DNA from: Deltaproteobacteria bacterium
GTDB taxonomy: Bacteria > Myxococcota_A > UBA9160 > UBA4427
Direction of reading: 5' to 3'
Assembly (NCBI GenBank): GCA_029261855.1
Contig: JAJDAN010000031.1
Location: 62,001 to 126,000 of the forward strand
Length of the DNA: 64,000 nt
How positions within the stretch are numbered: the first letter of the stretch is position 1; the number at the start of each line of letters is the position of its first letter. A model generated the notes under the pieces. It saw nothing but the letters and a program-made list of their open reading frames with translations. It made no database searches and was not told where the DNA came from. Both the position numbers and the translations under genes were made by a program. Shown in pieces: positions 1-64,000 of the stretch.

Positions 1-579
1 CCGCGCGACCTCGCCCGCGGGCAGCAGCAGACCGAACAGGTCCGCGAAGCGGCCGCCCTGTCCGACCATGAAGGCCAGGAAGTCGCCCTGGAAGTAGTGG
101 CCGTACAGCAGCTTCGAGAGCCCCGTGTGGAAGAGGACGATCACCGTGAGCCAGCGCAGGGAGGACAACACGAGCGTCTCGTCCCGGCGCGAGCGTTTCC
201 CCACGAGACACAGGAGCGCCACCGCCAACAGCTCGAGCACGAAGTGGTTGTCGGTGACGGGATACGTGGCGAGCGCCTGCCAGACCAGCGCGGGCAACGC
301 GACCCGGGGCGCCAGCAGCTCGCTGCGGTGCCAGAACGCCAGCACCCCTGAAAGCGCGACGACCCCGGCCGCGACGAGGTTCGCGCCACCCTCGATGCCG
401 AAGCTGCCGGGAGCCGAGCCGAACCAAAGCCACAAGACGCTCCGCACGCTGGCGTGGATCAGGACGAAGCGGCGGAATGCACGCAGCTGCGACCGACGAC
501 GGACCCCATCGGCGCCCTCCGCCAGGACGGCCAGCCCCTGGTCGATCCACACGGAGATCTTCTGGCCGGGTGAGATCAT
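1..579 (-). CDS. Partial integral membrane protein (N-terminal 193 residues), possibly HTTM/DoxX-like
   Basis: An open frame runs from an ATG at 579 off the left window edge, so the C-terminus is missing. After about 45 mostly polar residues it is strongly hydrophobic, with several predicted membrane segments (for example around LVAAGVVALSGVLAFW and LLAVALLCLV). A conserved-looking FHTGLSKLLYGHYFQGDFL stretch lies near residue 160. The pattern of a short amphipathic N-terminus, multiple helices and a K-x4-H/W-x-G motif resembles HTTM (vitamin K carboxylase-like) membrane domains, but I cannot confirm the family. It lies 82 bp downstream of rsgA on the same strand, so it may be co-transcribed with the recCBD operon. 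Confidence 0.6.
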   Translation of the reverse strand, partial: MISPGQKISVWIDQGLAVLAEGADGVRRRSQLRAFRRFVLIHASVRSVLWLWFGSAPGSFGIEGGANLVAAGVVALSGVLAFWHRSELLAPRVALPALVWQALATYPVTDNHFVLELLAVALLCLVGKRSRRDETLVLSSLRWLTVIVLFHTGLSKLLYGHYFQGDFLAFMVGQGGRFADLFGLLLPAGEVAR

Positions 580-661
580 CTGGCCGAGAAGAGTACCCGG
601 CCCACCAGACCGGGCGACGCCGCAAAGGCCGACAGACGGCCAGGAACGTGCGGGCCGGCCG

Positions 662-1591
662 CTAGCGCGACCGGCCCCCCGTGCGCTCCGTTTCCTGGAT
701 CCGCTCGAGGTCGACCAGCAGGTCGAGGTAGGCGGCGTGGCGCGCCTCATCGATGCGGCCGGCCGCCAGCGCCGCCGTCACCGCGCAGTCGGGCTCGTCC
801 CGGTGCAGACAGTTGCGGAAGCGGCACCCCTGCTCGAGCGCGGCTTCGAAGCCCGCGAAGAAGCGCGCCAGGTCTTCCGGGGACAGATCCACGGGCACGA
901 AGTTGCGGAAGCCCGGGGTATCGATCAGCTCGCCACCTCCCGGTAATGCATGCAGGGTGGAGCGCGTGGTGACGTGGCGGCCGAGACGCGTGAAGCGATT
1001 GATGTCGCCCGTCTCGAGCGCGAGCCCGGGAACCAGGGCGTTCAGCAGCGAGCTCTTGCCCACGCCCGAAGTCCCGATGAACGCGCCGCGTCTTGCGACC
1101 AGATGTGCGCGGATCGCGTCCAGCCCGTCGCTGGCGCCGTCTGCGACGTCGGACAAGGCGCTCACGCCGAACACCGGGATGCCCGCGGCGGTCAGGGCGC
1201 GGTCGGCCGCGAGGGCATCGAACAGCTCGCGGGAAGCGGCGAGGTCGCACTTGTTGACCACCACGAACGGCGAAAGCCCCCCGGCACGCGCCGCGACGAT
1301 TGCGCGGTCCAGGTAGCCGCGCGGTGTGGGGGGGCGACTCGCAACGGTGATCCCCAGTACCTCGAGGTTCGCCGCGATGGCGCGCACGCGACCCCGGGCG
1401 TCGCGACGTGCGAGCACCGTGTCCCGTGGACCGGGCTCGGCGCCCTTGTCCGTCAGCCGCACGCGGTCACCGACGACGACGGGCGTGTCGCGCTGGACGC
1501 GAATCCGCGTCCGCTCGCCGCCTGGCAGCTCGACCTCGACGTCGAGCCCGAAGTGTCCCACCACGATTCCGTCGTGTGCGTTCTCGGTCAT
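662..1591 (-). CDS. rsgA: Ribosome small subunit-dependent GTPase RsgA (YjeQ)
   Basis: A 309-aa circularly permuted GTPase that acts in 30S subunit maturation. The G motifs occur in permuted order: G4 (VVNKCD, about residue 110) precedes the P-loop G1 (GTSGVGKSS) and G3 (DTPG). An N-terminal OB-fold precedes them. A C-terminal zinc knuckle C-x4-C-x-H-x5-C (CRFRNCLHRDEPDC) is intact and diagnostic of the family. Length is normal for RsgA. The ATG at 1591 overlaps the recD TGA as ATGA, so translation is coupled to recD. A GC-rich inverted repeat (652-658/671-677) spans the stop codon but lacks a T tract. Confidence 0.95.
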   Translation of the reverse strand: MTENAHDGIVVGHFGLDVEVELPGGERTRIRVQRDTPVVVGDRVRLTDKGAEPGPRDTVLARRDARGRVRAIAANLEVLGITVASRPPTPRGYLDRAIVAARAGGLSPFVVVNKCDLAASRELFDALAADRALTAAGIPVFGVSALSDVADGASDGLDAIRAHLVARRGAFIGTSGVGKSSLLNALVPGLALETGDINRFTRLGRHVTTRSTLHALPGGGELIDTPGFRNFVPVDLSPEDLARFFAGFEAALEQGCRFRNCLHRDEPDCAVTAALAAGRIDEARHAAYLDLLVDLERIQETERTGGRSR

Positions 1592-3651
1592 TCCAGCGAG
1601 ACACTGCCCGAGTCTCCGGCCCCGGGCCACAAGGCGTCGCGCAGACCCGACGCCCGGGAGACCCGGCGACCGATGGCCGCTTCGAGCACGTCCCGGCTGG
1701 CGTGGACCACCACCCGGGATCGCGCCCGGGTGACCGCGGTGTAGATGAGCTCGCGGGTGAGTAGCGGCAGGGGCTCGTCGGGCAGGACCAGCACCACCGC
1801 GTCGAACTCCGACCCCTGACTCTTGTGGACGGTCATCGCGAAGACCGGCTCGTACGGGGGGAGCCGCGACAGCCCGAAGCTGCGCGGCTCGTCTCCGGCG
1901 GCGAACCACGCGCGCACGCCGAGACCGGGGTCTTCCACGAGCAGGCCAACGTCTCCGTTGAAGAGCCCGAGATGCGGCGCGTTCCGCGTCACGAGGATCG
2001 GTCGCCCGGGCGAAACAGTCGGGGGGGCCGCCTCTCCGCGCGACCCACGGAACCCGCTTCGGGCGGGCTCGGCAAGCAGACCCGCCGCCACGAGCGCGGC
2101 GTCGATGCGCGCGTTCAGGTCGACGGCGCCGAACGGTCCCTCGCGCACGGCACACAGCACGCGAAAGCCGTCGAGCGCGCGCAGGCGCGACAGCGGGTCC
2201 GGCGCGACGTCTGCCCCCAGGCACGGCGCATAGCCCTCGAGCACCGGGCCCTGCAGTGCGGCGGCCAGTGAGCGAGGGTCGCTCGCGTCGACCCGCGTCA
2301 CGTCTGGGAGGCGCTCATCGTCGAGCACGGCGAGGGCCGCCCCTGCCTCGCCGTCACGGATGGCCCGGGCGAGCCGGCCGATGCCCGTATCGCTGGCGTA
2401 GCGATGACTGCGCTGAAGCGTGACGACGCATTCCGCGACGCCGGACGCGGAAGCCCCCACCACCGGAATCGGTGCACCCGCCAACTCTTCCAGGCGGCGC
2501 GCCAGCTCCAAGGGATAGCCCGGGGCTCGGACGGGTCCGCACAGATCGTTGAAGACCGCGCCGGCCTCCACCGAAGCAAGCTGGTCCGCATCTCCCAACA
2601 AGATCAATCGCGCCCGCGCCGGCAGGGCCGCAACCAGCCGCGACATCAAGGCGAGGTCGATCATGGACGCCTCGTCGACGAGCACGACATCCGCCCCCAG
2701 ATCACGCTTCCGCGAGGCCGGCAAACGACCGCGACCGAGTCCCAGCAGGCGGTGCAGGGTGGCGGCGGCGGTGGGGATGGCAGTGCGGACGCTGTCGCTA
2801 CAGGACAGCTCGCCCCGCGCCCGGGAGATCGCCTGCCCGAGCCGGGCGGCGGCCTTGCCCGTGGGCGCCGCCAGGGCGATCCGCGGCACCTCGGCGCCCG
2901 AGGCCAGTTCCTGCTCGACCAGCACGGCGAGCAGGCGAGCCGCGGTGGTGGTCTTGCCGGTCCCCGGCCCCCCGGAGATGACACACAGACGCTTCGAGAC
3001 CGCGACGCCGGCAGCGACCCGCTGCCAATCGACCGAATCGACTCCATCGACGCCGTCGGCCCCATCCGTCAGGGAAGGACCCGCGGAAGACGGCAGCAGG
3101 CGGGCGATGGCTTCGGTTGCGGCCGAGACGTCGAAAGGCGGCACCGGAGCGGTCGCCAGCCTCACGAAGGCGGCGGCGACGCGGCGCTCGTCTTCGAAGC
3201 AGCGCCGCAGGAACAAGCGACCGCGCCCGTCCAGCACCAGCGGAGTGCTGCGATCGTCGTCGCCGGCGTCGTCCCCGGCTTTTCCGCCGGCGAAGTTGCC
3301 GGCGTGAGAGTTGCCGGCGAAGTTGCCGGCGAAGTTGCCGGCGTGAGAGTCGCCGGCGAAGTTGCCGGCGAAAGAGTCGGCGTCAGAGCCGGCAAAAGAG
3401 GCGACGAGCGGGCTGTCCCCCAAGACGCGCAGCCAGTCATCGAGGGGCGGCCAGGCCGATGGGTCTTCGCGGACGAAACGCGGCAGATCCAGGCACACAT
3501 CGCCGCGGCCGGTGTTCCGGCTGACCAGCGCCGCGGCCAGCAACACCTCGGGACGCGTCTCGCCTCCCAGACGCGCCAGCGAACTGGCGAGGGTCTGGTC
3601 CAGGGTCGTCAGCTCGCCACTGCGACGCAGACCGTCCAGGGTCATCGTCAC
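1588..3651 (-). CDS. recD: RecBCD subunit RecD (5'-3' helicase)
   Basis: A 687-aa SF1 helicase of the RecBCD nuclease, longer than the roughly 608 aa of E. coli RecD. The Walker A motif ISGGPGTGKTTT lies near residue 225, the Walker B-like VLVDEASMID motif follows, and the C-terminal motif VFAMTVHKSQGSEF is present. Extra length comes from an odd low-complexity stretch around residues 85-125 made of repeated AGNFAG/AGNSHAG units. It is encoded by a degenerate 12-bp tandem repeat (about 3285-3400) between the N-terminal and helicase domains. GTG at 3651 overlaps the recB stop as GTGA; an ATG two codons later (3645) is the alternative start. A GGGGAGGG sequence sits upstream. Confidence 0.95.
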   Translation of the reverse strand: MTMTLDGLRRSGELTTLDQTLASSLARLGGETRPEVLLAAALVSRNTGRGDVCLDLPRFVREDPSAWPPLDDWLRVLGDSPLVASFAGSDADSFAGNFAGDSHAGNFAGNFAGNSHAGNFAGGKAGDDAGDDDRSTPLVLDGRGRLFLRRCFEDERRVAAAFVRLATAPVPPFDVSAATEAIARLLPSSAGPSLTDGADGVDGVDSVDWQRVAAGVAVSKRLCVISGGPGTGKTTTAARLLAVLVEQELASGAEVPRIALAAPTGKAAARLGQAISRARGELSCSDSVRTAIPTAAATLHRLLGLGRGRLPASRKRDLGADVVLVDEASMIDLALMSRLVAALPARARLILLGDADQLASVEAGAVFNDLCGPVRAPGYPLELARRLEELAGAPIPVVGASASGVAECVVTLQRSHRYASDTGIGRLARAIRDGEAGAALAVLDDERLPDVTRVDASDPRSLAAALQGPVLEGYAPCLGADVAPDPLSRLRALDGFRVLCAVREGPFGAVDLNARIDAALVAAGLLAEPARSGFRGSRGEAAPPTVSPGRPILVTRNAPHLGLFNGDVGLLVEDPGLGVRAWFAAGDEPRSFGLSRLPPYEPVFAMTVHKSQGSEFDAVVLVLPDEPLPLLTRELIYTAVTRARSRVVVHASRDVLEAAIGRRVSRASGLRDALWPGAGDSGSVSLE
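3285..3400. repeat. Degenerate 12-bp tandem repeat inside recD
   Basis: The plus strand shows repeated gaagttgccggc units interleaved with gtgagagttgcc/gtgagagtcgcc variants. All units are multiples of 3 and keep the recD frame, giving the repeated NFAG/SHAG peptide. This is a simple-sequence expansion in a linker and not a CRISPR, because there are no unique spacers. Confidence 0.8.
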
Positions 3652-6600
3652 GCCTCGCCCTCCCCGAGCAGATCGGACAACGCATCGATGAGCGCGCGCG
3701 GCGGTCGGTCGTGAAGCACACCGCAGCCCGGGGGATGCTGCGGCGACATCCCTCGAAGGAAGAGATAGTAGGCCCCGCCGAGATGCCGGTCGTAGTCGTA
3801 GCCCGGCAGCCGCAATCGAAGGTGCCGATGCAGCGCAACCAGGTAGAGGTGGTACTGCAGCACGTAGTCGTGCTCGAGCATGCACGCATCGAGAGCCGAT
3901 GCCGCGTAGTCCGAAGCGAAGCGGCCGAGGTGGTTCGACTTGTAGTCGACCACGTACCAGCGTTCGTCCCGACAGAACACCAGGTCGATGAAGCCGCGCA
4001 GGTGACCTTCGAGCGGCGGAAACGCCAGAGTCGCGGCTCGCTGTGCGTAACGTCGTGACAGCTCGCGGGTCGCGTGCCGGTCGAAGACTGCGGACAGGTC
4101 CGCGGGCGAGATGGGTCGCGCGGCGTCCCCCGCCGGCAGCATGAACGGCATCTCGTCGACGCGCTCTTCCCGGGTGACAGCTGCGAGGCGGCTCGCTCCG
4201 TCGCCCGGCTCGAGGGGTGTCGCCAACACCTCGCGGATCGCGGTGACGAGCGGGTCGGCCAGGGACACCGCCAGTCCGTGCCCAGTGAGCGCGGCGACCG
4301 TTCGCTCTTCGATCTCGCCGGCTCTCGCGCCGGTGAAGTCGATCTTCTCGAAGATCTCGTGGACGAGGATCCCGGGGCCCGCACCCGCCGGGAAGTCGGC
4401 CAGTCGGACCGGCACCGAATCGCCGTCGACGCGCCCGGCCACCCGCAGGTCCGGGTCGGCGTAGTCCCTCCCCTCCTCGGCTTCCAGCGTCTCGTGGCTC
4501 GCGCCGCCGAGCTCGGACGGCCCGTGCCGGGGTGCCGTCGAAACCAGACCCGAAAAGCTCGACACCCGCCAGCCGTTCGCGAAGCTGCGCCGGGCGACGC
4601 GGTGACGCAGCTCGTCAGCCGCCGCCTCCAGGCCCTGGGCCGGCACCACCGGGCCCGGCGTTGCATCGAGACTTTCGATACAGAGGCGACCGGGGGCCTG
4701 CGCGGCCAGGGTCGCGAGCTCTTCGCCCAGGTCGGCTTCGTCCCGGCCGGCGAAGCGAGCGGCGTCCGGCAGACCCGGCTCTCGCTCGGGCTGGGGCTGG
4801 GGCCGGGGAAGGGGAGGGGGAATGGGAAGGGGATGAAGTACGTGGCCGAGCGGCGAGGTGCCCGCCTTCGAGTCCAGGGTTCCCCACACCACGCTGCAGT
4901 GATGCTCGGCGCGGGTGAGCGCGACGTACAGCAGGCGCAGGCTCTCGGCGAAGGCCTCGCGCTGGGCGAGCCTGAAGCTTTCGCGTTCTGGGCCCTTCAC
5001 GAGGTCGAGCGCGAGGGCGCCGGTCTCGGGGTCGTGAAAGCGCGGGAACTTCTCGCGGTCCTGGATGAGAGTGCCCTCCCACAAGTAGGGACAGAAGGTG
5101 ATCGGGTACTCGAGTCCCTTGCTGCGGTGAACCGTCACGAGCTTGACCGCGCGGTCATCGCTCTCGAGCCGCAGCTGCGCATCCTCGGCGACCCACTTGC
5201 GTGCTTCCCCGGCCTCGATCCTGCGGCGGCCGAACCAGTACACGAGCGCAAGCGGACCGAGGCGCCCTTCGACGGCGGCCCGCTGCAGCAGCTCCGCCAG
5301 GTGCAGCAGGTTCGTGACGCGTCGCTCGCCATCCGTGCGCGCGAGCAGGCGCGGACCGACGCGCCCTTCCATCCACAACAGGCGCAGGGCCTGGATGAAG
5401 CCGCGCTCGACCCAACGTCGCCGGCAGCGGCGGAAGCGCGCGCCCCACTCTTCCCAGGCGGCCGCGCCCGCCGCCGAATCCTCGTCCAGCAGGGATCGCA
5501 GGTCGTCCGCCGACGCCGACAGCAGCGTCGTCGCGAGTGCTGCGCGCAGCCGCGCCGGATGCTCGGGCTCGGCCATGGCCCGCATCACGCGGTCGAGCTC
5601 GACGGCTTCCTCCGTGGCGAACACACTCTCTTCGCTCAAGAGCACGCTTGCGATCCCGTGCCGTCGCAGACCCGACTGGAACAGACGCGCCTGCTGGTTC
5701 GTGCGCGTCAGCACCGCGATGTCGCCCGCCTCGACCCGGCGGTCGCCGATCCGGGTTTCTGACGCGAGCAGGCGCGCGATCTCACTGGCCACGTCCCGGA
5801 CCAGATCGTCCCGGGTCCGGCTGGGCGTCTTCTTGTCGGCCTTGCCGGTGCCCGCGAACAGCACACGCAACCCGGACGCGATGCGCCCCGCGCCGACGGC
5901 GTCCTCGGCATGCTCACGGGCGCGGACGGGCTCATACGAGATGGCGTCATCCCCGAACGGGACGCGGGCGTGAGAGAACGTCGCGTTCAGGGCGTCGACG
6001 AGAGCGGGGTCGGACCTGTAGTTCGTCGTCAAGCCGTACCGCCGCTCGGCCCGCCCTGCGGCTTCGAGGTAGGTGGCGACGTCGGCACCCCGGAACGCGT
6101 AGATCGCCTGCTTGGGGTCACCGATCAGGAACAGGGCGGGCGGCGCGGCGGCCTTGCCTGCGTCGTCGGCGTTCTCCTCGTTGTTCCCGTTGTTCCGGTC
6201 GTCCCAGATCTGCCGGAAGATCGCGTACTGCACGCGGTCGGTGTCCTGGAACTCGTCGATCAGCGCCACCGGGTGACGCCGCCGCACGGCCCGCGCGAGC
6301 CGTTCCCCGCCGGCACCCGCGAGCGCGGCGCCCAGCTGGTCGAGCAGGTCGTCGAAGAAGAGGACGCCCTGTTCCTGCTTGCGGGACGTCAGCTCGGCGC
6401 GGGCATAGTCGACGAAGTCCTGCTCGAGTGCGCTGCGCCAGTCGGTCAGGCTCTGGAAGTACCCGCGGTCCGCCTCGAGCAGGTCCTGACACAAGTCGAA
6501 GAGTTCGTGTTTCGGAAGCGGTCCCTTCGCGGGGTCGATCCAGTGGCTCTGCAAGCCACTGACGCAGAGCCGTTCGAAGTACTGGAACGTCTTCTCGACG

Positions 6601-7451
6601 CCGGGTTCCTGGAGAGCGAAGACGGCCTCGAGCCCCGGCAGCCAGCTCTTCCGCATCGTCGCGTTCTGGTACATGCCCTTCTTGATGACGCCGCGCTTGC
6701 CCGCGTCGAGCAGGGCGTCGAAGACTTGCTCGCCGTGCTCGGCGAAGCAGGCCTCCGCGCGCGTCAGCGCATCGCGCCAGCGCGCCTGGAGCACGGTCAT
6801 GTCGGGGATTGCCGGCCGCGGCGGGTTCACGACTACATCGCGGCGCGAGGCCACGCGTTCGGCCAGCTCGAGCAGACGCTCGAAGCCGTCCTTTGCCGCG
6901 TAGGCGGCGAGCTGCGGTGACGCGTCGTACAGCTCGCGCACGAAGAAGTCTCCGGCGACTTCCTCGAGCAATGCGCTCTGGTCGCTGACGAGCTCGCTGT
7001 CGAATGCGCTTCCGCTCTCGAAGGCGTGCTCGCTCAGCACGCGTTGACAGAAACCGTGGATCGTGAAGATGGCGGCCCGGTCGAAGTTGCGAAGGGCAGC
7101 CAGGACATGCTCACGGTCTCCCGCCACGTCGCCCGCAGCCAGACGCGTGCGGACGAGATCCGCGTCTGGACGATCGACTCCATCAACCGTGCGATCGGCC
7201 GTGAGAGCGCCCCCGTCGAGGGCCGCCGCGAGCCCGACCAGCCGGGTGCGGATGCGGTCGCGCAGCTCGCTCGTCGCGGCGACCGTGTAGGTGACCACGA
7301 GGATCTGCGAGACGTCGAGCCGCCGCTCGAGCAACAAGCGCAGGTACAGGGACGCGATCGCGTAGGTCTTCCCGGTGCCCGCACCCGCCTCGATCAGACA
7401 CGTACCCTCGAGCGGAACCGAGGCGGGATCGAAGCGTTCGAGGGCGCTCAC
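3648..7451 (-). CDS. recB: RecBCD subunit RecB (3'-5' helicase/nuclease)
   Basis: A 1267-aa UvrD-like helicase fused to a C-terminal PD-(D/E)XK nuclease, the catalytic core of the RecBCD double-strand-break resection machine. The Walker A motif EAGAGTGKT is at residues 21-29, the Walker B motif LIDEFQDTD near 395, and the motif VTVHRSKGLEYP in the second helicase half. The nuclease motif GFIDLVF...VVDYKSNHLG (about 1150-1175) keeps the Asp-Asp-Lys residues. A proline-rich linker (PLPIPPPLPRPQPQP) precedes the nuclease. The GTG start overlaps the recC stop as GTGA, and the stop overlaps recD, which fits coupled production of a stoichiometric complex. Confidence 0.96.
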   Translation of the reverse strand: MSALERFDPASVPLEGTCLIEAGAGTGKTYAIASLYLRLLLERRLDVSQILVVTYTVAATSELRDRIRTRLVGLAAALDGGALTADRTVDGVDRPDADLVRTRLAAGDVAGDREHVLAALRNFDRAAIFTIHGFCQRVLSEHAFESGSAFDSELVSDQSALLEEVAGDFFVRELYDASPQLAAYAAKDGFERLLELAERVASRRDVVVNPPRPAIPDMTVLQARWRDALTRAEACFAEHGEQVFDALLDAGKRGVIKKGMYQNATMRKSWLPGLEAVFALQEPGVEKTFQYFERLCVSGLQSHWIDPAKGPLPKHELFDLCQDLLEADRGYFQSLTDWRSALEQDFVDYARAELTSRKQEQGVLFFDDLLDQLGAALAGAGGERLARAVRRRHPVALIDEFQDTDRVQYAIFRQIWDDRNNGNNEENADDAGKAAAPPALFLIGDPKQAIYAFRGADVATYLEAAGRAERRYGLTTNYRSDPALVDALNATFSHARVPFGDDAISYEPVRAREHAEDAVGAGRIASGLRVLFAGTGKADKKTPSRTRDDLVRDVASEIARLLASETRIGDRRVEAGDIAVLTRTNQQARLFQSGLRRHGIASVLLSEESVFATEEAVELDRVMRAMAEPEHPARLRAALATTLLSASADDLRSLLDEDSAAGAAAWEEWGARFRRCRRRWVERGFIQALRLLWMEGRVGPRLLARTDGERRVTNLLHLAELLQRAAVEGRLGPLALVYWFGRRRIEAGEARKWVAEDAQLRLESDDRAVKLVTVHRSKGLEYPITFCPYLWEGTLIQDREKFPRFHDPETGALALDLVKGPERESFRLAQREAFAESLRLLYVALTRAEHHCSVVWGTLDSKAGTSPLGHVLHPLPIPPPLPRPQPQPEREPGLPDAARFAGRDEADLGEELATLAAQAPGRLCIESLDATPGPVVPAQGLEAAADELRHRVARRSFANGWRVSSFSGLVSTAPRHGPSELGGASHETLEAEEGRDYADPDLRVAGRVDGDSVPVRLADFPAGAGPGILVHEIFEKIDFTGARAGEIEERTVAALTGHGLAVSLADPLVTAIREVLATPLEPGDGASRLAAVTREERVDEMPFMLPAGDAARPISPADLSAVFDRHATRELSRRYAQRAATLAFPPLEGHLRGFIDLVFCRDERWYVVDYKSNHLGRFASDYAASALDACMLEHDYVLQYHLYLVALHRHLRLRLPGYDYDRHLGGAYYLFLRGMSPQHPPGCGVLHDRPPRALIDALSDLLGEGEA

Positions 7452-10400
7452 CGGGCTTTCCCCTTTGCCTGCCCGATCGCCCGAAAGTACGGCTCGCAGA
7501 CGCGCTGGGTGAGTTCCGCGAACCCGATGCCGGGGAGCTCCGATTGGGGGTCCAGGGGGTCGACATCGCGGAAAGCCTGGGCCAGATAGAAGTCGTCGCT
7601 GGCCACGCGACCCCATGAGCCCTTCCAGCTGCTCCGCACCGTCGCCGACGGCGGGCGTACCGACGACGAGCCGGCGAGCTGCTTCGCATATGCAAGAGAG
7701 GTCTCGCGCAGGAACGGCAACGGCAGCGTCTGCCCCAGGGCGTAGAGGCCGAGCAGGTCGCGGAGCAGCGACTCGGCATCATCGCAGGGCTCGAGGGTGC
7801 GCACCTCGGCAGCGTCCCCCTTGCGGGCGACGAGTGAGCTGCGCAGGGAGACACCCTCCGGCGCGATCCAGCACAGCACGAGGTGGTGGATCCAGAAGGC
7901 GAGCTCGCGGGAATGCGGCAAGGTCGAGAACTGCAGAACCACGCGGCCGTTGGACCAGAGGTCGCCGATTTCGCCGTGGATCCGCCAGTCCCCGAGCCGA
8001 TGGTCGACGGGAACCGGCGCGAGCGGCTCATCGCCGCGCAGCGCGCGGACCTCGTCCAGGATGCTGCGCGTCCGCCGCCGCGACACCTGCTCGGCCTGGT
8101 CTCCGATCGCCCCGGGTGGCAGACGACCGTCCGCGCGCACGAGGGCCAGCGCGTCGAGCTCGCTCATGCCGTCGAGCTCGGCCCGCAGCAGGGCGTTGCC
8201 ATGCACCCAGCGCTGCAGGTCGTCGAGCCGCAGGGGTTCGCGGTCTTCGAGGGGCTCGACCTCGTCGCGCAGGTAGAGGCCGAAGCGCCGCTGCAGGAAG
8301 GCGCGAGCGGGATGCTCGAAGAAGCGCGCGAGATCCGACAGCGCCACCGGCATTGCCTCGCGCTCCGCCGCCCCGACTGCCTCGGCGGGCAGGGCGGCGC
8401 GCACCCACGGGCGGCCCGCGAGGCCCTGGCCCCGCGTCGTCCGCGCGACGACCAGCGCCTCGGCACCGTCGCGGTCCACCTTCGAGTGACTGAAGAGCCG
8501 CGCGTCCGACCCGTCGAAGTAGCGCGGACTGAACGCGTGCAGCGGGTGCTGAACGACGAGTCGCGCGCGCGAGGCCACGGGATCGGGCTCGCCGCAGACG
8601 CGAACGGCCTCGTCCACCAGCTCGTCCACGACCACCGACGGCGGGCGAGGCACGCCGTCGCGCGTGCTCTTGCCCGCGAAGGTCACGATCAGGTGGTCTC
8701 TCGCCGAGACCAGGGCTTCGAGGAAGAGATAGCGGTCGTCGTCGCGCGAGCTGCGATCTCCCGGCTTCGGGTTTCGCGCGACGAGATCGAAGCCGAGCGG
8801 CACGCGGGAACGCGGGAAGGCGTCGTCGTTCATTCCCAACAGCGCCACGACCCGGAACGGGATGCTGCGCATCGGGACCAGCTCGCAGAACGTGACGCCG
8901 CCAGTCAGGAAACGGTGCGACTCGACGCCTCGCTCGAGCTGACTGGACAGCTCGTCGCGAACGGTCGCCAGCGCGACCGGCTCATCGAAGCCCGCAGCGC
9001 GCGCACGTTCTTCGAGCTCTCGCAGGGCGTCGCGAACCCGCGCCTGCTGCTGGGCGCCGTCGTCGCGCGCGTCGATCATCTGGTCCATCAACCGGGCGAG
9101 TGACTCGCGCCAGCGTTCGACGGGATGCAAACCCGAGACCGCCTCGCGGAACGCGAACAGCGCGTCCCGGAACTCGACGAAGCGGCCGAGCAGATCGGCC
9201 CGGCCGGGCTCGACCCCCGCCGCGGCGCGCGTGCCGCCGAAGAGCGCCTCGGCATCCGGAGGCATGGCGAGGCCGAGCATCAGTCGATCGACGCCCTCCT
9301 CCCAGGTGTTCTGTCTCAGTGCGGGTTGACCGACTTCCGCCCGGTGCTGCGCATCGACGCCCCAGCGGATCCCCGCGTCGCCGATCCAGCCGATCAGGAC
9401 CTCGAGATCTTCCTCGCCGATGCCGAACTTCTCGCGGATGCGATCGACCATTAGCAGATCGACCACGGCGCTCGCAGTCAGCCGGCCGGACAACGCGTCG
9501 AGCAGGTCCCCGAGTGCGTCGACGACGGGATGCGTCGCGCGCACGTTCCGGTCGGCCACCCGGTAGTCGATGGGCGCGAGGTCGTCGCCCTGGGAATCGA
9601 AGGCAGCCTCGATGAAGGGGGCGTAGCCTTCGACGTCCGGGGTCATGACGATCACGTCCCGCGGTTCGAGGCTCGCGTCCGCTTCGAAGAGCGCCCGCAG
9701 ACGATCGCGCAGCACCTCGACCTCGCGCATGGGTCCGTGGCAGGCGTGCACCTGGACCGAGCCGTCGGCGATGTCCGGCGCGGCTATCGAGGGACACGAT
9801 GCGCCTGTGCGCACGACCTGCTGAACGGCGTGCAGCAAGCTGGGTCGTCGTTCCAGCTCCCCGTCCCCGCCGCCCGTCTCGCGCACTTCGACTTCCTGGA
9901 CGGCGAGCACCTGGTGGAACTGGCGGCCCACCTCGCCCAGAGACGCCCACAACGGATTCTCGCCGGTGGCGGTGGCGGTGGCGGTGGCGGTAGCAAGAGG
10001 AGCGCTTGTCGGACGGAGCACGAACAGCTGCAGGTCGATCCGCCGACCGAGCGCCGACAGGACTTCGACGAGTCGCGGTGGCAGGGTGGTCACGCCGAAC
10101 AAGCTGGCGCGGCTCGGGAAGCCGGGAATCACACCCGATTCGGCGGATACGCGCGCCAGGAAGTCGTCGGTGCGTGCCGCCAGGTGATTCGCGCCGTTCC
10201 GGGAACAGTTCTCGGAACTGGTCTCAGGACCGCAACTCGCGACGACCTGCTTCCAGAGGATCGGCTGCCAGTCTCGGGGATCGGTGCTCGCCTCCCAGGC
10301 TGCGATCATGTCCGGGCGGTAGACGACATAGTGATCGAAGGTCTGCGCGATACGAGAAGCCAGCTGAACGCGCCGGCTCGGCGACGAGTCGGCCTGCAGA

Positions 10401-10759
10401 TAGCGGTCGAGTTCTTCGAATTCCCGTCGCCCGGCCAACGTCGTCAACAGACGCGCGATCGTCCACGTCATGGACTCGGGCTCGAATCGCGCCGACGCAT
10501 CGCAGGGACCCAGCACCGCGTCGAAGGCGCGCTCGATCAAGCGACGCGGAAACGGGAAGTCCGGGTTCGCCCAGACGCCGAGACGCCGGGACAGCTCCAT
10601 CGACAACCACCGCTCCATGCCCCGCCCCTGCACGGCGATCGTCTCCCGCAGCAGCGGGCCCGCCTGCCCGGGTGAGTCTTCTGCCGCGCAGGGTTCGGCC
10701 ACGCGCGCGACGAGGGCGGCGACCAGGTCTTCAATGCGATGGCTGACGTGGACGATCAT
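7448..10759 (-). CDS. recC: RecBCD subunit RecC
   Basis: An 1103-aa protein, close to E. coli RecC (1122 aa), the inactive helicase-like subunit that holds the complex together and recognises Chi. It starts MIVHVSHRIEDLV and carries typical RecC sequence such as RETIAVQGRGMERWLSMELSRRLGVWAN (near residue 45) and VMTPDVEGYAPFIEAAF. A pure Ala-Thr dipeptide run lies near residues 256-266, encoded by a GGTGGC hexanucleotide repeat. It is the first gene of the recCBD-rsgA operon. It is divergent from bfd across about 230 bp, and I found no convincing promoter hexamers for it. Confidence 0.95.
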   Translation of the reverse strand: MIVHVSHRIEDLVAALVARVAEPCAAEDSPGQAGPLLRETIAVQGRGMERWLSMELSRRLGVWANPDFPFPRRLIERAFDAVLGPCDASARFEPESMTWTIARLLTTLAGRREFEELDRYLQADSSPSRRVQLASRIAQTFDHYVVYRPDMIAAWEASTDPRDWQPILWKQVVASCGPETSSENCSRNGANHLAARTDDFLARVSAESGVIPGFPSRASLFGVTTLPPRLVEVLSALGRRIDLQLFVLRPTSAPLATATATATATGENPLWASLGEVGRQFHQVLAVQEVEVRETGGGDGELERRPSLLHAVQQVVRTGASCPSIAAPDIADGSVQVHACHGPMREVEVLRDRLRALFEADASLEPRDVIVMTPDVEGYAPFIEAAFDSQGDDLAPIDYRVADRNVRATHPVVDALGDLLDALSGRLTASAVVDLLMVDRIREKFGIGEEDLEVLIGWIGDAGIRWGVDAQHRAEVGQPALRQNTWEEGVDRLMLGLAMPPDAEALFGGTRAAAGVEPGRADLLGRFVEFRDALFAFREAVSGLHPVERWRESLARLMDQMIDARDDGAQQQARVRDALRELEERARAAGFDEPVALATVRDELSSQLERGVESHRFLTGGVTFCELVPMRSIPFRVVALLGMNDDAFPRSRVPLGFDLVARNPKPGDRSSRDDDRYLFLEALVSARDHLIVTFAGKSTRDGVPRPPSVVVDELVDEAVRVCGEPDPVASRARLVVQHPLHAFSPRYFDGSDARLFSHSKVDRDGAEALVVARTTRGQGLAGRPWVRAALPAEAVGAAEREAMPVALSDLARFFEHPARAFLQRRFGLYLRDEVEPLEDREPLRLDDLQRWVHGNALLRAELDGMSELDALALVRADGRLPPGAIGDQAEQVSRRRTRSILDEVRALRGDEPLAPVPVDHRLGDWRIHGEIGDLWSNGRVVLQFSTLPHSRELAFWIHHLVLCWIAPEGVSLRSSLVARKGDAAEVRTLEPCDDAESLLRDLLGLYALGQTLPLPFLRETSLAYAKQLAGSSSVRPPSATVRSSWKGSWGRVASDDFYLAQAFRDVDPLDPQSELPGIGFAELTQRVCEPYFRAIGQAKGKAR
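9965..9994. repeat. GGTGGC hexanucleotide microsatellite in recC
   Basis: Four perfect GGTGGC units and a fifth with one change (GGTAGC) run in tandem. Read on the minus strand they encode alternating Ala-Thr. Copy-number change by slippage would add or remove two residues without a frameshift. Confidence 0.85.
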
Positions 10760-10915
10760 GAGGCGGAGGCCACCCAGAATCGCGGAACGGCGCGTCTGAT
10801 CCGGTCATTCCACGGGATCGCAAGCGAAGCACAGGGCGGTCACCAGGGCCCACAGATAGCTGATTTATAACGATATTTCGGAAAGTTCTCCGGAATCGAC
10901 AGATTCTGGCCGATT

Positions 10916-10956
10916 GTGAAAATGACATTGATTTTCATTTTCACGGTGTCTACTCT
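10916..10956 (+). promoter_or_regulatory. bfd promoter overlapped by a Fur-box-like palindrome
   Basis: A perfect inverted repeat GTGAAAATGA (10916-10925) / TCATTTTCAC (10935-10944) surrounds a 9-bp AT-rich centre. It resembles the GATAAT-type hexamer array of Fur boxes. It overlaps a plausible sigma70 promoter: -35 TTGATT at 10928-10933, 17-bp spacer, -10 TACTCT at 10951-10956. Placement over the -35 predicts repression, and iron-responsive control of bfd by Fur is well known in enterobacteria. The rest of the divergent gap (10760-10915) shows nothing else I can name. Confidence 0.65.
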
Positions 10957-10987
10957 AAGGCTCTCGATCGAAGCGAGGACGGAAACG

Positions 10988-11206
10988 ATGCTCGTGTGCC
11001 ACTGCAACGGAGTCTCCGACAAGACCGTGCGCCGCGCCGTGCGCGAGGGTGCGCAGTCGGTCTCCGAGGTCGGACGTGCTTGCGGAGCCGGGACCTGCTG
11101 CCAGGGATGCGGGCCCACCATCAGCCGCATCATCCGACACGAGTCGCATCGCCAGGCGAAGACGTCCGTGACGAACTCCGACGCGAGCGCTTCCACGACC
11201 TCCTAG
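10988..11206 (+). CDS. bfd: Bacterioferritin-associated ferredoxin (BFD-like [2Fe-2S])
   Basis: A 72-aa BFD-family protein that reduces the bacterioferritin core so iron can be released. Cluster ligands fit the family spacing: C4 and C6 (CHC) with C38 and C41 (CQGC), 31 residues apart. Two additional cysteines, C32 and C37, are present. The start ATG at 10988 follows a purine-rich GAGGACGGAAACG, and the mRNA would have a leader of about 25 nt. bfr follows 191 bp downstream on the same strand, the expected partner. Confidence 0.9.
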   Translation: MLVCHCNGVSDKTVRRAVREGAQSVSEVGRACGAGTCCQGCGPTISRIIRHESHRQAKTSVTNSDASASTTS

Positions 11207-11210
11207 CGCC

Positions 11211-11275
11211 GCCTCTTTCTCCCGCCTCTTTCTCCTGCCTCTTTCTCCCGCCTCTTTCTCCTGCCTCTTTCTCCC
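11211..11275. repeat. Five-copy 13-bp tandem repeat between bfd and bfr
   Basis: The unit gcctctttctccY is repeated exactly five times, with the last base alternating c/t. A run of cccgc/ccccgcg repeats follows to about 11312. The unit is polypyrimidine on the plus strand and would appear as a pyrimidine-rich tract in a bfd-bfr transcript. A 6-bp stem (11321-11326/11335-11340) lies between it and bfr. I saw no ORF in this 190-bp gap. Confidence 0.9.
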
Positions 11276-11397
11276 GCCCGCCCCGCCCGCCCCGCGCCCC
11301 GCGCCCCGCGCGATCTTGAACGACGGTTTCAGGACCGTCGACAAGTGGCGATCGCGACGCGATTCTCCCGCGACCCGCGCGCAAGGAGGATCTGATC

Positions 11398-11877
11398 ATG
11401 CAGGGCGACCCGAATGTCATCGAAGCGCTGAACGAGGTCCTCACCGCTGAGCTGACGGCGATCAACCAGTACTTCATCCACTACAAGATGTGTGAGAACT
11501 GGGGCTACAAGAAGCTCGCCGCCAAGAAGCGCGAAGAGTCCATCGAAGAGATGAAGCACGCCGACGACGTGATCGAGCGCATCCTCTTCCTCGATGGAGT
11601 CCCCAACATGCAGCGGATGTCTCCGGTGCGGGTCGGAGAAAACCCCATCGAGCAGCACGAGCTCGATCTCGAACTCGAAGCGACGGCCTGCAAGCGACTG
11701 AACGAGGCCGTTGCGCTCTGTCGCGAGAAGGCCGACAACGGGACCCGCGACCTGCTCGAGCACATCCTCAAGGAAGAAGAGGATTCGGTCGACTGGCTCG
11801 AAGCCCAGCTCCACCTGGTCGGGGAAGTCGGCCGGGAGCAGTACCTCGCCGAGATGATCAACGGCGACGACAGCTAG
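11398..11877 (+). CDS. bfr: Bacterioferritin (heme-type ferritin subunit)
   Basis: A 159-aa, 24-mer iron storage protein. Met52, the axial heme ligand shared between two subunits, is present in EMKHADDVIE. Ferroxidase ligands Glu18, Glu51, His54, Glu94 and Glu127 are in place. The position equivalent to E. coli His130 is Ser (EEEDSVDWLE against EEGHIDWLE), so one diiron ligand is missing. A strong AAGGAGG lies 9 nt before the ATG. Downstream, the stop codon sits inside the left arm of the 11874-12041 inverted-repeat element. Confidence 0.94.
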   Translation: MQGDPNVIEALNEVLTAELTAINQYFIHYKMCENWGYKKLAAKKREESIEEMKHADDVIERILFLDGVPNMQRMSPVRVGENPIEQHELDLELEATACKRLNEAVALCREKADNGTRDLLEHILKEEEDSVDWLEAQLHLVGEVGREQYLAEMINGDDS

Positions 11878-12041
11878 GAGCCTGACCCAAGACACGCTCG
11901 CGCCGTCCTGACGCCGATGCATCACCGCTACCGGCGTTGCGCATCGTCGCCGTAGGGCGAACTACGGCCTCCTCCCGCGCCTTGGCAGCGGCGCGCCTCG
12001 ACGCCAGTACTTCCCACGGGAGTCTTGGGTCAGGCTCCTAG
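11874..12041. mobile_element. 168-bp element with perfect 20-bp terminal inverted repeats (MITE/REP-like)
   Basis: The arms at 11874-11893 (begins CTAGGAGCCTGACCC) and 12022-12041 are perfect reverse complements over 20 bp. The interior holds nested hairpins, such as GCCGTAG/CTACGGC at 11949-11955/11962-11968 and ACGCCG/CGGCGT at 11911-11916/11932-11937. It has no coding potential and fills the gap between the convergent bfr and SDR genes. Miniature inverted-repeat or REP-type elements look like this, but no transposase or second copy is in the window. A bidirectional terminator function is an alternative. Confidence 0.55.
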
Positions 12042-12050
12042 ACGCGGGCG

Positions 12051-12824
12051 CTACAGCATGTGCGAGTTGACGGAGACGCCGCCGTCGACCCACAGGGCGT
12101 GGCCCGTCACGAAGCTCGAACGGTCGCTGGCGAGGAAGACGACCGCATCCGCGATCTCCTCGGGTTGGCCGAGCCGGCGCATGGCGTGGGTCCCGATGGT
12201 CTTCTCCTTGGCCTCGGGATAGAAGTCGAAGTAGCGAGCGATGGCCTCGGTGGCGATGCCGCCGGGACAGATCGTGTTGATGCGGATACCGCGCTGGGCG
12301 TACTCGGCGGCCGCCGTCTTCGTCAGGCCCTCGACGCCCCCCTTGGCGGCGGAGTAGGCGGCCAGGAAGGCCTCCCCTTGCAGGCCGGCGGGCGAGCTGA
12401 TGTTCACGATCGACCCGCCTCCCGTCTCGAGCATGCGGATGATCTCCTGCTTGATGCAGAAGAAGGTGCCCGTGAGGGTCACTTCCAGGCCCGACCGCCA
12501 GTCTTCTTCGCGCACCTCGTGAAGCGGCCCGAAGGCCCGCGTGCCCCCCACGGCGTTGTTGCACGCCCAATCGAAGCTGCCGCCGAGCTCGCAGGTGGCG
12601 GCGACCATCTGCGCGACGTCGTCTTCCACGGCGATGTCGACGTGCAGGAAGTCCGCACGTCCGCCTGCGTCGCGGATCTCCTGCACGCAGGACTTGCCGC
12701 CCGCGTCGTCGATGTCGCAGACCAGCACGAAGCTGCCCTGCTCCGCCGCGCGCTTCGCTACGGCGCGACCGATGCCGTTGGCCGCGCCGGTGACCAGGCC
12801 CGACTTTGCTTCGAGATCACCCAT
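12051..12824 (-). CDS. SDR family oxidoreductase
   Basis: A 257-aa classical short-chain dehydrogenase/reductase. The Rossmann glycine motif TGAANGIG is near residue 11. Asp in VCDIDD follows beta-2, which suggests NAD preference. The catalytic elements are NISSPAGL (Ser) and YSAAKGG (Tyr-x3-Lys), followed by the INTICPGGI cofactor loop. The usual NNAG is replaced by NNAVGG. ATG at 12824 was chosen because it begins the Rossmann strand and is preceded by GAGGAGATT; a longer frame exists upstream. The substrate cannot be deduced. Confidence 0.88.
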   Translation of the reverse strand: MGDLEAKSGLVTGAANGIGRAVAKRAAEQGSFVLVCDIDDAGGKSCVQEIRDAGGRADFLHVDIAVEDDVAQMVAATCELGGSFDWACNNAVGGTRAFGPLHEVREEDWRSGLEVTLTGTFFCIKQEIIRMLETGGGSIVNISSPAGLQGEAFLAAYSAAKGGVEGLTKTAAAEYAQRGIRINTICPGGIATEAIARYFDFYPEAKEKTIGTHAMRRLGQPEEIADAVVFLASDRSSFVTGHALWVDGGVSVNSHML

Positions 12825-12887
12825 CGTTTCCAATCTCCTCTCTTGCTCGCCACTCACCACGCGCCACTCGACTGGTCACGAGCCCGC

Positions 12888-14045
12888 TCAGTGGTCGAAC
12901 GCTGCTCGTCCGATGCGGTCGCCGTCGAAGGTCCCGATGAAGATCTCGTCGCCGAACGCGAGGGCGACGGTGCCCGCGCCATGGGCGACGGCCGGGTCGT
13001 GTTCGAGCACCACGCGTACGTCCAGGGTGCCGGGGGCCACGCGCAAGACGGAGAAGGGAAGCGCACAGGTCCCTTCTTCCGTGCTGCCACAGGCGAGCAG
13101 CGCGCCGATGGGTCCGATCTGTCCGGTCACCAGCAGCTCGCCGTCGCGAGTGCGCGTGATGTTGTCCGGATGGTGGGGCAGCTCGACCGAATCCCGATCG
13201 GCTACGTCGCCCGCGGCGTCGAGTCGCAGGCGGACGAGCCGCGACCCGGACCATTCGGCAACGTACAGGTCTCGACCGTCCGCAGACGCGACGATGCCGT
13301 TGGGCGCCGCGGTGTCACTGCCGGGAATGCGTCGGAAGCCCGCCTCCGGCGTCCAGGCGAGCACGTAGCCGGTATTGCCTCCGGTCAGCATGCGCACGAC
13401 GGACCAGGTGCGACTGAGACCCGTGGCACCGAGCATCCGCGTCAAGAAGAAGCTGCCGTCGGGAAGCAGCGACACGTCGTTCCCCCAGGCGTCCTCGGGG
13501 ATCGGCACACAGCCACGCCACACGATGGCGGGCCCCCGGCGCGAATGACCGACCTCGAACAGCTCGACGGCTTCGCGGTCGCCGTGATTGACCACCGCCA
13601 ACCGATGGGCGCCGGCATCGAGATCGAGGCCGTGGGGACCGAAGCGGGCCGGGTCGGGAGGCCCCGGGCAATCCGCAGAGCCCCAGCCCTGGGCCTGGGC
13701 TTGCGCCTGGGTTCGAGATCCAGCGGGCGCAGGAGCCTCGGAGTCGAGATCGACGGACGCGTCCGGGTCGTCGTCCGGGAACAGGCTCAGTCTGCGACCG
13801 TCCGCAGGCCGATAGGCGACGAGACTGCCGATGCCCCCGCCCTGGACGCCGGGGAACTGACTCACCAGCACCCAGGTGCCCCCGGGCAGGATGGCGAGAT
13901 CTTCCGGATTCTCGAAGCCGCACACGGGCGTGATGCCGTCGGCCGGTGTGCAGTCGACGATGGCACCGGGCTCGCTCCCGCAGCCAGTCAGCGCGAGACC
14001 GAGAACCAGGGCGGAGAGAGTCGTTCGCTGGATCGAATCGGTCAT
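12888..14045 (-). CDS. Lipoprotein with SMP-30/paraoxonase-like beta-propeller
   Basis: A 385-aa secreted lipoprotein. The signal peptide ends in the lipobox LTGC with Cys22. The rest carries repeated propeller-like strands with motifs of the arylesterase/SMP-30/NHL superfamily: GPHGLDLDAGAHRLAVVNHG, NGIVASADGRDLYVAEW, PDNITRTRDGELLVTG. A Gln-Ala dipeptide run (QAQAQAQ, near residue 115) lies in a linker. It may be a lactonase or esterase in the periplasm or outer membrane, but the catalytic class is inferred only from these motifs. GGAG sits 9 nt before the ATG at 14045. Confidence 0.75.
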   Translation of the reverse strand: MTDSIQRTTLSALVLGLALTGCGSEPGAIVDCTPADGITPVCGFENPEDLAILPGGTWVLVSQFPGVQGGGIGSLVAYRPADGRRLSLFPDDDPDASVDLDSEAPAPAGSRTQAQAQAQGWGSADCPGPPDPARFGPHGLDLDAGAHRLAVVNHGDREAVELFEVGHSRRGPAIVWRGCVPIPEDAWGNDVSLLPDGSFFLTRMLGATGLSRTWSVVRMLTGGNTGYVLAWTPEAGFRRIPGSDTAAPNGIVASADGRDLYVAEWSGSRLVRLRLDAAGDVADRDSVELPHHPDNITRTRDGELLVTGQIGPIGALLACGSTEEGTCALPFSVLRVAPGTLDVRVVLEHDPAVAHGAGTVALAFGDEIFIGTFDGDRIGRAAFDH

Positions 14046-14125
14046 GCCGGTGTCGCTCCATCCCCGTTCGGGTTCTCGCCCGGGCTTCCGTGACGAAGCC
14101 CCAAGGCTGCGAGATGATAGGACCG

Positions 14126-14581
14126 ATGGCGCTGTACTTCGCCTATGGATCGAACATGCGGACCGCGCGGCTCGCGAAGCGCGTCGGCGCCGCCCGCGCC
14201 CTCGGCCCCGCCTATCTCGACGACTACACGCTGCGCTTCGACAAGCCCGGTCGAGACGGCACCGGCAAGGCGAACCTGGTTCCGGTCCCGGGCGCACGCG
14301 CCTGGGGCGTCGTCTTCGCGCTGTCCAACGACGCCTGGCCGATCCTCGACCGCTTCGAGCCGGGTTATCGCCGCGAGGCCTTCCGGCTCGCCCGTAGCTG
14401 CGACGACGGTGCCGCGCGCGAAGCCCTCGAGGCGATCGCCTACCGCTATCCGTCGAGCGAGACGAGTGCCTGCCTCGCACCCAGCGACGCCTACCTCGAA
14501 CACATCCTGATCGGTGCGGACGAGCACGGCCTGCCGGCGGAGTGGGCCCGGGCGATCAGAGCCGCCGCGCGAGCCGGTTGA
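14126..14581 (+). CDS. Gamma-glutamylcyclotransferase-like protein
   Basis: A 151-aa GGCT/AIG2-like protein opening with the signature YFAYGSNM that binds the gamma-glutamyl moiety. The mid-protein segment RFEPGYRREAF matches the family. The ATG at 14126 gives the usual MALYFAYGSN start; ATG at 14114 would add four residues. Its 3' end overlaps the convergent aminotransferase by 26 bp. The likely activity is 5-oxoproline release from gamma-glutamyl peptides, although AIG2-like homologues vary in substrate. Confidence 0.78.
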   Translation: MALYFAYGSNMRTARLAKRVGAARALGPAYLDDYTLRFDKPGRDGTGKANLVPVPGARAWGVVFALSNDAWPILDRFEPGYRREAFRLARSCDDGAAREALEAIAYRYPSSETSACLAPSDAYLEHILIGADEHGLPAEWARAIRAAARAG

Positions 14582-15701
14582 CCGCCTCCCGGGCGGCATC
14601 CGGCGGCACCGCCGTGTAGCAGAGCCGAACCCAATCGGCGTACGCCGCGCCGGAAGAGGCGCCGGGCGCCACCATCACGCCGTCGTCGAAGCAGTCCGCG
14701 AGGAAGCCCTGCATGCCGCGTTCGTCGATGCGCGAGCCGACGTCCAGGAACAGGAAGGTCGAGCCGCCCGGCGCCGGACGTCCGAGAGCCGCCGCGACCG
14801 CCTCTCCGACTTCCCGATAGCTGGCGCGAGCGTTCTCGACCCAGGAAGCACCACCCCGCAACGCCGACAACGCCGCAAGCTGCCCGCCCACCGGCGCGTG
14901 ATAGAACGAGTGCGTCCCGATCTTGCGAGCCTCGTCGACGATCTCGGCGGGACCGCTGAGATACCCCACCCGGTTTCCCGCCATGCCATACGCCTTCGAG
15001 AAGGAATAGACCGACACGGTGCGCTCGGGCGCCATCGGGCCAAGCGAAACATGCTCGCCGCGGTAGACGAAGTCTTCGTAGACCTCGTCGGACAACAGCC
15101 AGAGATCGTTCTCGCGCGCGAAGTCCGCGAGCGCCGCCAGCCAGGTCTCGGGCAGCACCACGCCGGTCGGGTTCGAAGGCGTCGAGACGTAGAGCGCCAC
15201 CGTACGTTCGCTGCAGCGTTCCCGCACCGCCGCGACTGCGGCCTCGGCCGAATCCACCCGATCGTAGAAGGGGACCTCGACGGGCACGCCGCGGAAGGAC
15301 TGCACGATGCCCCGGATCAGCGGCCAGAACGGCGCCAGCACGAGCACCTCTTCACCGGGCTCGACGAGCGCCCCGACGACACACGCGAGTCCGCCCGTCG
15401 CACCGCCCGTGACGAGCACGGAATCCGGATCCGCGCGGAGTCCGTTGCGGGCGCGGAGCTTCTCGACCACGGCGTCCACCAGGTCCGGGATGCCCCGGGT
15501 GTCGCAGTAGCGATGCATGCCGGGATGCTCTTCCACGCGTTGGTCCTGCATGCGGCCGCCCTCGAAGGGCTCCATCCAGGTGTCGCCCACGTGTAGTGGA
15601 AACAGCGGACCCGGGTGCGCGGCGATGCGATCGGCGAACGGCGAGTACACGGCGCCGGGCATGGCGCGAACGCTCTCTGCAGTCTTGGGGTTTCGCGGCA
15701 T
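14556..15701 (-). CDS. Class I/II PLP-dependent aminotransferase
   Basis: A 381-aa fold-type I aminotransferase. Visible motifs are VTGGATGG (phosphate/cofactor contact), STPSNPTGVVLP (Asn), LLSDEVYEDFVY (Asp and Tyr) and the PLP-lysine motif SFSKAYGMAGNRVGY, then the C-terminal substrate-binding Arg in WVRLCY. It resembles the aspartate/aromatic aminotransferase group; the amino-donor is unknown. The start has no Shine-Dalgarno but has TAGCTT (15708-15713) six nt upstream. It is separated by 112 bp from the kinase gene on the same strand, a gap that holds the palindromic repeat. Confidence 0.88.
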   Translation of the reverse strand: MPRNPKTAESVRAMPGAVYSPFADRIAAHPGPLFPLHVGDTWMEPFEGGRMQDQRVEEHPGMHRYCDTRGIPDLVDAVVEKLRARNGLRADPDSVLVTGGATGGLACVVGALVEPGEEVLVLAPFWPLIRGIVQSFRGVPVEVPFYDRVDSAEAAVAAVRERCSERTVALYVSTPSNPTGVVLPETWLAALADFARENDLWLLSDEVYEDFVYRGEHVSLGPMAPERTVSVYSFSKAYGMAGNRVGYLSGPAEIVDEARKIGTHSFYHAPVGGQLAALSALRGGASWVENARASYREVGEAVAAALGRPAPGGSTFLFLDVGSRIDERGMQGFLADCFDDGVMVAPGASSGAAYADWVRLCYTAVPPDAAREAVNRLARRL

Positions 15702-15712
15702 GCGCGGAAGCT

Positions 15713-15758
15713 AGCCCTGATCCGTCAGGCGGTACCACGACAACGACGGATTGGGGCT
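15713..15758. repeat. Intergenic palindrome, AGCCC(C)TGATCCGT family, copy 1
   Basis: The arm AGCCCTGATCCGTC (15713-15726) pairs with GACGGATTGGGGCT (15745-15758) with two mismatches. The same arm sequence recurs at 23424-23437, also between genes. Two copies of a 14-15 nt arm in a similar setting suggest a dispersed palindromic repeat family. Confidence 0.6.
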
Positions 15759-15813
15759 GGCAAGCCAGGTCGCAGGCTTCGCGGGCAACCCGGGTCCGGC
15801 GGGAAGCGCGTGT

Positions 15814-18800
15814 TCAGGCGCCCTTGAGGATCGCCTGCAGTCGCCCGGCCAGATCGCGCGCCGACTGCACGCGATCGTCGGGTGCCTTGGCCATCATCTG
15901 CATCAACAGCTCCGCCATTGCCGCGGGAACGTCCATCGAGCGCTCGCGTGCGTCCGGCGGAGGGCTGTGGACGTGGTGGTAGACCACGTCCCCGGACTCG
16001 AAGGGAACGGTGCCCGTCACCAGCTGGAACAGGGTCCCACCCAGTGCGTACAGATCCGTCCGGTGGTCGACGTCGCCGCCCGTGGCCTGTTCGGGTGCCA
16101 TGAAGTTCGGTGTCCCGCCGATCACCGTCGAGCCCCGGCGCACCTCTTCGACCATCTTGGCGAGGCCGAAGTCCATGATCTTGACCGTGCGGTCCCGGGT
16201 CAGGAAGAGGTTCGAGGGCTTGATGTCCCGATGCACGATCTTGGCGCGTTGGGCGTAGTCCAGCCCCGCAGCCACCTGCAGACCGACGGTGGCCACCGCC
16301 TTCGTCGGCAGAGTCCCCTTGCTCGAGAGCACGGCGTCGAGCCCTGCTCCTTCCAGGCATTCCATCGTGAGGAAGTACGCGTCTCCCTCCTGACCCGCGT
16401 CGAAGAGGGTCACGATATTCTGATGATTGAGGGCCGCGGCGGCGCGGGCCTCGCGCAGAAACAGCTTCACGGCCTGGGGGTGCTGACGCAGATTCTCGGG
16501 CAACACCTTGAGGGCGACGACACGGCCGAGATTGCGGTCGCGCGCGCGGAAGACGACGCCCATGCCTCCGCGACCGAGCTCTTCGATGATCTCGTAACGG
16601 CTGTTCTCGTCGCCGATCCGCGCTTGGGGGGCCGAGCCGACCAGGGTGGGTGCCGACTCGCTGGCCGTGTCCACGGCAGCCACCGTCGACAGCTGCTTCT
16701 TCAGCGTCTCGATCCGCGTGGCGACGTCCCCGAAATGCATGTCCTTTCGGCGGATGCCCTCGTAGATCGAGAGCGCCTCCTGCCCCCGTTCGGCCTGCTC
16801 GAGTAGCTGCGCGTAGCTCTGCTGCATCTCGAGCGGCGCGCTCTCGCCCCAGATGTCGAGGGCTTCGGCGTACTTCGTCACCGCCAGGTCGAGCTCGCCG
16901 CGCTGGGTGAGCAGCTCGGCGAGCAGACGGCAGGCCTCACTGTAGAAGCCGTGGCGGCTGTCCACCTGCTGCAGGTTGTGGATGGCGCGGTCGACCTGGC
17001 TCGCACCGGCGGCCGCCTTGCCGGCCTCGTAGACGTCGCCGAGCAGCTCGAGCATCGAGATGACCTTCTCGGTGTCGCCGATCTCGCCGTAGCACTCGGC
17101 CGCACTCTGATAGTCGTAGGCCTGCTCGAAGTTCCGCGCCGCAGCCGCATAGTTCCCCGCACGCTCGTACGCTTCCCCGGCCTGGCGATGCTCTCCCGCC
17201 TTTTCGAGCAGCTCGGGCGCGACGGTCTCCGTCGTGGCGCGGGCTTCCTCGACGCGAAGCTCGGCGGATTCCGAATGCATGCCGACCTTCTCGAGCGCCC
17301 GCGCGGCTCCTTCGGCGTCGCCCGTCGTCTGCAGATGCAGGGCGCGAACGCGCTCGGCGGCCAGCCTCTCGCCGGCTGCGTCGAGAGCCTCCGACGCGGC
17401 CAGGTAGTCCGCGTCGACGTAGGGCGCGACCGCGGCGGGGCAGTTGCTGAAAAGCAAACTGTCGAAGTCGTTCATGTCGACCTCGAGCTCGACCGGCGCC
17501 GGCGATTCGATCTGGATGGGGACCTCGGCCACGCGATCGCCCGACCCGACGACCACAACGTGCTCGCCGTTGTCCGCGTAGAGATAGGCGATCCCACCGG
17601 AGGTGAAGCGAACGGACTGCGGATTCCCGCGCAGGGCCACCCGAGCCTGAACTTCCTCGCCCTCGCCCGCCTTCGGCTTGACGGTGATCGCCGTCTGCTC
17701 GGGCCGCATGTCGAACTTGATCTCGTTGGTCCGCCAGGGGCGCACCTTGATCGTCTTCTCTTCGAGGAACTCGCCGATCAGCTTCTCGGTGGCGAGGTCG
17801 AGGAGCGGACCCCGGATCGTGACGTAGTAGGGCTTGCGGCGGGCCGGCACGATGCTGAAGACCATCGTGCCGCCCTTCAGACGACGGGCACCGCCGATGT
17901 GCTGAAGCCGCTTCTCGAAGCGCCAGGACGGCGCCGCAGAGTTCTTCTTGTCTTCCTTGAACTTCTTCGGACGCCGCGAGATCGTGGCCGAGAACAGGGC
18001 GCGCGCGTCGCGCGGCACGCGAACGGAGACCCGCACCCGACCCCAGCCGCGGATGAACGGGCGCAGGAGCAGCAGCGCAAGCAGGCCCCAGGCCAACAGG
18101 GCCTTGGGGTTCCACACCGAGTAGCCGTCCTCGACGCCCGCGGCGACGCACGCCTGATTCGCGAGCACCGAAACCTGGCTCTCGGACTGACCGGTCAGCT
18201 TACGCATCTCGAGCACGTAGTAGGGACCGGACCCGCAGGCCTTGACCGAGCCGAGGCTGCCGAGGGGATGCAGCACACGCCCCAGGAAGACGGCGTCGCT
18301 CTCGACGCTGAGGTTCGCGAAGGTGATGAGCTCTGCACTGCGCGAGACGTTCGCGTCGAAATCGAAGAGCGCCTGACGCGAGCTGCCGAGAACTCCCATG
18401 GCACCGATCGGGATCCCCACCAGCTGATGAGAGCGGTTGATCGCCGCCAGAATGCCACTCTCGATGCTCGGAAGATCGGGACTCTGCGGGTGCAGCCAAT
18501 CCACCGCCACGTCCTGCCAGTTGCGCGGGGACTGCAGCCCGATGAACGCGACCCGTTGGTCGTAGCTCCCGGGCCCGACGAAGCTGTCGAGCAGGATGTC
18601 GAAGCGGTCTGCGTCGTCTCCCGACTGCGCATTGGAGCCGCCGCCCGCGGCACCCTCGCCCGAAACGAGGCGTACGATCCGCAGCATCGCGTCCGCGGCT
18701 TGCGGGTCGCCGCGTGCGTTGTAGGCGTCGGCCAGATGCTGCCGCGCGTACATGGACAGGTGCCGCCGGCGCAGGCTCTGTTCGAGGGTGAGGATCGCCT

Positions 18801-20463
18801 CGTCGGACTGCCCCATCGCCTGCTGGACCTCGGCGAGGTTCTCCAGGTCGGCCGAGGTCGGCTCCGCCCGCCGATTCGCCTTCTGGTGCAGCGCCAGGGC
18901 CCGCGGCAGGTCGCCCGGTCCCTTCCGCGTCTGCAAGGCCTTCGCGAGCGATCGTTCGACACCGGCATCCGTCGGAGCGAGCGCCTGCGCGCGTTCCAGA
19001 CGAACCACCGCCATGCCGGTATCGCCAGTCTCGGTGTAGATCTCGCCCAGGTCCCGCAGCGACTCGACGTCGTTGTGGTCGAGCTTCAGGACTTCCAGAT
19101 ACGACGCCTCGGCGGCGTCGACATCGCGCAAGGCGCGCTGGGCCTGCGCGATACCCCGCATCCGGGCCGGCGTCGGCTTGTCCTGGGAGATCGCCTGGTT
19201 GTAGGACTGCATCGCCTCCACGTGTTCGCCCATGACGACGTGCAGGGAGGCCGCCGTGTCGTTGGCGACTGCGGCGAGCGACGGATCGAGACGGACGGCG
19301 CGTTCGAGATTCACGCGGGCATCCCGGGTGCGCATCTGGCGAGTCGACCGACGCCCCGCTTCCAGCATGTAGCGCGCCTGTTCGGAAGGCGACGAAGAAG
19401 GCAGCGACGCGAGCTCCTGCAGCGGCTCGGTGCGCGTTGGTGCCAGCTCTGCCGCCCGCTCGTACTGCTCCCGCGCATCCTTGAGTCGGTGCGACGACTC
19501 GTAGGCGCGGCCGAGACCCATGGACGCCGCGGGGTTTTCGGGCGAGAGCGCGACGCTCTTCTCGAAATAGGCCACCGCGCCGCGGGGATTCCCCTGGGCC
19601 AGCTGGGCTTCACCGGCGGCGACCAGGAGCGACGCATCGGGGGTCCCACTGGCGAGGGCCTGCTGGGCGCGGTCGAATACGAGCCGCCAGCCAGCGGCGA
19701 CGCGACCCTGGACGATCAACAGCCGCGCCTGCTCCGCGATGGACACACCGGGGGCCCTGGCGGCCACCTCGACCTGCTGGCGTACCGCCGACAGGAAGGG
19801 GGATTCCATTCCATCGAGCTCGCCCCAGGCGTCCGTCAGAGAGCCCGCGTCGACCAACGCCAGCGCGCGGCTCGCCGCCGCCAGCTGATCCGGTCCCGGC
19901 AGGCCTTCGGACGGTGGCTGGGTGCGGATGTCCGGATCGAGAGCGGGCAGGATCTGGAGCAGCACCGGGTTCGTCGTCGCGGTGAGTGTCACCAGGGTGC
20001 CGACGCCGAGACCGCCGCCGATCAGACCGGCGGACTCGCCTTGCGGGCCGTCGATGGCATAGACGCGCAGGTCGACTTCGACGACTCCGCGGCCTTCGCG
20101 CAGGTCGGCGAGCACCGCGAGCTTCGCACCGGTCAGTCGCGCGCGCTCGAGCTGCGCCTCGGTCTGTCTTTCCGGCGCATCGGGCTCGCCGCGAACCTGC
20201 ATCACGCGGCGCGTTTCCTTCCCCGGTCGCACCTCGATGCCGACGCGTGCAATCTGCTGGCGGATGAACTCCGCGTAGCCTTCCGCGACGCCCTCGAAGG
20301 CCGGATCGACCTGGCCAGGCGCCACCACCACCGGGACCGACGCACGCGGCGGCGCCGCCGGGGGCTCCGCCTGCTGAGCGAACCCCGGCAACGCGAACAC
20401 CAGGGTGCACATCGAGAAGAGCGCGAAAAAGGCACCCTGCGTCGTAGACTTGTCGAGCTGCAT
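15814..20463 (-). CDS. Transmembrane TPR protein with C-terminal Ser/Thr protein kinase domain
   Basis: A 1549-aa protein. A signal-like segment (residues about 10-30) is followed by an extracytoplasmic region with tandem TPR-like repeats (for example ASMGLGRAYESSHRLKDAREQYERA). A transmembrane helix lies at about 787-803 (ALLAWGLLALLLLRPF), and a second TPR/solenoid half follows it. The kinase domain runs from about 1290 to the end. Kinase residues are intact: the glycine loop G1297-x-GG-x-G, Lys1319, HRD with Asp1413, DFG with Asp1431, and APEQ. Bacterial PknB-type kinases usually put the kinase N-terminal and cytoplasmic, so this order is inverted. The extracytoplasmic half suggests a sensor, but the ligand is unknown. 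Confidence 0.9.
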   Translation of the reverse strand: MQLDKSTTQGAFFALFSMCTLVFALPGFAQQAEPPAAPPRASVPVVVAPGQVDPAFEGVAEGYAEFIRQQIARVGIEVRPGKETRRVMQVRGEPDAPERQTEAQLERARLTGAKLAVLADLREGRGVVEVDLRVYAIDGPQGESAGLIGGGLGVGTLVTLTATTNPVLLQILPALDPDIRTQPPSEGLPGPDQLAAASRALALVDAGSLTDAWGELDGMESPFLSAVRQQVEVAARAPGVSIAEQARLLIVQGRVAAGWRLVFDRAQQALASGTPDASLLVAAGEAQLAQGNPRGAVAYFEKSVALSPENPAASMGLGRAYESSHRLKDAREQYERAAELAPTRTEPLQELASLPSSSPSEQARYMLEAGRRSTRQMRTRDARVNLERAVRLDPSLAAVANDTAASLHVVMGEHVEAMQSYNQAISQDKPTPARMRGIAQAQRALRDVDAAEASYLEVLKLDHNDVESLRDLGEIYTETGDTGMAVVRLERAQALAPTDAGVERSLAKALQTRKGPGDLPRALALHQKANRRAEPTSADLENLAEVQQAMGQSDEAILTLEQSLRRRHLSMYARQHLADAYNARGDPQAADAMLRIVRLVSGEGAAGGGSNAQSGDDADRFDILLDSFVGPGSYDQRVAFIGLQSPRNWQDVAVDWLHPQSPDLPSIESGILAAINRSHQLVGIPIGAMGVLGSSRQALFDFDANVSRSAELITFANLSVESDAVFLGRVLHPLGSLGSVKACGSGPYYVLEMRKLTGQSESQVSVLANQACVAAGVEDGYSVWNPKALLAWGLLALLLLRPFIRGWGRVRVSVRVPRDARALFSATISRRPKKFKEDKKNSAAPSWRFEKRLQHIGGARRLKGGTMVFSIVPARRKPYYVTIRGPLLDLATEKLIGEFLEEKTIKVRPWRTNEIKFDMRPEQTAITVKPKAGEGEEVQARVALRGNPQSVRFTSGGIAYLYADNGEHVVVVGSGDRVAEVPIQIESPAPVELEVDMNDFDSLLFSNCPAAVAPYVDADYLAASEALDAAGERLAAERVRALHLQTTGDAEGAARALEKVGMHSESAELRVEEARATTETVAPELLEKAGEHRQAGEAYERAGNYAAAARNFEQAYDYQSAAECYGEIGDTEKVISMLELLGDVYEAGKAAAGASQVDRAIHNLQQVDSRHGFYSEACRLLAELLTQRGELDLAVTKYAEALDIWGESAPLEMQQSYAQLLEQAERGQEALSIYEGIRRKDMHFGDVATRIETLKKQLSTVAAVDTASESAPTLVGSAPQARIGDENSRYEIIEELGRGGMGVVFRARDRNLGRVVALKVLPENLRQHPQAVKLFLREARAAAALNHQNIVTLFDAGQEGDAYFLTMECLEGAGLDAVLSSKGTLPTKAVATVGLQVAAGLDYAQRAKIVHRDIKPSNLFLTRDRTVKIMDFGLAKMVEEVRRGSTVIGGTPNFMAPEQATGGDVDHRTDLYALGGTLFQLVTGTVPFESGDVVYHHVHSPPPDARERSMDVPAAMAELLMQMMAKAPDDRVQSARDLAGRLQAILKGA

Positions 20464-20584
20464 CGCCGCTGCGTATCGGCCTGAGGGTTTACCCTGTTGA
20501 GTCCGGCGTACAGCAGCGGTGTACTTCTACAGGCGCGCCCCACACTTTCTGCGATCGGCCGTGCTGGCGGCGGCAACCCCGCCG

Positions 20585-21469
20585 TCAGCCACCGTGGGCC
20601 GCGCGCCAGGCACGAACGATTCCCGGATAGCCCTCGCGGAAGCTCGGCACCCGGAATGCGTAGCCGGACGCCCGAATGCGGTCGTTGCGGCAGCGCTTGC
20701 TGCCCGCCCGACGCCGGGGAGCCGGGTCAGCCGAGCCGCGAGGCGGGGGCGGATCGACAGACAACCCGGCGGCGAGGAAGCGCAGGACGTCGGCCTCGTC
20801 CGCGGGGTCGCAGTCGACGCCCAGGTACAGATCCAAAAGCTCCGGCGGGTCGGGCCGGGACGCCAGCGCGATCAGATGGCGAAGCAATCCGGCGGCATCG
20901 TCCCGGTGGATCCGGTTCGTGAAGTGCGGTTCCGGGTCGATCCGCGCCGCGCCGCTCGCCACCTGCTCGATCAAGCGCATTCGGCCGGGGCCGTAGATCC
21001 CACCCAGGCGGACCACGCTGGCGGGCAGCCCGCTCGCCAGCAGCAGACGCTCGGCGAGCAGCAGCGTCTCGCCGGCAGGTCGGGTCGGTCGCGCGGGAGA
21101 CTCCTCGTCGACCCACTCGCCGCGGTCTTGCGCGTACACGGACGTGCTCGACGTGAAGAGGATCCGCCGCGGCTTCTCGCCCTGCTCCCGGAGGGTGCGC
21201 AGGAAGAGCTCGAGGCCGTCGAGGTAGGCACGGCGGTAGGCGTTCGGCGAGGCGTCGTCGGGCGACGCGCAATAGACCGCGAAGTCGACCCCGGACGGCA
21301 GGACGAGGGCGCTCTCGCGCCGAGACAGGTCGGCTTGCAAGGGCTCGATGCCCGATGGCAGCCGCGATGGGTCCCTCCGCAGTCCGAAGACCTCGTGACC
21401 TTCGCCGACGAGCTCGACGCCCAGCGCAGAGCCGACGTAGCCACAACCGGCGATGACGATGCGTGTCAT
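20585..21469 (-). CDS. NAD-dependent epimerase/dehydratase-like SDR (YeeZ-type)
   Basis: A 294-aa extended/atypical SDR. The N-terminal Rossmann motif IAGCGYVGSALG is clear, RRDP follows beta-2, LFTSSTSVYAQ is in the active-site strand, and VVRLGGIYGPGR is typical of sugar-nucleotide epimerase relatives. The usual YxxxK is not obvious (ETLLLAERLL region), as in YeeZ/SDR_a5-like proteins. The ATG at 21469 is divergent from the 21497 gene with only 27 bp between starts. A Pro/Arg-rich stretch (PPPPRGSADPAPRRR) lies near the C-terminus. The substrate is unknown. Confidence 0.75.
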   Translation of the reverse strand: MTRIVIAGCGYVGSALGVELVGEGHEVFGLRRDPSRLPSGIEPLQADLSRRESALVLPSGVDFAVYCASPDDASPNAYRRAYLDGLELFLRTLREQGEKPRRILFTSSTSVYAQDRGEWVDEESPARPTRPAGETLLLAERLLLASGLPASVVRLGGIYGPGRMRLIEQVASGAARIDPEPHFTNRIHRDDAAGLLRHLIALASRPDPPELLDLYLGVDCDPADEADVLRFLAAGLSVDPPPPRGSADPAPRRRAGSKRCRNDRIRASGYAFRVPSFREGYPGIVRAWRAAHGG

Positions 21470-21481
21470 GGGGACGGAGCA

Positions 21482-21487
21482 TATACT
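21482..21487 (+). promoter_or_regulatory. -10 element TATACT for the divergent 21497 gene
   Basis: TATACT lies in the 27-bp gap between divergent starts, ending 9 nt before the ATG at 21497. With so short a gap the transcript must be leaderless or nearly so. The opposite gene (start 21469) must share this region. Confidence 0.5.
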
Positions 21488-21496
21488 GCGCACCGG

Positions 21497-22192
21497 ATGC
21501 CGCCCATCGTGGGAATCTCCCAGTGCCTGGACGATCGCGGCCGCTGGCGGCAGGGACGCGATTATGTGTATGTCGACCTCGCCTATGCGCGGGCGGTCGA
21601 TGATGCGGGCGGCAGCCCGGTCCACCTTCCCGTTCAGCGGACGCCGGAAGACCTCGTCTCGCGCATCGACGCTCTCGTGATCCCGGGCGGCGACGACTTT
21701 CCGCCGGAGGATTCGTCGGGCTACCCGGAAGGTGTCTTCGATCCCACCCCGGAAGTACAGATCGACTTCGATTCGCGACTGCTCGCCGCCGCCCTGGCCC
21801 GTCGCATCCCGGTGCTCGGCATCTGCTACGGGATGCAGCTCGTGTGCTTGCGACACGGCGGCCGCTTGCATCACCACCTTCCCTCGGACCTGCCCGACGC
21901 GCAGCTCCACGCACTGCCCGAAGACAGCGGACGGCATCCGATCCAGGTCTCACCGGGGTCGCGTCTGGCGGCCATCCTCGGCGATCCCGCGTCCCCGGTG
22001 AACAGCCTGCATCATCAGGCCGTCGAGGAAGCCGGGACGGGATTACGCGTCAGCGCCAGAAGCCCCGACGGTGTCATCGAGGCCGTCGAGTCGGAGGGGC
22101 CGGACTTCCTGCTGGGGGTTCAATGGCACCCCGAGAAGCTGGACGGCGACGGACGGCTGGCCTTGTTCCGCGCCCTCGTCTCCGCCTGCTGA
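21497..22192 (+). CDS. Gamma-glutamyl-gamma-aminobutyrate hydrolase-like class I amidotransferase (peptidase C26)
   Basis: A 231-aa class I glutamine amidotransferase fold. The nucleophile elbow is VLGICYGMQL (Cys), the catalytic His is in GVQWHPEK with the following Glu, and the oxyanion region DALVIPGGDDFPP fits peptidase C26/PuuD. The N-terminus VGISQCLD and QGRDYVYVDLAYARAV matches PuuD-like enzymes that cleave gamma-glutamyl amides. It is divergent from the epimerase-like gene and not part of an obvious putrescine cluster, so the physiological substrate is uncertain. Confidence 0.82.
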   Translation: MPPIVGISQCLDDRGRWRQGRDYVYVDLAYARAVDDAGGSPVHLPVQRTPEDLVSRIDALVIPGGDDFPPEDSSGYPEGVFDPTPEVQIDFDSRLLAAALARRIPVLGICYGMQLVCLRHGGRLHHHLPSDLPDAQLHALPEDSGRHPIQVSPGSRLAAILGDPASPVNSLHHQAVEEAGTGLRVSARSPDGVIEAVESEGPDFLLGVQWHPEKLDGDGRLALFRALVSAC

Positions 22193-22228
22193 GCCGGCTC
22201 TTGCGCCGGCTCTTGCGCCGGCTCTTGC
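22193..22228. repeat. Three-copy 12-bp tandem repeat
   Basis: The unit gccggctcttgc is repeated three times without change, immediately after the stop at 22190-22192 and before the convergent small gene ending at 22242. It does not encode anything I can support. Confidence 0.85.
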
Positions 22229-22241
22229 GTGGGCTGGGGCG

Positions 22242-22466
22242 TCAACGTTCCTGCGCTTCCAGCACGTGGCCGCTGCACCACTTCAGGCCGCCATCGAGAT
22301 AGATCCGGTGCGCCAGCTCGTCGGCATCGTCGTTGGGCGCGACGAAGCGCATGCGCAGCTCGTCCGGGTCGAGGGTGCAGCTGTCGACGGCCGACCGGTC
22401 CTGGGCACGATGGAAGGCCGACTGCATGCTCGCGGCGTCGGTGAATCGAAGATCGAACACCTTCAT
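22242..22466 (-). CDS. Small hypothetical protein (74 aa)
   Basis: I do not recognise this family. The 74-aa product starts MKVFDLRFTDAASMQ and ends with an acidic/hydrophobic pattern (DELAHRIYLDGGLKWCSGHVLEAQER). It has no signal peptide or membrane segment. It is supported by a GGAGG ribosome binding site 9 nt before the ATG and normal-looking composition. It is divergent from plsC with about 210 bp between starts; that gap contains no other clear element except the plsC -10. Confidence 0.65.
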   Translation of the reverse strand: MKVFDLRFTDAASMQSAFHRAQDRSAVDSCTLDPDELRMRFVAPNDDADELAHRIYLDGGLKWCSGHVLEAQER

Positions 22467-22664
22467 TGGAAGCCTCCGGCAATCCGAAACCGATGGGAGC
22501 AAGTTCCATGCCACGGCCTGTCTGGACGTCGCCGGGCACGGGAAGGTTCCCGCCCAGTCACCTCTCCCAGTGCCCACTTTCGCAGCATTCGCTGCACGGG
22601 GGAAGGGCCTCCCCGCCCCGAGAGCGCCAATTTCCAGAAGAGAGACGGGGCTTTCGCGAGCGTG

Positions 22665-22670
22665 TAGGAT
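22665..22670 (+). promoter_or_regulatory. -10 element TAGGAT of plsC
   Basis: The TANNNT hexamer ends 8 nt before the plsC ATG, consistent with transcription starting at or next to the start codon. No convincing -35 was found. Confidence 0.4.
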
Positions 22671-22678
22671 GGGCCCCC

Positions 22679-23425
22679 ATGCGCGCCATCTACTCCTGTG
22701 TGTTCTGGGCGTTCCTGTCCCTGTCCTCCATCGCGATGTTTCCGGTGGCGGTGCTGACCTGGGCGATCACCGCGCCCTTCGACAAGCGTCTCTTCTACCT
22801 GCACCGGGTGACCTGCTTCTGGGCGAGCCTCTACACCTGGCTGAACCCGGCCTGGCCGGTCTCCGTCACGGGTCGGGACGAGATCGACGAGAGCGAGGCC
22901 TGTGTCTTCGTCGCGAACCACCTGTCCCTGGTCGACATCCTGGTGATGTTCCGGATCTTCCGACACTTCAAGTGGGTGTCGAAGGTCGAGAATTTCCGGG
23001 TCCCGTTCATCGGTTGGAACATGCGTCTCAACCGCTACATCGCGCTGACCCGGGGCGACCGCTCGAGCGTCGTCCAGATGATGCGCGAGTGTGAACGGAC
23101 CCTGTCCGAGGGAAACTCGGTCATGATGTTTCCGGAAGGCACCCGATCTCCTTCCGGACGCATGCGTCAGTTCAAGACGGGTGCCTTCGAGATCGCCCTC
23201 AAGACCCGGTCTCCCGTCCACCCGATCGTCCTGAAGGGAACCTCCGACGCGCTCCCGAAGCGCGGCTTCGTCCTACAGGGCCGTCACCCGATCTCGATCA
23301 CGGTGCTCGACCGGATCCCCTACGAGAGCTTCTCCCACATGAACGTCGAAGAGCTGACGGCGCACGTGCGGAGCGTCATCGCGAGCCATCTCGACGAGAA
23401 GCAGCTCGAGCCCACCGACGACTAG
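22679..23425 (+). CDS. plsC: 1-acyl-sn-glycerol-3-phosphate acyltransferase (PlsC family)
   Basis: A 248-aa membrane-bound acyltransferase of phospholipid synthesis. Two N-terminal hydrophobic segments (residues about 3-35) precede the catalytic HX4D motif NHLSLVD, the glycerophosphate-binding region and the FPEGTRS motif. The start at 22679 lacks a Shine-Dalgarno but has TAGGAT 8 nt upstream. It is alone on its strand and converges on menE across a palindrome. Confidence 0.9.
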   Translation: MRAIYSCVFWAFLSLSSIAMFPVAVLTWAITAPFDKRLFYLHRVTCFWASLYTWLNPAWPVSVTGRDEIDESEACVFVANHLSLVDILVMFRIFRHFKWVSKVENFRVPFIGWNMRLNRYIALTRGDRSSVVQMMRECERTLSEGNSVMMFPEGTRSPSGRMRQFKTGAFEIALKTRSPVHPIVLKGTSDALPKRGFVLQGRHPISITVLDRIPYESFSHMNVEELTAHVRSVIASHLDEKQLEPTDD

Positions 23426-23457
23426 CCCCTGATCCGTCATGCACGCATTGGGGCTAG
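23422..23457. terminator. Palindromic bidirectional terminator, AGCCC(C)TGATCCGT family, copy 2
   Basis: CTAGCCCC (23422-23429) and GGGGCTAG (23450-23457) form a perfect 8-bp stem that contains the stop codons of both plsC and menE. The loop carries TGATCCGT, shared with the palindrome at 15713. Its position between convergent gene ends fits a terminator, though there is no T tract. Confidence 0.55.
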
Positions 23458-24932
23458 GAGCCTGGCTCCACGAGCAGGAAACGCTTCAGCTTTCCGGCGG
23501 CGGTACGCGGCAGGGCCTCGACCCGGTGGAAGGCCACGGGCAGCTTGAAGGCCGCGAGTCGCGAACGACAGAACGCCAGCAGCTCATCCGGAGTGGGCGC
23601 CGGCGTCTCGGGCGCCGGGACGAACCAGGCCACCGGCCGCGCGCCGTAGCGCGCGTCGGACCGACGGCCGATCCCCACCTCGGCGACCTGGGGATGGGCG
23701 AGCAAGACGGTTTCGAGCTCGGCGGGGTAGATGTTCTCTCCCCCCGACACGATCAGGTCGCGCCGTCGGTCGAGGACCGTGAGCGTGCCGTCCGCGTGCA
23801 GCTGGCCGAGGTCCCCGGTGTGCAACCAGCCGTCCCGTAAGGTCTTCGCGGTCTCGTCGGGTCGACCGAGATAGCCCGACATCACGATCTCACCGCGCAC
23901 GCAGATCTCGCCGTCGGGCCCGACGCGCAGCTCGACGCCCGGCAGGGGACGCAGCCCCTGGGCCGAATCATCGTCCGGCGCACGGGTCGCCACCTGGGAG
24001 GTCGCCTCGGTGAGCCCGTAGGTGGGAGCCACGGGATATCCCAGCGAGCGCGCTTGCTGCAACAGCGGCTCAGGCACGGGCCCGCCGCCCACCAGCACGT
24101 TGCGAAGCGACGCCGGAGCCTTGGCGTCGCCCCGCGCTGCAATCACCCGGGCCAGCATGTTCGCGACGAAGGACACGTCAGTGATCTCGTCGTCCTCGAG
24201 CGCCCGGGCGACGGCGCCCGGGTCGAAGCCCTCCTGCACCTGCACACACGAGCCCGCTAGCAGCGAGCGCACCAGGATCGACAACCCCCCGACGTGGAAC
24301 AAGGGCATGCACGCCAGACATCGGTCGCCGGCGCGCGAACCGAGGTGCTGCTGGGAGGCACGCGCACTCGCCAGGAAGTTGGCGGCGGTCAGGACGGCGC
24401 CCTTGGGGCGCCCAGTGGTTCCGCTGGTATACAGGATCGCGAGCGGGCGCTCGGGGAGAGTCGGTGCTGCCGGAGGCGCACCGTCGGGAAGCGCCGAACG
24501 CTTCGCCGACCGCGTCGTGAGCCCAGTGAGCCCAGTGAGAAAAGGAACTTGCAAGGCGAGCGCGCCCGCTCGATCGGCCAGCTCGGCCGGTCCGTGAGCC
24601 AGGAAGCGAACACCGGCGTCCCCCAGCTGGAAGGTCACTTCCGGCTCGGTCAGGCGCGGGTTCACGGGCAACACGGTCGCGCCGCACCGCCAGATCCCGT
24701 GCACCACCGACGCGAAGTCGGCGGAGCCGAGCAAGGTGGCAACCACGTCCCCCGGCGCCACGCCTGCCTGCGCGAGCCCGGACGCCACGACCGCCGCCTC
24801 GTCTGCGAGCTGCGCGAAGGACAGCTGTCGGCGTCCCGGCAGCCGGAGCGCCGGAGCATGCGGTGTGTCTGCTGCGCGCGACTCGAGCCAGGAAGTCTCC
24901 CGCGCGCGCTTTTGCACCCCGGTCGCCCTCAC
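23454..24932 (-). CDS. menE: o-Succinylbenzoate-CoA ligase MenE
   Basis: A 492-aa adenylate-forming enzyme that activates o-succinylbenzoate to its CoA thioester. The P-loop ILYTSGTTGRPKGAVLT, the PTYGLTEA motif, WLHTGDLG and the C-terminal hinge DRRRDLIVSGGENIYPAELE and Lys in RTAAGKLKR are intact. It is the last gene of the men operon. The GTG start at 24932 overlaps the menC stop as GTGA, and the 3' end lies in the plsC/menE palindrome. Confidence 0.93.
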   Translation of the reverse strand: MRATGVQKRARETSWLESRAADTPHAPALRLPGRRQLSFAQLADEAAVVASGLAQAGVAPGDVVATLLGSADFASVVHGIWRCGATVLPVNPRLTEPEVTFQLGDAGVRFLAHGPAELADRAGALALQVPFLTGLTGLTTRSAKRSALPDGAPPAAPTLPERPLAILYTSGTTGRPKGAVLTAANFLASARASQQHLGSRAGDRCLACMPLFHVGGLSILVRSLLAGSCVQVQEGFDPGAVARALEDDEITDVSFVANMLARVIAARGDAKAPASLRNVLVGGGPVPEPLLQQARSLGYPVAPTYGLTEATSQVATRAPDDDSAQGLRPLPGVELRVGPDGEICVRGEIVMSGYLGRPDETAKTLRDGWLHTGDLGQLHADGTLTVLDRRRDLIVSGGENIYPAELETVLLAHPQVAEVGIGRRSDARYGARPVAWFVPAPETPAPTPDELLAFCRSRLAAFKLPVAFHRVEALPRTAAGKLKRFLLVEPGS

Positions 24933-26014
24933 AACGCCACGACCACGCCCATCCCCGGACCCTCGGGCAACGCCATGACGCCCTGGCGGACGGCAGGCGG
25001 CGGCGCGACGTCTTCCGCCAGCCATTCGGCGGTGCCCAGGCCGCAGGCGGGCGCCGCACCGGGCAGCGACGCGGCGAGGTGCAGGGTCGCCGCCAGTCCG
25101 ACCGCGGTGTCGATGCTGGACGTCAACACGCACGCGACCCCCTGGGCAGCTGCGTCCCGCACCCTGCGCCGGGTCGCGCGCAGCCCACCGAGAGACGGCG
25201 GCTTCAGGATGAGTCGATCGGCCGCTTCCTTCGCAAGCACCTCGCACAAGAGATCCGGGTCGGCGGTGCACTCGTCCACCGCCAGCGGTACGGGCGAGGC
25301 GGCGCGCAGCGCGGCCAGGCAGGCGACGTCGCTTCGGCTCTCGATGCAGATCGGGTCCTCGATGTACTCGACCTCGAGGCGGGCCAGCGCGGCGACAGCC
25401 TCTTCGGCCTGTTCGGGCGACCAGGCGCCATTGGCGTCCAGCCGCACGCACGCCCGGCTCCCGACCGCCTGGCGCAGGGACGCAACGCGTTCGATGTCGT
25501 CCCCAAGACCGTCCATCCCGACCTTGAGCTTGAAGGTGCCGTACCCCCGCGCGACCAGACAGCGCGCGGCGCGGCCCACGGCGCCGGCGTCCCCACCCCC
25601 CACGAGGGCGTTCACCGGAACCCGGTCGTGGGGCGCGCGTCCGCCGGCGAGCCAGTCCGCCCCGCAAACACCCCGGGCCTGGGCCACCAGGTCGATCAAC
25701 GCGCTCTCGAGGGCGAAGCGCGCCGCGAGCGGCACGACTTCCGACCCGTCTCCCGCGAGAACGCTCTCCGGGTCACATCCCTCGAGACCTTCGACCGCCC
25801 GTGCGAGCGCCTCGCGGCACGCGGGCAAGTTCTCTACCGGGCCGGCGAGCCGTCCCGGTAGCGGGGACGCTTCGCCAACGCCCACGCGCCCCGCACGGTC
25901 CTCGAGCACCACCAGCACACCCGTTCGGGCTTCGATCGAGCCCGCCGCCGTCGCGAGGGGCTCGCGCAATGCCACGCAAAAGGGTCGCAGCCAGGCGCGC
26001 GCGATCGCGTTCAC
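24929..26014 (-). CDS. menC: o-Succinylbenzoate synthase MenC
   Basis: A 361-aa enolase-superfamily dehydratase converting SHCHC to o-succinylbenzoate. The catalytic lysine pair appears as FKLKVG and LKPPSLGG. Metal ligands are visible as RLDANGAW, YIEDPI and VDECTAD. The GTG start at 26014 overlaps the menA stop as GTGA, and its own stop overlaps menE. Confidence 0.92.
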   Translation of the reverse strand: MNAIARAWLRPFCVALREPLATAAGSIEARTGVLVVLEDRAGRVGVGEASPLPGRLAGPVENLPACREALARAVEGLEGCDPESVLAGDGSEVVPLAARFALESALIDLVAQARGVCGADWLAGGRAPHDRVPVNALVGGGDAGAVGRAARCLVARGYGTFKLKVGMDGLGDDIERVASLRQAVGSRACVRLDANGAWSPEQAEEAVAALARLEVEYIEDPICIESRSDVACLAALRAASPVPLAVDECTADPDLLCEVLAKEAADRLILKPPSLGGLRATRRRVRDAAAQGVACVLTSSIDTAVGLAATLHLAASLPGAAPACGLGTAEWLAEDVAPPPAVRQGVMALPEGPGMGVVVAL

Positions 26015-26952
26015 AAGGCCTTCTCCAAGCCCTCCGCCAAGCCCTTCGCCGCGAAACCGAGCGAATAGAGAAGACAGAAGAGGAAGCCCAGCCGGGCGGT
26101 ACCGGCCAGGGCCTCGTTCAGGGAGGGCCCGTCGGTGCGCGTCGAGACGACCCGCTCGAGTCGCAGCGCCACGGGCAGGAGTCCGAGCGCCGCCAGACTC
26201 GCGAGAGACGCGGAGCCGCTCGCGACGAACAGCGGCAGCGACGCGAAGGACAGGAAGAGCAGCAGCCGATACTCCCAACGCGACGCGTCCCGCCCCAGGC
26301 GGACAGCCAGGGTCCGCTTGCCGGCGGCGGCGTCGGTTTCGATGTCCCGGGTGTTGTTGACCACCAGGATCGCGGTCGCGAGGCATCCCACCGGCAAAGA
26401 GGCGAACACGGCGAGCATCGAGAAGAACCCGGTCTGCACGTAGGCGGTTCCGACCACGGCGACGACGCCGAAGAACACGAACACCGCGAGGTCGCCGAGC
26501 CCGCGATAGCCGAAGGGCCACGGCCCACCCGTGTAGGCGAGGGCCGCCGCGATGGACGCGACCCCCACGCAGGCGATGGGCCACCCGCCGAGCCACACCA
26601 GGTAGACGCCGACCGCGGCCGCGGCGGCGAACACCAGTGACATCCCGACGCGCATCTGCCGGGCCGAGAGCAGACCCAGCTGCGACGCGCGCACCGGGCC
26701 GATGCGGTCGGCCCCGTCGGCGCCCTTCTCGAAGTCGAACAGATCGTTGGCGAGGTTGCTCCCGATCTGGAGCAGCAGCGCGCCCACCAATGCCGCGCAA
26801 GCCGGCAACCAGCGCGCGCCCCCCTCCCCGAACGCCACCGCCGTCCCCACGAGGACGGGACCGACGGAAACCGGCAGGGTGCGCGGGCGCGCCGCCAGCA
26901 CCCAGGCCTGGAGCGCGCTCAGCTGGGTGCCGGAAGCGGTCGCACTCGTCAC
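26011..26952 (-). CDS. menA: 1,4-Dihydroxy-2-naphthoate polyprenyltransferase MenA
   Basis: A 313-aa polytopic UbiA-superfamily prenyltransferase, close to E. coli MenA (308 aa), that attaches the isoprenoid tail to DHNA. It starts near [18 protein letters not shown]. The first Asp-rich motif is [15 protein letters not shown], the second [22 protein letters not shown]. About eight hydrophobic segments span the chain. GTG at 26952 overlaps the menB stop as GTGA; an upstream GTG at 26961 is an alternative. Confidence 0.93.
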
Positions 26953-27803
26953 GGACGCCACGGGAAGCGACCGAAGTCCGGCGCCCGCTTCTCGTTGTAG
27001 GCGTTGCGACCCTCCTGGGCTTCCTCCGTCATGTAGAAGAGCAACGTCGAGTTGCCCGCCAGCTCCTGGATCCCCGCCTGCCCGTCGAGCTCGGCGTTGA
27101 ACGACGACTTCAGCATGCGGATCGCCAGGGGGCTGTGGCACAGGATGTCCCGCGCCCACGCGACCCCCTCGCGTTCGAGCTGCTCGAGGGGAACGACGGC
27201 GTTGACGAGACCCATGCGTTCCGCCTGCTGGGCGTCGTACTGGCGACACAGGTACCAGATCTCCCGCGCCTTCTTCTGTCCGACGTGCCGCGCCAGATAG
27301 GACGCACCGAAGCCACCGTCGAAGCTGCCGACGCGGGCGCCCGTCTGGCCGAAGCGCGCGTTCTCTGCGGCGATGGTCATGTCACAGACGACGTGCAGCA
27401 CATGACCCCCGCCGATCGCGTGGCCCGCCACCAGCGCGATCACCGGCTTCGGCAACGAACGGATCAGCTTCTGCAGGTCGAGCACATTGAGTCGCGGCAC
27501 ACCATCCCCGCCGACGTAGCCATCGTCGCCGCGCACGCGCTGATCCCCACCGGAACAGAAGGCCAGATCGCCCTCCCCGGTGAGCAAGACGCAGCCGACG
27601 TCCTGCATCTCGCGCACGCGCATGAACGCGTCGATCAGTTCCGCGGTGGTCTCGGGACGGAACGCGTTGCGCACCTCGGGACGACAGATCGTGATCTTCG
27701 CGATCCCTTCTCCGTCGCCTTCGAAGCGGATGTCCTCGTAGTCGCGGATGGACTTCCACGAGGCGCCCGCAATCTGGCGGGTCTCTGCGGGGTTCTGGCT
27801 CAT
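26949..27803 (-). CDS. menB: 1,4-Dihydroxy-2-naphthoyl-CoA synthase MenB
   Basis: A 284-aa crotonase-fold enzyme that cyclises o-succinylbenzoyl-CoA, the same length as E. coli MenB (285 aa). Family features are visible: [23 protein letters not shown], the oxyanion/active-site region [19 protein letters not shown] and GSFDGGFG, and the C-terminal [10 protein letters not shown]. The ATG overlaps the menH stop as ATGA and has AGGAGA upstream. Confidence 0.95.
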
Positions 27804-28660
27804 GTTCGGATCTCCTGTTCTTCGAGTTCGAAAAGGAAGCTGCGCGCAATGCGCGCGAAGGCGGCCTCGTCTTCCAGGTGCGCCGCGTGACCGACACCTT
27901 CGACGAGATCGCAGCGGGCGTCGGGCAGCCGGTATCGCATGGCTTCGGCCAGGGCGACGAACTTCGCGTCGCGCGACCCGGCGACGAGGCACACCGGCCG
28001 CTCGACCGAGGGCAGGTGGTCGTGCAGGGGCGGCATCGCACCCGTCCCCATGCCGCGCAAGCTGTGCGCGAGCCCGCGCGGGTCGCAGCGCATGCGCTGG
28101 GCGCGCAGGGCAGCGAGAAAGTCCGACCCGAGCGCGGCCAGTGACTCGAACAGCGGCAGTGCCATCCAGTGGTCGACGAAGCGCGCGAGGCCCTCGCGTT
28201 CGACCTGTTCGGCAAGCGCGCGATCCGCCCGTACCCGCGCCGCCCGGTCTACCGGGTCGGCGAGTCCCGGGCTCGCCCCGACCAGGACCAGGGAACGCAC
28301 CCGGCGCGGGTGCGCGACCGCCAGGGACAACGCGACCCGACCGCCCATCGAGTAGCCGAGGACGTGCACCGGACGAGCGATCGCGAGTGTATCGAGAGTG
28401 GCCGCCACGTGATCGACGCAAGCGTCCATCGCGTAACGACCGGGGTCGCCCGGCACCTCGGTCTCGCCGTGCCCGACGAGGTCAAGGGCGATGACCGGGC
28501 GGTCGCGGCCGAGGCGCTCGCACACGCCCTGCATGCTCTCGATGCAGCCGGTGAAGCCATGCAAGACGAGCATCGGCGTCTCCGGCCCGCGCTCGTTCCA
28601 ATGCCGCACACGGGTCCGGATGCCCGCGGCCTCGACGAACGCGTCACGCACCACCATCAC
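27800..28660 (-). CDS. menH: Alpha/beta hydrolase, SHCHC synthase MenH
   Basis: A 286-aa alpha/beta hydrolase expected to eliminate pyruvate from SEPHCHC. The nucleophile elbow is GYSMGG, the catalytic His lies in [10 protein letters not shown] and the acid Asp in AGSRDAKF. The LHGFTG oxyanion strand is present. GTG at 28660 overlaps the menD stop as GTGA, and an in-frame ATG is the next codon. The role is assigned mainly from its position between menD and menB plus the MenH-like C-terminus. Confidence 0.88.
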
Positions 28661-30498
28661 CGGAGGCCCTCTTCCGCAGCGCGCGCGACCGCGGCGCCGA
28701 GGGTGCGGAACTGCGCGACGCTGGCGTCGCGGTCGCAGGGCACGTGCACGATGCTCACACCCACGCCGGCGCCCGCGCCCGCCTGCGAGCTCCGTTGCGA
28801 GAAGGCGTCCTTCAAGGCCGCACGGTAGTGCGCGACCGACTCCACCCGGGCGTAGCCGGCACCGAAGAGCCGCGCCGCGTGGGCGAAGTCCAGGCCGTGG
28901 GGCGTCCGGAACAGCTCTTCGAAGCGCACGGACTCGCCGTGGGCGGCGATCGGCAGGAAGCTGAAGATGCCGCCGCCGTCGTTGTCGAGGACGACGATGG
29001 TGAGAGACAGTCCCGGAGAACGACCTTCGCGACCGGCCAGCAACCCCCCCAGGTCGTGCACGAGCGCCAGATCGCCGGTCAGCAGCACCGTGGGCCCAAC
29101 GTCGGCGGCCGCCGCCCCGAGCGCGCTCGACACCATGCCGTCGATACCGTTCGCGCCGCGATTGGCGAGCACCCGCACCGGGCGGGCGTCCACGGGCATG
29201 CAGGCGTCGAGGTGTCGGATGGGCATGCTGTTCGAGACGTACAGCACGGCGTCGTCGGGCAACGCTTGCCACAACTCGCGGACGGCCCGCGGCTCGTGGA
29301 GCGCGTCGTCCGCGTCGAACACGTCCGCGAGCGCCCGCGACGCGCGGCCGTCTGCACGGCGCCAGCTCGACAGCCATTCGTCGCGCTGCCCGGGCCCGAC
29401 GGCCCTCGCCCAGGAAGCGCATAGCGAAGCGGGATCGACGGCGAGAACCCGCGTGGCAAGCTGGCTCGGATCGCTGGTGCCGCCGAACGGATCGACGACG
29501 ATGAGCTCCTGGGGCGGATGCCGTTCGAGCCACAGCCGGACCGCCTTGCTGACCGGGGTCGAGCCCAGGCGCAGCACGACATCCGGCGCGTGGTCCGCGG
29601 CGAAGCGGTCGCTGCGCAACAGGAAGTCGGCGGACGCCACGACCGGAGAATCTGCGCCGGCGTGCGGTCCCGCGCGCAGGTTCGAGGCGGGATCCGCGAT
29701 CACCGGCCAGCCGGCAGCCCGCGCGAGCTTCTCGACCTGCGCGCCGAGCTCGGGGTCCCAAGCCTGGGGACCACACGCGATCACGCCGCGCGTCCCGGGC
29801 GCGGCCAGCGCGGCGAGTGCTTCGACGGTTTCGGGCGACGCTGTCGGCAGGGGCCGTTCGTAGACCACCGCGCTGCGCGGAGCCGCTGCGGCCTCGGCGG
29901 CGGGACCCGGACCCGTCCAGCCGACGGGGTCGAGGGGCTCTCGCAGGGGACAGTTGAGGTGCACGGGCCCTGGCGATCCGCCCTGCCCACACGCCTGCGC
30001 GACCGCCCGGGCCGCCAGGCCCGCGCCGACCCGCTCGAGCCAGGGGCTCGCGTCCGGTGTGGGAAGCTCGGCAAACCAGCGCACGTAGCCGCCATAGAGC
30101 TTGATCTGATCGATGGTCTGGCCGGCGTCCCAGTCGCGGAGCTCGGGCGGGCGGTCGGCGGTCAACACGACCAGGGGCACCCGCGCGTGGCTCGCTTCGA
30201 CGACCGCGGGCAGGTAGTTCGCTGCGGCCGTCCCCGACGTACAGACGAGAGCCACCGGCGACCCGCTGGCTCGCGCGAGCCCCAGCGCGAAGAACCCCGC
30301 ACTTCGTTCATCGACGTGCACCGACACCCGCAGACCCGGCTGCCGGGCAGCGCAGACCGACAGCGGCGTCGAACGCGAGCCCGGCGAGATGCACACATGC
30401 CCGACCCCCGCCCGAGCCAGCCCCGCGAACAACGCCGCCGCGAAGCGGTAGTTGGGGTTGGGCGAGCTGGAGTTGGGCGCGTCGGAAATCGCTGTCAT
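28657..30498 (-). CDS. menD: SEPHCHC synthase MenD (ThDP-dependent)
   Basis: A 613-aa thiamine-diphosphate enzyme that adds the 2-oxoglutarate-derived succinyl semialdehyde unit to isochorismate. The N-terminal CISPGSRSTPLS and VHVDERSAGFFALG segments, the TSGTAAANYLPAV loop and the C-terminal cofactor region TGDLALVHDLGG...DNDGGGIFSFLP fit MenD. The ATG at 30498 lies 2 nt after the menF stop. A Gly/Ala-rich insert (SQAGAGAGVGV) lies near the C-terminus. Confidence 0.94.
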   Translation of the reverse strand: MTAISDAPNSSSPNPNYRFAAALFAGLARAGVGHVCISPGSRSTPLSVCAARQPGLRVSVHVDERSAGFFALGLARASGSPVALVCTSGTAAANYLPAVVEASHARVPLVVLTADRPPELRDWDAGQTIDQIKLYGGYVRWFAELPTPDASPWLERVGAGLAARAVAQACGQGGSPGPVHLNCPLREPLDPVGWTGPGPAAEAAAAPRSAVVYERPLPTASPETVEALAALAAPGTRGVIACGPQAWDPELGAQVEKLARAAGWPVIADPASNLRAGPHAGADSPVVASADFLLRSDRFAADHAPDVVLRLGSTPVSKAVRLWLERHPPQELIVVDPFGGTSDPSQLATRVLAVDPASLCASWARAVGPGQRDEWLSSWRRADGRASRALADVFDADDALHEPRAVRELWQALPDDAVLYVSNSMPIRHLDACMPVDARPVRVLANRGANGIDGMVSSALGAAAADVGPTVLLTGDLALVHDLGGLLAGREGRSPGLSLTIVVLDNDGGGIFSFLPIAAHGESVRFEELFRTPHGLDFAHAARLFGAGYARVESVAHYRAALKDAFSQRSSQAGAGAGVGVSIVHVPCDRDASVAQFRTLGAAVARAAEEGLR

Positions 30499-30500
30499 CG

Positions 30501-31979
30501 TCAGATCTCGGTCAGCGGCGCCAACAGCGCCCGCAGCTTGATCCGGGTCTCCTCGAGCTCGAGATGCGGATCCGAGTCCGCGACGATGCCGCCTCCCGCG
30601 AACAGCAGCGCCTCGTCGCCCTCGTCGCCGCAACGGACCAGCGCCGAGCGCAGGGCGACCCGCAGCTCGCCGTCTCCCGCGCGATCGACGAAGCCCAGAG
30701 GCGCCGCGTACCAGCCGCGATCGAAGCCCTCGCAGCGGGAGATCCAGTCGACGGCAGCCGCCCGCGGCGCACCGCCCACGGCCGGGGTCGGATGCAGCCG
30801 CTCTGCCAGCGCGATCAGCGACGTGGGGCCGGGTCCCGGTCGCAACACGCCTTCGATGGGTGTGTGCAGATGCTGGATCCCCTCGAGGCGCAGCAGCCGG
30901 GGCGCTTCGGGCAGGGACAGCGATTCACAGAAGGGTGCGAGCGCCTCCTGGATCGCACGCACCACGACGGCGTGCTCTTCCTGGTCCTTCTTGCTTTCCC
31001 GCAGCTCGCGTCCGCGGCGCGCGTCGTCTTCGGGCGTTCGTCCACGTGCGGCCGACCCTGCCAGGGCGCCCGAAACGACCCGCCGTCCCTTGCGGGCCAC
31101 CAGCAGCTCCGGGGTCGCGCCCAGGAAGCAGACGCCCGGTCGCGACGCCGCGAAGGTCACGCAGTCCGGATAGATGCGGGTCAGTCGGCGCAGCAGGCCC
31201 GGAAGATCGAAGCGGCCGTCGAGTCGAACGCGCAGGCTGCGGGCCAGGACCACCTTCTCGAGATCGCCTGCGGCGATGGCCGCGCGCGCGGCTTCGACCT
31301 GTGCGCGGTAGTCCGCGTGAGACCGGTCCGAACGCACGCGGTACTCCGGTCCGGCCGCCATGCCCCGGGGTCCTTCGCGGTCGAAGCCCGTGGCTCCTTC
31401 GGCGCGCAGCCCCGGCGAAGAATCGTCGAAGACCGCTGCGACGAGCTCGGTCACCCGGGCCAGGACGCGGTCGCCTCCGTCGGCCACCTGCTCGGCTTCG
31501 AGGCAGACGGTCAGCCAGCACTCTCCGTCACGGGCCACGAGCAGCAGCTCCGGAAGCACGAAGCGGCCGGGGGGGAACCCTCGCCAGACATCGTCGCCCG
31601 CATGCGGTTCGCTCGGAGGCGCAGCGTCCGCGAACGCGAAGCCGCCGAGAAGCAGGGGGCCCCGGTCGTCCGGGCCCTCGTCGCCGACGAGCGTCAGGTC
31701 ATCGAACAGTGCGTCGCCGCCAGAAACCGCGGCCTGAAAGCGTTCGGGGCCGGCGGTCTCGATCGCCCGCGCGACGCCCAGGCCCAGGATTCGTTCCGCG
31801 CAGCTTGGACGATCCCAGTAGAAGCGTTCGAGTTCCTCGCCCCGGGCGAAGGCGCCGAGCCAATCGATCGGGTCGGACACCCGCAGCCGGATCGCGCACA
31901 GGGTCGTCGACGCCGGTTCGCTGCGCATCGCAACGACCCCGGCGTGCAGCCGCGAGACGATCGCCTCGTACGCGTTCAC
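30501..31979 (-). CDS. menF: Isochorismate synthase MenF
   Basis: A 492-aa chorismate-utilising enzyme making isochorismate, the committed step. The C-terminal catalytic domain carries GDLEKVVLARS, FLGATPELLVARKG, SGALAGSAARGRTPEDD, ELRESKKDQEEHAVVV, LHTPIEG and LHPTPAVGGAPR, all typical. The N-terminal half is more variable. GTG at 31979 overlaps the menG stop as GTGA. Confidence 0.93.
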   Translation of the reverse strand: MNAYEAIVSRLHAGVVAMRSEPASTTLCAIRLRVSDPIDWLGAFARGEELERFYWDRPSCAERILGLGVARAIETAGPERFQAAVSGGDALFDDLTLVGDEGPDDRGPLLLGGFAFADAAPPSEPHAGDDVWRGFPPGRFVLPELLLVARDGECWLTVCLEAEQVADGGDRVLARVTELVAAVFDDSSPGLRAEGATGFDREGPRGMAAGPEYRVRSDRSHADYRAQVEAARAAIAAGDLEKVVLARSLRVRLDGRFDLPGLLRRLTRIYPDCVTFAASRPGVCFLGATPELLVARKGRRVVSGALAGSAARGRTPEDDARRGRELRESKKDQEEHAVVVRAIQEALAPFCESLSLPEAPRLLRLEGIQHLHTPIEGVLRPGPGPTSLIALAERLHPTPAVGGAPRAAAVDWISRCEGFDRGWYAAPLGFVDRAGDGELRVALRSALVRCGDEGDEALLFAGGGIVADSDPHLELEETRIKLRALLAPLTEI

Positions 31980-32683
31980 GACCGCACCGCCGTCCAGATC
32001 TGAGCGGTGCCCAGCAGACGCGAGCGTCGCGCGACCGCCTCGAAGCCCGCCGCCTCGAACCAACCGTGCAACACGGCGGCATCCGGCAGGTACTCGGTCG
32101 AGCTCGGCAGGTAGCGGTACGCATCCCGGTCCGAGAGCAGGCCCCCCATCCAGGGCACCAGGCGGTCGAAGTAGGCCGAGTGCGCCGCACGGACGACGCC
32201 GTTGCCCGGGCGATCGACGTCGATCACCGCCAGACGCCCGGCGGGCGCGAGTACCCGCGCGAACTCGGCCAACACGCCCGGGACGCTCACGAAGTTGCGA
32301 AAGGCGAAGCCGCAGGCGACGACACTGAAGCTGCCGTCCCGCAACGGGAGCGCCGCCGCGTCTCCCTGCACGAAGGCATGACGCGGAAGGCGACTGCGTC
32401 CCGCGCGCAGCATCCCCATCGCGAGATCCACGCCGATCGCGGAGGCCCCCCGGCGGCCAGCCATCTCGAGCAGGTCGCCGGTCCCACAGGCGAGGTCGAG
32501 GACGCGGTCCTCTGCTCCCACGCCCACGAGGTCCAGGGTCAGCCGGCGCCAGTGCTGGTCCAGACCCCCGGTGAAGAGGCGGTTGAGCGCGTCGTAACGG
32601 GGCGCGATGCGATCGAACATCGCCCGCACGGCCACCCGCTTTTGCGCTCCCTTGGGAAGATGCTCCTGCGCGATCAGCGCCAA
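31976..32683 (-). CDS. menG: Demethylmenaquinone methyltransferase MenG/UbiE
   Basis: A 235-aa class I SAM methyltransferase performing the last methylation of menaquinone. UbiE signatures are visible: MFDRIAPRYDALNRLFTGGLDQHWRR, the SAM motif VLDLACGTGDLLE and CGFAFRNF. The start appears to be TTG at 32683, overlapping the merR 3' end by 10 nt with GGAGG 4 nt upstream. The exact start is uncertain because no ATG/GTG lies nearby in frame. Confidence 0.92.
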   Translation of the reverse strand: MALIAQEHLPKGAQKRVAVRAMFDRIAPRYDALNRLFTGGLDQHWRRLTLDLVGVGAEDRVLDLACGTGDLLEMAGRRGASAIGVDLAMGMLRAGRSRLPRHAFVQGDAAALPLRDGSFSVVACGFAFRNFVSVPGVLAEFARVLAPAGRLAVIDVDRPGNGVVRAAHSAYFDRLVPWMGGLLSDRDAYRYLPSSTEYLPDAAVLHGWFEAAGFEAVARRSRLLGTAQIWTAVRS

Positions 32684-33435
32684 GAAACCTCCAGGCGCAA
32701 CGACTCCGTTGCTGCCAGGGCCTGCTGCAGGGCGGTGCTCTCACCGCTCGCTTGCAGACGTTCCAGGGCGCGGTTCACGAGGGTGCGCTGGAAGTGCAGC
32801 GCCACCAGCCGGGTCACATGCGGAAGCAGCTGCCGGAAGGCGTCGGTGATGACGTCCGGCTGTGCATCCGGCTGCTTGCGCACGTGATCGTCGAAGAGGT
32901 CGATGCCCCGGTCCGCGACGTCCTGTACGTGCCGCGCGTGGTGGACCGAGAGATTCAGGAGCGCATCGAGCGGGAAGCCCTGACCGAGAATCGCGAGCGC
33001 CGCGCGCGCCATCTCGAGATCGGCGTCGGTGAAGCGATCCTCGCCATCCACGCGAATGGGCTCCATCAAGCCGGCGCTGGCGACCGCCGCGATCAGCGGC
33101 TCGGGCACGCCGGCCTCCGCCGCGAGCTCGGCGCGGCTGAAGCTGCGCTCGCCGACGTGCGCCTCGACCAGGGCCTGCAGCAGGTCGGGCCCCGGGCCCG
33201 AAGGCGCTTGCCGGGAACCGCCCTCCGCGTCCTGCAGCCGCCGGATCTGGGCGAGGCTGAAGCCCTCGTCGAGGAGACCGCGAACGCGGCGGAGCCGTTC
33301 GAGATGCCGGTCGTCGTAGATCGCCGTGCGCCCTCGCCTCTCGGGCGCCGGGATCAGTCCCCTTCCCTGGTAGAAGCGGATGGTGTCCACCCGGACACCC
33401 GCGAGGTCGGCCAGCTGCTCGACGCGATATTCCAT
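32674..33435 (-). CDS. MerR family transcriptional regulator, first gene of the men operon
   Basis: A 253-aa regulator. The N-terminal MerR winged helix-turn-helix reads YRVEQLADLAGVRVDTIRFYQGRGLIPAPERRGR, followed by IYDDRHLERLRRVRGLLDEGFSLAQIR. The long C-terminal half (residues about 80-253) is helical, lacks a clear Cys cluster for metals, and contains a His-rich HHARHVQDVAD segment, so the effector is unknown. It begins the men operon, overlaps menG, and sits behind a promoter with a palindrome in the spacer. Autoregulation of menaquinone synthesis is the simplest reading. Confidence 0.85.
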   Translation of the reverse strand: MEYRVEQLADLAGVRVDTIRFYQGRGLIPAPERRGRTAIYDDRHLERLRRVRGLLDEGFSLAQIRRLQDAEGGSRQAPSGPGPDLLQALVEAHVGERSFSRAELAAEAGVPEPLIAAVASAGLMEPIRVDGEDRFTDADLEMARAALAILGQGFPLDALLNLSVHHARHVQDVADRGIDLFDDHVRKQPDAQPDVITDAFRQLLPHVTRLVALHFQRTLVNRALERLQASGESTALQQALAATESLRLEVSWR

Positions 33436-33441
33436 CCGATC

Positions 33442-33470
33442 ATTCTAAGAGTAATGACTCGCATTGTCAG
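33442..33470 (-). promoter_or_regulatory. men operon promoter with palindrome in the spacer
   Basis: On the minus strand, -35 CTGACA (33465-33470), a 17-bp spacer and -10 TAGAAT (33442-33447) lie directly before merR. Only 6 nt separate the -10 from the ATG, so the transcript should start at the start codon. A 12-bp palindrome GAGTAATGACTC (33449-33460) fills the spacer, where MerR-type regulators usually bind. Confidence 0.65.
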
Positions 33471-33514
33471 CCCGGGAGAGCCTGAAGTCCGAATAACGCA
33501 TTCAATCCAATTGG

Positions 33515-34102
33515 TTACGATTCCTCTCGATTCCGGTGGAGCGCTGGCTCCACGCATCGGATCATCGCCTGGATGTCCAGCCCGCCTCCCAGGAACGCGG
33601 CCATCCGCGCCGCCGCCACGTCGGGGCGTTCGAGCAGGTCGCGGTGCTCGAGCCGCAACACCGCAACCCGGGGGCGGCGCCCCGCGTCGGCGAGCGCCTC
33701 GCGAATCTGCCCGGCGAAGATTTCTGCCAGCCGCGCTTCGTCGACCTCCCCCGCCGCCGGTGCACCGGCTCGCGCGAGCATGCGCGCCTGGGATCGGAGC
33801 ACCTCGCCGAGGTCGCGCTCGACGAACACGATCCGCAGCTCGGTTTCGCGAGGCAGCAGAGACAGCAGCGAGTGGATCACCTTGACGGCACGACCCGGTG
33901 CCCGCGCGAACCACCCGAGGTCCCGAGCCGATGCCTTCACCGGGGCGTACTCGAAGTAGCCCCGGGGATTGTCTTCGTCGGCGACGCGAGCGTCGTCGGT
34001 CAGCAAGGGCACGCCGCCCGCGCCGAGCATCTGCATCACGAGAGAAGTACCCGAGCGCGGCACACCCGAGACCACCGTCGCGAAGTCCCGTTGCCAGGCC
34101 AC
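33515..34102 (-). CDS. Sulfotransferase-like P-loop protein
   Basis: A 195-aa protein with a PAPS-sulfotransferase-type phosphate-binding loop SGVPRSGTSLVMQML near residue 13. Further on are DNPRGYFEYAPVK and IVFVERDLGEVLRSQ, which match the 3'-phosphate-binding region of sulfotransferases. It is shorter than usual (250-300 aa), so part of the acceptor-binding region may be missing. GTG start at 34102, three nt after the preceding gene. The substrate is unknown. Confidence 0.7.
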   Translation of the reverse strand: MAWQRDFATVVSGVPRSGTSLVMQMLGAGGVPLLTDDARVADEDNPRGYFEYAPVKASARDLGWFARAPGRAVKVIHSLLSLLPRETELRIVFVERDLGEVLRSQARMLARAGAPAAGEVDEARLAEIFAGQIREALADAGRRPRVAVLRLEHRDLLERPDVAAARMAAFLGGGLDIQAMIRCVEPALHRNREES

Positions 34103-34105
34103 GCT

Positions 34106-34840
34106 CTACCGGGGTCCGGCCTCGCCGGCGATCTCGGCGAAGCGTCGCAAGACCGACCGCCCGTGCGGCGTCTCCCGGATCCCGGCGGTGACGACTTCCG
34201 GCGAGATGCCTTCGGCGCGGAGGTCGTCCTCGCGCGCGGTCGCGTAACCGCGCACGATGTCCGCGTCGAACTCCGGATGGAACTGCACCCCCCACGCGCG
34301 CGGCCCGACGGCGAACGCGTGGTGGGGATCCGTCGGGCTCTCGCCGAGCAGGACGGCGCCTTCGGGCAGGCGCAGCACCGATTCGATGTGTGTGACGTGC
34401 AACGCGGCCGGCTGCGGAAGCGCGCCGAGCAGCTCGTCCTCGCGGGCTGCGGCTCGCCGAAGATCCACCTCGACGGTGCCGATGCTGCGCCCACGCGGAT
34501 TCGGGCCCACCTCGCCGCCCAGGGCCTGGGCCAGCAGCTGGTGGCCGTAGCAGATGCCGAGCAGCGGAACCTCGCGTTCCACCAGCGGCACGAGCCATTG
34601 TTCGGTGCGCAGACTCCAGGGATCCCGCTCGGACACGAAGGCCGGCGACCCGGTGACGACGACCGCGGTGCCGGCGGCCACATCCGGCAACGGGTCTCCC
34701 TCGTAGACCGACACGACGTCGAGATCGGCGGGCCCGCAGCCGAGGCCGTCCGCGATCCAGACTTCGAAATCGCCCCGGCGCTCCCGCAGTGCGGGCACGG
34801 TGCTTCCCGTCTTCACCACCACGAAGCGCGGGTCAGCCAC
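34106..34840 (-). CDS. Class I glutamine amidotransferase
   Basis: A 244-aa stand-alone type 1 amidotransferase. It has the nucleophile motif LLGICYGHQLLAQALGG and the catalytic His in AWGVQFHPEFD. Upstream lie VVTGSPAFVSERDPW and the HVTHIESVLRLPEGAVLL region typical of GuaA-like/GATase1 proteins. The GTG start at 34840 overlaps the upstream methyltransferase gene by 8 nt. No synthetase partner is adjacent, so the acceptor is not predictable. Confidence 0.82.
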   Translation of the reverse strand: MADPRFVVVKTGSTVPALRERRGDFEVWIADGLGCGPADLDVVSVYEGDPLPDVAAGTAVVVTGSPAFVSERDPWSLRTEQWLVPLVEREVPLLGICYGHQLLAQALGGEVGPNPRGRSIGTVEVDLRRAAAREDELLGALPQPAALHVTHIESVLRLPEGAVLLGESPTDPHHAFAVGPRAWGVQFHPEFDADIVRGYATAREDDLRAEGISPEVVTAGIRETPHGRSVLRRFAEIAGEAGPR

Positions 34841-35669
34841 GGTCCGACCTCCAGGAAAACAAATGCTGTAGCGCGAGCGCACCGGCGGTCGCGACGTTCA
34901 ACGAGTCGAAGCCGGGCGCCATCGGAATCCGCAGTCTCAGATCGGCGGCGGCGCGCAGCTCGTCCGACAGACCGGGTCCTTCGCGTCCGAGCACCAGTGC
35001 GACGCGCGGACCGAGCTGATCGCTCAGGCGTTCGGAGCTCGGGGCAAGGTCGATGGCGCCCGGGCCGGGATCGAGGGCCACGACGCGATAGTCCGCGGCG
35101 CGCAGCACGGCGAGATCGCCGGGCCAGTCTTCGAAGCGGGCCGTCGGCAAGCACAGCGACGCACCCATCGAGACCCGGATCGCCTTGCGGTAGAGCGGGT
35201 CGCAGCAGCGTGGACTCAGCAGCACTGCATCGGCGGCGAACGCCATCGCGTTGCGGAACAAGGCTCCCACGTTGTCCGGATCGGTGAGACCCTCGAGGAC
35301 CAGAACCACCGATGGGCATCCCGGAGCCGCAAGCAGCGCCGCCGGCGGGCGGGCCTCTCCGCGGTCGCCGAGCGCGAGGCAGCCGCGGTGGACGTCGAAG
35401 CCGGCAACCTCGCTGAGAACCTCGCGCGACGCCACGAACAACGGGGTGTCCGGTTGCAGCTGCTCGAGGACGTCGCCCATGGCGGCGTGGGCCGGGACGG
35501 ACATGAAGAGGGAACGCGGCTGATAGGGAGAGTCGGCGATCAGGCGTCGGACGTTCGCGCGGCCCTCGACCATGAAGCTCGCGTACTCGAAGAAGAGATC
35601 GCGGTCCCGAACGCCCCGATAGTCCTTCACTCGAGGGTCCTCTACCGAGTGGATCTGCTGGACCTTCAC
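34833..35669 (-). CDS. TrmH/SpoU family RNA 2'-O-methyltransferase
   Basis: A 278-aa SPOUT-fold RNA methyltransferase. The substrate-binding domain FFEYASFMVEGRANVRRLI precedes the knotted catalytic domain with the motifs LEGLTDPDNVGALFRNAMAF (motif 1), ALVLGREGPGLSDELR (motif 2) and IPMAPGFDSLNVATAGALALQH (motif 3). Target tRNA or rRNA position is not deducible. GTG at 35669 was selected; it lies 20 nt downstream of fumarase. Confidence 0.9.
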   Translation of the reverse strand: MKVQQIHSVEDPRVKDYRGVRDRDLFFEYASFMVEGRANVRRLIADSPYQPRSLFMSVPAHAAMGDVLEQLQPDTPLFVASREVLSEVAGFDVHRGCLALGDRGEARPPAALLAAPGCPSVVLVLEGLTDPDNVGALFRNAMAFAADAVLLSPRCCDPLYRKAIRVSMGASLCLPTARFEDWPGDLAVLRAADYRVVALDPGPGAIDLAPSSERLSDQLGPRVALVLGREGPGLSDELRAAADLRLRIPMAPGFDSLNVATAGALALQHLFSWRSDRG

Positions 35670-35689
35670 GGGGCTCGGGGTCCTGGGCT

Positions 35690-37324
35690 TCAGAGCTGCT
35701 TGAAGAAGTCGTTTCCCTTGTCGTCCACCACGATGAACGCCGGGAAGTTCTCGACCTCGATCTTCCAGATCGCCTCCATCCCGAGTTCCTCGTACTCGAC
35801 GACCGCCACGTCCTTGATGCAGTTCTTCGCCAGGATCGCGGCCGGCCCGCCGATCGAACCGAGATAGAAGCCACCGTGCTTCTTGCAGGCCTCCGTCACC
35901 TGCGCGGACCGGTTGCCCTTGGCGAGGCTGATGAAGCTGCCGCCGTTCTCCATGAAGAGGTCGACGTAGGAATCCATGCGGCCGGCAGTCGTGGGCCCGA
36001 AGGAGCCGGACGCGTAGCCCTCGGGCGTCTTGGCAGGACCGGCGTAGTAGACGATGTGGTCCTTGAAGTAGTCGGGCAGGCCCTCGCCGGCATCCAGGCG
36101 TTCCTTGAGCTTCGCGTGGGCGATGTCCCGGGCCACGATCAAAGTGCCCGTCAACGACAGCTGCGTGGTCACCGGGTGCTGGGACAGCTTCCGGCGGATC
36201 TCGTCCATGGGCTCGTTCAAGTCCACCCGCACGACACTGTCGTCGAGCTCGAACGACTCGGTCTCGGGCAGGAACTGCGCGGGATCGGTCTCGAGCTGCT
36301 CGAGGAAGACGCCGTCGCGGGTGATCTTTGCGAGGACTTGCCGGTCGGCGCTGCAGGAGACACCGATGCCGACGGGGCACGACGCACCGTGGCGCGGCAG
36401 GCGCACGACGCGCACATCGTGACAGAAGTACTTGCCACCGAACTGGGCCCCGATGCCCGTCTTGCGCGTCAGCTCGTGGATGTCCTCTTCGAGCTGCAGG
36501 TCGCGGAAGGCGCGACCGTGCTCATTGCCCGTGGTGGGCAGCCCGTCCAGGTAGCGCGTACTCGCGAGCTTCACGGTCTTGAGCGTCGCCTCGGCCGAGG
36601 TGCCGCCGACGACCACCGCCAGGTGGTAGGGAGGACAGGCCGCCGTGCCCAGCATCTTGATCTTCTCGCCCATGAAGGCGAGCAGGGACTCTTCGTTCAG
36701 AAGCGCTCGCGTTTCCTGGAAGAGGAAGGTCTTGTTCGCCGAGCCGCCGCCCTTCGTGATGAACAACAGTTCGTAGCCGTCACCCGACGTGGACTGGATC
36801 TCGATCTGTGCTGGCAGGTTGGTCCCGGTGTTCTTCTCGTCGTACATCGAGAGAGGCGCCATCTGCGAGTAGCGCAGGTTGCTGGTGTCGTAGGTCTGCT
36901 GGATGCCCCGGGCCAGCGCCGCGTCGTCGCTGTCGTCCGCGCCCGGGGTGGTGAAGACGCGCTGGCCTTTCTTCCCCACGACGATGGCGGTGCCCGTGTC
37001 CTGGCAGGAGGGCAGGATCATGCCGGCTGACACGTTCGCGTTTCGCAGCAGCTCGAGGGCGACGAAGCGGTCGTTGTCCGACGCCTCGGGGTCGTCGAGG
37101 ATCTTGCGAAGCTGCGCCAGGTGACCGGTTCGGAAGAGATGCGAGACGTCGCGAATCGCCTCGGCGGCGAGCGCGGTCAGCGCTTCCGACTTCACCTTCA
37201 GGATCTTCTGTCCCTCGAACTCGGCCTCGGAAACGAAGTCGCTTCCGTCGGGACTCTCGATCTTGCGATAGACGGTGCCGTCGGGACCCAGCTCGAACGG
37301 TTTCTGGTAGTGGAAGTCGGCCAC
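35690..37324 (-). CDS. Class I fumarate hydratase ([4Fe-4S], FumA-type)
   Basis: A 544-aa single-chain class I fumarase of the TCA cycle. Signature segments are [48 protein letters not shown] and [17 protein letters not shown]; their cysteines would hold the oxygen-sensitive iron-sulfur cluster. The C-terminal swivelling domain ([44 protein letters not shown]) is present. GTG at 37324 with GAGGAGC upstream. Confidence 0.95.
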
Positions 37325-37417
37325 GGGCTGCTCCTCGCGCGCTCTCGGATTCGTGCGGACGCGCGAGGATAGCGAAGCAGGACCGGCCGAGAGCGACGGC
37401 AGGGCAGAAGCAGCGCG

Positions 37418-38080
37418 TCAGTCGTCGACGAGCAGATAGCGCGCCATCATGTCCGCCAGCTCGGCCATCAGGATCTCGGCACGCGCGTCTTCTTCCTCGC
37501 CCTCCGTGGTGATGAGGTCGCGCAGGACGGCCTCGAAGGACCGGCAGATCGTGACGGCCGCCGTCTCGGGGTCGATCCCCTTGCGGATACGGCCCAGCTC
37601 CAGGCCAATGCGCACGTCGACCCGCGTGAGCTCGGCGTATCTCTCCTCGTGGGCGCGGCAGCGCTCCGCCACCTCGGGGTCGCGGCGCGCCAGATCGACC
37701 GCGATCATGTACACGGCGGGGTACTTGAAGCGCAGCTTGCGAATCAGGCGCAGGCTCTCGATCAACGACGCGCGAAAGTCCGGGGCTCGCAGTGCCTTGG
37801 CGAGCGGGCCGCCACGTTCGCCCATGAGATCGGCGCTCGTCTCGCCGGACTCGCGATCGAGCAGCTCCAGCAACAGCTCACGCTTGTCGGCGAAGTGGTG
37901 ATAGAGGGTTCCGACGCCGACGCCCGCGAGTCGCGCGACCTCACCGATCGAGGTGCCCTCGTAGCCGTCTCGCCCGAAGAGCTCGCGAGCGACCCGCAAC
38001 AGCTTCTCGCGCGTCGCCTGCCCACGCGACTGGGTCCTGCGCGCCCCGGACGGTCCGGGCTGCTTCGCGGGCGGCGCCAT
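37418..38080 (-). CDS. TetR/AcrR family transcriptional regulator
   Basis: A 220-aa regulator with an N-terminal TetR helix-turn-helix (TREKLLRVARELFGRDGYEGTSIGEVARLAGVGVGTLYHHFADKRELLLELL). The remaining helical domain would bind an unknown ligand. It is a tandem paralogue of the regulator at 38084, three nt apart and identical in length (220 aa), so the pair arose by duplication and is probably co-transcribed. Confidence 0.9.
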   Translation of the reverse strand: MAPPAKQPGPSGARRTQSRGQATREKLLRVARELFGRDGYEGTSIGEVARLAGVGVGTLYHHFADKRELLLELLDRESGETSADLMGERGGPLAKALRAPDFRASLIESLRLIRKLRFKYPAVYMIAVDLARRDPEVAERCRAHEERYAELTRVDVRIGLELGRIRKGIDPETAAVTICRSFEAVLRDLITTEGEEEDARAEILMAELADMMARYLLVDD

Positions 38081-38083
38081 CTA

Positions 38084-38746
38084 CTACGGCGCGAGCAGGT
38101 ACGAATTGAGCAGGTCGGCGAGGATCTCGATCTGTTCATCGACCGCGGTTTCGGGTGCTTCGGCGATCTTCGTGAGACCCACGTCGATGATGGTCTGCAC
38201 CATCTTCGACGCTTGATCGAGGTCTACGTCCGCGCGCAGCTTGCCGAGTCGCTGCCCCAGCGCGATGTCGTCCCGCATGCTCTCCACGCGCGACGCGTCG
38301 ATCCGCGCGCAGACGGCCGCGACCTCCGGGTCCCGCCGACCGACGTCCCTCGCGATCAACAGCAGGCTCGGACGACGCCTGCGCACGTCCGCGGCCATAC
38401 GCAGGACGGCCTGCGAGGCAGCCGAGAAGTCATCGGACGCCAGAGCGAGGCTCAAACCGCCGCCCCCCGTCTTCGTGTTGGTAATCAGCGCGCTGTTCTC
38501 GTACTCGAGCAGCTCGAGCAGGATGGCGCGCTTGTCGCGGAAGTGGTGATAGACCGTGCCGACGCCAACTTCAGCTCGCCGCGCCACGTCCCCAATTGAC
38601 GTACCCTCGAAGCCGCGCGTCGCGAACAGGTCCCAGGCGGCACTCAGCAGCTTCTCGCGCGTCTTCACGCCACGGGGCTGCCCCAGCGCCGGCTGGGGAC
38701 CTCGCGCCGACTCGACGCTCTCGAGGTCGATCAGGGGCTGGCTCAT
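38084..38746 (-). CDS. TetR/AcrR family transcriptional regulator, paralogue of its neighbour
   Basis: A 220-aa TetR regulator (TREKLLSAAWDLFATRGFEGTSIGDVARRAEVGVGTVYHHFRDKRAILLELL). The start MSQPLID at 38746 is favoured because a -10 element lies 7 nt upstream and the length then equals its paralogue; ATG at 38770 and GTG at 38785 are longer alternatives. It is divergent from the LLM oxidoreductase, a common regulator-target arrangement. Confidence 0.88.
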   Translation of the reverse strand: MSQPLIDLESVESARGPQPALGQPRGVKTREKLLSAAWDLFATRGFEGTSIGDVARRAEVGVGTVYHHFRDKRAILLELLEYENSALITNTKTGGGGLSLALASDDFSAASQAVLRMAADVRRRRPSLLLIARDVGRRDPEVAAVCARIDASRVESMRDDIALGQRLGKLRADVDLDQASKMVQTIIDVGLTKIAEAPETAVDEQIEILADLLNSYLLAP

Positions 38747-38753
38747 CCGAGGC

Positions 38754-38797
38754 AGACTAGGCCCACCCATATGGGGGGTCAACACGGGTAATACCCG
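38754..38797. promoter_or_regulatory. tetR promoter and two palindromes in the tetR/LLM divergent region
   Basis: Reading the minus strand: -35 TTGACC (38777-38782), 17-bp spacer, -10 TAGTCT (38754-38759), then 7 nt to the ATG. The palindrome CCCATATGGG (38766-38775) is in the spacer. A second palindrome CGGGTAATACCCG (38785-38797) lies further towards the LLM gene. Both are candidate operators for the tandem TetR proteins. The remaining gap to 38885 has a Shine-Dalgarno (GAGGAGAAGG) for the LLM gene. Confidence 0.6.
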
Positions 38798-38885
38798 AAT
38801 TCGTCCTCAGGACCCGAATAGGTCGCCAAGCCGTAGTATCTGGGCGCGAAGACCGCTGATTTCCCACAGTAAACGAGGAGAAGGC

Positions 38886-39833
38886 ATGGCTTCCCCCGCT
38901 GATTCCTGCCATTTCGGCGTCACGCTGCCCCAGATCAAACGCAGCTGGGACGAGGTCCGAGAAGCTGCGACGACCTTCGACGCCTGCGGCTTCGATTCAG
39001 TCTGGGCCTGCGACCACATCTACGGCGTCCCGATGCCGAACCTTCCGATCTTCGAGGCCTGGAGTCAGCTTGCCGCCGTCGCGGCCATTACCGAGCACGT
39101 CGGCCTCGGCACGCTCGTGACACCGCCTTTCTTCCGCAACCCGGCGGTACTCGCGAAGCAGGTGGCCACCATCGACCACGTCTCGTCGGGTCGCACGATC
39201 ATGGGTCTCGGCGCCGGCTGGTTCGCGCCCGAATTCGAGCAGACCGGCTGCTCGTTCCCGAGTCTCCCCGAGCGCATGCGCGCCCTCGAAGAGACCGCGA
39301 TCATCCTGAAGGGCCTCTGGACCGAGGAGCGCTTCAGCTACGAAGGGCGCCACTTCCGGGTCAAGGACGCCGTCAGCGAACCGAAGCCCATCCGGCGGCC
39401 TCCGATCCTCATCGGTGGCACTGGCGAGAAGGTGCTGATGGGAATCGTCGCTCGCCACGCCGACATCTGGAACAACATGGCGATCGCCCAGGCCCAGCTC
39501 CGGCAGAAGGCCGAGGCGCTCCGGCGGCGATGTGACGAGGAGAAACGGGATTGGGACACCCTTCGGATCTCACAGCAGTGCGTCGTGGTCATTGCCGAGA
39601 CCGAAGACGAAGCCAGGACCTCCCTGGCCCGTGCCCAGAAGATCTACGGCGGCCACCTCGGCGCCGGCCTCGAGGAGCACGGCATCTGGGGTACGCCCGA
39701 GAGGGTCATCGACTGCATCGAGCAGCACCGGAAGCACGGCTGCTCGGGCTTCGTGATCGAGTTCTTCGGTCGGGACACCCGGGAGCCCGCTCGCCTGTTC
39801 GCCGACAAGGTCCTGCCGGCGTTCCGTTCCTGA
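38886..39833 (+). CDS. LLM class (luciferase-like) flavin/F420-dependent oxidoreductase
   Basis: A 315-aa bacterial-luciferase-like TIM barrel. It begins CHFGVTLPQIKRSWDEVREAATTFDACGFDSVWACDHIYG, with GTLVTPPFFRNPAVLAKQVATIDHVSSGRTIMGLGAGW in the middle, typical of F420-dependent LLM oxidoreductases from actinobacteria and related high-GC lineages. Cofactor (F420 or FMN) and substrate cannot be decided from sequence alone. A GAGGAGAAGG site precedes the ATG. Divergent TetR pair likely controls it. Confidence 0.88.
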   Translation: MASPADSCHFGVTLPQIKRSWDEVREAATTFDACGFDSVWACDHIYGVPMPNLPIFEAWSQLAAVAAITEHVGLGTLVTPPFFRNPAVLAKQVATIDHVSSGRTIMGLGAGWFAPEFEQTGCSFPSLPERMRALEETAIILKGLWTEERFSYEGRHFRVKDAVSEPKPIRRPPILIGGTGEKVLMGIVARHADIWNNMAIAQAQLRQKAEALRRRCDEEKRDWDTLRISQQCVVVIAETEDEARTSLARAQKIYGGHLGAGLEEHGIWGTPERVIDCIEQHRKHGCSGFVIEFFGRDTREPARLFADKVLPAFRS

Positions 39834-39905
39834 CGGAACATGGCCACACCCGAGCGGCCACGTGAGCGTCAGGTGAGAGCGCCCCCCGTCCGACAAGTCG
39901 TTATC

Positions 39906-42086
39906 ATGAGAATCATGCAGTCCATTTCCTTCTTTTCCCGGGCCTCTTCCCGCGCCCTTCGGCAGTTCGGGGCCCGCACTCCGGCACGCCTGGCGCTGGC
40001 GGGCGCGCTCGTCGCAGCCGCCCTGCTGGCCCCGCAACCTGCCTCGGCCACGGGACTTTCCTGCGACCGGGTTCCCGAGCTGCTCAAGGCCTACCTGAAC
40101 AAGCACTACTCGTTCCGCTACCTGAACGACGAGCTTCGCAAGCGCACGGTCGAGAGCTACATCAAGCGGATCGACCCCTCGAAGTCGCTCTTCCTGGTGG
40201 ACGAGCAGGCCGCGCTCGAGCAGAAGCTCCAGGGTGTCTTCCATGACATCCGCCGCGGCGACTGCATCGCATTGCTCGAGATCCGAAACGATCTCATCGC
40301 GCGCTACGAAGTCGCGGAGGCCTTCGTCACCGTCTTCGTCGGCAGCGACGACTATGAGCTCGACACCAGCGTCGAGCTCATCATCGACCCGGACAAGCGC
40401 GCGCGTCCGCGAACGAAGGAAGACCAGGACGATCTCTATCGTCGGCTGGTCCACTTCCAGATGTCGAACTACCTCTCCAACGGAGAGGAGATGTCGGAAG
40501 CCAAGCGCAAGCTCATCCACCGTTACGAGCTGATGACGCGGCGGGCGAAGGAACTCGAAGACAAGGACGTCTACGGCGCCTTCCTCGACTCGTTCGCCAC
40601 GGCTCTCGACCCGCACTCGAACTACTTCACCGCGGAAGCCGTCGAAGACTTCCAGATCGGGATGGAGCTGTCGCTCGAGGGCATCGGCGTGGCGCTCACC
40701 TCGCGCGACGGTTACTCGGTCGTCGAGAAGATCATCCCCGGCGGAGCCGCGGCGCGTGTCGGCGGTCTCGAGCCCAAAGACAAGATCATCGCCGTCGCCC
40801 AGGCCGACGGAGAGTTCGTCGACATCATCGACATGGACCTGCGGGACGTCGTCCGCCTGATCCGGGGCAAGCGCGGAACGACGGTGCGTCTTTCGATCTT
40901 GCGACAGAGCGAGAACACCGAGCGCTTCGTGCTCAGCATCATGCGCGACGAGATCAAGCTGGAAGACCAGGCCGCCGCGCTGCGCTTCGAGGAAGTGCCC
41001 GTCGAAGACGGCAAGACCCTCAAGCTGGCGGTCCTCGAGCTGCCGTCCTTCTACGGCGGCCGGAACCCCACCGAGCGCCAGAGCTCGCGAGACATGCGCG
41101 ACCTGCTGCGCCAGGTGAAGGCCGAGAAGGCCGACGGGCTGCTGCTGGACCTGTCTCGCAACGGCGGCGGGCTGCTCGAGAACTCCGTCGAGATCGCCGG
41201 CTTCTTCATCCGCAATGGCGGCGTCGTGGCCGTCAAGGACACCTATTCGAAGATCTCGGTGCTTCCGGACCCGGACGAGTCGCTGCTCTACGACGGCCCG
41301 ATGGTGCTGCTGACCTCACGCGTTTCGGCTTCCGCGTCCGAGATCGTGGCGGGCGCCATGAAGGACTACAAGCGCGCAGTCATCGTCGGGGACGATCACA
41401 CCTTCGGAAAGGGCACCGTGCAGAGCATGGTGAACCTGCCCCGCGACCTGGGCGCGCTCAAGGTCACCACGGCCCTCTTCTTCCGCCCCGGCGGCAACTC
41501 CACCCAGCACGAGGGCGTCCGCGCCGACATCGTGTTCCCGTCCCTGTACAGCGCCAACGAGCTGGGTGAGAAGCACCAGGACTATTCTCTGCCGAGCCAG
41601 ACCATCGATGCCTTCCTCGTCACGAGTGGTACGTCCAGCACCAGCGAGGATCTGCCCTGGCGACCCGTGACGCCCGAAGGGGTGGCGGCCCTGGCCGAGC
41701 TCTCGCGCAAGCGCGTCGAAGAGAGCGCCGAGTTCGCAGACATCCTCAAGCAGATCGAGGAAACGGAGGAGCGCAACGGCGTCCTCCATCTGTCGGACAT
41801 CTACAAGCCCGACGGTGCCGACGAGACTGCCGATGAAGCGGCCGCCGCCGGCGAGAACGATGCGGCAGCCAAGACGCCCGGCGACGTCAAGAGCGACCGG
41901 GCCAGCAGCGGCGGTCTGCCCAAGGACGGATCCGTCGCGTCGACGGCTGGAAAGGGTGCAGACGGTCTGGCATCGATCCCGCCGGCCGACGCAGCCGCCG
42001 AGGACGAGAGCAGCCCGGAAGCACTTTCTCCGCAGCAGCGGGAGGCGCTCCAGATCCTGGCGGACTGGGTCCGCTTGAACGGTTGA
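39906..42086 (+). CDS. prc: C-terminal processing (tail-specific) periplasmic protease Prc/Tsp
   Basis: A 726-aa S41 peptidase, close to E. coli Prc (682 aa). A signal peptide (residues about 20-50, ending PASATG) is followed by an N-terminal helical domain, a PDZ domain (GIGVALTSRDGYSVVEKIIPGGAAARVGGLEPKD region) and the catalytic core. The core has Ser in SRVSASASEIVAGAMKDYKRA and general-base Lys in TFGKGTVQ. The Ala/Glu-rich C-terminal tail is acidic. Starts at 39906 and 39915 are both possible. The next small gene begins at its stop codon. Confidence 0.93.
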   Translation: MRIMQSISFFSRASSRALRQFGARTPARLALAGALVAAALLAPQPASATGLSCDRVPELLKAYLNKHYSFRYLNDELRKRTVESYIKRIDPSKSLFLVDEQAALEQKLQGVFHDIRRGDCIALLEIRNDLIARYEVAEAFVTVFVGSDDYELDTSVELIIDPDKRARPRTKEDQDDLYRRLVHFQMSNYLSNGEEMSEAKRKLIHRYELMTRRAKELEDKDVYGAFLDSFATALDPHSNYFTAEAVEDFQIGMELSLEGIGVALTSRDGYSVVEKIIPGGAAARVGGLEPKDKIIAVAQADGEFVDIIDMDLRDVVRLIRGKRGTTVRLSILRQSENTERFVLSIMRDEIKLEDQAAALRFEEVPVEDGKTLKLAVLELPSFYGGRNPTERQSSRDMRDLLRQVKAEKADGLLLDLSRNGGGLLENSVEIAGFFIRNGGVVAVKDTYSKISVLPDPDESLLYDGPMVLLTSRVSASASEIVAGAMKDYKRAVIVGDDHTFGKGTVQSMVNLPRDLGALKVTTALFFRPGGNSTQHEGVRADIVFPSLYSANELGEKHQDYSLPSQTIDAFLVTSGTSSTSEDLPWRPVTPEGVAALAELSRKRVEESAEFADILKQIEETEERNGVLHLSDIYKPDGADETADEAAAAGENDAAAKTPGDVKSDRASSGGLPKDGSVASTAGKGADGLASIPPADAAAEDESSPEALSPQQREALQILADWVRLNG

Positions 42087-42343
42087 GGTTGGCGGGCGGC
42101 CTGCTCTGCGTGGTCCTGTTCTTCGCAGCCATCCTCTACGTGACCCAGGCGGAGACCTCCGTCGAGTGCACGGTCTGCATCCACTTCGGCGGCGCCGAGA
42201 ACTGCGCGACGGTCACGGGCCCGGACGAACAGCAGGCCCGCATGCAGGCCACGTCGACGGCCTGCGCACCCCTGTCGTCCGGTGTGACCGAAGGCATGGA
42301 ATGCAGCCGCACGGTCCCGGCCATGGTGCGCTGCGGCGGCTGA
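42083..42343 (+). CDS. Small Cys-rich membrane-anchored or secreted protein
   Basis: I do not recognise this family. The 86-aa product has one N-terminal hydrophobic segment (GLLCVVLFFAAILYVTQA), then a short domain with cysteines spaced ECTVCIHF, ENCATV, TACAPL, MECSRT, VRCGG, suggesting disulfides outside the cytoplasm. Its TTG start overlaps the prc stop as TTGA, so it is probably translated by coupling. The start codon and the reality of the gene are moderately supported only. Confidence 0.55.
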   Translation: MRLAGGLLCVVLFFAAILYVTQAETSVECTVCIHFGGAENCATVTGPDEQQARMQATSTACAPLSSGVTEGMECSRTVPAMVRCGG

Positions 42344-42449
42344 GCCGGGTTTGGCCGTCTGCTAAGCTCCTGCCCCCTGAACCCGCCACTCCGCCTCACC
42401 CCCGCGATCCTGCGTGAATCCCCGGGAGGCGCAGCGACATCGGAGCCCC

Positions 42450-43106
42450 ATGAGTCTCGACGACCCCACTCGCCAGCAGATCGACTCCCTCGTGAAATCG
42501 AACGACGTGATGCTCTTCATGAAGGGGAACCGCGACGCGCCGCAGTGCGGCTTCTCGGCCACCGTGATCCAGATCCTGGACACCCTGGTGCCGGAGTACG
42601 CGACGGCGGACGTGCTGTCCGACCCCGGTCTGCGCGACGGAATCAAGGAATACTCGTCCTGGCCGACGATCCCGCAGCTCTACATCAAGGGCGAGTTCGT
42701 GGGCGGCTGCGACATCATCCAGGAGATGTTCGGGTCCGGCGAGCTGCTCGAGACCCTGGGCATCCAGGTCGACCCCAACGCCCGCCCGGAGATCCAGATC
42801 GACGAGAAGGCGGCCGCCGCGCTCCGCGACGCCGTCGCGGGCGCCGAAGCGGACGGCCGCGAGCTGCACCTGATGATCGACGCGCAGTTCGGAGCCCAGC
42901 TGGCGATGGCTCCCCGCTCGCCCAGCGACATCGAGCTCGTCGCCGGCGGGATCGCGATCCTGATTGATCCACTGAGCGCCAGTCGCGCTGACGGGCTCTC
43001 GATCGAAGCGGTCGAGACGCCGAGAGGCACCGGCTTCAAGATCGAGAACCCGAACGCGCCGGGCAACTCACCGGACAGCTCACCGGACGCGGCCGGCGAC
43101 GCCTGA
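42450..43106 (+). CDS. CGFS monothiol glutaredoxin fused to an A-type (IscA/ErpA-like) domain
   Basis: A 218-aa two-domain protein. Residues 1-105 are a Grx4/GrxD-type glutaredoxin with active site CGFS at 33-36, Lys25 for glutathione, WPTIPQLY and VGGCDI. Residues about 115-205 match the HesB/IscA fold ([59 protein letters not shown]). The three cluster-binding cysteines of A-type carriers (GCSG and CGCG positions) are absent. A [2Fe-2S] role via the Grx domain is established for the family. The second domain's job is unknown. BolA follows 2 nt later. GGAG precedes ATG 42450. Confidence 0.88.
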
Positions 43107-43108
43107 GC

Positions 43109-43378
43109 ATGGCCCTCCAGATCCTCAACCAGGGACCGCCGCCGGAGGAGATCGCGGGCAAGCTGCGCGACGCGATCGCGGGCGCCATCGAAGGCGCCGA
43201 CATCGAGGTGATGCCCCGGGGCCCGGGGCACTTCGAGATCAGCGTCGTCTCCCAGGCATTCGCCGGAAAGACCCGGGTGAAGCAGCACCAGCTCGTCTAC
43301 GGCGCGATCGCAGACCTGATGACCGGCGCCCAGGCGCCGGTCCACGCCATCGACCGGCTGGACTGCCGCACGAGCTAG
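43109..43378 (+). CDS. BolA family protein
   Basis: An 89-aa BolA/IbaG-like protein. The class II KH-like fold signature is visible in HFEISVVSQAFAGKTRVKQHQLVYGAIADLM and the C-terminal invariant-His motif VHAIDRL. CGFS glutaredoxins and BolA proteins form [2Fe-2S]-bridged heterodimers in bacteria and eukaryotes. The 2-nt spacing from the glutaredoxin fusion gene strongly implies they are made together. Confidence 0.92.
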   Translation: MALQILNQGPPPEEIAGKLRDAIAGAIEGADIEVMPRGPGHFEISVVSQAFAGKTRVKQHQLVYGAIADLMTGAQAPVHAIDRLDCRTS

Positions 43379-43382
43379 GCGT

Positions 43383-44057
43383 TCAGCGAGAGCGCCGCGA
43401 TCCGACCAGCGCCGCCCAGATCCCCATCGCGAACAACGCGCCAGAGCCCGCTTCGGGCACTTCGATGGTCGTGAAGGCGTTTTCCACCTTCGCGATCCCC
43501 GAGCCGACCGACAGGCTCACGATCTGGTCGACCATCAACGAGGCGACGGGATCGAAGTCCGTGGAAAGGCCGGGCCAGGGGAAGTTGTCGGTGTCGTCGC
43601 TCGAACCGAAGAGGCTGGCACCATTGGACGCGTCCCAGCTGACTTCGAGCGGGCTCGCACCTACGGCCTGGATCAGCGCCAGGAACGGGATCGAGGCGCT
43701 ATCGATCCCGGCGCTCTTGCCGGCAGAAACCGTGTAGGTCATCTCGAGGGACCCGGGTCCGAACAGGTCGCCAAACCCGAGGATCAATCGGAAGCCCTGC
43801 TCGCGCGGTTGCACGAGGAAGGTGTCGAAGGCCGAGTCGTCGAAGCCGACGGCCGTGAAGTTGAAGTCGCTGAACTCCAGCCCGCCATCGTCGGACAGGA
43901 ACGATGCGCCGCTCTGCAGCTCGGCGACGGTCACGATGTCGCCGTCCCAACCGGCGAGCGCCGGTCCCGCGCTCACGATCAGGATGCCGGCCACAATTGC
44001 GGCCGCAGCACCATCCACCGAAATCCAGCTCAGAACCCGCTTCCACAACAGCTTCAC
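43383..44057 (-). CDS. Secreted protein with PEP-CTERM-like C-terminal sorting signal (VPEA variant)
   Basis: A 224-aa exported protein. The signal peptide (about residues 1-35, ending AGPALAGW) precedes a beta-rich body with aromatic/acidic repeats and no recognisable enzyme motif. The C-terminus is tripartite: VPEAGSG, a hydrophobic helix (ALFAMGIWAALV) and basic SRRSR. This matches the exosortase sorting signal except that the P of PEP is A. GTG at 44057 has GGGAGA upstream; GTG at 44060 is possible. It converges on bolA with 4 nt between stops. Confidence 0.72.
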   Translation of the reverse strand: MKLLWKRVLSWISVDGAAAAIVAGILIVSAGPALAGWDGDIVTVAELQSGASFLSDDGGLEFSDFNFTAVGFDDSAFDTFLVQPREQGFRLILGFGDLFGPGSLEMTYTVSAGKSAGIDSASIPFLALIQAVGASPLEVSWDASNGASLFGSSDDTDNFPWPGLSTDFDPVASLMVDQIVSLSVGSGIAKVENAFTTIEVPEAGSGALFAMGIWAALVGSRRSR

Positions 44058-44212
44058 CACACGATCTCCCACGTGAGCACACAGCTCCTCGGGGCTTCGT
44101 GGTGGTGCGCGAGCGGTTGTGGCAGGCGCCGGCCAACTTTTTCGCAACCGAGCCAGAAACTTCTTCGATATCAGTGACTTGGGAACCCGCGAATCTCACG
44201 CGAGAAAGCGGG

Positions 44213-45655
44213 TCAGAGACGGACGCGCGGCAGCGCGGACGGAACGTCCGCCGATCCGACCTGCACGAGGATCTCGAGGGCATCGGCGAGTTGGGCCCGG
44301 TCGCGCGCCCCGGAAAGTGAGATGCGGACCGCGCACGGCGGGGGGCCGGGTCCCAGATGGAAGGCTTCTGCCGGCGTCACGACGACGCCCCGCGCCCGGG
44401 CCGCATTGGCGAACGCGGTCGCCTTCCAGGGCTCTGCCAGCCTGAGCCAGAGGTGATACGCGCCAGAAACGGGCCCCAGGTGGAAGTCGGGGGGCAGGCC
44501 GGCCAGCACGTCCGCAGCGAGTTCCTGGCGCGCCACCGCCTCCGCGCGGCGTCCGGCGGCCATGCGTTCGAGGGTGCCGTCGCGCACCCACGCCGAGGCG
44601 ATCGCCGCAGTGATGGGCGAGACCATCCACAGGCTGTTCCAGACCTGGTCGACCAGGCGTTCGCGCAGCGCGTCCGGCACCGCCAGGAAGGCGACCCGCA
44701 AGCTCGGCGCGAGGCTCTTCGACAGCCCGGCCACGAACACCACCCGGTCCGGCGCCAGCGCGGCCAGCGGCGGCGGTGCATCCGGCGCCAGCATCCGGTG
44801 CACGTCGTCCTCGACGATCCAGCATTCGTGACGATCGGCGATCTCGACGATCCGCTGGCGCCGCTCGATGTCGAGGGTCGTGCCCGTCGGGTTCTGGAGT
44901 GTCGGCGACAGATAAAGGGCCCGCGGTCGTTGCGCGGCGCAAACCTGCTCGAAGGCATCCGGGACGACACCGCCTTCGTCCATGGCCACGGGAACGATCC
45001 GAAGACCCCGCGCTTCCGCGCAGGCTCGAAGACCCGGATAGCTGAGCTGCTCCGCCGCCACGACTTCGCCCGGTCTGCAGGCAGCGGCCAGCGCGACGCT
45101 CAGTCCGTGCTGCGCGCCCGCGGCCAGGACTACCGAATGCGCACCCACCGCGACACCGTGAAGCGCGAGTGCCTGGGCTCCCGCCTCGCGATCCGACAAA
45201 CCGCCCTCGGGCCCGCGGTACCCGAGCCAGTCCTGACCGGACGCTTCCACCTCGGAAGCCAGAAGCCGCAGCGCGCGGGCCAGGTCCGGGCCGTCCGAAT
45301 CGGCGGGGTCGACCGGGAAGTTCAGACTGAGATCGACGGGCTGTGCGGTGCCGCCTGCAGGGGCTTCGCCGCCAGGGCGGGCAAAGCGCTCGCCGACAGC
45401 GCTTCCCACACCGCTGCGCACGAAGGTCCCGCGGCCCACCTCGCCCCGGATCCAGCCGCGTCGCTCGCACTCCGCGTAGGCCCGGGACACGGTGCCGACG
45501 TTGACGCCGAGCACATCTGCGAGGTCCCGATGGGTCGGCAACCGGTCGCCCGGGTCGAGTACTCCGCCGCGAATGTCGGCCTCGAGAGCGCGTGCGATTC
45601 CCAGGTAAGCTGGCCCCTCCGTGGGAAAGGGGTCGGGGCGCCATATTGTCACCAT
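44213..45655 (-). CDS. MocR/PdxR-type regulator (GntR HTH plus aminotransferase domain)
   Basis: A 480-aa chimeric regulator. The N-terminal GntR winged helix (YLGIARALEADIRGGVLDPGDRLPTHRDLADVLGVNVGTVSRAYAECERRGWI) is fused to a fold-type I aminotransferase domain. That domain has the PLP-Lys in FVAGLSKSLAPSLRVAF, the NPTG loop in LSPTLQNPTGTTL and D in WIVEDDVHRML. Such proteins bind PLP as effector. It is divergent from a PLP-dependent decarboxylase, and its start codon lies inside an inverted repeat. Confidence 0.9.
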   Translation of the reverse strand: MVTIWRPDPFPTEGPAYLGIARALEADIRGGVLDPGDRLPTHRDLADVLGVNVGTVSRAYAECERRGWIRGEVGRGTFVRSGVGSAVGERFARPGGEAPAGGTAQPVDLSLNFPVDPADSDGPDLARALRLLASEVEASGQDWLGYRGPEGGLSDREAGAQALALHGVAVGAHSVVLAAGAQHGLSVALAAACRPGEVVAAEQLSYPGLRACAEARGLRIVPVAMDEGGVVPDAFEQVCAAQRPRALYLSPTLQNPTGTTLDIERRQRIVEIADRHECWIVEDDVHRMLAPDAPPPLAALAPDRVVFVAGLSKSLAPSLRVAFLAVPDALRERLVDQVWNSLWMVSPITAAIASAWVRDGTLERMAAGRRAEAVARQELAADVLAGLPPDFHLGPVSGAYHLWLRLAEPWKATAFANAARARGVVVTPAEAFHLGPGPPPCAVRISLSGARDRAQLADALEILVQVGSADVPSALPRVRL

Positions 45656-45696
45656 GACAATATCGTTATTGATCCCACCAGATTGATCAATACAAT
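45643..45696. promoter_or_regulatory. Divergent control region of the MocR regulator and the decarboxylase
   Basis: ATATTGTC (45643-45650) and GACAATAT (45656-45663) form a perfect inverted repeat around the MocR start codon. ATTGATCAAT (45682-45691) is a 10-bp palindrome that overlaps the -10 of a plausible plus-strand promoter (-35 TTGATC 45669-45674, 16-bp spacer, -10 TACAAT 45691-45696). The region is noticeably AT-rich compared with its surroundings. Both repeats are candidate MocR sites. Confidence 0.55.
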
Positions 45697-45735
45697 AATC
45701 GATTCAATCCAAGACAATCTCGGCAAGGTGACCTC

Positions 45736-47085
45736 ATGAGCCTCCTCGAAGACACCGCCCACCGCGCAGACCGCTTCCTTCGCGGGCTGGATGACCGCCC
45801 GGTCGTCCCCGAACCCGCGGCCGTATCCCGCCTGGCCCAGTTCCTCGAGCGTCCACTCGACGACGCGCCGACCCCGGACGCCCAGATCCTGGCCTGGCTG
45901 GACGAGTTCGGCTCTCCCGCCGCAGCGGCGACCCAGGGCGGCCGCTACTTCGGATTGGTGATCGGTGGTGCGACCCCGGCAACGCTCGCGGCGAGCTGGC
46001 TGGCTACCGCCTGGGACCAGAACGCCGGGCTGTACATGGCGTCCCCCGTGGCAGCCGAGGTCGAGCAGGCGGCCCTGCGAGATCTGATCGATGTGTTGGG
46101 TCTCCCGTCCGGTTGTGAGGGCGCCTTCGTTACCGGCGCGACCATGGCGTCGTTCACGTCGCTCCTGGCCGCCCGCCATGCGCTGCTGGACCGCCAGGGT
46201 TGGGACGTCGAGGCCGACGGGCTCTTCGGCGCGCCGCGGCTGCGGGTCATCGTCAGCGCGGACATCCATCCTTCGCTCATCAAGGGACTCGGCATGCTGG
46301 GCCTGGGCCGGGGACGCATCGAAACCCTGGCGGTCGACGCACAGGGTCGCATTCGCGAAGAGGAGATCCGACGCATCGACGGTCCGGCCGTCGTGTGTGC
46401 GCAGGCGGGCAACGTGAACACCGGCGCGAGCGACCCCTTCGAAGCGCTCGTCCAGCAGGTGCGCGCGAACGACGGCTGGCTTCACGTGGACGGTGCCTTC
46501 GGTCTGTGGGCCGCGGCGGCGCCGACGCGAAGACACCTGGTCGCGGGCGTCGAGGGCGCGGACTCCTGGGCGACCGACGCCCACAAGTGGCTCAACGTGC
46601 CCTACGACTCGGGTCTCGCCTTCGTCCGGGACGGCGCCGCCCTGCGTGCCGCATGCTCGCTGGACGCCGCCTACATCGCGCACGGAACGAGACGCGAGCC
46701 GAGCGCCACCACCCCGGAGATGTCGCGCAGGGCCCGCGGCATCGAGGTCTGGGCCGCGCTCCAGTCACTCGGCAGGCAGGGCATCGCCGAACTCGTCGAC
46801 CGTTGCTGCCTGCACGCGACGCGCTTCGCAGAGGGCCTGGCGGGCGCGGGCTTCGAGATCCTCAACGACGTCGTCCTCAACCAGGTATTGGTCGCGTTCG
46901 GAGACGCCGACGAGACGGACCGCGTGATCGACGCGGTCCAGCGCGACGGCACCTGCTGGTGCGGGCCGACGATCTTCCAGGGACGCCGGGCCATGCGCAT
47001 CAGCGTGTCGTCGTATGCCACCACGGACGACGACGTCCAACGCAGCCTCGCAGCCATCCTGGCCTGCGCGAAGGGAACGGCCTAG
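45736..47085 (+). CDS. PLP-dependent group II decarboxylase (aromatic-L-amino-acid decarboxylase family)
   Basis: A 449-aa fold-type I decarboxylase. Family motifs are visible: GRYFGLVIGGATPATLAASWLATAWDQN, FVTGATMASFTSLLAARH, CAQAGNVNTGASDPF, HVDGAFGLWAAA and the PLP-lysine motif ATDAHKWLNVPYDSG. Group II enzymes decarboxylate aromatic amino acids, glutamate or histidine, and the exact substrate is not clear. AAGGTGA lies before the ATG. A strong hairpin (47090-47112) follows the stop. Confidence 0.88.
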   Translation: MSLLEDTAHRADRFLRGLDDRPVVPEPAAVSRLAQFLERPLDDAPTPDAQILAWLDEFGSPAAAATQGGRYFGLVIGGATPATLAASWLATAWDQNAGLYMASPVAAEVEQAALRDLIDVLGLPSGCEGAFVTGATMASFTSLLAARHALLDRQGWDVEADGLFGAPRLRVIVSADIHPSLIKGLGMLGLGRGRIETLAVDAQGRIREEEIRRIDGPAVVCAQAGNVNTGASDPFEALVQQVRANDGWLHVDGAFGLWAAAAPTRRHLVAGVEGADSWATDAHKWLNVPYDSGLAFVRDGAALRAACSLDAAYIAHGTRREPSATTPEMSRRARGIEVWAALQSLGRQGIAELVDRCCLHATRFAEGLAGAGFEILNDVVLNQVLVAFGDADETDRVIDAVQRDGTCWCGPTIFQGRRAMRISVSSYATTDDDVQRSLAAILACAKGTA

Positions 47086-47089
47086 GAGC

Positions 47090-47112
47090 GTGCGCGGCGG
47101 AACGCCGCGCAC
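47090..47112. terminator. Strong GC hairpin after the decarboxylase gene
   Basis: GTGCGCGGCG (47090-47099) and CGCCGCGCAC (47103-47112) make a perfect 10-bp stem with a 3-nt loop, 4 nt after the stop codon. A second stem (GCCGAA 47122-47127 / TTCGGC 47136-47141) lies before the convergent TetR stop. The pair probably ends transcription from both sides, although a T tract is lacking. Confidence 0.6.
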
Positions 47113-47144
47113 CCGCAGCAAGCCGAAACCCTGGCTTCGGCCGG

Positions 47145-47810
47145 CTAGGAGCGTGCGCGCGGCGGGGCCGCGAGTCCCCAGAGCAGCACGTCGAGGGTGG
47201 CCTCGTAGAGCGCTTCGGCGGAGCAATCGATCACGCGCGCGCGCCGGGGCGTCACGAGGGCAGCGACTGCGCTGTTTCCCGACCGCCAGATCACATTCGC
47301 CATCACCCAGGGGTCGCAGTCTCGCAGCTCACCCTTGCGCAGGCCGTCCGCGATGACCCGTTCGAGCAAACGCAGGGGCTGCTCCCAGATCTCGCGCACC
47401 TCGGCGAGCAGCCGCGGCGGCAGCTGACCGATGAATTCCTGGTTGTTCACCGCCGAGAAGATGATGAAGTACTCGGGGTGCTCGGTCCAATAGCGACGGT
47501 AGAAGCGACCGATCGACCGCAGTCGGTCGAGGGCGGAGATGGTGTCATCCACTTCGCCTTGCATCTCGTCGGCGAAGCACGCACCTCCGGCTGCGAGGAC
47601 CGCAACGTAGAGCTCGGCCTTGCTCTCGAAGTGGCGATACAAGGTCCCCTTGCCGAGCTCGGCGCGGGACGCGACCTCGTCGAGATTCGTGTCCGCAAAG
47701 CCGTCGCGAAAGAATATCTCGCGAGCCGCCTTCAGGATCCGCGCCCGGGTCGCGGAACGTCCACTCGTCAGGGGAACGACCGTGCGCGCTTCCGGCTTCA
47801 GCGTCGCCAT
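47145..47810 (-). CDS. TetR/AcrR family transcriptional regulator
   Basis: A 221-aa regulator. The HTH is ATRARILKAAREIFFRDGFADTNLDEVASRAELGKGTLYRHFESKAELYVAVL. The C-terminal domain with RRYWTEHPEYFIIFSAVNNQEF resembles FadR/AcrR-like TetR members. It lies 85 bp downstream of the UbiB-like gene on the same strand. No target is obvious. The 85-bp gap holds no element I can support. Confidence 0.88.
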   Translation of the reverse strand: MATLKPEARTVVPLTSGRSATRARILKAAREIFFRDGFADTNLDEVASRAELGKGTLYRHFESKAELYVAVLAAGGACFADEMQGEVDDTISALDRLRSIGRFYRRYWTEHPEYFIIFSAVNNQEFIGQLPPRLLAEVREIWEQPLRLLERVIADGLRKGELRDCDPWVMANVIWRSGNSAVAALVTPRRARVIDCSAEALYEATLDVLLWGLAAPPRARS

Positions 47811-47895
47811 CCGTCAACCTCCTCCGCATTCGAACCGCAACAACGTGGCGCGCACCACCTTACACGGAGTACGTCGCGACGACAGCAGAATTCGA

Positions 47896-49470
47896 CTACT
47901 TGGCGGTCGTCGATTCGAGCTTCTCGCGCACCACGTCGCGGCGTTCCTGGAGCTCGCGATGGGTGACACTCGCCACGTCGTCCTGCAGCCCGAGACCGCG
48001 CTTGACGCCCTCCAGGTCGACGGAGACGTTGCGGGGATCAAGGCCCACCTCGCGCAGGATCTGCGCCGAGTGGTTCTGCACGAAGTAGCTGTAGATGCGC
48101 CCGACCTCGACGAAGAGATTCAGGTCCGGGGCGAGGGTCGCGATGGCGCTGTCCACGAACAGCAGGTTCTTCACGTACAGCATCAAGTGCTTGGGAAGCC
48201 GCGCACCATGTGCGAGCAACCCCTTCAACACAGACTGGATCTCGGCCACCAGCTGCTCGCCCGAAAGTTGGGTCGGATCGAGGGTCGGCTGGTCGACCCG
48301 CAGAAGGCGCGCGAGCTCGTCGAGGTCGGCGTCCGGCGGCAACGCCCCCAGATCGCGAAACGCTGCCAGGTGCCCGGGCATGTCGTTCACCGCGCCGGTC
48401 ATCATCATGCGCAAGAAGGCGAGTCGCTGACCGTCGTCCATGCGCCCGGTGATGCCGTAGTCGAGCAGCGCCACGCGCCCGCCCGGCAGCACGAACAGAT
48501 TGCCGCCATGGAGATCGCCGTGGAAGACCCCGTAGATCATGGCCCCTTCGAGGAAGGAAATGAGCAGTCCCCGCAGCACCTCTGTGGTGTCGATGCCGGC
48601 TTCGCGCATGCCCTCGACGTCCTCGTATCCGAAGCCGTCGAGACGTTCCATCACGAGAACGCGTCGGGTGATGAGGCGCGGATGCGGTCGCGGTACGACG
48701 ATGGCGGTCTGACCCGCCGCGCGCAGACCGCTCGCGACGTCGAGCATGTTCTGGGCTTCGAGTCGGAAGTCGAGCTCTTCGGTGATGGTTTCGGCGAAGA
48801 GCTCGACGAGTGCAGGCGGGTTCGCGAGCGCCGCCACCGGCAATCGGCCGACGAGAAACGGTGCGATCCACGCCATGGCCTGGATGTCGCGAACCACCAG
48901 CCGGTCGACGCTGCCACGCTGGACCTTCACCACCACGCGCTCACCCGTCGCGAGCACCGCGGCGTGCACCTGGGCGATGGACGCCGAAGCCAGACAGTCT
49001 TCGTCGAATGAAGAGAAGACCTGCTCGAGCGGCGCACCCAGCTCGGCTTCTACCGTCTCACGCACGGTGGAGAACGGTTCCGCCGGCACCTGGTCGCGCA
49101 GCCGCCTGAATTCCTCGACCAGCTCGTCGGGGAAGAGCCCGCGTCCGGACGACACGATCTGCCCCAACTTGATGTACGTGGGACCCAGGCGCTCGAACAC
49201 CACCCGGAGGCGCCCGGACAGATCGGCCCGGGACGCCTCGCCGCCCTGACGGCGAGCCCCCACCGCCCAACGCAGCACCGCCCATCCGACGCCCCAACCC
49301 GCCTCGAGGAAGCGGCGAAGCGGCGGTAGGCGACGACGACCCACCAGCCGGGGAACGGCGGCACGCGTTTCGTCACGCAGCGCCTCGACGCCCTCCTGCC
49401 AGGGCAGCGGCCCATGTGCCAGGCTCCACGGCCCGGCCTCGCTGAACGCGTAGGCGTCGAGATCATCCAT
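47896..49470 (-). CDS. ABC1/UbiB (AarF) family atypical kinase
   Basis: A 524-aa ADCK/UbiB-family protein kinase-like protein. The family signatures are the KxGQ motif in GPTYIKLGQIVSSGRGLFPDEL, LASASIAQVHAAVL (Ala-rich loop region), VVVKVQRG (Lys), TEELDFRLEAQN (ExD) and FHGDLHGGNLFV with LLDYGITG for metal binding. UbiB acts in ubiquinone synthesis. In this menaquinone genome its role is uncertain (isoprenoid lipid handling is one possibility). The ATG at 49470 has TATAAC 9 nt upstream. Confidence 0.9.
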   Translation of the reverse strand: MDDLDAYAFSEAGPWSLAHGPLPWQEGVEALRDETRAAVPRLVGRRRLPPLRRFLEAGWGVGWAVLRWAVGARRQGGEASRADLSGRLRVVFERLGPTYIKLGQIVSSGRGLFPDELVEEFRRLRDQVPAEPFSTVRETVEAELGAPLEQVFSSFDEDCLASASIAQVHAAVLATGERVVVKVQRGSVDRLVVRDIQAMAWIAPFLVGRLPVAALANPPALVELFAETITEELDFRLEAQNMLDVASGLRAAGQTAIVVPRPHPRLITRRVLVMERLDGFGYEDVEGMREAGIDTTEVLRGLLISFLEGAMIYGVFHGDLHGGNLFVLPGGRVALLDYGITGRMDDGQRLAFLRMMMTGAVNDMPGHLAAFRDLGALPPDADLDELARLLRVDQPTLDPTQLSGEQLVAEIQSVLKGLLAHGARLPKHLMLYVKNLLFVDSAIATLAPDLNLFVEVGRIYSYFVQNHSAQILREVGLDPRNVSVDLEGVKRGLGLQDDVASVTHRELQERRDVVREKLESTTAK

Positions 49471-49479
49471 CGCGCGCAC

Positions 49480-49510
49480 GTTATAGCGCTGTGGACACGA
49501 TTCGTATATC
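49480..49510. promoter_or_regulatory. Back-to-back -10 elements in the ubiB-like/isomerase divergent gap
   Basis: In the 49-bp gap, TATAAC on the minus strand (49480-49485) ends 9 nt before ATG 49470. TATATC on the plus strand (49505-49510) ends 9 nt before ATG 49520. Neither gene has a Shine-Dalgarno. Both transcripts would be leaderless or nearly so. Confidence 0.45.
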
Positions 49511-49519
49511 CATGCAGCC

Positions 49520-50320
49520 ATGTCCACCCAACCGTCCCGACCCGATTCGAGCGTTCCTGTCGGCATCCAGCTCTATTCCTTGCGCAACGAAGCCAAGGCC
49601 GATTTCGGCCAGGTCCTCGACCGCCTCGGCCGCATCGGCTTCGCCGGCGTCGAACCGGCGGGGCTGCACGGCATGTCCGCGAGCGAGTTCCTGAGGCGTG
49701 TGGAAGCGGCGGGCATGCGGGTGAGCAGCAGCCACATCTCCCTGCCCATCGGAGACGCCGCCAACGAGGTGCTGGACGCAGCTGAGGAGATCGGCGTCCG
49801 GGACGTGGTGGTGGCGTTTCTGCCCCCCGACCGCTTCCAGGATGCGGACAAGGTCTTCATCACCGCGGACCAGCTGAACCGTGCTTCCGAGCTGGCCGCC
49901 GCACGCGGCATGCGACTCGGGTACCACAATCACAACTGGGAATTTTCCACGCGCCTCGACGGTCGCCCCGCCTACTCGGTGCTCTACGAGCAGCTGAGCC
50001 CGCAGATCTTCGCGGAGGTCGACGTCTACTGGGCACAGGTCGGCGGCTGCGACCCGAAGCAGGTCGTCACGGACCTCGGCACCCGAGCGCGACTGCTGCA
50101 CATGAAGGACGGACCCGCGGATTCTCCGAAGAGCGCCATGACGGCCGCAGGCGCGGGAGCCGTCGACCTCGCGGGAATCGCGGCAGCGGCACCGTATGCC
50201 GACTGGCACATCGTCGAGCTGGACCGCTGCGAGACGGACATGTTCGAGGCGGTCGAGGCCAGCTACCGCTATCTCGTCGAGACCGGGCTGTCCCAGGGCC
50301 AGACACGGGGCGACGCATGA
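49520..50320 (+). CDS. Sugar phosphate isomerase/epimerase-like TIM barrel protein
   Basis: A 266-aa xylose-isomerase-like (AP endonuclease 2 fold) protein. It begins VGIQLYSLRNEAKADFGQVLDRLGRIGFAGVEPAG, and metal-site candidates are H in LGYHNHNWEF, D in FAEVDVYWAQVGG and H/K in LLHMKDG. Its stop overlaps the MocA-type gene as ATGA, the classic pairing of a TIM-barrel epimerase with a sugar dehydrogenase. Substrate is probably a sugar, cyclitol or related polyol. Confidence 0.85.
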   Translation: MSTQPSRPDSSVPVGIQLYSLRNEAKADFGQVLDRLGRIGFAGVEPAGLHGMSASEFLRRVEAAGMRVSSSHISLPIGDAANEVLDAAEEIGVRDVVVAFLPPDRFQDADKVFITADQLNRASELAAARGMRLGYHNHNWEFSTRLDGRPAYSVLYEQLSPQIFAEVDVYWAQVGGCDPKQVVTDLGTRARLLHMKDGPADSPKSAMTAAGAGAVDLAGIAAAAPYADWHIVELDRCETDMFEAVEASYRYLVETGLSQGQTRGDA

Positions 50321-51429
50321 CCGCACGCACGGGTGCGGGCACCGGCGTCGGGATCATCGGCTGCGGAAACATCAGCAACGTCTACGCCCAGAAGCTCTCG
50401 GCCCTTCCCTTCATCGACCTGGTCGCCTGCGCGGACCTGCTGCCCGAAAACGCCAAGCGTCTGGCCGAGAGCCACGGCATTTCCCGCACCCTCGACCCGA
50501 ACGCCTTGATCGCCGATGACGACATCGAGGTCGTCGTCAATCTCACCATCCCCGCCGCCCACCAGTCCGTCAGCCTGCAGGCGGTGAACGCGGGCAAGTC
50601 GGTGTTCAGCGAGAAGCCCCTGGCCCTCGACGTCGCCGACGGCATCGCCCTCGGCGATGCCGCGCGGAAGGCGGGCGTGCGCGTCGGCTGCGCACCGGAC
50701 ACCTTTCTCGGCGCCGGGCTGCAGACCTGCCGCAAGTTGATCGACGACGGCGCCATCGGTGAGCCCGTTGCCGCCCAGGGCTTCATGCTCAGCCCTGGAC
50801 CCGAGGCCTGGCATCCCGGTCCCTCCATCTTCTACCAGCGCGGCGCCGGCCCCCTCTTCGACATGGGCCCCTACTACCTGACGGCGCTGGTCCACCTGCT
50901 CGGTCCCGTGTCCCGGGTCAGCGGATCGGCGCGCATCACCCACGCCCAGCGCGTGATCGGCAGCGAGCCCCTGCGCGGGCAGAAGATCGACGTCGAGGTG
51001 CCGACCCACGTGTCCGCGATACTCGACTTCGCGAGCGGCCCCGTCGCAACCCTCACCACCAGCTTCGACGTGCAGAGCTCGCGCCTGCGCAACCTCGAGA
51101 TCCACGGCACCGAAGGCACCCTTTCCGTACCCGACCCGAACACCTTCGGCGGACCGGTCACGGTCCGGAAGCGCGGCGAGCGCGAATGGATCGAGGTTCC
51201 CCTCTCTCACGGCAACGCCGAGCAGAGCCGGGGCATCGGACTGGCCGACATGGTCCGGGGCATGCAAGCCAACCGTCCCCATCGCGCGTCTCTCGAGCTG
51301 TCGACCCACGTGCTCGACCTGATGGAGACCATCGTGCGGTCCTCGGACGAAGGCCGGCACCTGGCGCCCCGCACCACCTGCGAACGCCCCGAACCCCTGG
51401 CGCCGGGTCTGGCGGACGACAGCTTTTGA
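50317..51429 (+). CDS. Gfo/Idh/MocA family oxidoreductase
   Basis: A 370-aa NAD(P)-dependent dehydrogenase. The Rossmann motif is VGIIGCGNISNVYAQ, followed by IPAAHQSVSLQAVNAGKSVFSEKPLALD with the conserved EKP. GPLFDMGPYYLTALVHLLGP gives the D..GxH/Y catalytic area. It is coupled by ATGA to the isomerase-like gene. Typical roles are oxidation of sugars, inositols or their acids. Confidence 0.9.
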   Translation: MTARTGAGTGVGIIGCGNISNVYAQKLSALPFIDLVACADLLPENAKRLAESHGISRTLDPNALIADDDIEVVVNLTIPAAHQSVSLQAVNAGKSVFSEKPLALDVADGIALGDAARKAGVRVGCAPDTFLGAGLQTCRKLIDDGAIGEPVAAQGFMLSPGPEAWHPGPSIFYQRGAGPLFDMGPYYLTALVHLLGPVSRVSGSARITHAQRVIGSEPLRGQKIDVEVPTHVSAILDFASGPVATLTTSFDVQSSRLRNLEIHGTEGTLSVPDPNTFGGPVTVRKRGEREWIEVPLSHGNAEQSRGIGLADMVRGMQANRPHRASLELSTHVLDLMETIVRSSDEGRHLAPRTTCERPEPLAPGLADDSF

Positions 51430-51439
51430 GCTTCGCGCC

Positions 51440-52945
51440 GTGAGGAAGTCGCCGGACGCCGTGGCGTTGGACGACGGCACCCGCCAGCGGAGCTGGGCCG
51501 AGCTCGCCGATCGCACGGCGCGCATCGCGCATCTGCTGCGCGACGACCTGGGTCTCGCGCCAGGCGATCACGCCGCCGTCCTGATGTCGAACCGCGTCGA
51601 GTGCGTCGAGCTGATGACGGGCGCCCTGCACGCTGGCATCTGGCTCACCCCGATCAACTGGCACCTGACACCGGACGAGATCGCGTACGTGGTCCGGGAT
51701 TCCACCAGTCGCGTACTGTTCACCGACGCGCACTACGAGGACAGCGCGCGCGACTGCGACCCGGGAACCGTGCTGGTTGCCGGGGACGAGCTCGAGCGGG
51801 CCATCGCCGGCGCGAACGATGCACCCATGGACCTCGAGGGGCCGGCCGGCGGTCCGATGATCTACACCAGCGGAACCACCGGACGTCCCAAGGGCGTGCG
51901 TCGCCATCGCCCCCCGACACTCCGCCGCGCCCTCGAGGTGCAGGCCGCGGGCGGCGCCAACATCGGGCTTTCGGGCGAGGGACCCCACCTGATCACGGGC
52001 CCCTGCTACCACGCGGCGCCGCTGATGTTCGCCGTCTACGACCAGATGAACGGCGCACCCATCGTCGTCATGCCGCGCTGGGACGCGTCGGAAGCCCTCT
52101 CCGTCCTGCAAGAGCGCGAGATCGGCCAGACCCACCTCGTCCCCACGATGTTCGTGCGGCTGTTGCAGCTGCCCGACGAGGAACGCGCGCGCTTCGCCGC
52201 GCCGGCGCTGAAGCTCGTGCTGCACGGCGCGGCGCCTGTTTCGCGCGCCGTCAAGCAGCGCATGATCGACTGGTGGGGCGAGATCCTCGTCGAGTACTGG
52301 GGCGCCACCGAGAGCGGGGTCATCACCCTGGCGGACTCGCGCGACTGGCTCGAGCACCCGGAAACCGTCGGGCGCGTACTTCCGAGCTTCGAGGTATTCG
52401 CCACCGACGACGACGGCAAGCGCTTGCCAACCGGGACGAATGGCCTGCTCTACGCGCGCCACCGGGACGTCCCGGAGCTGTTCGAATACCACGACGATGC
52501 CGACAAGACCGCCGGCAGCCGTCTCGGAGAGCATGAGCCCGGCGCCTTCACCATCGGCGACATCGGGCGCGTCGAGGCCGACGGCTTCGTGTATCTCGCC
52601 GATCGCCAGTCCCACACCATCATCTCGGGGGGCGTCAACATCTACCCCGCCGAGATCGAGCACGCGCTACAAGAACACCCCAGCGTCGCCGACGTCGCGG
52701 TCTTCGGCGTGCCCGACGACGAGTGGGGCGAGAGCGTGAAGGCCGCCGTCGAGTTGGTCCCGGGCACCCGCGCGTCCGACGAGCTCGCCGGCGAGATCCT
52801 CGCGTTCGCACGCGAACACCTCGCCGGCTACAAGGTGCCGCGTTCCATCGACTTCGAGGATGCCCTGCCGCGCCACGCTTCCGGCAAGCTCTACGTCCGA
52901 AAGCTGCGCGAGCCCTACTGGCAGGGACGCGAGCGCCGCATCTAG
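51440..52945 (+). CDS. AMP-dependent acyl-CoA synthetase/ligase
   Basis: A 501-aa adenylate-forming enzyme. The phosphate loop MIYTSGTTGRPKGV, EYWGATESG (A5 motif), IGDIGRVEADGFVYLADR (A7) and the hinge SGGVNIYPAEIE, with terminal Lys in RHASGKLYVRKL, are all present. The acyl substrate is unknown; medium-chain or aryl acids are typical. GTG at 51440 lies 10 nt after the oxidoreductase stop. Its 3' end overlaps the convergent EBP-like gene by 4 bp (CTAG). Confidence 0.9.
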   Translation: MRKSPDAVALDDGTRQRSWAELADRTARIAHLLRDDLGLAPGDHAAVLMSNRVECVELMTGALHAGIWLTPINWHLTPDEIAYVVRDSTSRVLFTDAHYEDSARDCDPGTVLVAGDELERAIAGANDAPMDLEGPAGGPMIYTSGTTGRPKGVRRHRPPTLRRALEVQAAGGANIGLSGEGPHLITGPCYHAAPLMFAVYDQMNGAPIVVMPRWDASEALSVLQEREIGQTHLVPTMFVRLLQLPDEERARFAAPALKLVLHGAAPVSRAVKQRMIDWWGEILVEYWGATESGVITLADSRDWLEHPETVGRVLPSFEVFATDDDGKRLPTGTNGLLYARHRDVPELFEYHDDADKTAGSRLGEHEPGAFTIGDIGRVEADGFVYLADRQSHTIISGGVNIYPAEIEHALQEHPSVADVAVFGVPDDEWGESVKAAVELVPGTRASDELAGEILAFAREHLAGYKVPRSIDFEDALPRHASGKLYVRKLREPYWQGRERRI

Positions 52946-53664
52946 CGTGCGTGATCGGGCCGTTCGCGCCCGAGCAACTGCCGAGCACCCCACACGAGGA
53001 CGCACGGCGGGAACACCAGCCAGGACAGGTTGGCGAGACCGAACTTGATCCAGCTGTCGAGGAAGCTCGACGTGTCCACGTTCGGAAGCCCTGCGAGGAT
53101 CTCACCGCCGTAGTAGAGCGACGTCGAGTAGAGGTGCACCACGGCCATCGCCATGAAGAGCAGCACGGCGCGCAGGTCGCGTCCACGCGAGCGGTACCAG
53201 AGCACCAGGCCGAGCGAGCAGACCAGACCGTTCGCGACGGACAGCGACTCCATCATCAACAGGGTCGGCGTCGCCTTCGCATAACGCATGTCACCGCCGT
53301 CGAGATAGGCCCACCAGGGATAGGCCCAGGCGGCGTCACGGGAGGCGGCGATCGCGTCGTGCGCGATCAGCCATACGAGCTCCCACGAGAGATGCGTGAC
53401 GGCCGAGACGATCAGGAAGAGCAGGCAGAGCGACTGGAGGCGATCCCCGCCGGTCCACTGTCTCAGGCTCGGCAACGGCCACAGCGAAGTCGTGAAGCCC
53501 AGGAAGAGCCCAAAGGAATAGACGACCGCCAGCCCGTCCGCCGTGGCATTCCGGTCGACCCCCAACCCGAAGACCAGCCACGCCGCCACGGGAAAGGCGA
53601 GCGCCACCGCGCCCAGGGTGACGCCGCGCGCGATCCAGAGATCCAGGTGGCTCGTTCGGGCCAT
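52942..53664 (-). CDS. Polytopic membrane protein resembling emopamil-binding protein (EXPERA/EBP-like)
   Basis: A 240-aa protein with about five membrane segments. Features reminiscent of EBP/EXPERA domains are HLSWELVW (His and Glu in a helix), WAYLDGGDMRYAKATPTLLMMESLSVANGLVCSLGLVL (DxRY followed by a Glu-containing helix) and a C-terminal FGLANLSWLVFPP. In eukaryotes EBP is the sterol delta8-delta7 isomerase. Bacterial relatives are largely uncharacterised, so no reaction is assigned. It starts 13 nt after the carbonic anhydrase end, on the opposite side of the ligase gene. Confidence 0.65.
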   Translation of the reverse strand: MARTSHLDLWIARGVTLGAVALAFPVAAWLVFGLGVDRNATADGLAVVYSFGLFLGFTTSLWPLPSLRQWTGGDRLQSLCLLFLIVSAVTHLSWELVWLIAHDAIAASRDAAWAYPWWAYLDGGDMRYAKATPTLLMMESLSVANGLVCSLGLVLWYRSRGRDLRAVLLFMAMAVVHLYSTSLYYGGEILAGLPNVDTSSFLDSWIKFGLANLSWLVFPPCVLVWGARQLLGRERPDHAR

Positions 53665-53676
53665 GGTTGAGCTCGC

Positions 53677-54390
53677 TCAGTCGAGGAAGGCGACGCGCCC
53701 GGTTCTCATTTCGTAGAGTGCACCGACGATCCTGATCTCTCCTTCGTCCTCCATGGCCTTCAGGATCGGGCTTCGCCTGCGGATGTTCTCCATCGTGAGA
53801 AGCACGTTCCGTTCGGCGACGAGGTGGACGAATTCGGGGTTGTCACTCGTCTTGGGCCCCTCGTAGTCCGATGAGACCGAGTCGACGGCGGGTTGGATGT
53901 TCTCGAGCATTGCCGTGATGTTGCCGAGAACCGCGCCGTCGATGGCGGACTTGATGGCGCCGCAGTGCTCGTGGCCCAGGACCAGCACGAGCTTGGCGCC
54001 GGAAACCTTGCAGGCGTACTCCATGCTGCCCAGGATGTCCGTGTTCTCGAAGTTCCCGGCAACGCGCGCCACGAAGACGTCGCCGATCCCGCGGTCGAAG
54101 ACGTCCTCGACGGGAATCCGGGAGTCGATGCAGGAGAGGATCATCGCCTTCGGGAACTGCCCTTCTGCGGCAGCGCGCACCTTCCGGGAATGATCCCGGG
54201 TGGTCAACGCCCCGGACGTGAAGCGCTCGTTTCCCGCATCGAGGAGTCGCAGGACTTCGTCGGGTGTCAGCCTGGACTGCTGTTCCTGGGTCAGGACGAC
54301 CTCGACGAGAGGCGTCGCAGAGTCCGCCAGGGCGGCGCTCGCATCTGCGAGCAGCAAGCATGCGAATGCGAGGATCGCGGCGTACTTCAT
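53677..54390 (-). CDS. Exported beta-class carbonic anhydrase
   Basis: A 237-aa zinc enzyme interconverting CO2 and bicarbonate. Zn ligands are Cys87, His140 and Cys143 (SCIDSR and LGHEHCG), with the Asp89-Arg91 dyad. An N-terminal signal peptide (MKYAAILAFACLLLADASA) predicts a periplasmic location, unusual for a housekeeping beta-CA. GNFENTDILGSMEYAC and GDVFVARVAGN are typical. AAGGAG precedes the ATG. The stop is 12 nt from the EBP-like start. Confidence 0.93.
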   Translation of the reverse strand: MKYAAILAFACLLLADASAALADSATPLVEVVLTQEQQSRLTPDEVLRLLDAGNERFTSGALTTRDHSRKVRAAAEGQFPKAMILSCIDSRIPVEDVFDRGIGDVFVARVAGNFENTDILGSMEYACKVSGAKLVLVLGHEHCGAIKSAIDGAVLGNITAMLENIQPAVDSVSSDYEGPKTSDNPEFVHLVAERNVLLTMENIRRRSPILKAMEDEGEIRIVGALYEMRTGRVAFLD

Positions 54391-54477
54391 CGGTCACCAT
54401 CTCCTTCTCTCGCGGGCATGCGCCCGAGCGGGACGCTCGCGCACATCCTACACGAGCAACCCCCGCATCTGGTGCTC

Positions 54478-54483
54478 TAGTCT
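54478..54483 (+). promoter_or_regulatory. -10 element TAGTCT of the transglutaminase-like gene
   Basis: TAGTCT ends 6 nt before the GTG start at 54490; no Shine-Dalgarno is present. The hexamer is identical to the tetR -10 at 38754-38759, which also lies 7 nt from its start. Confidence 0.5.
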
Positions 54484-54489
54484 TGCCAC

Positions 54490-55407
54490 GTGGACGACGT
54501 CCGTCACCGCAGTCAGCTCGATTGGTACGCACGCCATGCCCCGATGACGTCCCTCGGCGAGCACGCCGCGGCGGCAGATTGCGCGATGGCAGATAGCGCG
54601 ACGGCCCCCGCGCTCGCCGAACGCATCCAGGGCATGTTGATCCACCCGTTCCACGCCGAGCGCTACGGGGTCCCCGTCGGACCCGACACCGAACGGCAGC
54701 TGCAGAACCGCTCCGCACACCAGCTGCTGTCCGAGCTGCTCGCCATCGACCCGGCTCCCCTCGGCGAGCCCCGCCCCCCGGCCAAACGCACCTTCGGCAA
54801 CTGCCGCCACTTCGCGACCCTGCTGACCAGCCTGCTGCGCGAACGCGGCGTTCCCGCCCGCTCGCGGTGCGGTTTCGGCGCCTACTTCGAGCCCGGCAAG
54901 TACGCAGACCACTGGGTGACCGAGACCTGGAACGAGGCCGACCAACGCTGGCAGCTGGTGGACGCCCAGATCGACGGGGTGCAGCGCGACGGAATGAACA
55001 TCCAGGTCGACACCCTCGACCTCGGCCGCGAGGACTTCTGGGTTGCCGGCCAGGCCTGGTCGCGCTGCCGTCGCGGGGAACAGAAGCCAGAGGACTTCGG
55101 CATCCTCGACATGTGGGGGCGCTGGTTCATCCGCGACAACGTCGTCCGGGACCTGGCCGCCCTGTGCAAGGTGGAGCTCCTGCCCTGGGACGCCTGGGGG
55201 CTGATGCTGACGCCGGACGAAGAGATGGACGCCGAAGAGATCGCCCTGATCGACCGGGTCGCCGAACTAACGACCGCGGAGGTTCCCGATGTCGCCGCGA
55301 TCCGCGAGCTGTACAGCCGCGACGACCGCCTGCGGGTTCCGTCGACGATCGTCAGCTATCGCCCCGCGCCGGGCCCGGTCGAGATCGGCGGACTGTCTCA
55401 GGGCTGA
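54490..55407 (+). CDS. Transglutaminase-like cysteine protease-fold protein
   Basis: A 305-aa protein with a transglutaminase-like catalytic triad: Cys105 in FGNCRHFATLL, His141 in YADHWVTETW and Asp158 in WQLVDAQID. It has no signal peptide, so it is probably cytoplasmic. Relatives act as peptidases or amidases, and the substrate is unknown. Starts with GTG directly after a TANNNT element. The 3' end overlaps the convergent channel gene by 10 bp. Confidence 0.82.
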   Translation: MDDVRHRSQLDWYARHAPMTSLGEHAAAADCAMADSATAPALAERIQGMLIHPFHAERYGVPVGPDTERQLQNRSAHQLLSELLAIDPAPLGEPRPPAKRTFGNCRHFATLLTSLLRERGVPARSRCGFGAYFEPGKYADHWVTETWNEADQRWQLVDAQIDGVQRDGMNIQVDTLDLGREDFWVAGQAWSRCRRGEQKPEDFGILDMWGRWFIRDNVVRDLAALCKVELLPWDAWGLMLTPDEEMDAEEIALIDRVAELTTAEVPDVAAIRELYSRDDRLRVPSTIVSYRPAPGPVEIGGLSQG

Positions 55408-56170
55408 GGCGGAGGCGGGGGCGGACCGAGGTTCTCTTCGACGGCTTCCTCGGCCTCTTTCTCTTCGGCCCGGGCCTGCGAGAGCGCCGAAGCCAGCAGA
55501 CCCGTCGGGACCGCCACGACGCCGAGCCCGAGGATCAGGACCAGACAGGTGAAGATCCGCCCGCCGAGCGTCATGGGATAGAGGTCGCCGTAGCCGACGG
55601 TCGTGAGCGTCACGATCGCCCACCACATGCTGTGGAAGACCGACGCGTACAGCTCGGGCTGGGCGTCGCGCTCGAAGTAGTAGACCCCCACCGCCGAGAA
55701 GTAGAGCAGGATCCCCGCCACGGCCCCGAACAGGATCAACTCTTCACGGACGATCCGGATTGCGCGCGAATAGCGTTGGGCGGCGGCGCTGTAGCGCGCG
55801 AGCTTGAAGAGCCGCAGCAGTCGCAGGAAGCGCACCACCCGGATGGAACGCAGGTCGACACCGAGGGCGAGGTAGTACGGCAGCACCGAAAGCAGGTCGA
55901 CCAGACCGTAGAAGCTGAAGATGAAGCGGCGGCGATCCCGAGCGACCCAGATTCGCAGCAGGTACTCGGCGGTGAAGAACGCGACCGTCCCGAGCTCGAT
56001 CCAGGCGAGCGCGACGTAGACCTCGGGATCGAGCCCGCGCACGGTCTCGATCGAGAAGGACAGCACCGACCCCAGGACCAGGATCTGGACCGCCCAATCG
56101 AAGAAACGACCGGCACGGGTGTCCGTGCCGTCGACGATGCGCCGCAGGCGGTCCTTGCGGCCCAGCGGAC

Positions 56171-56174
<4 letters not shown>
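55398..56174 (-). CDS. Voltage-gated-type potassium channel (six-helix, TVGYGD filter)
   Basis: A Kv-type channel of about 258 aa. It has S1-S4 helices with an S4 sensor of regularly spaced Arg ([19 protein letters not shown], residues about 109-127). The pore loop has the K+ selectivity filter TVGYGD at 202-207, followed by S6 and a short acidic tail ending in a run of prolines. No ATG/GTG/TTG lies in frame before S1. The best candidate is a CTG at 56174 that overlaps the upstream oxidoreductase stop as CTGA, so the start is uncertain. Confidence 0.88.
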
Positions 56175-57286
<1,112 letters not shown>

Positions 57287-57291
57287 CGAGG

Positions 57292-58500
57292 TCAGCTCCT
57301 GTAGGGCTCGCGGCCGACGCCTTGCACGGGGATGCCCTGGGACGGCAGTACTTCGTGCTGCAAGGCGTACATGCAGGCGGCCGCCTCGTCGATGCGACGG
57401 GTGAAGGCCATCGATCCCTTCAAGATCGGCAGCAGCTGCGCGCGGTCCTGTACGCGGGCGGGCGGGTACTCGTGCTCGACGATCAAGGAAGTGTTCGCGA
57501 CGTCGAGATCGAGCAGCTCGCGGGCGGCCAACTGGTGGTCGAGCCAGTCGACGCTGCGGTTCTGCAGGTAGGCGAGCGGGTCGTGGCGCGCCGTACCCGG
57601 CAGCTCGTGTTCGCAGATCGCGGTCTGCTTCTTCCAGTCGTCGCCCGGGCCGTCACCGCGGCCGAGGGTCTGCCCGCCGTAGCCCCACGCGGCGACGCCC
57701 TTCGCGTCCACCACCTGCCCCTTCACGTGGAAGCCTTCGATCAGGAACGCGTACCCCTCGTCGCGCAGGTACTGGAAGATGGCTCGCGTGTCCTGGCCCA
57801 TCAGGATCGCGTGCGAAGGGTCGTAGTGGATGCGAAAGACATCGCCGACCCGGTGGCGTTCGCAGATGCGATGCAACGCGATCCAGGCCCCGGGCGTGTA
57901 GGCGATGTTGTTGTGCCAGGCGTCGTCCGTCGTCCAGCCCGGCATCGGGCACTGCTCGACCCGGTAGCTGAGCCCGCGCGCCTTGGCTTCTGCCAGCAGC
58001 GGCACGAACGACTCCTCGAAGTCGACGAGATTCTGGTCGACGGTGCGCCCCTGGTTGCGTCCCACGAAGCCACAGACCGCGGGCACACCGAGGGCCACCG
58101 CGGCGTCGAAGACCCGCAGCATGAACTCGGTCTTCTGCGCGCGGATGGCTGCGTCCTGGTGGAGCATGTTGTCGAAGTATCCGATGTCCGCGATCGCGAC
58201 ACCGCTGTCGTCGACCGCGTCCAGGATGCGCCTTGCGCGCGCAGCATCGAGGGGCTTCCGCAGGTCCAGGGTGTTGGCGACGGGGTCGAGCAGCGCTTCG
58301 GGCGGGACGTCTGCCTCGCTCGGATGAAGAGCCGCCGACAGCTGGATCTCGTCGGCGTCGAGGTCACGTGCGAAGGAAAGCCAGTCTTCGACGGCGCGGT
58401 CGGGGTCCGCGTCGCGGACGTCGCGCGGGGTCAGCTCCTGCAGGGCCGCGGTCAACACCCCGAGCTTCATGAAGCGCGGCTCGAACGCTTGGGTGGTCAT
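57292..58500 (-). CDS. TIM-barrel sugar isomerase/epimerase-like protein
   Basis: A 402-aa xylose-isomerase-like protein, longer than the 266-aa one at 49520. Sequence includes [68 protein letters not shown] and [14 protein letters not shown], giving metal-site candidates E, D, H and E. The C-terminal 80 residues extend beyond the barrel. ATG 58500 has TATCGT 8 nt upstream; ATG 58470 is an alternative. It heads the operon isomerase-MocA-channel. Confidence 0.85.
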
Positions 58501-58508
58501 TGCCGCGG

Positions 58509-58542
58509 ACGATAGCGCTGCCTGTGCGGCCTCTCCTACGCT
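58509..58542. promoter_or_regulatory. Divergent -10 elements between the isomerase-like and SsuD-like genes
   Basis: On the minus strand TATCGT (58509-58514) ends 8 nt before ATG 58500; on the plus strand TACGCT (58537-58542) ends 6 nt before ATG 58549. No Shine-Dalgarno is visible for either gene in this 48-bp gap. Confidence 0.4.
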
Positions 58543-58548
58543 CCGCCC

Positions 58549-59703
58549 ATGCCCGACCCGATTGCCGTTCGAACCCCCGCGCGCGCCGCCGAGATCGCCT
58601 GGTTCAGCGGACTCTGCAACGACGATTACGCGATGCTGGGCGTCCCGGACGGATCGCTGCGCAGCAGCTTCGACCACTGCGCCGGGATCGTGCGCACCGC
58701 GGACCGGCTGGGCTATCAGAACATCCTGCTGCCTTCTTCCTATCAGGTCGGCCAGGACACCCTGACCTTCGCCGCCGGGGTGGCGCCCTCCCTCGAGCAG
58801 ATCAGCCTGCTCACCGCCGTGCGCGGGGGCGAGGTCCACCCGCCCATGCTCGCGCGCGCACTCTCGACCCTCGATCACCTGCTCGAAGGTCGCCTCACGG
58901 TCAACATCATCAGCTCGGACCTGCCGGGCAGCGCACTCGATTCGGCGGCCCGCTACCAGCAGTCGCGCGAGATGATCGAGATCCTGAAGCAGGCCTGGAC
59001 AGCGGACCGCATCGACTTTCGCGGCGAGTTCTATCAGCTCGATCTCGACACCGAGCCGGTCCGGCCCTACCAGCAGAACGGCGGTCCCCTGCTCTACTTC
59101 GGCGGCATCTCGGAAGGCGCCCGCGCGCTCTGTGCCGAACACTGCGACGTCTTCCTCATGTGGCCCGAGACCGAGGACGAGATCGTCGCCAGCATGCAGG
59201 ACATGAGCCGTCGCGCTACCGCGCATGGGCGCGCCATCGACTTCGGATACCGCGTCCACGTGATCGTGCGCGAGACCGAGTCCGAGGCGCGCGCGGCCGC
59301 TCGGCATCTCGTGTCCGCGCTCGACGATGAAACGGCGCTCGCCATCAAGACCCGGGCCCTCGATGCGACGAGCACGGGCGTCGCGCGTCAGGACGCACAA
59401 CGCGCGGCTGCCGACGACGAAGGCTACATCGAGCCGCAGCTGTGGTCGGGTATCGGACGCGGACGCTCGGGATGCGGCAGCGCCATCGTCGGTGACCCGG
59501 ACCAGGTGCGCGCCAAGCTCGAGCGCTACATGGATCTCGGCGTCCGCGCCTTCGTCCTTTCCGGCTACCCCCTGCAGGACGAGTGCGAGCTCTTCGCCCG
59601 CTACGTGCTTCCGGCGCTGCCGACCTGCCGGCTGGCGGACGTCCAGGAGAGGCGACCGAAGGAGACCCCGGCGACACCGCTCACCCACGCACCGAGACGC
59701 TAG
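58549..59703 (+). CDS. Alkanesulfonate monooxygenase-like (SsuD-type) LLM protein
   Basis: A 384-aa luciferase-like flavin monooxygenase. Segments [93 protein letters not shown] and [28 protein letters not shown] match the SsuD group of FMNH2-dependent sulfonate monooxygenases. No SsuE or sulfonate ABC transporter is nearby, so the substrate may differ. It shares the last 4 bp (CTAG) with the convergent amidohydrolase. Confidence 0.85.
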
Positions 59704-61172
59704 CGAGTCGCTTCTTCCCGGGCGGCAGCGAGCACCGCGGCACGACGTCTCTCGCCGATGGCCATCGAAACGCGGTCGTAGAGGGCACCGCGGTAGTGGC
59801 CGACCGCCGTCTCCACGGCCGCGTCGAGGGTCGCGCGCGAATACAGGCGACCGTCCGCGACCACGGCCTGGAGACTCGAGAGCGCCGCCAGATCCAGGGT
59901 CGGGTCGGCGGCGAACAACAGTAGATCCGCGGGCGCGCCCGACACGATGCGCCCCAGGTCCTTCAGCCCGAGGGACTCGCCGGACCACAGCGTCGCGGTC
60001 ATCCAGGCCTGCTCCGGGGTCAGCCCGGCATCGACGAAGTGCGTCAGCTCTTCCTGCAGACTCGCGCCCGGCACGAGATACGGGTTGCCGATGTCGGTCC
60101 CGGCGTGGATGCGAACCCCCGCGCGGAACAGCGCGTAGACCAGCCGCTTGGCGTTTGCGAAGGCCTCGCGCGCCAGCTCCCAGGTACCCGGCGGCAGGTC
60201 GTCGTACCACGGCGACCCGCGCGGCTCCCAGGTGAGCTCCCCGTAGAAGCGCGGTAGCAGCTGCATGTCGGGTGCCGCGATCAGCGCGTCGGGTCGGTCC
60301 ATGCGAGCGACGCGGTCGAAGAGCACCAGGGTCGGCGTCTGCGCGACGCCCTGCTCGATCGAGGTGCGCACCGCGAAGTCGATGCGTTCGGACGAGAGGC
60401 CTGCCCATTCCGACAGACGCAGGTGCAAGTTCTCGGCGGGGTCGAGGATGGGCTCGCGCCCGTCGCTGCGGGCGAGCCCACGAAGATGCTGGATGTCGTC
60501 GATGCCCGCGTTCTCGAAGCGCACACGCTGGGGCACGTGGCCGACCACCGTCAAGCTGTGTGCGTGCGCCGCGGCGACCAGCGCGGCCAGCACCGACGGC
60601 TTCAGGCGTTCGTAGACCTTGAGACAATCGAAGCCGGCTGCGACGTGCGCCGCGACGAGCGCATCCGCGCCCTCCGGGTCCTCGAGCGTCGTGCTGAAGG
60701 ACCAGACCGGAGGCTCACCGTCGATCAGGCCGCCGCAGGCGAAGATCCGGGGCCCCGCGATGTCGCCGCGCGCGATGCGATCGCGTTCCTCGAGCTGCAC
60801 CTGCCAGCCGCCGGTGTTGCGAACCGTCGTGACCCCGTGCGCGAGATACAGCAACCGGAACAGGTCCGCCTGCCCGTCGATGCTGTCATCGGCGCCGTGC
60901 ACGTGCATGTCGATGAGGCCCGGCAGCAGGAAGCCCTGGGGCGTGGACCCGGGCGCAGCGGCTGTGATCGACGCGATGCGCGACCCCTCCACCACCACGC
61001 GACGCCCTTCCCAGCGCGAGAGGCCCGGCTCGACCACGGTGACGTTGTCGAAGACGGCGCCGCGAGTCGGCGGGGTCAGCAGTGCGGGCGGCGACAGCCG
61101 CCCCAACAGCGCCGCGCCCGCCAGGCCGAGCACGACGACGACGATTCCGAGGCTGACGAAGACCCGCCGCAT
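59700..61172 (-). CDS. Membrane-anchored amidohydrolase family metal enzyme
   Basis: A 490-aa amidohydrolase. An N-terminal hydrophobic anchor (residues about 5-27) suggests a periplasmic location. Metal ligands are H90 and H92 in LIDMHVHG, a candidate carboxylated Lys in FDCLKVYE, His in VVGHVPQ and IQHLRG, and Asp in HAGTDIGNP. The order fits imidazolonepropionase/prolidase-like amidohydrolases. Substrate unknown. No ribosome binding site or promoter is obvious upstream. Confidence 0.85.
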
Positions 61173-61297
61173 CGGGCGGACGCTACCGCAATTTTCGGCT
61201 TGGAGATCGCGACACAAACGGTCGTCGGCGACCACTGTTCGGTGTAGGGCCGACCCACCCACCCCCTCGCAAGAGTCTGAATCCGTTGGAGCAATCG

Positions 61298-62191
61298 ATG
61301 AAGATCGGCGCCCTGGTGCCCTGCCTCTGCCTGCTCGGCGCCGTGAGTGCCGAGGCCGCACCCCTCGTCTATGAGCCGTTCGCGTACGAGGTCGACACCA
61401 TTCTCGACGGGACCCCGGTCAGCGGGCAGAACCTGACGGGGACCTGGCAGGCAGGCGACCTTCCCCAGCAAAAGCTCGAGGCGGCCGGCCCGGGGCTCGA
61501 CTACGGAAACCTCGTCGGGGTTCCCACGGCTTCGGGCAACCGGCTGAATGACGCCGCCGGCGTGACCGCTGCCTTCGGCACCGTCGAGATCGACGAGGAC
61601 ATCCTGGTGGGCCCCGGCGACGAAGTCTTCTGGAGCGCCCTCTTCACCTTCTCGGACGCGCTGAACGGCAACCACCTGGCAAGTATCCGCTTCAGCGATT
61701 CCGACACGGGCGACTCGCTGACCTTCGGCGAGACCGCCGTCGGAATCCGCACGCTCCGGGTCGAGACCAACACCGCCGCCACCGCCGGCCTGGTCGCGGA
61801 CGGCGCCAGCGGCGCCTTCGCCGACGGGGACACCTTCCTCGTGATCGGTCGCTATGTGAACGGTGCCGCGACGGACGGCGACAGCCTGGACCTGATCGGC
61901 TACGACACGGCCGACGCCGACATCTTGCCCGGCGTCTTCGATCCGGGTGATCCGAACGCCGAGTTCGCATACGGGCTCTCGGACCTGGACATCGACCTCG
62001 CGAAGATCGACGAGATCCGCTTTACGATCCGCGGAACCGACAACAACTTCATCGACGAGCTGCGCATCGGCGACAGCTACGTCTCGGTCGTCCCCGAGCC
62101 AACCACCGCCACGTCTCTCGCTCTCGGGCTCGCGGCGGGCCTGTTCACCTCGCGACGGCGCGTCGATCAGCCGGGAAGCTGCTCTCGCTAG
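61298..62191 (+). CDS. PEP-CTERM sorting-domain secreted protein
   Basis: A 297-aa exported protein. A signal peptide (ending VSAEAAP) is followed by a beta-sandwich-like body with LRFSDSDTGDSL and Asp-rich loops, probably structural. The C-terminus has the PEP-CTERM signal: VPEPTTATS, a hydrophobic helix and basic SRRR, with a short extra tail (VDQPGSCSR). Exosortase/EPS export is the known pathway for such proteins, but no exosortase gene is in the window. GGAG lies 8 nt before the ATG. Confidence 0.85.
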   Translation: MKIGALVPCLCLLGAVSAEAAPLVYEPFAYEVDTILDGTPVSGQNLTGTWQAGDLPQQKLEAAGPGLDYGNLVGVPTASGNRLNDAAGVTAAFGTVEIDEDILVGPGDEVFWSALFTFSDALNGNHLASIRFSDSDTGDSLTFGETAVGIRTLRVETNTAATAGLVADGASGAFADGDTFLVIGRYVNGAATDGDSLDLIGYDTADADILPGVFDPGDPNAEFAYGLSDLDIDLAKIDEIRFTIRGTDNNFIDELRIGDSYVSVVPEPTTATSLALGLAAGLFTSRRRVDQPGSCSR

Positions 62192-62197
62192 ACAGGC

Positions 62198-62572
62198 TCA
62201 ATCGCCCGACCGCAGCCAACGAAGCGCGTCCTCGTAGTCCCGCAGGATGCGCAGCTCGGTCCGTCGTTCCTCCCGGTAGGCCTCGAACATCCGACCCATC
62301 CCGAAGTCGACTTCGCGCCCGGTCACGAACGCGACCTTCGCGGGCGGAGGGTCCCGCTGCTCGGCGAGCACGAAACGGGCGATCTCGCTGATGTCCGGGG
62401 AGCCGAGTTCGAACTCCGCCGTCCGGAAGTCCCAGACCACCGCGCGTCCCGGCCAGTCGGGATCGGCCCAGAGAGCCTTGACCGCCGCAATGGCGTCGTC
62501 GATCCGCAGTTTCCCGGAGCACCTACCGATGGCGATTCCGGTACCCGCCTCGATCTCGATCGAAAAGGACAT
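62198..62572 (-). CDS. Small STAS/SpoIIAA-like domain protein
   Basis: A 124-aa cytoplasmic protein with alternating beta-alpha pattern (FSIEIEAGTGIAIGRCSGKL, AVVWDFRTAEFE, AKVAFVTGREVDFGMGRMFEAYREE) like STAS/SEC14-related SpoIIAA-like proteins. A partner anti-sigma or kinase is not adjacent. The start at 62572 follows a poly-G stretch; a longer frame exists upstream but would overlap the divergent gene's start. Confidence 0.6.
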   Translation of the reverse strand: MSFSIEIEAGTGIAIGRCSGKLRIDDAIAAVKALWADPDWPGRAVVWDFRTAEFELGSPDISEIARFVLAEQRDPPPAKVAFVTGREVDFGMGRMFEAYREERRTELRILRDYEDALRWLRSGD

Positions 62573-62601
62573 GGGCCCCCCCCCGGCGCCGCCGTCAAAG
62601 G

Positions 62602-63915
62602 ATGGACCACCTCGAAGCCACCGCGCCACAGACCATCCGACGAAGGCGAGTGCTTCCGCTGGAAGCACCGGCCTCATGGGGGCTAGGCTCGTGCGGGGAG
62701 TCTTCTCCTCGGCATCGCGGGAGCGCCCCCCTGCTCGAGTCCATCCCCACACGTCTCGACGAGCTGACGCCGGACCGACTGACCGCAGCCCTGCGCGAGG
62801 CGAGCCTCCTCGGCGGCGGACGGGTACGCGCGATCGATCAGGAGATCCTGGGCGAAGGCGAGGGCTTTCTCGGTGCCATCGCCCGCCTGAGGCTCGACTA
62901 CGAAGGCCTCGCCTACGATGCCCCGGGCTCGCTCGTCGCGAAGCTCCCGACCCCCGTGCACGAGAATCGCACCATCGGCGAGATGCTCGGCGCGTACTGG
63001 CGGGAGATCCACTTCTACCGGGAGCTGTCGGCGTCTCTCCCGATCCGGGTTCCCCGCTTCTACTACGGGGCGCTCAGCGACGATCCGATGCGCGAGCGCC
63101 AGGACAAGATCGTCGCCCGGCTCGATCGCCTACCCTCCTGGCTGGTCACGGCGCTGATGTGGGGCGCCGGCTGGCTGGTGAAGCGCAATGACCATCGCTA
63201 TGTGCTCCTGATCGAAGACCTGGCGCCCGCGGCCGTGGGCGACCAGCTGGCGGGCGCCGACCCGTCCGTGTGCGCTCGGGTCCTCGAGCTGGCGGCGAAG
63301 CTGCACGGGCGCTTCTGGCAGGACCCGGGCCTCGAACACACGTTCTGGCTCGCGAAGCAGAATGTCGGCCTCCGCATCCGCACCGGCATGTATCGCCACG
63401 CGCGAAAGGACTTCCGGAGGCGATGCCGCGAGCTGCCCGAATCGGATTGGCAGCCGATCATCGACTGGCTCGACGCGAACTGCGGGGCGCTGAACGCCGT
63501 GGTCCACGGCGAGGCGCCCCAGACCCTGATCCACTGCGACCTGCGGCTCGACAACGTCTTCTTCCATCCCGAAGGTGACATCGTGCTCGCGGACTGGCAG
63601 CTCGTCGGCGTGGGCGCCGCCGCCTACGACGTCGCCTACCTCGTGAGCGGTGCCCTGCGAACGGACGAAGCGCCAGAAGTCGAGCACGAGCTGCTGCGCG
63701 GCTATCACGCAGCACTCGAAAGCAACGGGGTCGAGGGCTACCCGTTCGAGCGCTTCCAGCGGGACTACTGGCGCGGCCTGTTCGCCGTGCTCCAGATTCT
63801 CGCGACGACCAACTCCGTCGATCTCGGCGAAGGCCGAGGCACGGACCTCATCCGTTGCTGGCTCGACCGCACCCTCACCCTGCTTCGGCGCGCGCCGCTG
63901 GACGAGGTTCTCTGA
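62602..63915 (+). CDS. APH/ecdysteroid kinase-like phosphotransferase
   Basis: A 437-aa aminoglycoside-phosphotransferase-fold kinase of unknown small-molecule substrate. The catalytic loop LIHCDLRLDNVFF and metal motif LADWQLVGVG are intact, and the N-lobe has LVAKLP (Lys) and YWREIHFYREL. The family normally begins near IPTRLDELTPDRL, so the first 45 residues from ATG 62602 may be untranslated; GTG at 62650 is an alternative but also early. Relatives occur beside acyl-CoA dehydrogenases and other acyl-metabolism genes. Confidence 0.82.
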   Translation: MDHLEATAPQTIRRRRVLPLEAPASWGLGSCGESSPRHRGSAPLLESIPTRLDELTPDRLTAALREASLLGGGRVRAIDQEILGEGEGFLGAIARLRLDYEGLAYDAPGSLVAKLPTPVHENRTIGEMLGAYWREIHFYRELSASLPIRVPRFYYGALSDDPMRERQDKIVARLDRLPSWLVTALMWGAGWLVKRNDHRYVLLIEDLAPAAVGDQLAGADPSVCARVLELAAKLHGRFWQDPGLEHTFWLAKQNVGLRIRTGMYRHARKDFRRRCRELPESDWQPIIDWLDANCGALNAVVHGEAPQTLIHCDLRLDNVFFHPEGDIVLADWQLVGVGAAAYDVAYLVSGALRTDEAPEVEHELLRGYHAALESNGVEGYPFERFQRDYWRGLFAVLQILATTNSVDLGEGRGTDLIRCWLDRTLTLLRRAPLDEVL

Positions 63916-63919
63916 CGCG

Positions 63920-64000
63920 TCAGGGAAGCGGGAGGCCGATCTCCAGCACCGGGGGATCGCACGAGAAGGATCGGCGGGAGCCCACGTCGATGTAGAGATT
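63920..64000 (-). CDS. C-terminal fragment of an unidentified minus-strand gene
   Basis: The minus strand is open from the right edge to TGA at 63920-63922, giving NLYIDVGSRRSFSCDPPVLE then IGLPLP. The short frame ends 4 bp after the phosphotransferase stop on the other strand, the usual tight convergent spacing here. Too little is visible to name it. Confidence 0.4.
   Translation of the reverse strand, partial: NLYIDVGSRRSFSCDPPVLEIGLPLP

Follow-up and report, generated by a model that had tools for sequence, protein, structure and literature searches.

MITEs of the IS1182 family, with ISMac2 as their partner, have been described in Methanosarcina acetivorans, where one type is 160 bp long, is present in 14 copies and has 26-bp repeats and a 4-bp direct repeat, and a second is 169 bp long, with 7 copies, 25-bp repeats and no direct repeat (PMC3852290). 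MITEPsy1 of Pseudomonas syringae is a 100-bp element with 18-nt repeats that inserts at CTAG (or YTAA) with a 4-nt duplication and whose transposition was observed (PMC3189936). ISPse1, an insertion sequence of the IS1182 family, carries terminal repeats of 16 bp and is associated with a direct repeat of 4 bp (PMC3281130). The 168-bp stretch at 11874-12041 of the window (the whole 64-kb stretch of DNA analyzed here) is in all probability a MITE whose ends, judged by sequence, are those of an IS1182-family insertion sequence. It resembles the M. acetivorans elements in its attribution to this family, a likeness drawn from their description rather than their sequence, and it resides in a different host. 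With MITEPsy1 it shares a short length, the lack of coding capacity and a CTAG target with a 4-nt duplication; MITEPsy1 differs in its length and in its suggested partner, ISPsy2, which is assigned to family 'IS5?' and has no tie to IS1182 in the passages seen. The window element is not described among the literature matches listed, in a search that took in few subscription journals. IS1182 MITEs with 4-bp repeats (PMC3852290) and a CTAG-targeting MITE (PMC3189936) are already known, and the window element is a new example.

The element lies between two convergent genes (Table 1), with the stop of the SDR-family gene 9 bases from its right end. It begins with CTAGGAGCCTGACCCAAGAC and finishes with GTCTTGGGTCAGGCTCCTAG, and the arms, each CTAGGAGCCTGACCCAAGAC read inward from its own end, pair perfectly for exactly 20 bp (20 end pairs, all perfect). 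The perfect 20-bp inverted ends reported in a preliminary description of this DNA were confirmed: they form the sole perfect inverted pair of at least 16 bp within 300 bp in the window, and no such pair occurred in any of 20 first-order Markov shuffles of it. As set out below, the outer 4 bp of each arm (CTAG) is evidently the duplicated target, so that the 168 bp comprise a 160-bp element, with a terminal repeat of 16 bp belonging to the element itself, and two 4-bp target copies. The hairpins and the lack of coding capacity noted earlier also hold. The predicted fold of -96 kcal/mol is better than that of all 200 dinucleotide shuffles (mean, -77.6 kcal/mol; z -4.33), and no open reading frame of at least 40 amino acids confined to the element was found; five of the six frames are interrupted inside it, while the sixth, on the minus strand, is open after the first codon and continues into bfr antisense.

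Table 1. Coordinates of the element and its neighboring genes in the window
Feature	Position	Strand	Basis
bfr (bacterioferritin, putative; name from an earlier reading of the sequence)	11398..11877	+	ORF; TAG stop in left CTAG
Left CTAG target copy, its TAG (11875-11877) being the bfr stop	11874..11877	.	CTAG pairs and empty sites
Left terminal inverted repeat, GAGCCTGACCCAAGAC	11878..11893	+	Perfect match to right end; 22-base identity to G005 insertion sequence
Non-coding body, long interrupted hairpin	11894..12021	+	Fold z -4.33; doubly changed pairs
Right terminal inverted repeat	12022..12037	-	Perfect pairing with left; 22-base identity to G005 insertion sequence
Right CTAG target copy	12038..12041	.	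CTAG pairs and empty sites in relatives
SDR-family gene (putative; name from an earlier reading of the sequence)	12051..12860	-	ORF; convergent with bfr

Further copies were found in the host and beyond it. The host genome (6.96 Mb, 91 contigs) contains three full copies at 100, 91, and 90% identity, plus partial matches, and the element is matched in whole or in part in 24 of 59 relatives (E ≤ 0.001), some of the weak matches perhaps arising by chance. Near full-length copies occur in 14 of the 59, spread over four families of one order. The copy in G001, a congeneric genome, resembles the window copy more closely (95%) than either of the other host copies does. In the host and its relatives alike, the element is multicopy at non-homologous sites.

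Two inverted matches to the ends, 1.4 kb apart in relative G005, proved to belong to an intact insertion sequence, which the same 20 bp delimit on either side. Its transposase, of 415 residues, scores 305 bits against the NCBIfam IS1182 model NF033551 (cut-off, 270), and 22 of 22 bases at each end are identical between it and the window element. The insertion sequence thus has the same ends and CTAG flanks, and differs from the window element in encoding a transposase. Apart from the ends, the element body gave only 10-18-bp matches to the interiors of three such insertion sequences, with no convincing similarity. Relatives of the G005 transposase are present in 7 of the 59 genomes. MITE ends stand beside the transposase on both sides in G005 and in G048 (there with 2 and 3 mismatches in 19) and on one side in each of two remnants, in G054 and G010; in G044 an end lies ~440 bp from the matched transposase piece. 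A contig edge cuts the transposase locus in G038, where the ends are not beside the matched piece, and none were found beside the matched piece in G036, whose transposase is at 30% identity. A scan of public contigs with the transposase returned nine loci, one of them close (73%, locus L130, in a Myxococcales MAG), and this insertion sequence carries the same ends and CTAG on both sides. NF033551 matches 18 of the 59 relatives, 4 of them over the cut-off. No IS1182 transposase was found in the 91-contig draft of the host genome by protein or family model (0 matches), nor in the congeneric G001. The partners of the MITE are in relatives, and its current mobility in the host, known from this draft, is unproven. 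Separately, 5 of 18 loci scanned (L271 in G008, L273 in G054, L278 in G012, L279 in G018, and L283 in G040) had other transposase genes in or near CTAG-bounded inverted repeats; their IS1182-model matches are all below the cut-off, and the repeat ends differ from those of the MITE.

REP/BIME units associated with Y1 transposases are intergenic palindromic repeats that are not known to have terminal inverted repeats or to duplicate their target. The preliminary description left the choice between a MITE and such a unit, and proposed looking for further copies, empty sites and a Y1/IS200-like transposase. The strong hairpins and the intergenic position would suit a unit of the REP/BIME type, mobilized via single-stranded hairpins by a REP-associated tyrosine (Y1) transposase, as would the other short two-hairpin CTAG units in the host genome. 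That reading is nonetheless very unlikely. The window element has true terminal repeats which, perfect as they are, fit DDE transposition together with the 4-bp target duplication, and the identical ends sit on IS1182-family elements. A Y1/IS200 partner in the host was rejected, as the host genome has no PF01797 match while 5 of 14 control genomes were positive. The MITE half of the earlier proposal is therefore supported by the copies, the target duplication, the empty sites and a partner with the same ends, whereas the REP/BIME half is not supported, given the lack of a PF01797 match in the host and a partner that is an IS1182-family DDE transposase.

Evidence on the target comes from a catalog of 65 end pairs in the fetched loci, 49 of which were kept (3 insertion sequences and 46 MITE-sized elements) and 16 dropped (9 mosaics of the A and B repeats described below, 5 compound reads of two host loci, 1 without ends, and 1 duplicate site). 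Of the 47 insertions that could be evaluated, 39 have CTAG on both sides, and 8 have it on one side only, which we read as later mutation; 2 more insertions are cut by contig ends. The base outside the flanking CTAG varies among insertions, and 32 of the 46 MITE-sized copies measure 160-162 bp between CTA and TAG. When the flanks of 15 insertions were joined and searched in 13 genomes, seven of nine insertions in G053 had a contiguous, junction-spanning counterpart in the congeneric G049. A single CTAG was present at five of these seven empty sites (L139, L141, L143, L146, and L147, where 7 extra bases lie close to the junction), while the counterpart of L148 reads TTAG and that of L142 reads TCAG. 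As for the other two insertions, the L140 site is occupied in both genomes and L145 had no G049 match. The more distant G044 has a single CTAG for L139 and L151, and also for L140 and L146 in gappier alignments; there is no CTAG in the G044 counterparts of L143 and L147 or in the G001 counterparts of L142 and L147. Queries with L145, L150, L162, L056, L061, and L003 found no empty site. Because CTAG stands at both ends of most of the MITEs and of the three insertion sequences, and singly in most of the empty G049 sites, it is taken as the duplicated target. On the simplest reading, CTAG is where the element inserts and is duplicated in the process, the sites drifting with divergence; a 2-bp TA duplication inside a fixed CTAG is indistinguishable from this 4-bp duplication.

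IS1272, which is counted with the IS1182 family and has terminal repeats of about 16 bp, as the window element does, is reported to replace inverted repeats (stem-loops) without target duplication (PMC5678879). Were the window element to move in the same way, a target hairpin would have been replaced and CTAG would belong to the element, and the sites without CTAG (L142 and L148 in G049, and some of the more distant counterparts) could be cited for this. Yet a single CTAG is left at five of the seven empty G049 sites, and in four of them (L139, L141, L143, and L146) the junction loses no stretch, which makes replacement highly improbable; unlike IS1272, the window element duplicates CTAG.

The preliminary description correctly placed the left end over the last codon of bfr, and proposed that insertion had supplied the bfr stop, which is not supported. 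Since CTAG is the target, the host bfr most likely ended ..AGC TAG before insertion, and its TAG, as far as can be inferred for the window copy, would predate the element. Homologues of bfr were found in 35 of 59 relatives, and 29 loci were fetched, one of them cut off just at the stop; the stops are TAG, TGA or TAA. The element is neither single copy nor a constant companion of bfr, given the three full host copies; among the 29 bfr loci, G028 has a clear remnant and G057 a possible short one. In G028 the truncated element directly follows the bfr TAG, while its congener G024 has C-TAG and no element; therefore, the bfr stop was hit in another genus too. In G057, CTAGGAGGCCGACCC at the bfr stop may be a remnant of the element. 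No clean empty site was found for the window copy: the element is absent from the bfr locus fetched from G001, whose bfr is shorter by one codon and stops at TGA, and no SDR match was found in that locus. Joined flanks of the host copy on contig C43 gave no match in G001. On the other side of bfr, window positions 11206-11290, between the gene and a small open reading frame ending at 11206, hold short C/T-rich repeats (GCCTCTTTCTCC-like units).

At 36 of 81 insertion sides, the TAG is exactly where a coding-like frame stops (0 and 5 for the other two frames), compared with 96 of 338 sides of solitary CTAGs in an 861-kb host sample (27 and 14 for the other frames), with a p value of 0.007 for the sides and of 0.25 when counted per insertion (21/32 versus 89/169 solitary CTAGs); the comparison is unmatched, its background being the host and its insertions mostly from relatives, and the test for a coding-like frame is crude. 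An earlier, looser count with mosaics included gave 43/94 versus 95/539 sides. In 6 of 32 insertions, both flanks are coding-like up to the TAG. We rejected a preference for stop codons over and above that for CTAG, as the pattern is mostly explained by where CTAGs lie (per-insertion p of 0.25). The element seems to follow the distribution of CTAG, and roughly half of the solitary occurrences of that tetramer coincide with stops.

The body of the element was aligned over 25 of 34 elements of 155-170 bp. RNAalifold predicted 47 pairs, of which 22 had changed on both sides; replacing its innermost helix by the central hairpin seen in the pairing table gave a 49-pair structure in which 94.8% of cells are paired and 22 pairs changed on both sides. 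Doubly changed cells number 98 in this structure, compared with 28.8 in shuffles and no more than 25 in slid controls, counts to be read knowing that the structure was derived from the alignment on which it was tested, that several rows share a genome (five are from G053), so that events are fewer than cells, and that template-switch repair can mimic compensation in hairpin arms. Conserved length and fold over four families suggest a long-lived element. Such compensatory changes and the fixed length might instead point to a domesticated structural element, whatever its origin, kept for a host function as a bidirectional transcript end, an RNA stabilizer or a protein-binding cruciform, and the convergent genes at the window copy and the insertions with coding-like flanks on both sides would accord with this. 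We consider it improbable, as presence at homologous sites is patchy, no promoter or terminator consensus, including a terminator-like site with a T run, was found in 11700-12200, and the window gave no Rfam match at the gathering threshold. Template-switch correction can, moreover, keep hairpin arms alike without selection.

For the MITE, we propose that an IS1182-type DDE transposase, not found in the draft host genome today, would have bound in trans to the 16-bp ends, excised the element or made a copy of it, and inserted it at CTAG with a stagger of 4 bp, after which gap repair would have duplicated CTAG. A gene ending ..C TAG would keep its stop on either side of the insertion, and the bfr copy looks harmless because CTAG is palindromic and contains TAG. 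In the least certain step, the hairpin body would probably be maintained since elements of this length and fold transpose or persist better.

The target itself is scarce in the host. In the 861-kb sample (contig C89, positions 1-400000, contig C21, and the window), CTAG has 278 occurrences and is the least frequent of the eight palindromic tetramers with two G/C (next rarest, GTAC, 1627; AGCT, 4017), some AT-only palindromic tetramers being rarer; the window contains 17 CTAGs where 66 would be expected. Consecutive CTAGs nevertheless cluster in the sample, with 48 gaps of <100 bp against ~9 expected at random spacing. Avoidance of CTAG is in print for Haloquadratum (PMC3119063).

Other CTAG-bounded repeats are present in the same genome. 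Families A (~70 bp) and B (~75 bp) are units of two hairpins each, stacked through shared CTAGs, with one end like that of the MITE and the other ending CAG-CTAG (for example, L019:1390-1530 and L023-L052; C21:188243, 282011, and 381232-381437). For these, 73 matches are listed in the host (E ≤ 10), while only pieces match in 14 of 59 relatives, G001 included; the A/B expansion therefore looks host specific. A further two-hairpin unit of ~63 bp, CTAGGAGCGTGCGCGGCG...CGGCTAG, has the layout of the A and B units with a different sequence (window 47082-47148; C89:21958 and 334658; C21:324705). A CTAG-bounded element of ~210 bp with ends CTAGCCC(C/G)GATCCGTCATGC..GCATTGGGGCTAG occurs at C89:152475-152690 and 282617-282829, with a 36-bp form at 23422-23457 of the window and perhaps a lone end at 15711. 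Finally, a ~180-bp CTAG-bounded element with ends CTAGCCCGGATTATTCATGA, at C21:373895-374078, belongs to a family distinct from the window MITE.

A CTAG-poor host genome with stacked, CTAG-bounded repeat families is more unusual than the MITE. Tentatively, and with some doubt, we suggest that in this lineage several unrelated repeat families might use CTAG as a common landing site and would stack end to end because each insertion makes a second CTAG, with gene stops kept, and that the 160-bp body might be an old, mostly vertically kept mobile cassette, selected for its fold and outliving its autonomous partners in most genomes. Duplication of CTAG suggests a reason for the close pairs in which this rare tetramer is found. 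For annotation, both reading frames neighboring the element look intact. A class of odd palindromes at gene ends in this GC-rich bacterial order is explained as IS1182 MITEs landing on CTAG, not REP sequences, and insertion at the end of a gene can be nearly harmless where the target is palindromic and includes a stop codon.
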